A stretch of DNA of 25,964 nt, taken from assembly GCA_000310025.1 (NCBI GenBank), contig FN648858.1, positions 1 to 25,964 on the forward strand, read 5' to 3'. The position numbers and the translations under genes are program-made. This stretch comes from Ectocarpus siliculosus (taxonomy: Eukaryota; Sar; Phaeophyceae; Ectocarpales; Ectocarpaceae). Within the stretch, counting starts at the first letter, position 1. Each line of letters opens with the position of its first letter. The notes beneath the pieces are model-generated. The model did no database searches. It was not told the DNA's origin and saw nothing but the letters and a program-made list of their open reading frames with translations. Shown here in pieces: positions 1 through 25,964 of this stretch.

Positions 1-83
1 AGAGAGAAGCAGTTGGCACCTCTCTCTTTCCTTCGGGCCGTGGAAAAATAATGATGAAGGCAATTCGAAAGGAAAACAATAAA
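1..83 (+). repeat. Direct repeat copy 1 (~82 bp)
   Basis: This sequence recurs at 559-640 almost unchanged; the visible difference is one G lost from a GGG run. The offset is 558 bases. The copy starts at the first base of the window, so the repeat may extend further left. It could be a segmental duplication or the terminal repeat of an element. Confidence 0.85.
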
Positions 84-558
84 GGGGAGATTTGTTGTAG
101 GAGCAGACGGAAACAAATCAAGGTTTATTGAAAGTAGTCGAATTTGTAACGTCGTTGTTAGGGTATGCATAAATTGCTACGGAAATACGGGGTCCCCTCC
201 CAAGCGGGAGCAGGGGAGTAGCCACCACCTCGGCACTCTATCGAAGCTAGGTGTTCACACAAAGTCTTACGAGGACTAGTCTAGAGAGAGCAACGCAGAG
301 ACAAGGAGCGAGGTGGACACTGTGAGGGCTTCGAGTGGTTTGCCAGCTGGAGGAGCGGCAAACAAGTTTGGTCTTTCCCGCCCACCCACCCCTTTCCTTT
401 CGAAGGTGGGGGGAGGCAAGGACCGTTGCAGTTGCTAATGGGCGAAGAAAATGGTAGGGTACCATTTTGGGGACTTGGTCATCTGAGACTACTGCGGGCA
501 GTAAGATTAGCCCCTGCACCGAGAAAAAGAGAATTTGTGGTTGCCGCTCGGAGGAAAG

Positions 559-640
559 AGAGAGAAGCAGTTGGCACCTCTCTCTTTCCTTCGGCCGTGG
601 AAAAATAATGATGAAGGCAATTCGAAAGGAAAACAATAAA
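559..640 (+). repeat. Direct repeat copy 2 (~82 bp)
   Basis: Second copy of the repeat at 1-83, ending in AACAATAAA in both copies. The flanks differ downstream (GGGGAGA after the first copy, CGGAAAT after the second), which fixes the right boundary. Confidence 0.85.
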
Positions 641-730
641 CGGAAATTACGATGGTGACATCCACATCCATCCGCCACGATGCAGGGTCGTTTTTCTTCG
701 CTCTCCTGTGGGGGGTTCATATTTGTGTGC

Positions 731-829
731 GACTAAATTTTCTAGAAACCGAAATCAAACCTTTGGACTGACTACAAACCACTCAGTCTCAGTCTAATGG
801 TTGGGTTTCGGCTCCTAGAAAAGTTAGTC
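731..829. repeat. Imperfect inverted repeat (31-bp arms, 37-nt spacer)
   Basis: Bases 731-761 (beginning GACTAAATTTTCTAGAAACC) are an imperfect reverse complement of 799-829. A third related arm in the first orientation lies at 1051-1081, so 799-829 and 1051-1081 also bracket a 283-bp segment as inverted repeats. This is consistent with a MITE or foldback remnant; no target duplication is clear. Confidence 0.6.
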
Positions 830-2041
830 GTGGGGTTGGTGAGCCCCTTCACTTTCACTTCCGAGGAGGGTGACTCCCCTTGCCAGCGCTACTCTCCGTC
901 CAATCTTTGTTTCGCTTCATATCACTTGCCACCCACATTCTGCAGAATGTCCCAGGGTCGACGAGTCCTTGCGTCACCCATACTCTGGCCGGGAGTATCC
1001 AGGGTCTCAGGAAAAAAACTTCAAGTGTTCATTCAGCCTGAGTCTCGCCCGACTAATTTTTCGAAAAGCCGAAATCAAGCCTGTAGTGTAATGGGAACAC
1101 CTACAATAGCCTAAACGTTTTTTTTGCAAAAATGTATCATGGGGGGTACGCCATTGAAATTCAAAGCCGCGGGGGCCCGCTAATGGCCCGCGGTTCTAGT
1201 GGGGTCTCGCTTCTCCGTGCGTAAATAAAGACCCCACCGGTTACATGTCCCGCCTGGAGGTACCAACCCCTTGACCGTCTTCAGGGCTCCTGTCACCCTC
1301 ATTGGTACCCCTACCTTCTTCCGCGTTCCTCTCCCCCCCACCACGCTTTTTCATCCACGGCACGTCGCGTATCGATGTCCGCCGTCAACGTCACCGCTTA
1401 CTCCATCCGCTTCGGCCTACCCCCACCATCACATATGCCGTCATTACCATGTTCATCACTTCTGGTGCATTGATGCATACGAAGTCTCCTTCTTCCTGCC
1501 TCATCCTCATCCAGTACCTCCGTTGGCAGCTCGTACCTCCAATTACCCTCATTTCCATGCACACCCCCGTCGCTGCTTTCGTTGGCCGTCAAGAAATACC
1601 GCCTCGAAGGATCCAGCATGGCAATGACGAAAGACACCGCCTTTTTCTTGCTTGCCACCCCTCCCGCCCCTTCCCCAAGATACCACCGCCACCTCCTTGC
1701 TTTGGCCAGCTGTGTTGCCTGGAGAATATACATCTTGAACCACCTCCGTTAGACAATCCGCCCGACATAGTAGCCCGGCCAAAGGGGAGTGCGGAAGTCT
1801 GGAACGTGTAGCGGACAAAAAGTCCAATTGGGTCCGATGGTTTTGAATGTTCAAGTTTCAACACGACATTTTCTCATACGAGTGTCACCATCCAGACTAG
1901 TGTCCTCACGCTTGCCTTGTGATGGCGACACGTCCTATTTTTCTCTTTTCCTTCTGCTTCTAGTGACAAAGACTTTTCTCAAATGTTCGTTCTGGACCGT
2001 TCTCTGCCCCTTGCCTGCTTTAATGCAGGAGGACCACAACG

Positions 2042-2155
2042 ATGAAGACAATGGCGGCAGTGACGATGGGGATCGTGCCTATCGTGCTGCTTGCTCTTAG
2101 TGGAACCTTGGCCTCCGCCGGCTCGGCTCTCAGTGGCAGTAACGCTCACAAAGAG
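2042..2155 (+). CDS. Exon 1: signal peptide
   Basis: The exon encodes 38 residues beginning MKTMAAVTMGIVPIVLLALS. A Lys near the start is followed by a hydrophobic core and a small-residue stretch (ASAGSA) that fits signal peptidase cleavage around residues 25-28. It ends at GAG|GTACAT in phase 0; read-through would stop at 2182. The ATG is the first in this frame after the pyrimidine-rich AG at 2028. The start is inferred from the signal peptide. Confidence 0.7.
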
Positions 2156-5100
2156 GTACATCGAGCACTGATTGACTCTTGATGCTTCGCGGCATTGCGT
2201 CTTGAAACTGTTTTCAAACCACATGAACAGGACGTAGCGAAAAGGCTTCGCCATCTCAATATTGTTGGCGTTAGTTCTTCGCCTTTCAGAATATTCTTGA
2301 CGCAGAAGCTGGGGCCATACAAGATGGACCGACTCAGCTTCAAGTTTCCGCTGTACAAGTGTTTCTTCGTGCTATTGCAAAGGTTTGCCAGTCATCCCTC
2401 AACATGCGTGTTGTTGACCTTTCGAGCGCTTATCTTCTGTCAACAGGTTGAGCTCAATAGATTTCACGTGTTCACGGCGCCAACGTGCCGCGGGCCATGT
2501 TAAGTATGGCAGAGCATCGCTGTCCACCCTCATTGTTTCGATGAGGCCTTAGTGTAGAGGCCTCTGCACACCACTCGTGGTCACGTGCGGCCTCAGGTAC
2601 CTCAGGTGCAGGGTGATGTCCTTCTCACCGCTTTGGTATATGCCACATGTAGACACCAACGCCAGCGGCGGTGTTCGACCTCTATTTTCGTTGAAGATCT
2701 GAGTTGTCACTGGGGAAGCGCTAGTTCGCGGACCTTTGTTTTGTTCGTCTTGATAAAATCGCAGTACAGTGTGGCTTCCACTTCATATTGGGTGGCTACC
2801 TGACGCTTTTTGCCCGCCGCGTTTTGGAGTAATGCCTGGTTTTGAACCTATAATGCGACGGATGGCAGCACGACAAATGCCGTTGACACAAGGCTTTAAA
2901 TGCGGATGAAACCCTTGGCTCGGGCCACTGTTGAGACTACGCGCGCTGCGTCATGGGCAAGTCAAAGGATAAGATTTCTCCGGTTGAAGAGTACGTCGAC
3001 GTGTTCGTAACCCTTGCTTGCTTAAACCGTTTTTGTCTACAGGGAAATGTGGAACTTCTCGCCGACAATGGAACGATCAACATCAATTTGCGCAGCCTTC
3101 AGGCCGAAGGTACGAGGTAGAGGGGGCGACGAACGCCGACAACATGGTATGCTTGTCATCCCCAGTTGGTGAGAGCACGGCGACAACCATTGGCCACATT
3201 GCGCACGTGCTCTGTGGTGTCTTCCCCGTGTCCTCAAGCGCGCGTGTATTGAAGCGGACCCGATTATCCTAGAGTACCCTCTGTTCCTCTGCTACTCTCG
3301 ACGTAGTCGCCCTCTCTGTATGGTTTACAAAGCCGCTTGTCTTTTGCAGCTGTAGACCAGAAAGAGTTGACTTGACGCGGGGATCCTTTGCTCGGAGTAG
3401 AGTGGTCGGCGCTTCAGCGCTATGCTCAGGTCGCGCTGAAGTGTTCTGGGAGTGACCTTCGGTCGGGCGAAAGGGCGTCACCACCGTTCATTTCGGTTGA
3501 CCGCCGAAATGTCTCCATCGAATGGTCTCTCCACTTCCTCCAGACCCTTCTCCGCGGGCCTAATGATATTCACTACCGCCCCTCCTCGATCGATGACGTT
3601 TTGTTGGGAGATGATACTATGCCACATCATTATCACTGCCCTCCGGAACCGACCAATCAAGTGAGAGTGCGACGGTGGCCTAAGCCAGCCCCACCCTCAG
3701 TAATAGGGCACCGTACAAGTGACTTTCAACAATCGCCCTCCACATCCGACAAACCAACATAGAGCGCGACGGTGGCCGAAGCCAGCCCCACGCTCAGTAA
3801 CAGGGCGCCGTGCAAGCGACTTCTGATTTTCGCATTCGGGATCCGACTTGAGTGTGAAGCCGGCCTCATGCTGAGAAACAGGGCGCCATACAAAGGACTT
3901 TAAAATCGTTTTTCGCACTCCGGACGCGTACAATAACATGGCACGTAAAGTCTGTTGAGTCGCCCCAGGGTGTGTGGTATCTCGTATCACGTACGATTTT
4001 TGTATGATTGTTTTCTTTACTTCTCGTTGGTTAGCGGTTCCCCGCGCGTGCTCCTCGGGCCCGCGTGCGACCACGTATGCCGCCGCAGCGGAGCCGCGGC
4101 TGTCATGCACAACACCAGCTGAAGAGATCGGTAGCAGTAGAAAAAGGATTCAGGGTTTCGCGGCACGCTTGGCGCGTCTCATTCTCTACAGCACCCACAT
4201 GACAAAGTGAGCCTCTACGACCAGATGTTGTTGCGTGCCAGCCAAGCGTGTTCCGCGCCAGGTGCCTCACATCCAGCCCGAAGGACGAAGACACTACTGC
4301 TTCATGTGCCCACCTGTCTACGTTGGCCGATGCCCCAATCCTTTGACGTGCTCACGTACTCCGTGTCCTCTCTCGCGCTCACGAGCGTAACAGTCGACGA
4401 CTACGGCCCACGCGTGCTCTCTTTGCTAGTATCCAGAGGTATTGGGGGCGCGCGAAATTTGCCCACATGTCTGTAGGCAACCGTAATGCATTACAATTCT
4501 TGCCGTTACAACGAACGTCAGTTTATTCCGTGTCCGACAACAGCTTCGCTCGTTCGTTTGCACCACGTCATGGCTTATGTAACAGGGATGCCTGTCGCGC
4601 CCATTTGAAATCATTCTGCTGTACGTCAGCGCATGTTGTCTTCATCTGCAAAACAGACATCGACTCTTTGACCGATCTGCAATTGACCACGTCTCGTACC
4701 GTCACGTTTTCTATGTGCTTTGCTTGACTAACTGTCGTATCTGTAAACATTGATCAAGGTAAGCCGTAACGTGAGTCTCAAGCGAGATAGCTCGCCAAAG
4801 ACGACGCCAAGTTCCAGGGGTGCACGACCGACCAATATATACGGTTGTTCCGCGTCTGCCGACTTTAGCTCACCTCTCCTAATACGCCTGTGGTTCAAAT
4901 GACGTCTTCACCTCAAACGAGCAGTTGAGACGTGTGACGGCGGAATTGTCGGCATCCAGCAGAGCGACATATCCTGCTCCTCAAGCTGCGGGTCTTGCGG
5001 AGGTACCGGGTGCACTTCCCGAGACGGTGGATCCGAAGCCTGCTGTGGTGGAGGAGTCAGGGCCTCCGGTCGCTATTGCTCTGTAACGGGAGAAGCTCCC

Positions 5101-8100
5101 TGCATGACCGGTGAGCCTATCGCAAACGCTCCTCCGAGTTTGAGACCTCGGTCACTGCATATGTATGGGTTCCGTTCCGTGCCCCCACTCGGGTTTGGAG
5201 AGGTACTGTAGTTTAAGCGTTGAAACGTGATGTTCGTACTGACCAACCAAGACCTGACGAACAACTGAAACGGCCATCTAGAATTTAGCTTCTCAGTGAA
5301 CCATAGTGTATCTTGCAGGTACAACTCTCTTCGTTAATTCGTTAAGGCACTTGTTGGCACTATAGGGTCAGACCACAACGGAAACAGGCGGAACTATCTG
5401 AAGCCTAACGTTCCGGTTCTATGAATCGATATATGCCGTTGATTGTCCTCTTTTTTGGCAACACGGCGCCAACAATACTATGAACGGATCTGCGCCATTA
5501 TGAAACAGGCCCGGCCCCTACGCCGGAACCTACGCCGGCCCCTACGCCGCCCCCTACAGATGAAGGTAAGCGGTGCTGCGTTGCCGCCTTGCGCCAAACC
5601 CGACAGTATGTCAGATATCTTGCCGACCTGAACACCGTCCACTGTACACGACTTGATAACCGTGGCTCCTCGAAACTGCAGGTGCTTGGTGCAGCAGCTT
5701 CGATATCCTGACAATGATCAGAACAGCAAGACTGACAAGGGATTTGAGCACCCCGTCGTAGCTCATGTAGCAGGGGCGTCCGTCGCGCCTATATTGAACG
5801 GTTTCGGTGTAGGTAAGATCATCTTGTGTTCCATCAGCAGCACGACATCGACGTTTTGACTGATGCTCAAAATGCCCCCACGTTTCGCTCTATCACAATT
5901 TGTATTATCTGTGAGTGGGCTTTGCTTGACTGACTGAACGATAGCTGCCCACAACACCAGGTGCCGGGTAGTGCGGGATTTACCATTTATGACGTCTGCG
6001 CGGCGTCTTCTCACCTAAACTCAACCCTGCGAAATGGAACGCCTGTGACATGAATCGCGTCTTTATCCGAAACGAACAGTTTCGATGTGCGACGGCGGAA
6101 TTGTCGGCATCCAGCAGAGCGATATATGCTGCTCCTCAAGCTGCGGGTCTTGCGGAGGTACCGGGTGCACTTCCCGAGACGGTGGATCCGAAGCCTGCTG
6201 TGGTGGAGGAGTCAGGGCCTCCGGTCGCTATTGCTCTGTAACGGGAGAAGCTCCCTGCATGACCAGTGAGCATATAAACGCTCCTCCGAGTTTGAGACGT
6301 CGGTCACCGCATATGCGTTCCCTTCCGCACCTTCACTCGGTTTTGGAGAGGTACTGTAGTTTGAGGGGGTAAAACGTGATGTGCGTACTTACCAATCTAG
6401 ACCTAACGAATAATTGAGACGGCCATCTAGAATTTAGCTGTTTCGGGATCCTATACGTATCTTGCAGCCACGATCCTCTTCGGTCAGGCACTTATTGACA
6501 CGGCAGTGTTCAGACCACATCTGAAACAGGCAGCGCTATCGGAAGCCTAACTTCCAGTTCTTGCATCATCGATATATGCCGTTGAACGTCCTCTTGTCTG
6601 GCAACACGGCCCCAACAGTACTATGAACGGACGCTTGTACCATTTGTGAAACAGACCCGACCCTTACGCCGGAACCTACGCCGGCCCCCACGCCGCCCCC
6701 TACAGATGAAGGTAAGCGGTACTCCGTTGCCGCTTTGTGCCAAAACCTACGGTATGTCTTGAGCATCAGATACCTTGCTGACCTGAACACCGTTCACTGC
6801 ACACGGCTTGATAATCGTGGCTCCTCGAAACTATACGTACGTGGTGCTGCAGCTTCGATATCCTGATGATGATCAGAACGGCCTGCCGACACGGTCTGTG
6901 AGCTCCCCGTCATAGCTCATGTAGCCGGGACCCCCGCCGCACCTTTTTTAATAATTCTGACGTGCTTTAGGTCAGCGAGTGTTGTGTTCCATCGGCAGAA
7001 CGGCCATAGACGTTTTGACCTATCCGCAAAAATGTCCCCACGTTTCGCTCTGCCACGGCTTGGATTATCTGTGAGGGTGCTTGACTGATCGTCGATATCT
7101 AAACAAGTGCTATGGAGAGACTACGCGAAGCCGAAAAAAAAGCTTCAAGCTGACTCAACTCGCAGACAACGACGCCAGATCCCAGCGAGTGCGGGGTTGA
7201 CCATTTATGACGTCTGCGCGGGGTCTTCTCCCTTGAACTTAACTCTGCGAAATGGAACGCCTGTGACATGAATCGCGTCTTTATCCGAAACGACCAGTTC
7301 CGATGTGCGACGGCGGAATTGTCGGCATCCAGCAGAGCGATGTATGCTGCTCCTTAAGCTGCGGGTCTTGCGGAGGTACCGGGTGCACTTCCCGAGACGG
7401 TGGATCCGAAGCCTGCTGTGGTGGAGGAGTCAGGGCCTCCGGCCGCGATTGCTCTGTTACGGGGGAAGCACCCTGCGTTGTGACTGGTGAGTCTAGAGTA
7501 TCGAACGGCGCTTTGTTCGAACACCGAAGTGACGAACTTACACTCTTGGAAATTATGTCGTTAGAGTTGACTCCTCCGACTTTGGACCCTCAGTCACTGC
7601 AGAAATATAACATTAGCTCCCCAATGCTCTCACTCGATATTGGAGAGGTAGTTCGAACGGTGGGAATCTTGATGCTTGTGCTGAGCATTCAAAACCTAAC
7701 ATTAAGTTGAAACGGCCAGCTCCAATTCTCTCCGTTCAGGCACTTGTTGATACGGCAGTGTTCAGACCACATCGGAAACAGGCAGCGCTATCGGAAGACT
7801 AACGTTCCGGTTCTATGCATCATCGACATATGCCGTTGAACGTCCTCTTGTCTGGCAACACCGCGCCAACAATACGATGAACGGATGCTTGCACTATTTG
7901 TCAAACAGGCCCGGCCTTCACGCCGGAACCAACGCCGACCCCTACGCTACCCCCTACAGATGAAGGTAAGCGGTGCTCCGTTGCCGCCTCGTGCCAAAAC
8001 CTTTAGTAAGTCTTGAGCATCAGATATACTTCACACCTGAACACCGTCCACTGTACACGACTTGATATTCGTGGCTCCTCGAAACTGTACGTGCTTGGTG

Positions 8101-11100
8101 CTGCAGCTTCGATATCCTGATCATGATCAGAACAGCAAGACTGACCATGGGTTTGAGCACCCCGTTATAGCGAGGGGTTTTGAGCACCCCGTCATTGCTC
8201 ATGTAGCAGGGGCGCCTGTTGTGCCTATGTATACGAGGTCAGCGGATGTTGTTTTCCATCTGCAGGACGGTTATCGACTCTTTGACTGATCGACGAATTT
8301 CCCCCGCGTTTCGCGCTGTCTCGTCTTGATTTTCGGTGAGTGCGCTTTGCTTGACCGACACCGTATCTCTGAACTACCTGACGAAAAACTGAAACCGTCA
8401 GCTAGAATTAAAGCTCCTCAGTTTAGCCGGATTCCCGAGTGGTACGAGCGGTCCCGAGGGTCGTTTGCCCTCCTCCTTGGACCCTGTATGTCCCGTGACC
8501 AGAAATGAAGCTAGAAACAAGCGTTTGACAAGCGTTTTGAAAAACCTCAAAGCAAAATGTGTGCACGTTTTCTGAGTCGTAGTCAGTATGACGGCGATGA
8601 AGTTTTCCACGTTCTGGCCTCCCCCCAAACTCATGGAACACTTGTTTTCTTTCCCTCCGTCTGTCTTTCGTCCGATATTTCTTCCCCCTTTGTTGGCATC
8701 GGCTCTTTGTTCCGTCATGTGTTTCACAAGGGGCGGCGCCTGTGCCGTCGTCAGCGTCAACTCCCACACCAATGATTGCCCCGGTCTCAGGTACGTGTCC
8801 CTGAGTCGCCACCGTGGATCACCAAACGTTTTGTACGTGCAGGTATTCAGTTTCCTTCCGACCGTTCCACATATACGACCGGCAATCTCGGTGTAACGGT
8901 AGCCAATGGCGATAGTTTGTCAGCGCGTGACACACTTGCTTGCCCGGCATGGATAGCTGGATCACATCTGAATTCCTCATATCTACCCACGGTGTGGACG
9001 GTTGATTTCCCTGTTTGAGAAATCGCCATCATCACGTCTTGCAGTCGGTGTATCATTTCTTGATGACTCCAAACCAATCTCAAAACGTCCTCGTTGCCGT
9101 CGCCATTTCCTGTCCAAACTTCCCACGCGGGGGGTCCTACGCGTGCTCGCTATACTTCCGCGGCATGTACGGTGAGTTTGCTTGACCGAGCAACATGTTC
9201 AGTTGGTAATCTAGCTGGCACCTCATCGTAGTACCGCCCGTTGGTAATTTGAGTTACAATAAAGGGAAACCTTCCCAACTTGAGCTTTTGGAAGCAAAAT
9301 TGTCTTGTGCCAACTGCACGGGTGGCTGTGGTAGGCTCTTGCCTTTGACCATTCTGCCCCAACTTCGCCGCGCATGTGCCCTACGCGATCTTCCGCCGAT
9401 TTTTGCATTTCAGGTAATACCACTTCGGCCCCCACCACCTCGGCCCCTACCACGTCAGTAGTTCCTACCAACTCCTCACTGGAGTTTGTAAGTACTGTGC
9501 GAATGGAAGTTGGAGATGACATTACTATTTTGGGGTGTTCAGATTCATGGATCTATGTGGAGTCGCCAACTTCACCTACCATTCAACCAGATGAGCTTTT
9601 GCTCATTATGAATGGTCAAGAAGGCGTGTCATATGCAGACACCCTGGTTGATTCGTGTGAATGTTTTCCCCTAATGAGGAAGATTGTTGGGATCGAAGCT
9701 TCTCAAGAGCACAGTGGGATTAGTTGTGCTGGGTCGAGTTGTTGGATCCTGACCTCAGAATTGCTGACCCCGCTTGACACCGTCTCTGGTACGGATGTTG
9801 ATGACCTCGGTTTAACCGAGCTCCAAGACGTTCCCTGGGAGTCTCTCGCAGGGAGCATATGTGTTCCGAGTGAGATCAATGGTCGTAAACTGTTGGGGGA
9901 ATGTAGGGATGCATGGGAAGGTCCACCTTGTCCCTACAATGATTGTCCGGATGGCAAATGTTATGAATGTTCGTCAAACCCGAGCGGTTGTGATAATGGA
10001 TGTGGTCCGGCGGATTGGCCGAGTGCAGCTACTAGAATTATCGCAGAACTCACACCGTTCGGCAACGGGTGTTGCAACCATGACTACTGCTGGTCTGCCA
10101 GACCTGACGACAAGAGTGGCTGTGATTTGGAATTTTGGGGGGATAACCTCGCCGGATGTTGGACTACTTTTGGGTTTCTTGCGATTATTAACCCTAAACC
10201 CTTAGCCGCATGTAACATTGTCGGCACAGCGTTTTATCTTGCTGTTGCTCTGGGTGGGAATGACGCCCATGAAGAGGCCGTCCAGAAACAGCGAGATTGG
10301 GAAGAAACCTGCCAAGCCACACCCGCACCCTCTCCCACGCCCGAACCGGTAAGCCTCCCTATTGGCCGGTTATCGTTGCTGGAAATTCGAGACGGATCTC
10401 CCTTCCTGCGATCGTACGCGTATTTCTCGTATTCGTTTGCTCCGAGCCGTCGTTTCAAACTACAGGAGGTATTCCGCGCTAGGGCTCTGCCGGGTCATTC
10501 GGGGACAACAATCGCGCCGGCACAGTCTAACACGTGCCTAACATACGATACACACGCTTTGGAGGGCAGAGCGTACCCCGGCTGCCTCCAGCCAGGCTGG
10601 AAACGTGGATCGGTCCGGGCCACACATGACATTGAACGAATGAAGTACCATCGACAATTGATTAGGCCATACGAACTGCTGTACCAGTGCTGAGTTTGGT
10701 GTTTCGGCGGATAGGCCGGAAACAGCACGATGTCGATGCCTAGGCCGAGGGAGCCGTAATGCTTTGGTTAATCCACCGTAGTTTTCCCCCACTTGTTGCT
10801 GATCTTATCAACAACCACATGGACATAAACTTACCCGCTCTTTCAACCCACCCCCTTCGTATCATTCTGCCGGTCGCAATCCATCTTCGACCCCTTCCTT
10901 CTTCCCGGTTTCCCGTGCAGAAACGCGGTAAGGAGAGATGGAAGAAGCCTCCAGCGTAATATATTTTGTCTGATACGCGCTTTCGGCGTATACTGAGAGA
11001 GTTTAAGGCGTACCCCACTTGTGGCCGTGGCCTCGCCGCCCAAGCCCATGCTTGACCTTCTACCGATGACCTGTTCCACCTTGTCTGGCCTGCAATGTCA

Positions 11101-14100
11101 GGTGGATCCGCAGACGGAGATCCTCACTTGCGGGTCTACGACGGCACCGGGTACGACTGCCACGGGCAGGTCTAGTTTGTGTTGACCAAGGCTGCCGCCA
11201 CGGAGAGCGAAGTCCAGGCCCGTTTCCAGCAGTGGAGCCAAAACCCGGACCCAGCGGTCACCGTCACCACCGGCATCGCAGCGCGCGAGGGAACCTCTTC
11301 TTTGATCCAGGTGACGACGGCTGCCTCCGGCGGTGTCGAGGTCTTGGTGGATGGAGAGCTGTACGACGCGAGTGCTTCTTCTGTCATCGGAATTGCGCTC
11401 GAGGTCACGTCGTCTCGGGTGGAAATTAGCTTTGAGTCGGGACTAGACGTGTTCGTGTCAACCAGCATTAACGGAATGCTGAGGGTCAACGCGTATGCGC
11501 CCGTCAGCCTCGCCACTACGGGTCTCCTCGGCAACAACAACGGAGAGCTGGGCGACGACTTTACGGTGAGCGTGAGAAAAGACCTGGCGAATCAAATCAT
11601 GCAACGATTTTTTCAGTCATGCACTGCGGTTATGCCTCACCAAGACCTCGGTTGGTGCTGCATTGTGCGTTGTACCTCTGCCAGCATCTACATGAATTAA
11701 AGGCCGCCGCTGTTTGCTTCAACTTGAAGTGTTACCGAAGTACTTCCGCGACTCTTGTTCCTCCCTCCCGTCAATTTGTTCGCCGATAACCGGTGTTGTC
11801 CGTGCGTCGAACTTGTGCCCGTCTGCACTTACTGTACCCCTCTCTCCCTACTCCACACACCTCATCGAGTAGAACAGGAGATATTTTGACGCTTGAGGTC
11901 CCTCCCCTTGCTGAACGCGGCAGACCGTGGACGGAGAGACTGTCGGCTTCGCGACTGCCTCACCGACAGTGGAAGAAGGCACGAACTACTGCACCACGAA
12001 CTGGTGCACCACGGCAGACGCGTCTCTCTTCACCTACGCGGAGGGGGAGGACCACGGCACGTTCGACTTGTGCGACGCGGTCTACGCGGCGCCCGTGTTG
12101 CCCGATACCATCCCGGCGTCAATCACAGAGGTACGTTCGGGAGAACACATCGGGTTTCGGCGAAATACCAAAAACTCGAACACATGTCCTCGGGGTCCCT
12201 GGGGCGCACTGTAGCTGGCCGCGTTTGTTTTGAGTGCGATTCGACACGGTTACATAGACTACAACGTCGACATGTGCCCTCCATGAAGGAGCAGAGCTGT
12301 TTTCGTGATCGATCGCACAGTAGTAAATAGAGCGTCAGGGGCTCCCATACTTCTCGTCATCATGCCTACCCGAACTTGGTTCTCCCCAGCGATGCCATGT
12401 CGACCGGTTCACTCCTCCCGCCACTTTACGTAAAAACTTATCTCAGCTATGCGGCGACAACGCCGACTGCATCATAGACGCCCTTCTTGCTGGCGAGGAG
12501 GTGGGTCAGGCGACGCTCGAAGGACAAGCGGAGGATCGAGCCTACCAGGAAGAAGTTGCGGGCAAGTGTACTGATGGCGGTGGTGGTCGTGGACTCCGTC
12601 GTTTCCCTTTCCAATGCGCCTGCTCCTGCCAAATCAACCCAGTTTGCAGCATGGATGAAGCGGTCTGCGTAGTGAAAATATGAATCAAACGCTCTCTTAC
12701 CCTTGACCACATGTGGTACACGACTTGCGTGGATCCTGCATCATTGTAGCTGGTGGTGGCGAGGGTGGGTTGTTGAGTCTAAATAGGTCCCCTGAAGAGA
12801 CCTTTTTTCACAGGTTGGACGCAGGCTAGATGTACCGGCGACTGATTTAGTCACATAGAAAACTGAATAGCGAAAGAACCTGGGATAACGGGTAAATGGA
12901 TAATTGCAGGTCAAAGAGAAGAACTGCGCCGCCGGTTGGTTTGGGAGAAACCTTGATCTTCTCTAGCGACGCGCTTGTTATGGCGACTGTTTTTCGGAAT
13001 CCCTCGCGCTGAACGGGGCCTGTCATCACTACCGCGTAGCTGTGTGGTGGAAACCTGACAAATTACACGCCTTTTAGGCGGGTAAAAGCCGTCGATGCTG
13101 GCAGCAACCGGGTCAAAACGCAGCCCTTGTGGCATCAACACCCGCAGTCACCGCCAACTCTGCCAGGCACATTATGCAACCTCGATCTCGAATTAAATTA
13201 AGCCCCACGCGTTGTTTGCACCAAACGTACCTGAACCCACGAAACAGGTTTGTGCGCGAGCAACTCTTTCAGCAGCACCGGTGCGCCGCCCTGCACGACT
13301 TGCCCCGACGGAGAGGTTTCCGGCACCGGCGCGACCGCGTGCATCCGTCAAGGTGCAGTCAATTTTGACCTACTGAGCCTGTAGCCCCGAACGTTTGTGC
13401 CCGAGCGCAGTCTAAAGCCGCTGGCTGCGTTCAAATGCCGCGCACACAACATGGCATGAAGGAATTTCCTGAGAACAACCATGTACGTTATTGGGAAAAT
13501 TGTCAGCGGTCAGGCGTTGGAAGTATATACGCCGATGTTGAGGCGCACCTGCCGCCAAACCTAACGGTGTTCGAAATGACATGGAGCTGGCAACGGACTG
13601 CTGACTAAGGTATAGAACTCACAAAGAATGGGGCTGCTGAAGTGTTCAGGAGGTTGTCTCTTCTCCTCCATTAACAACCTCCTGGAGAGGCAAATTGCGA
13701 CCCAAAGCTGGCTACAAGACATTGTTCAACACCTTATGACATGCACCACATTACGTTCGTGCGTCAACGAGGGACGCAGCATACAAGAACCTACGCTTTC
13801 CTTCGTATGTATTGCAAGTTCTCGTTACCATCGTGTGGCTCTTGCTGACGCCGTGAAACCCTTGTTGCTCTCGCGTTGCTTTTCCTTTCCAGAGCTCGTG
13901 GGTCTGAGTCTCCCCGAGAACATCGCCGCTGCCATGGCAGCTGACGTAAGTTTGCTTACACGCAGCTCTATCTAGCTAGCAATAGCGGTGCGAAAAATGT
14001 TCACCTCTCGCGATCCTATGTTAATGGTGGCACGCTTCATGGCTCGCGTGTCCGTACCATGTTGTTTATCACTGAACGAGGCCTTTGAGACGTCGTTGGC

Positions 14101-15425
14101 CAAGACGCCGTTGGTATCGAAATCTGTTTGTTCCCGCGAGGACATGGATCGTGGTCTCTTGGTCGCATCTCTCCGCCTTGGGAGCACCGCACCAGAAGCT
14201 GCCAAGCCGTCAGGTAGATACGGCCATGCACAGCCGAGCTCTACGACATGTAGCGTGCCGTGGACACAACATCGGGCCCATCCGGCCGGTGGCCCGTTGC
14301 AGCTTCTTGTCCAGGCAGACCACCGTCACCAAGTTCGTTGGCACAGAAGTAACGTTCGAATTTGAACGAGAAGTTGTGAAGGTCGCATAAAAACCCCTCC
14401 TGCGTACCGTGAACTTCTCCATGCACAGGCCATGGGCGGCTTTGCCGGCCCGGGATCCCTCACCACGACACCGGCGGGAACGATCCAGCTCACCGAGGAG
14501 GACGGCGGCTCCGTGTCGCTGTCCGGCACTTTCGTTCGCGACGACGGCGCGGCGCTGCCGAGCTCGACTTCCGTCTTCATCTACACCGAGAACACGGCAC
14601 AGCCGGACGACTTCGTCCGCGGCCAGGAGGCACTGGATCCCTCGACGGGGGCGTTCTCGACGGTGGTGACCGACATCCCAGCGGGCAGCAGCAGGTTGCT
14701 CCTCAGCTTCGTCGTCGTGGATCCCGCGGAGGCACTTGATACCGCGGGAGCCGACACGGCGTTTGCGCTCGACGTCTCCAACTCTGCCTGCGTACCGTCG
14801 CTGACGATCACCCTGGAGTGGACCGGCGAGATATCTGACGTAGATCTCTATGTCGTCGAGCCCGGCGGAGAGGTCGTCTACTTCAGCAACCGGGGTGGGG
14901 TAAGCGAAGTGCCGAAGGAAAGAGTCGTTTCAGGCCCGTCTGACCGGCCGTTGTGGCCTGTTGCCGTTGGATGTCAACTTGGGGAAGTCGAACATGCGTT
15001 AGCGCGCAAGGGTCGGCCGCACAGCAGTGTTCAGTGGCATCAAGCGTAGCCGTGAGCACTCCCTTACAGTACCAATGATGGAAGCTGTCGTCACTTATTG
15101 CTTATCCCCGCCTCTCCTCACGAACCTGCTGCTGATTCCGTAGGACGTCGGGTTCCTCGACAACGACGATACTTACGGGTTCGGGCCCGAGAACTACATC
15201 ATCGATAGCGCACTCGATCCCGCCGCCAGCCAGGTGCTTGGCGAGTACGAGACGTACGTCAAACTCTACTCAGGCGACGCGGCCACGGAAACTTGGCGCC
15301 TGACTGCCCGCGTTTCCGGAGAAGTGGTGTGGATCGAGGAGGGTGATTTCATCTCCTCCACCCAATCTGATACTTTTGCCGTCTCTCTGAGTGTCTACGA
15401 TCCCACTTGCGGAGGTGTCCCGTGA
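2042..15425 (+). CDS. Secreted multidomain protein: Cys-rich repeats, PLA2-like, VWD and DUF2135 domains
   Basis: This is one gene model assembled by splice sites and phase. Exons: 2042-2155, 3043-3109, 4925-5110, 5509-5565, 6080-6265, 6655-6711, 7298-7486, 7909-7965, 8731-8790, 8843-8991, 9045-9171, 9414-10348, 10921-10927, 11102-11565, 11924-12130, 12447-12561, 13893-13945, 14429-14899, 15144-15425. All phases agree and the sum is 3783 nt. Best supported are the signal exon, the three Cys-rich exons and their spacers, the PLA2-like exon, the VWD exons and the two DUF2135 exons. Tentative are 8843-9171, the 7-nt exon and the joins 3109/4925 and 12561/13893. The product should enter the secretory pathway, and its Pro/Thr spacers are likely O-glycosylated. 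No transmembrane segment is obvious downstream. A TAG at 11173 breaks the frame. The region could instead be two adjacent genes, split near 12.7 kb. Confidence 0.55.
3043..3109 (+). CDS. Exon 2: short linking exon
   Basis: A pyrimidine-rich CTACAG precedes it and GAAG|GTACGA follows. It enters in phase 0 and leaves in phase 1, matching exon 1 on the left and every repeat exon on the right. It encodes about 22 residues (GNVELLADNGTININ...) with no recognised domain. The intron before it (2156-3042, 887 nt) shows nothing else that I can support. Confidence 0.5.
3110..4924 (+). other. Presumed long intron (1.8 kb)
   Basis: I found no phase-compatible exon between 3109 and 4925. The stretch carries a three-copy degenerate tandem repeat (3661-3937). 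From about 4565 to 4760 it carries sequence matching the distal part of the ~1.2-kb repeat units that follow, i.e. a truncated unit 0. A missed exon remains possible. Confidence 0.4.
3661..3937 (+). repeat. Degenerate tandem repeat, three ~87-101 bp copies
   Basis: Copies begin near 3661, 3762 and 3850. The shared order is GAG-nGCGACGGTGGCC, CCAGCCCCAC, CTCAGTAACAGGGCGCC, then ACAAGnGACTT. The first two copies are closest; the third is diverged. It lies inside the presumed intron. Confidence 0.65.
4925..5110 (+). CDS. Exon 3: Cys-rich module, copy 1
   Basis: A 186-nt exon, phase 1 in and out (GAGCAG| ... ACCG|GTGAGC). The pattern resembles the other copies: CDGG, CSSSCGSCGG, GC, GGSEACCGGG, YC, APC. 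Here the first Cys of the CC pair is Ser (TCC at 4972-4974), leaving 9 cysteines. Phase symmetry makes it a cassette that can be duplicated without disturbing the frame. It is probably a small disulfide-bonded extracellular module; I do not recognise a named Pfam family. Confidence 0.75.
5509..5565 (+). CDS. Exon 4: Pro/Thr spacer, copy 1
   Basis: A 57-nt exon, phase 1 in and out (GAAACAG| ... GATGAAG|GTAAGC). It encodes PAPTPEPTPAPTPPPTDE, an extended spacer likely to carry O-linked sugars. It pairs with the preceding Cys-rich exon and is conserved with it in the next two units. Confidence 0.75.
6080..6265 (+). CDS. Exon 5: Cys-rich module, copy 2
   Basis: A 186-nt exon, phase 1 in and out (GAACAG| ... 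ACCA|GTGAGC). It has all ten cysteines, including the CC pair (DICCSSSCGSCGGTGC). It is nearly identical to copies 1 and 3, and the near-identity extends into the introns, so the duplication is fairly recent. Confidence 0.78.
6655..6711 (+). CDS. Exon 6: Pro/Thr spacer, copy 2
   Basis: A 57-nt exon, phase 1 in and out, between TGAAACAG and GAAG|GTAAGC. It encodes a PTLTPEPTPAPTPPPTDE-type spacer, differing from copy 1 by a few substitutions. Confidence 0.72.
7298..7486 (+). CDS. Exon 7: Cys-rich module, copy 3
   Basis: A 189-nt exon, phase 1 in and out (GACCAG| ... ACTG|GTGAGT). It has ten cysteines. It differs from copy 2 in a few residues (DVCCSLSCG, GRDCSV) and carries one extra codon near its 3' end (CVVT for CMT). 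Confidence 0.78.
7909..7965 (+). CDS. Exon 8: Pro/Thr spacer, copy 3
   Basis: A 57-nt exon, phase 1 in and out, encoding a PAFTPEPTPTPTLPPTDE-type spacer. Splice sites match the other copies (AAACAG| and GAAG|GTAAGC). Confidence 0.72.
8731..8790 (+). CDS. Exon 9: fourth, diverged Pro/Ser/Thr spacer
   Basis: A 60-nt phase 1-1 exon after TTTCACAG-type sequence (CACAAG|) and before CTCAG|GTACGT. It encodes AAPVPSSASTPTPMIAPVS. Its position after unit 3 and its composition suggest it is the spacer of a fourth repeat unit whose Cys-rich exon was deleted. The CAAG acceptor is acceptable but weaker than its neighbours. Confidence 0.55.
8843..9171 (+). CDS. Exons 10-11: unidentified Cys-containing domain (8843-8991, 9045-9171)
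   Basis: The first part follows TACGTGCAG in phase 1 and reads IQFPSDRSTYTTGNLGVTVA and onwards to Cys and Trp residues. The second follows CGTCTTGCAG in phase 0 and reads NVLVAVAISCPNFPRGGSYA... to MYG|GTGAGT in phase 1. Alternating hydrophobic residues suggest a beta-sandwich with paired cysteines. The two flanking introns would be only 52 and 53 nt, and the donor at 8992 (GTGTGG) is poor, so the internal junction is uncertain. Without splicing, the first frame stops at 9018. I do not recognise the family. Confidence 0.4.
9414..10348 (+). CDS. Exon 12: Thr/Pro spacer, Cys-rich region and secreted phospholipase A2-like domain
   Basis: A 935-nt exon (GCATTTCAG| ... GAACCG|GTAAGC), phase 1 in, phase 0 out. 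It begins with an APTTSAPTTS spacer, continues through an unrecognised Cys-containing segment, and then has the PLA2-like core: GCGP, then GNGCCNHDYCW with the His-Asp pair at 10079-10084, then CDLEFWGDNLAGC at 10121-10159. In the sPLA2 superfamily the His is catalytic and the adjacent Asp binds Ca2+; the GCGP segment would supply the calcium loop. A hydrophobic helix-like tract and a PSPTPEP spacer end the exon. Hydrolysis of phospholipid sn-2 esters outside the cell is inferred, not shown. Base composition looks more AT-rich than neighbouring exons. A perfect donor (GTAAGT at 9488) lies inside the frame. Confidence 0.68.
10921..10927 (+). CDS. Exon 13: candidate 7-nt microexon
   Basis: A strong polypyrimidine tract ending CCCGTGCAG is followed by AAACGCG and then GTAAGG. 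Exon 12 leaves in phase 0 but the VWD exon needs phase 1; a 7-nt exon converts exactly one into the other. This is inferred only from phase and splice signals. A different donor for exon 12 or acceptor for exon 14 could also solve the mismatch. Confidence 0.35.
11102..11565 (+). CDS. Exon 14: von Willebrand factor type D (VWD) domain, with internal stop
   Basis: The exon opens with the VWD hallmark DGDPHLRVYDGTGYDCHG and ends with GLLGNNNGELGDDFT, the family's GLCGNxNGxxxDDF signature. Between them are alternating beta strands (e.g. VTVTTGI, GVEVLVDGELY). The acceptor is ATGTCAG| (phase 1) and the donor ACG|GTGAGC (phase 0). VWD modules act in adhesion and in assembly of secreted glycoproteins. 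An in-frame TAG at 11173-11175 falls just after the GQV segment, where relatives continue into a Phe-Val-Leu strand, so translation should end at about residue 755. No alternative acceptor avoids it. Confidence 0.78.
11924..12130 (+). CDS. Exon 15: post-VWD segment
   Basis: A 207-nt exon, phase 0 on both sides (GCGGCAG| ... ACAGAG|GTACGT). It continues the VWD module with TVDGETVGFATA and has Cys residues in NYCTTNWCTT and DLCDAVY. VWD domains are commonly followed by such a segment, which supports the join 11565/11924. Confidence 0.7.
12447..12561 (+). CDS. Exon 16: VWD-associated Cys module (CGDNADCIID...)
   Basis: After TATCTCAG| in phase 0 it encodes LCGDNADCIIDALLAGEEVG and an acidic helix ending EEVA. 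This resembles the CGDD.EC.YD..ATG motif that follows VWD in SUSD2-like proteins. The 3' end is ambiguous. A GC donor (G|GCAAGT at 12562) in phase 1 links to the exon at 13893. Alternatively the frame stays open to TGA at 12681-12683 and adds a Cys-rich tail (CACSC...C...C), which would make this a terminal exon. Confidence 0.6.
12562..13892 (+). other. Presumed 1.3-kb GC-AG intron
   Basis: Apart from the possible coding tail to 12683, I see only short, overlapping frames with no recognised motif. If exon 16 is terminal, this would be intergenic space between two genes. Confidence 0.35.
13893..13945 (+). CDS. Exon 17: short helical exon
   Basis: Bounded by TTTCCTTTCCAG| and GAC|GTAAGT, both strong. 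In phase 1 it encodes LVGLSLPENIAAAMAAD and leaves in phase 0, which fits the next exon. No domain is recognised. An acceptor two bases later (AGAG|) would make it phase 0. Confidence 0.5.
14429..14899 (+). CDS. Exon 18: beta-rich region and first half of DUF2135/YfaP-like domain
   Basis: From ATGCACAG| it reads AMGGFAGPGSLTTTP and onwards: a beta-sandwich-like stretch (SVSLSGTFVRDD, STSVFIYTE, SRLLLSFVVVDP), then LTITLEWTGEISDVDLYVVE and VVYFSNRGG, the typical start of DUF2135 (W-x-x-x-x-x-DVDL.V..P.G..VY). It leaves at GGG|GTAAGC in phase 0. GC-rich codon use resembles the VWD exons. Function of DUF2135 is unknown; it occurs in secreted and von Willebrand A-linked proteins. Confidence 0.72.
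15144..15425 (+). CDS. Exon 19: second half of DUF2135/YfaP-like domain and stop
   Basis: After GATTCCGTAG| it begins DVGFLDNDDTYGFGPENY, the DUF2135 signature (LD.DD..GYGPE.Y), then ETYVKLYSGD, TWRLTARVSGEV and DTFAVSLSVYD, and ends YDPTCGGVP with TGA at 15423-15425. Phase 0 matches the previous exon across a 244-nt intron. A GTGAGT donor overlaps the stop, but no suitable acceptor was found, so I take the TGA as the end of the protein. Confidence 0.74.
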   Translation, partial: DVGFLDNDDTYGFGPENYIIDSALDPAASQVLGEYETYVKLYSGDAATETWRLTARVSGEVVWIEEGDFISSTQSDTFAVSLSVYDPTCGGVP

Positions 15426-15438
15426 GTTGCCAACTCAC
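15422..15438. repeat. 8-bp perfect inverted repeat over the stop codon
   Basis: GTGAGTTG and CAACTCAC are separated by one C, giving a 17-nt palindrome that includes the TGA of the preceding gene. It may be chance. Confidence 0.6.
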
Positions 15439-16775
15439 CGTCCCATTTCAGCAACACCGCCGGCTGTTGCAGAGGAGCAATGGCAGCAGTTTGAGAATTC
15501 CGCCAGGCGTTGCCTGAATTCGCCGCGAGGAAGCCCCTCCACGGAGCAGAGAGCGAGCGAGCGAGAGAGAGGACCATTTGTGGTAATTGGCGAAGAGTGT
15601 CTATGTGCCTTCCAGGTTGCATCATGCTGATTTTCTTACGAACCCGCTGGACCAAGGGGCATTCTTCTTGCACAGGCAGCGATGAACCTCTAGCTAGCGG
15701 TTTCACGTACCTTTATGTGTACCTTCTAAATAAGTGTTCTGATTGTGACGTTTCTGATGGTGAGTTTTGAGATGCAACGTGTGGTACCATCCCAGGATGA
15801 AGGTCACGTGAGGCTCAGACTTGGAGATGCCTGAGGTAACTGATTCGGCTACCGTGGCAACGTATTGTGCGTGTAATCTAGAACCAGGTGCAGTGTTTTT
15901 CATGGTTTTTTATTGCAGCGGCACTGCGTACAAGCATCATGGGGGGGGGGGGTGATGTACCATGCTCCTTGCACACAGCAGTGCAGATTTCCGTGCTTTC
16001 CGTTGGCCGTGCGTCCGCTTTGCCTATGCGTGAGGGAGCAGGCGGGGGGCGAAGATTGAAAGCCGTGTGTTTTGAGATTTTCGGTAGTCTTGAGATGGGA
16101 ATTTGATTGTTTGATATAGTTGCTCAACGTTTCACGTTGTTAGCCTTCCTTATACCTGAGGGAGTAGGGGGGCCGACGTAAAAAACACCAGTTAATATAT
16201 TTTGTTTTTTTTGCCCTTGAGCAGTACTTGTGTGTGATTGCATTGCTTACATTGCAACACTGAGGACTTGGGAACGTTACTTGCGCCTCGGTTAAGGATT
16301 GCCCCCCCCGCCCCCCAATGGGGCTGGGGGCCAACATCCAGGACGGATGGTGGTGAGTATCCGGGAGGAAGGAAAGAAGAAGAAGGGGAGAGGATTTGTA
16401 GGGGCGGGAAGAAGGGACGGTGTTGGGAGAGGCAAGAGGAGTGGTGAAGAATTTCGGCACTCGACGAGCGCGCGGTCCCGTCGGGGGTGAAAGGTCTGTA
16501 GTCTTGTCTATCGGAATCGAAAAGCCGAAAAATCGAGGTTTACATTATGAACATAACGATGGAGAAGGCCGACGGTACGAAGAGAGGAAATTGCACCCTA
16601 CGTTCGAAGTTCGAAGTCGGTGTGAAAATCGCGGCAAGGGAGCGCGAAGGAAAAAAAAAAAAAAGGAGACGTCGACGTTTGTTTGCGTCGTGGAACGATC
16701 CTTCCGGATGCCGACCTATGACACTCTCGGAATGTAGGGATTCCTACAAGTTCCAACAGGTATAATCCACAAGTA
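15426..16775. other. Intergenic, no gene seen
   Basis: This holds simple-sequence tracts: GAGCGAGCGAGCGAGAGAGAG near 15552, a run of G near 15940, a C-run at 16303 and a run of A near 16650. The overlapping frames have biased composition and no recognised domain. Confidence 0.5.
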
Positions 16776-17723
16776 AGTGCGGACATATGAAGGTACTGGG
16801 TAGAGAGAGATCGGAACGGTTTTTAATGTGAAGACACAACAACAACAACAATGATGCGACCCGTCCTGCGTCGTTCGGTGTGACAAGTGCGAAACATTGA
16901 CTGCGTAAAGATCCAGCGGTCTTTTTCGGCAGTGGCAAAGAAATATACAACCACACGTCGCAAAAAAACAAAAAGTTGAGCGGGATACCGTAGGAAATAG
17001 AACACCGCCTTCTCTGTTGTTGCAGCATTTGGGAACGTTGGACACCATCTGTCTGTGTATACGCGTGCTGGGTCGTCCAGATCAATAGCGCGCCCCTTAG
17101 AGAGATGAACATGTATTGCAACTGTTAAAAAAGAGGAGGAGACAGAGGTGGCGGCAGAGCATAGAATGAAGTTTGCACAGCATGATGTTACGGATGAACT
17201 TGGGTGGCTGCGAGCCCCGGGTTTTGGGGTTTCCGACTGTGGCTATGATCGCGCCGGGTGCACCCGTTTCTTAGGCCCAAAGCTCATACTTGAAACAAAA
17301 ATCTGCGAAACATTCGATGTGACCATGGGGATCTAGCCAGGTAAATTAATTGCATCCAGCTGCACCAGGTGTCTGTTACGCGAGAAGTGCTTAATTTCCT
17401 CCGTACGCCCTTGCTTACATACCGATCGGTATATTTCGTGGATACCACAGGCATTTAGTGGAATATTCCCTGGAAGTTAGTCAGAAGTTAGTCGGTATTG
17501 AGCGTGAAAGCGTCACCTTTTCGTGGAATTCTTTGTTGGTCTACATTGTGGCAAGGTTCCAATAGTACCCAGGTAGGTCTGCTGCTGTAAAAAGTTGGAC
17601 GGGGTTGTTTTTTTTTTTTTTTTTTTATTTCTTTCTTAATCGTTGTTGCTTTGTTGTTGTTGTCTTTCACATTAAAAAAACGTTCCGATCTCTCTCTACC
17701 CAGTACCTTCGTATGTCCGTACT
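16776..17723. mobile_element. Foldback/MITE-like element with ~73-bp terminal inverted repeats
   Basis: Bases 16776-16850 (from AGTGCGGACATATGAAGGTA) are matched in reverse complement by 17651-17723 with a few mismatches, including CAGTACCTTC, CTCTCTCTACCC, a gap in the A/T run and the (CAA)n end. The arms bound a 948-bp segment without a transposase-like frame. Similarity ends at AGTGCGGAC/GTCCGTACT, which I take as the tips. No clear target duplication is visible, so the superfamily is unassigned. Confidence 0.7.
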
Positions 17724-18414
17724 GATTCAACACTCGACGCGGTCGATTCCCGTGGTCACAGGTAAACTTACCCTAAAAAGGTACACTCAAATAAACTGGC
17801 CTTAGATATGACACAACAAATCGTTTGTTTGTTGTTGTACGCCACAGCTTTCATATCTGAAATAACTTTGCTTGTGCTTCAAGTTTTCGAACATACATCA
17901 CATGCATTGGATGCACATCGTGAACTGCAAGTTTGTTTTTGTCTTCTTCTGTAATACCGCCAACGACATGCTGCGTTATTGAAGGTGCTGCTGCTGTAGC
18001 CTCTACACTACTACAGTGCCATATACAGGTGAACGTCTTTTCCAGCTTCGTGCCCTTGGTATGCTGTGCACAGTGTTCACCCACCACCCTTCCTTTCCTT
18101 TCAGCGTAAAACCGCACGCCGTGGGGGTATGCCCCAGAGAGAGGAAAGGAGAGAGTCCAGAGATGGAGGGCCACACCGCTCCGGGGCAAGAACAAAACTC
18201 TATGGGAAACAAGGCAAGAACCGGGGTAACTAAAAGTGGTCTCTCCACCGTGTGCCTGTTTCTGCCTCTTATTTCTTGTTATTTTCGGCCTGGTCCCTTT
18301 TTGTCCTCGCTCTTTTTCATTTTATTTTCATTTTATTTTCATTTTTTTTTCATTTTTTTTCCCCCTTTTTTCAGACTATAACATTATTGTGTAATGAATA
18401 AAAAACGATAATAT
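17724..18414. other. Intergenic, simple-sequence tracts, no gene seen
   Basis: It includes the TTTGTTTGTTGTTG tract near 17822 and a (CATTTTATTTT)-like tract at about 18317-18365. No protein domain was recognised on either strand. Confidence 0.5.
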
Positions 18415-19620
18415 GGCGTCTCATGGGGGCCCATGAGGCACTATGAGGAACCATGAGGTCGTATGAGCTACCATGAGAACAGGGTCATGGGGTCTCATGT
18501 AGTCCCACGAGATAGGCCATGGGGCACCACGAGAGCATTTATTTCCGTGTCAGCCCATGGCATGCCATGGCCGATCTCATGGGACTTTGGGAATAGTGAA
18601 CCCTTGGTGCACCATGAGGAGACATGACATGGGGATATAAAACAGAAAACGAAATTAATTATGAAAATAAAGGTAAAGTATCGGACCTCATGGTGTACCA
18701 TGGGCGACCATGGCGCACCACGGTTAAAGAAATAAATACAGAAAGACAAATAAAAAGGAAAGCATTTTTTTGTTAAACAACCTCACGGGGGGTACCACGA
18801 ACGCCCATGAGTCTACCAAACCTCCCATTGTGCACCACGAGGACCCATGGTCCCTCACGACGGATCATAAGATTTTAGAAAAATAATCTTGAATCAACAA
18901 AATATATTTAAGCCAAATATCCTTGAGTAAAATGGCCATGGTGCCCCATGAGATTTCTCATGAGATTCTCATGAGATCCATGGAAAATAAATGTGTGTCA
19001 AGGGGCCTCATGGTGCGCCGTGGTGAACCAACCATGGTGTTTCATGGTGGGTCATGGTGGGTCATGAGATCCACAACAACTAAAAAAGAGTTATTTTAGC
19101 GTCCCCATGGGCGCCCATGAGAATGTAATGGTGTCTGATGTCCTTCCATGGCACCCCCTGGGGTCTAATGAGACAGCCATCTCATGGTATCCCATGGCAC
19201 CCCCATGGTGTGTGATGGGGTAAGTCTCATTGTATGTCATGATACATACCCCATGGGGTCCCATGGGGTGAGTCTCATGTTATATCACGAGACCCCATGG
19301 TGTCCCATGGGGCACCACGAGACACCACTCACATTGATTCTCATGGGCGCCCATGAGATAACGGCATGTTGGCGATAAGTTTTTTTTTGTTATCTCACGA
19401 GAGAGACCCCATGGTGTCCCATGGGGCACCACGAGACACCATATTGCTTCTCATGGGCGCCCATGAGATAACGGCATGTTGGCAATAATTTTTTTTTGTT
19501 ATCTCACGAGACCCCATGGTGTCCCATGGGGCACCACGAGACACCATATTGATTCTCATCATGGGCGCCCATGAGTAACGGCATGTTGGCAATAATTTTT
19601 TTTTGTTATCTCACGAGACC
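18415..19620. repeat. CATG-saturated repeat field
   Basis: By hand count about 54 CATG tetramers occur in ~1.2 kb, against fewer than 5 expected by chance. They are mostly inside CCATGG, CCATGAG, TCATGGG and CTCATG, with CACGA as the commonest variant. The words run on both strands and are separated by AT-rich fillers at ~18630-18690 and 18725-18775. Frames through it (e.g. MVSHGTPMVCDG) are artefacts of the repeat. Confidence 0.85.
19281..19620 (+). repeat. ~109-bp tandem repeat, three copies plus partial, with palindromes
   Basis: The motif TATCTCACGAG(A) recurs at 19281, 19391, 19500 and 19607 (spacings 110, 109, 107). Each unit has GACCCCATGGTGTCCC, a palindromic block (TCTCATGGGCGCCCATGAGA at 19339-19358 and 19449-19468), ACGGCATGTTGGC, a T-run and GTTATCTC. 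GAGATAAC and GTTATCTC form a further 8-bp inverted pair around the T-run. Confidence 0.88.
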
Positions 19621-19639
19621 CCATTTTAAAGGAGGTGAA

Positions 19640-20417
19640 GCCGTGGGCGGTAGCTTGCTCCTAGAGATAGATGAAGGTAGGTTCTGTCGTTGACACGCTT
19701 GTCCACGACCACGTTGAGATGGGAAAGTTGCTTGTTATTGCTGAGAGACGATCAGCAAGGGTTGAGGTGAAGTGGGGATCCAACTTCACCTCAGGGGGTA
19801 CTACGCAGACGAGACCAATCCTAAGAGGGTAGGTGTCTGAAGGGTGTACCTCCTGGGACCGACCCACATCCTATCAACAATAAGATATACCCTATTTAAG
19901 CTAGCTGCCACACTCCTTAACACTAGCCCACCCTGAATATCATATATATATGCAGATTCTATAATCAAATCAATGCTCAAATCCAAAAAGCTACAATAAA
20001 GATTTTAGCTGACGGTTGATGCTCATGAATCGAAGATATGACTCTTCACAAAACAACCAAAAGGAGGGTGAGTTGTAGAAATATCCCGAATCAACCCCCA
20101 CACCATCATTGAGACGAAAGAAGGATCGGACGGTCACGAGACGACACATCGACATCTCAATGACAACGCTCATACCAATGAAGGGATAAAGCCAAAAAAA
20201 ATATGTAGTGCTGCAGAGCACGCTATCCCCGACAGACGACGACAAGGGAAATAAAATCAAAACCGAAACGCCACACACCACTCTTTACGCGCACCCGCGC
20301 GTATGACAAACGGGAGGAATGAGGGTGACTACCCGAGAGAGTCCCAAAATACGGCAACAAAACTTAAAACCCAAGCAAATTTCCGAACGAATACGGCCTT
20401 TGATACTGGACGCGACG
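19640..20417. other. AT-richer intergenic stretch, no gene seen
   Basis: The base composition shifts from the CATG field. No frame with a recognised domain was found on either strand. A strong hairpin lies at 19763-19793 and an ATATATATA tract near 19942. It could be non-coding retroelement sequence, but I found no terminal repeats. Confidence 0.4.
19763..19793. repeat. 11-bp perfect stem-loop
   Basis: TGAGGTGAAGT and ACTTCACCTCA flank a 9-nt loop (GGGGATCCA). There is no T-run directly after it, so terminator function is not suggested. Confidence 0.75.
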
Positions 20418-20419
20418 TA

Positions 20420-20623
20420 CAGATGGCGCCCGCACTTAAGAACATCTTAATTTGCGTGAGGCTGGGGTTCTTAGTTGCCTGTTGAGGCTGCGAATGGCCA
20501 TTATATAGGTTTTAGTGTGAGGTTCTTAACGGGGACCACTAAAATACGCTCATGTTCATGAGTTTTGGATTTTTTGAGCCTCATGTTCTTAACAGGTAGG
20601 TTCTTAAGTGCGGGCGCCATCTG
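20420..20623. mobile_element. Tc1/mariner-like MITE (204 bp) with TA target duplication
   Basis: A 24-bp terminal repeat beginning CAGATGGCGCCCGCAC (20420-20443) is matched perfectly in reverse complement at 20600-20623. TA flanks both sides (20418-20419, 20624-20625), the duplication made by Tc1/mariner-type transposases. There is no coding capacity. GTTCTTA is repeated several times inside (near 20469, 20522, 20584, 20600), perhaps as subterminal transposase-binding sites. Confidence 0.88.
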
Positions 20624-21083
20624 TAAAGGGGAAAGAATCAACGCAATCTAGGAAAGCGTCAAGGAAGGGCGGGAGAAACGAACGACAGGCCAACGCACTG
20701 AGAACAATTTCCAGCGTGTCAAGGAACCCAAACCGTATAGAGAGGCGGCCACGGCAAGACGTCTGAGAAGCGATCTGACGAACCTCGCCCTGGCTCGCTG
20801 GCGATGCACAACACAGAAGAAAGACATAAACACAAGAAAAAAAGTCGTAGAAATACACACAACAACACAACGACTCAAGGGCTCGACGATGATGAAGGCG
20901 TCGCCTGCATGTAGCGATGACGGAGACGAAGTAGAACGAAGTGTGGATGACGACGAAAGTCCACGGGAGAAGACGACGCAACGGGATGGAAGCCCGAAGT
21001 AATAGACCTAGACGACACTGCTGCGGCACGGTGGAGCTAAAGGAAAAAAAATTAGTTGGCCAAAGACGAACCAAGGGAAATAC

Positions 21084-21233
21084 GGGGAACTCGGTGTCCA
21101 CTTGGTCAGAGGCAAGCTACACCGACGAAACTTGGGGAACTCTTTTTCCAAGTGTTCAGAGGGAAACAACACCGACGAAACTTGGGGAACTCTTTTTCCA
21201 AGTGTTCAGAGGCAAACCACACGGACGGAGGAA
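21084..21233 (+). repeat. 50-bp tandem repeat, about three copies
   Basis: GGGGAACTC starts units at 21084, 21134 and 21184, each continuing through TTCCAAGTG-TTCAGAGG and ACACCGACGAAACTT. Copies 2 and 3 are nearly identical; copy 1 is diverged (CGGTGTCCACTTGG). The period is not a multiple of three, so it is unlikely to encode protein repeats. Confidence 0.85.
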
Positions 21234-21979
21234 ACTTCGGAGGAAGCCCTTCAAAAGAACCAAATACGAACGAACAGAAAAAAAACAAAAAAAATAAAAA
21301 AACAAGGAAAAGACGAGAGAGAACTTGCATCCAGGTCGCGGCAGTTCACTGATTCAGACGAATGCATGCAACAAGGAAGAAGAATCATTCGACACCGCGT
21401 GTCTTGAGGCCGTGTTGGCCCTGCACCCAAACACTAAATAAACCAACAAAGAAAATTGACAAGAAAAAGAAAAAGAAAAAAAAAACAGAACCCAAGAGAG
21501 ACCAACTCGTACATGAAACTACGACGCTAAGAAGAAATATTGGGAACAGCCGACGGTAAGGAGTCAGTAATGAGAGGAGTGCGACCCCGGGCGTCGCCCA
21601 GAGGGCGCGAGCGATGTTTTTCTAAACACCACGATCCACAGACGGCGTCCACGGCGGTGGGTGGAGTAGAGGTGTCACGGTAGCATGAACGGGCGCTAAA
21701 TACTGAGAATCATTCCATTTCACGATGGTTTGAGGAGGGCTAGGGTATACCCCAGGGTGTACCTGAATCGTTGGCGGAGCCCCTCTAGAGCTCCGCCTCA
21801 ACACGTGTTTTGGGTGATCGCTCACTGTTGATACGGCCAATCTCGGAAGAGGAACTTTGACCCACATCGCTAAGCAGCAACCAGTTGTGAGTCAATGCAG
21901 GAGGTAGACCCCCCTTGCTAGTCCCTCCTTGATTAGTCCCCCCTTGTTAGTTCCCCCTTAACTTAAATGGCAAGAGACC

Positions 21980-22021
21980 ATGAACCTAACCATGAAATGG
22001 ATGAACCTGACCATGAAATGG
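21980..22021 (+). repeat. 21-bp duplication
   Basis: ATGAACCTAACCATGAAATG(G) is followed directly by a copy with one A-to-G change. Just upstream (21906-21960) a looser repeat of CCTTGnTAGTCCC occurs three times. Confidence 0.8.
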
Positions 22022-22263
22022 AAGAAACTAATTGAACCCTAGCCAGTGCTTGTTACGCTAACACATACATGAGTGAGCTACCTTAAGCAATAGCGTTATA
22101 ACCACTGTGACATGGTGGAGGACGTAGAGAAAACTTTAGTTTCGTTTACACGCAGGGGCGTTTGCTGTTGGTTCAGTTGCTGCTTGCTTCAACTGACGAT
22201 CTTTTTTAGAGAGGTTGGACTCGCTCACAATCGTGCAGAATTCAGTCGCTTATAGGGTTATTA

Positions 22264-22279
22264 TTAACCCTTTGGAGTC
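22264..22279 (+). mobile_element. Left end of a piggyBac-type transposon (TTAA + CCCTTTGG...)
   Basis: TTAA at 22264-22267 followed by CCCTTTGGAGTC has the form of piggyBac-superfamily ends (TTAA target site then CCCT/CCCTTT). It lies about 220 bases upstream of the first possible ATG of the transposase frame and is in the right orientation. The right end is beyond the window, so the terminal repeat cannot be paired. Confidence 0.65.
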
Positions 22280-22646
22280 TTCGGCCGGTCTGAGAGATCA
22301 TTGATTGATCATTTTATCCATTTTTTTATTTTTTATCGGGCTGAACAGACGGTCTAGTCGTGTAGGGGAGGATAGGAAAAAAACCCGAACCCGCACGCAG
22401 AGGAGTTGTACAGCACAGCATGCTAAACGAGGGCACGCCACACACACGCCACGCACAAACCACAAAAGGGTGCGCCGAGAGCTCATGGGGAGGCATCTAC
22501 GCCCCGCGTGGTCTGCCCTGTCTATCTGGGCGGCGTTGTTGGTAGTGCTTGCGGTTGCACTACCAGCAGCGCCAGTTGGTATTCCTGCTTCTACATTGGC
22601 GCCCGTCTCCCGCGTGCAGCAGTCCACACTCGCTTTGTACGCTGGC

Positions 22647-23071
22647 ATGGAGGACGGCGCGGCTGACATCGACCCATATGAGCCTAGCGATGATGGGGAT
22701 TCAGACGACGAGTTTGATCTAGTCCCCAAGTCCCGAGCGCGGTATGCTGCAAACTCGCACAACGCTGGTCTCAACACGAGGGGGGCAGCTCGACACCATC
22801 AATAACAGCGGCAGCAGCATCCCACCCCGGCATCACCGGTCACGCCGCCGGCTCGGACGGCCGCGCGTGAGCCGCGACAACCGATGCATCTGCGGATAGC
22901 GGAGTCGAAGCGGCAAGCGCGGGAGGCAGCAGAGCGGGGGCAGCAGCAGTGGGAGCAACAGCAGCAGCAACCATCACCGGAGCCTGCTCCAGCCAACAGC
23001 TCAAACTCGCAACAACAACAGACCCCGGCACGACCGTTGACGGAGCTGCTCCGGACAACGTCGCGTGAGCC

Positions 23072-23112
<41 letters not shown>
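22647..23112 (+). pseudogene. Acidic and Gln-rich N-terminal part of the transposase (frame 1)
   Basis: It begins with an acidic segment (EPSDDGDSDDEFD) usual for piggyBac N-termini, then His/Gln-, Pro- and Ala-rich sequence with short Q-runs and a 14-residue Q-run encoded mainly by CAG (from ~23071). A TAA at 22803-22805 sits in CAA-TAA-CAG, as expected if a Gln codon mutated. The same frame continues open after it to 23186, showing that it was formerly coding. Confidence 0.6.
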
Positions 23113-23113
<1 letters not shown>

Positions 23114-23517
23114 AGCAGCAGCAACAGCAACCGTCCCCACCGGATCCTTCTCCGGCCACGAAGTCCGTATGCGGCGCTATCATTAGCCGCGGCTCACGGA
23201 CCGGGCAAAAGTGCGGCAACAAGGTTGGAGGTAGAACAGCAGGGTTTTGCAAGCACCATGATGGACAACAAAAGCGCCGCAAAACGGCCTCAGGTGCAGC
23301 TGTTGGAGTGGGGGACAGCGTCCAGGCAGGGAATTATGACTCGGAGTCGGAGTTGGGTGGTGGCGTGGACGAATTGCAGACTCCTGGTGCGCATCCTGTC
23401 ATAGCGAAGTCCAGGGAACTGCACTACGCGCAGGCCGGGAAAATCCAGGATGAGGGCTTCAGGGCAGCGCAGGAGAGTGTGTGGCACCTCAAGCACCACA
23501 AACTCCCAAAACCAAAG
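23113..23517 (+). pseudogene. Zinc-knuckle-like segment of the transposase (frame 2)
   Basis: After the CAG tract the protein-like frame shifts by one base: QQQQQPSPPDPSPATKS, then CGAIISRGSRTGQKCG...GFCKHH. The C-x13-C-x11-C-x-H-H pattern (23170-23259) with GRTGQ.CG resembles small Cys/His motifs common in algal and large-virus proteins. It is followed by a basic KRRK. Removing one A from the CAACAAGCAG stretch near 23111-23116 would keep one frame throughout. It leaves in phase 0 at AAG|GTGCGC, matching the next exon. Confidence 0.6.
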
Positions 23518-23909
23518 GTGCGCCACATAGTGCTTCGCCTACCTTTGAGCGCTGGTGTGTTTCCATGAAATTGTACGTCTGCGTGAGAAAAAACCGTGAA
23601 GCACACAACAGTGTGCTTTGATTAGGTACAATAAACACAGTCTACACACGTTTCTTGTTCACTGTTTTTGGAGTAGCACCGACCCCGCACAATGTAGACG
23701 GCTGACTAACGACAAATGTGTGTGTCGCTCATTGCCGTAGGCGATACTTCTATGTGTCTGTCGTACTGTGACCAATCGTAGTGTATGTTTGTACCATTGC
23801 GCCGTGTGTTGTTCGGTGCTGCTGTACGACTCTATTTTTCTTTCGGGTGTATTTATGAGTTGCCCTCTAACGATACCCGTCCCTGGTGTTTTTTGTTGGC
23901 CTTTTCCAG

Positions 23910-24191
23910 GCTGGTGACCCACCCCCCCCTCCCATGCCGGACGATCCCAAAGGGTGGGTGTTGGAGGGACTACCCCGGGACGAGTCATCCGATCCGTACA
24001 AGCGACGGAACAAACACCCCGGCGGCAACAACTTCAGCCTATCGGACCAGCTGAAGACGAGTCTACCGAACGTCGACAAGCAAGGGCTAGCTGCTTTGCG
24101 TTCTTTCGTCAACGGGAAGGGTGGGGGTCTCCCATTCATGTTCTTCGAGAAGAGTTTCCCGAAGGAGGCGCAGGACGTCGTCCTCGAGGAG
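23910..24191 (+). CDS. Transposase exon: Pro-rich and linker region
   Basis: A pyrimidine-rich TTTTCCAG precedes it and GAGGAG|GTGAGG follows, phase 0 on both sides. It encodes GDPPPPPMPDDPKGWVLEGL, a basic KRRNKHPGG patch and a mixed-charge helical region ending DVVLEE. Such sequence commonly precedes the piggyBac core. No known catalytic residues are expected here. Confidence 0.65.
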
Positions 24192-24888
24192 GTGAGGAAA
24201 ACCAAGGTCGTGCTTTGTGTCTTTCAAAAATATTCTGCGAGTTAGGGCATACCCCCCCCCGACAAACAACAAAAAAGTGGTGTTCAAGTCGTGGAATGGT
24301 GTTCATCATGCCACGCGGCAGGAGGACGAGTATACCGGCCACCACGCGCACTATAGCATAAGCACGTACTGTGTAACGGTCGACAGTGTCCACGAAGCAG
24401 TTTTCACTTCGAATTTCACTTCGAACTGTTTGTGAGGGCATGGGTTTATCGTTACATGTTGAGACGTGCAGGAGCTTTGCTTAGACGGTCGGGGGGGGGG
24501 GAAGGGGGCATTCGTGAAACACGATGGGGCTAGGATCCACCAGGTATCAGAGTCGACAAGAAAAAGCATGCATACGTCAAAAGGTAGGCAGCGACGACGC
24601 GTGAAAGTAGTTCTAGCATCGCAGTCGCCAAAACAATTACCATCATCAGCGACACTGTAAATAACACCAGTCACATTGCACGGAACCCGCAGGAGTCATG
24701 TATGCCTTCATGGCTACCTTAAACCAGGGGCTATGTTTTCGAAGGGACGCTGTGCACCACCAACTATCTTCAAGATGTTGTGCTACGCTTCCTCCAGGCT
24801 GGATAACTTTTCGTTGTGCTAATTTGTTTTTCACAGATCCCTCTTTTGTCCCGCCCCTTCCCGCCTTTATATCCCGTCCTCTTACCAG
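24192..24888 (+). other. Intron of the transposase gene (697 nt)
   Basis: Bounded by GTGAGG and a long pyrimidine tract ending CTCTTACCAG. It contains a G-run at 24490 and short tracts. An alternative acceptor at TTTTTCACAG (24837) opens a frame that stops at 24971-24973 and does not join the transposase. Confidence 0.55.
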
Positions 24889-25268
24889 ACGAACGGGTAC
24901 GTCAACTTCTGCGCCGACGAGTCTGACCCGCCCCTTGAACACCAAGAAGATCGGCACCGGGCGAAGAAGGTGACGCGTGGCTTTCAGACGGTGCCGTACA
25001 AGGACCTGGCGGATGGATCTCGAGAGTACGGTTTCGAGCGCAAGCACCTGTATGGCGTGATGGGTATCCTGATCACCGCGGGAATCACCCAGAAGCGGCG
25101 GATCACCGATCACTGGGGAGTGGAAGCCCATGACAACTACCCCCTGGTCCGTGCCTGTATGCCTCGAGACCTGTTTGTCCTGTTCTACGGCCGCTTCTTC
25201 CACTTGGCCCCGGCCACCGGCAAGCTGAACAAGGACGATCCCCAGTACGACTGCAAACACCACATCAG
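24889..25268 (+). CDS. Transposase exon: N-terminal part of the piggyBac (DDE_Tnp_1_7) domain
   Basis: A 380-nt exon, phase 0 in and phase 2 out (CATCAG|GTATGC). It contains NGYVNFCADES, then KDLADGSREYGFERKHLYGV, GILITAGITQKRRITDHWG and RDLFVLFYGRFFHL. The order (helical 'flGi.i.mGi...l..yW' region followed by 'm...rF..i...lhf') is that of piggyBac transposases before the catalytic core. Confidence 0.8.
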
Positions 25269-25815
25269 GTATGCCCGATAACGTGTATGTTTCGTTTCCC
25301 TCGGATGTGTTGCCTGCTCCGCCCCTTCAGCACAACGGCCTAGGATATGTATTCCCCAAACGTGAAAAATAACGAAGTATGTACTAGAAGAAACGTCTCA
25401 ATAAGAAAACAGAGGAGTGACCCCTAAAAAAGAATACTCTACTGTTCGTAAGACACGAGGGGTGGCGGGGGGGGGGGAGTGTTTGTGTCGAATAATAAAA
25501 CTCAGAAATATATACCAAGCAAACAGCTTTTGTCTCTCTCTTCCCTCTCTCCAATGTGCTACCCATCCCCTCATATGAAGTTCATGAAAACGGACCCCTC
25601 AGGCCCGCGGGCAGCTGCGTTGGCATAAAGTGTATGTCGTTGTCGGAGCGCGAAGCGCCCATAACGACGCCGGCCCAAAAATACGCCGGGTAGCTCGGCA
25701 GATGCTGTGTTTCGACGGTATAATGTTTCCCGACGAAACAAGTGTGCCCTCCGTCAGACCGCGTACGATGAATTGTTCGAATGTGACCACAAAAAATATC
25801 TGCTACTCTTGGCAG
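25269..25815 (+). other. Intron of the transposase gene (547 nt)
   Basis: GTATGC ... CTCTTGGCAG. It contains a poly-G run near 25467 and frames on both strands without recognised motifs. Confidence 0.65.
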
Positions 25816-25964
25816 GAAGCTGGAGGACGTGTTGAACAAGTGCTGGAGCGAGCTTGTGGAACCGGGCGCATGGCTATCGTACGACGAGCAGATGGTTAAG
25901 AGCACGGCGAGAGTGATGTTCGCGCTCATGAGGTTCAACAAGGCGAAGCCTATCAAGCACGGTG
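25816..25964 (+). CDS. Transposase exon: start of the catalytic core, cut by the window edge
   Basis: It enters in phase 2 and reads KLEDVLNKCWSELVEPGAWL, then SYDEQMVKSTARVMFALMRF and KAKPIKHG. The Asp at 25883-25885 aligns with the first catalytic Asp. The Gly-Arg that normally follows (fkGR) reads STAR here, a mild divergence. The second and third Asp and any C-terminal zinc motif would lie beyond the window. Confidence 0.85.

Follow-up and report, generated by a model that had tools for sequence, protein, structure and literature searches.

The gene at positions 2042 to 15425 of the window, the whole 25,964-base stretch of DNA analyzed here and the entire contig C303, is a chimera in which parts of two gene families meet within a phase-1 intron, a structure that the first-pass annotation of this DNA had missed. 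That annotation had described a mosaic, secreted protein, probably associated with the matrix or cell wall, and this description was supported, a true VWD domain included. On balance, we consider it likely that the span is one mosaic secreted matrix or cell wall gene, in which the front of a Cys-module array gene was joined in a phase-1 intron to a back half of the type found on contig C18.

In textbooks, the extracellular mosaic proteins of animals are traced to the shuffling of exons through phase-1 introns. Brown algae are an independently multicellular lineage, and this gene points to the same shuffling process there, in secreted proteins. To our knowledge, it is uncommon for both parents and the breakpoint still to be readable in one genome. 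The gene thus offers a clear snapshot of the assembly of a new extracellular protein, and its analysis brings to light a large unnamed family of Cys modules.

Two parents and a sharp switch

Searches of the genome (189,456,909 bases in 492 contigs) showed that the window aligns with C18 from 9023 to 16156 at 94.9% identity, after which homology ends, and with contig C204 from 7614 to 9027 at 95.1%, ending at 9027. Neither C18 nor C204 aligns through the switch at 9023-9027. When positions 8850-9200 were used as a genome-wide query, six matches were found: the window itself, two on contig C212, and one each on C204, C21, and C18. The matches on C204 and C21 cover the left part only, and that on C18 the right part only. 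The two on C212 flank an insertion of 2,486 bases at window position 8954/8955, which has 27-base perfect terminal inverted repeats and a TA duplication. C212 carries the same switch and is 99.6% identical to the window over 8954-17162, where the 8,216 aligned positions include 21 mismatches and 6 gaps. These alignments demonstrate a two-parent structure with a sharp switch at 9023-9027.

The window makes up an entire short contig whose halves match different loci, as would be the case if the assembly had joined reads from two loci at the switch; C212 is also short (41,579 bases). The same switch is present on C212, however, together with its own 21 mismatches, 6 gaps, and adjoining transposon-like insertion. 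This makes the two contigs distinct and counts against an assembly join, which we regard as very improbable. If the window and C212 were not the fused form, both C18 and C204 would have had to change at the same place, requiring two events, whereas a fusion carried by C303 and C212 requires one. By parsimony, we infer that the window and C212 carry the fused form. The C212 insertion (3307-5792, in L013) is probably a DNA transposon; it contains an open frame whose product has, by eye, the look of a helix-turn-helix DNA-binding protein.

Upstream of the block shared with the window, C18 encodes WSC domains (42.9 bits; cut-off, 27.8), and no match to the Cys module was found in that part of C18. 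The C18 linker exon ends in phase 1, and its counterpart of exon 11 begins in phase 1. On the other side, the exon 1 region is also found at 91% identity on C417 and C204, exon 2 included, with the C204 counterpart of exons 1 and 2 at C204:44759-45247; exon 1 alone has relatives of 71 to 81% identity on C229, C472 (two places), C479, and C207. In this left-arm relative on C204, the first Cys module (C204:38843-39025, in L022) contains an in-frame TGA.

In the mechanism that we propose, the front donor would have been a Cys-module array gene with a signal peptide, tandem Cys-module exons, and Pro/Thr linkers. The back donor, which is fronted by WSC domains in its other copy, would have supplied the PLA2-like core, the VWD domain, a C8-like piece, a small Cys-rich piece, and the C-terminal domain. 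The frame would have been kept at the join because the flanking introns are both phase 1.

Exon chain and the link to the VWD domain

The span can be read on the forward strand as a single chain of 19 exons with 1,234 codons ahead of the terminal stop; an internal TAG stands at codon 694 (Table 1). The start at 2042 is signal-peptide-like as judged by eye, in agreement with the first-pass annotation. That annotation had also called the chain phase consistent, which holds only if a predicted 7-base exon is included and fails without it.

Table 1. Features of the chimeric gene, in window coordinates
Feature	Position	Strand	Description
Exon 1	2042..2155	+	Start codon and signal-peptide-like N terminus
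Exon 2	2290..2382	+	
Exon 3	3043..3109	+	Peptide 22/22 identical on C204
Exon 4	4925..5110	+	Cys module 1 (9 Cys), phase 1-1
Exon 5	5509..5565	+	Pro/Thr linker, phase 1-1
Exon 6	6080..6265	+	Cys module 2 (10 Cys), phase 1-1
Exon 7	6655..6711	+	Pro/Thr linker, phase 1-1
Exon 8	7298..7486	+	Cys module 3 (10 Cys), phase 1-1
Exon 9	7909..7965	+	Pro/Thr linker, phase 1-1
Exon 10	8731..8790	+	Ser/Pro linker, final left-arm exon, phase 1-1; 19/20 residues as on C204
Recombination junction	9023..9027	.	In the phase-1 intron between exons 10 and 11; also on C212
Exon 11	9414..10348	+	Thr-rich linker, unnamed N-terminal part, PLA2-like HD/Cys core CCNHDYCW...CDLEFWGDNLAGC
Exon 12	10921..10927	+	Predicted 7-base exon, phase 0 to phase 1; from splice score alone
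Exon 13	11102..11565	+	VWD domain (PF00094 profile); starts in phase 1
In-frame TAG in VWD	11173..11175	+	Codon 694; absent from C212 and C18
Exon 14	11924..12130	+	Conserved beside VWD on C26, C9, C56, and C11
Exon 15	12447..12561	+	C8-3/MUC4-like piece; GC splice donor
Exon 16	13248..13352	+	Small Cys-rich, NCD3G-like; 62% identical piece on C19
Exon 17	13893..13945	+	
Exon 18	14429..14899	+	C-terminal domain part 1 (earlier "DUF2135"); 49% identical relative on C19
Exon 19	15144..15425	+	Part 2 of the C-terminal domain, with the stop codon; relative on C19, 43% identical

Exon 11 (935 bases) is entered in phase 1 and leaves in phase 0. We enumerated bridging exons between 10400 and 11080 with a splice matrix derived from the sites of this gene, with one or two of them placed a base off. 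The 7-base exon 12 was the top bridge (score, 12.6), followed by exons of 28 and 139 bases starting at 10466 (10.7). C18 lacks two single bases in the region of these runners-up, so that either bridge would lose phase there. The open frame of C18 ends just past the donor at 10348, which makes read-through at that donor unlikely. The junction of exon 11 to the VWD domain through the 7-base exon is a predicted link.

The weak point of the chain is also where it might divide into two adjacent genes, one carrying the Cys modules and PLA2-like core and ending after 10348, and the other carrying the VWD and C-terminal domains and starting near 11100. Such a division would explain why exon 11 ends in phase 0, the VWD exon starts in phase 1, and the best bridge between them is a tiny exon. 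It would also suit the presence of the VWD domain at seven loci versus three for the PLA2-like exon, and an in-frame ATG lies just upstream of the VWD exon boundary. The peptide after this ATG (MSGGSADGDPHL), however, is not signal-like, the order of PLA2-like core, VWD domain, and C-terminal domain is kept in all three copies, and the C18 frame stop just past the 10348 donor fits use of that donor. We consider two genes rather unlikely and the single-gene reading of 2042-15425 the likelier one.

Divergence from the C18 copy supports the coding nature of the exons between 9414 and 15422. Within them, the window differs from C18 at 58 of 2,636 positions (2.2%), versus 171 of 3,360 (5.1%) in the introns (Fisher P = 4e-9), and third codon positions account for 32 of the 58 exon changes (P = 5e-4).

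Domains of the back half

The first-pass annotation had identified a PLA2-like core in exon 11, a VWD domain, and a DUF2135 domain, and had named PF00094, PLA2 families, and PF09906 as the profiles with which to check the spliced protein. Of these, PF00094 was matched, and the PLA2 families and PF09906 were not. The VWD signatures GDPHLR...GLLGNNNG are present, and the domain scored above the PF00094 cut-off of 22.9 bits, with 42.5 bits for the window copy (one TAG counted) and 45.9 bits when the letters of C212 were used. In the window copy, the open frame across the domain fails at the TAG, which the first-pass annotation had not mentioned, and the part after it scored 22.2 bits by itself, slightly below the cut-off. 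The domain was found at seven loci: the window, C212, C18, C26, C9, C56, and C11. C26 also contains a second, divergent VWD-like stretch (3642-3953, in L060; 25% identity, E = 0.003) about 1.2 kb past the first.

Downstream of the VWD domain, exon 15 matched PF23263 (C8-3_MUC4) with 19.0 bits and an E value of 0.00086, under the cut-off of 25, and exon 16 matched PF07562 (NCD3G) with 15 bits and an E value of 0.022, under the cut-off of 38.9. The C11 paralogue has a C8-like piece after its VWD domain, with homology ending at the last residue of modeled exon 15. On C19, a small Cys-rich piece is followed by both C-terminal exons, and no VWD match was found in the stretch of C19 searched. Together, the arrangements on C11 and C19 support a single gene from the VWD domain to the end, short of proof. 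A VWD domain followed by a C8-3-like piece is also the arrangement of mucin-4 type proteins (PF00094 and PF23263). Unlike in those proteins, the C8-3 match of the window is below the cut-off, and neither the front half nor the C-terminal domain has a mucin-4 match.

For the C-terminal domain, the strings DVDLYV and LDNDDTYGFGPENY that led to the DUF2135 call are present, and the family label itself did not stand. The joined C-terminal exons matched no family at E values up to 10, PF09906 included, and a genome search for DUF2135 gave no match, with a control search that did find E. coli. The first C-terminal exon has four matches (the window, C212, C18, and C19), and the two strings are not conserved in the C19 relative.

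The PLA2-like exon was matched at three places in the genome, namely in the window, on C212 (100% at the protein level), and on C18 (96%). The HD/Cys-rich core that the annotation had pointed out is where it was placed, and the PLA2 label lacks profile support: there was no Pfam match for exon 11 or two trimmed cores, no NCBIfam match for exon 11, and no PDB match in sequence searches with two cores. Five PDB matches to engineered gp120 outer domains (E values, 0.13 to 0.15) fell on another stretch of exon 11 and were set aside. Plant secreted PLA2s are described as having the catalytic motif DxCCxxHDxC and the calcium loop YGKYCGxxxxGC (PMC9995887). The exon 11 motif CCNHDYC contains the HD pair with the spacing CC-x-HDxC, one residue short of CCxxHDxC, and the calcium loop motif was not found when the exon 11 translation was read by eye.

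The annotation had gone on to propose a lipase or lipid-binding unit tethered in the extracellular matrix or cell wall, and a functional secreted phospholipase A2 held there would be one form of this. The HD pair among paired cysteines and the cysteine spacing CCNHDYCW...CDLEF...C do resemble the cores of secreted PLA2s (compared with PMC9995887), and the HD pair and flanking cysteines are conserved in all three copies. The core differs from such enzymes in the lack of a PLA2 profile or PDB sequence match, in its shortened spacing, and in the lack of a canonical calcium loop. A lipase function is not supported by these findings, and we think a working enzyme improbable. The core may instead be a putative disulfide-rich fold that binds lipids or other ligands, and the VWD and C8-like parts could serve in assembly or scaffolding.

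Searches with short peptide patterns and tblastn, which distant relatives could escape, found no relatives of the PLA2-like part or the C-terminal domain among either viral contigs or prokaryote genomes, and none of the Cys module among viral contigs.

The Cys module family and the fate of the copy

The first-pass annotation had counted three 10-Cys modules with Pro/Thr spacers. The modules and linker exons were borne out, in repeated units about 1.15 to 1.25 kb apart, and the count was corrected for module 1, which has nine cysteines (Table 1). A genome search with the Cys module gave 119 matches at E values up to 0.01 (137 candidates, all scored), with identities down to 36%. Grouping matches on the same contig and strand across gaps of up to 10 kb yielded 51 clusters, of which 33 are single modules and the largest holds 26 modules on C4; the modules thus lie partly in tandem exon arrays. 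We read 39 modules (36 genomic and the 3 of the window) and hand-picked 21 for alignment. Nine of the ten cysteine columns do not vary at all, and the first hardly does. A phase-1 GT[A/G/C] lies within about 20 bases downstream of 26 of the 36 genomic modules, a weak indication since such strings are common. A profile of the module gave no convincing match in Pfam or PDB; a chitinase in PDB (E = 4.9) and a Pfam match to 1 of the 21 members (E = 0.64) were taken as chance. No paper on the protein or the Cys module was found in the open-license literature. Soon after the last Cys module on C229 (969-2534, in L019) is a 522-residue open frame with Thr/Pro-rich repeats, a very long mucin-like linker.

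A genome search for WSC domains (PF01822), in which 150 of 244 candidates were scored, gave at least 102 matches, one of them on C18 upstream of the shared block; none is on C303 among the matches listed. Also among the matches listed, 6 of the 51 module clusters have same-strand WSC neighbors no more than 5 kb away (11 matches), and 0 of 51 have one on the opposite strand. An even density would predict about 0.17, a rough expectation because WSC matches are themselves clustered. The remaining 45 clusters, the window's included, have none within 5 kb among the matches listed, so that the association covers only part of the family at the sensitivity used.

Carbohydrate binding has been put forward as the putative role of the WSC domain (PMC12879055), and a figure legend lists WSC proteins with those of brown algal walls (PMC8307928). 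Like the wall WSC proteins and the PR-1/WSC fusions (PMC8307928, PMC12879055), the window gene encodes a secreted mosaic with small disulfide-rich modules, and the WSC domains of C18 occupy the place of the window's Cys modules. It differs in that the window has none of the WSC matches listed and the Cys module no convincing Pfam match. By analogy with what is thought of WSC domains, the Cys modules may bind glycans of the wall or matrix.

The two kinds of front raise a broader reading, in which Cys and WSC modules would be interchangeable phase-1 cassettes on common extracellular back halves, forming a shuffled repertoire for recognition or adhesion of which C303/C212 would be a freshly made member. 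We offer this tentatively and hold it to be doubtful; if true, the genome keeps producing new surface proteins with swapped binding fronts.

Among 11 close Cys modules (55 nonindependent pairs), pooled pS was 0.204 and pN was 0.048, a pN/pS of 0.24, and no rapid diversification like that of defense genes was seen among them. These values, with the exon divergence from C18, show that the back-half exons and the close modules have been under constraint, which does not establish that the window copy works at present. Under the gene model, no copy is free of lesions: the window has the TAG, where C212 and C18 read through, C212 has a one-base shift in exon 16, and C18 has one close to the start of exon 18. 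These lesions count against intact function in all three copies, and the fault may therefore lie with the model, the assembly, or the genes. The shifts in C212 and C18 fall within short homopolymers and could be errors of sequencing.

The window copy is probably truncated or dead. The TAG in the VWD domain would cut its product to 693 residues, comprising the modules and the PLA2-like core, or the copy may be silent. That it is a dead chimera, a nonfunctional duplicate decaying since the recombination, is a reading that overlaps with our main explanation and that we take seriously, at somewhat less than an even chance. Besides the TAG, the cysteine missing from module 1, the lesions in C212 and C18, and the in-frame stop in the first module of C204 are in keeping with decay. 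Against it, the other exons of the window copy are open and the close modules, the window's included, are constrained as a group, a constraint in which selection after the fusion is inseparable from selection before it.

The gene that we take to be a fused, secreted mosaic has a close parallel in the brown algal ROCO-LRR and NB-ARC-TPR genes, whose proteins are intracellular. The repeat exons of these genes are described as shuffled (PMC11378527, citing Zambounis 2012): each exon carries one module, the introns share a phase, the exons form tandem arrays, and copies recombine with one another. One module per exon, the same phase, and a tandem array are likewise found in the window gene. There, the LRR exons are 72 bp long and of phase 2 and are under diversifying selection (PMC11378527). 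The window gene differs in its phase-1 exons of 186 to 189 bp, its secreted Cys modules, the fusion of a foreign back half, and the purifying rather than diversifying selection among the 11 close modules. Exon shuffling is thus already known from brown algal ROCO and NB-ARC-TPR genes; new here are its occurrence in a secreted protein and in phase 1, with constrained modules and the fusion of foreign halves.

Several minor features lie outside the gene. Upstream, positions 1-86 and 568-644 form a direct repeat with a 79% identical counterpart on C26 (L063), indicating a dispersed repeat. Downstream, 16781-16851 and 17638-17801 align, in opposite orientations, to overlapping segments of a single stretch of C207 (L020) and may be the inverted ends of a dispersed element. 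Short repeated strings occur at about 18500-19600, with similar peptides in open frames on both strands. An open frame at 24823-25281, with a weak match to DDE_Tnp_1_7 (E = 0.0042, 16.9 bits; cut-off, 22.4), is possibly a transposase fragment.
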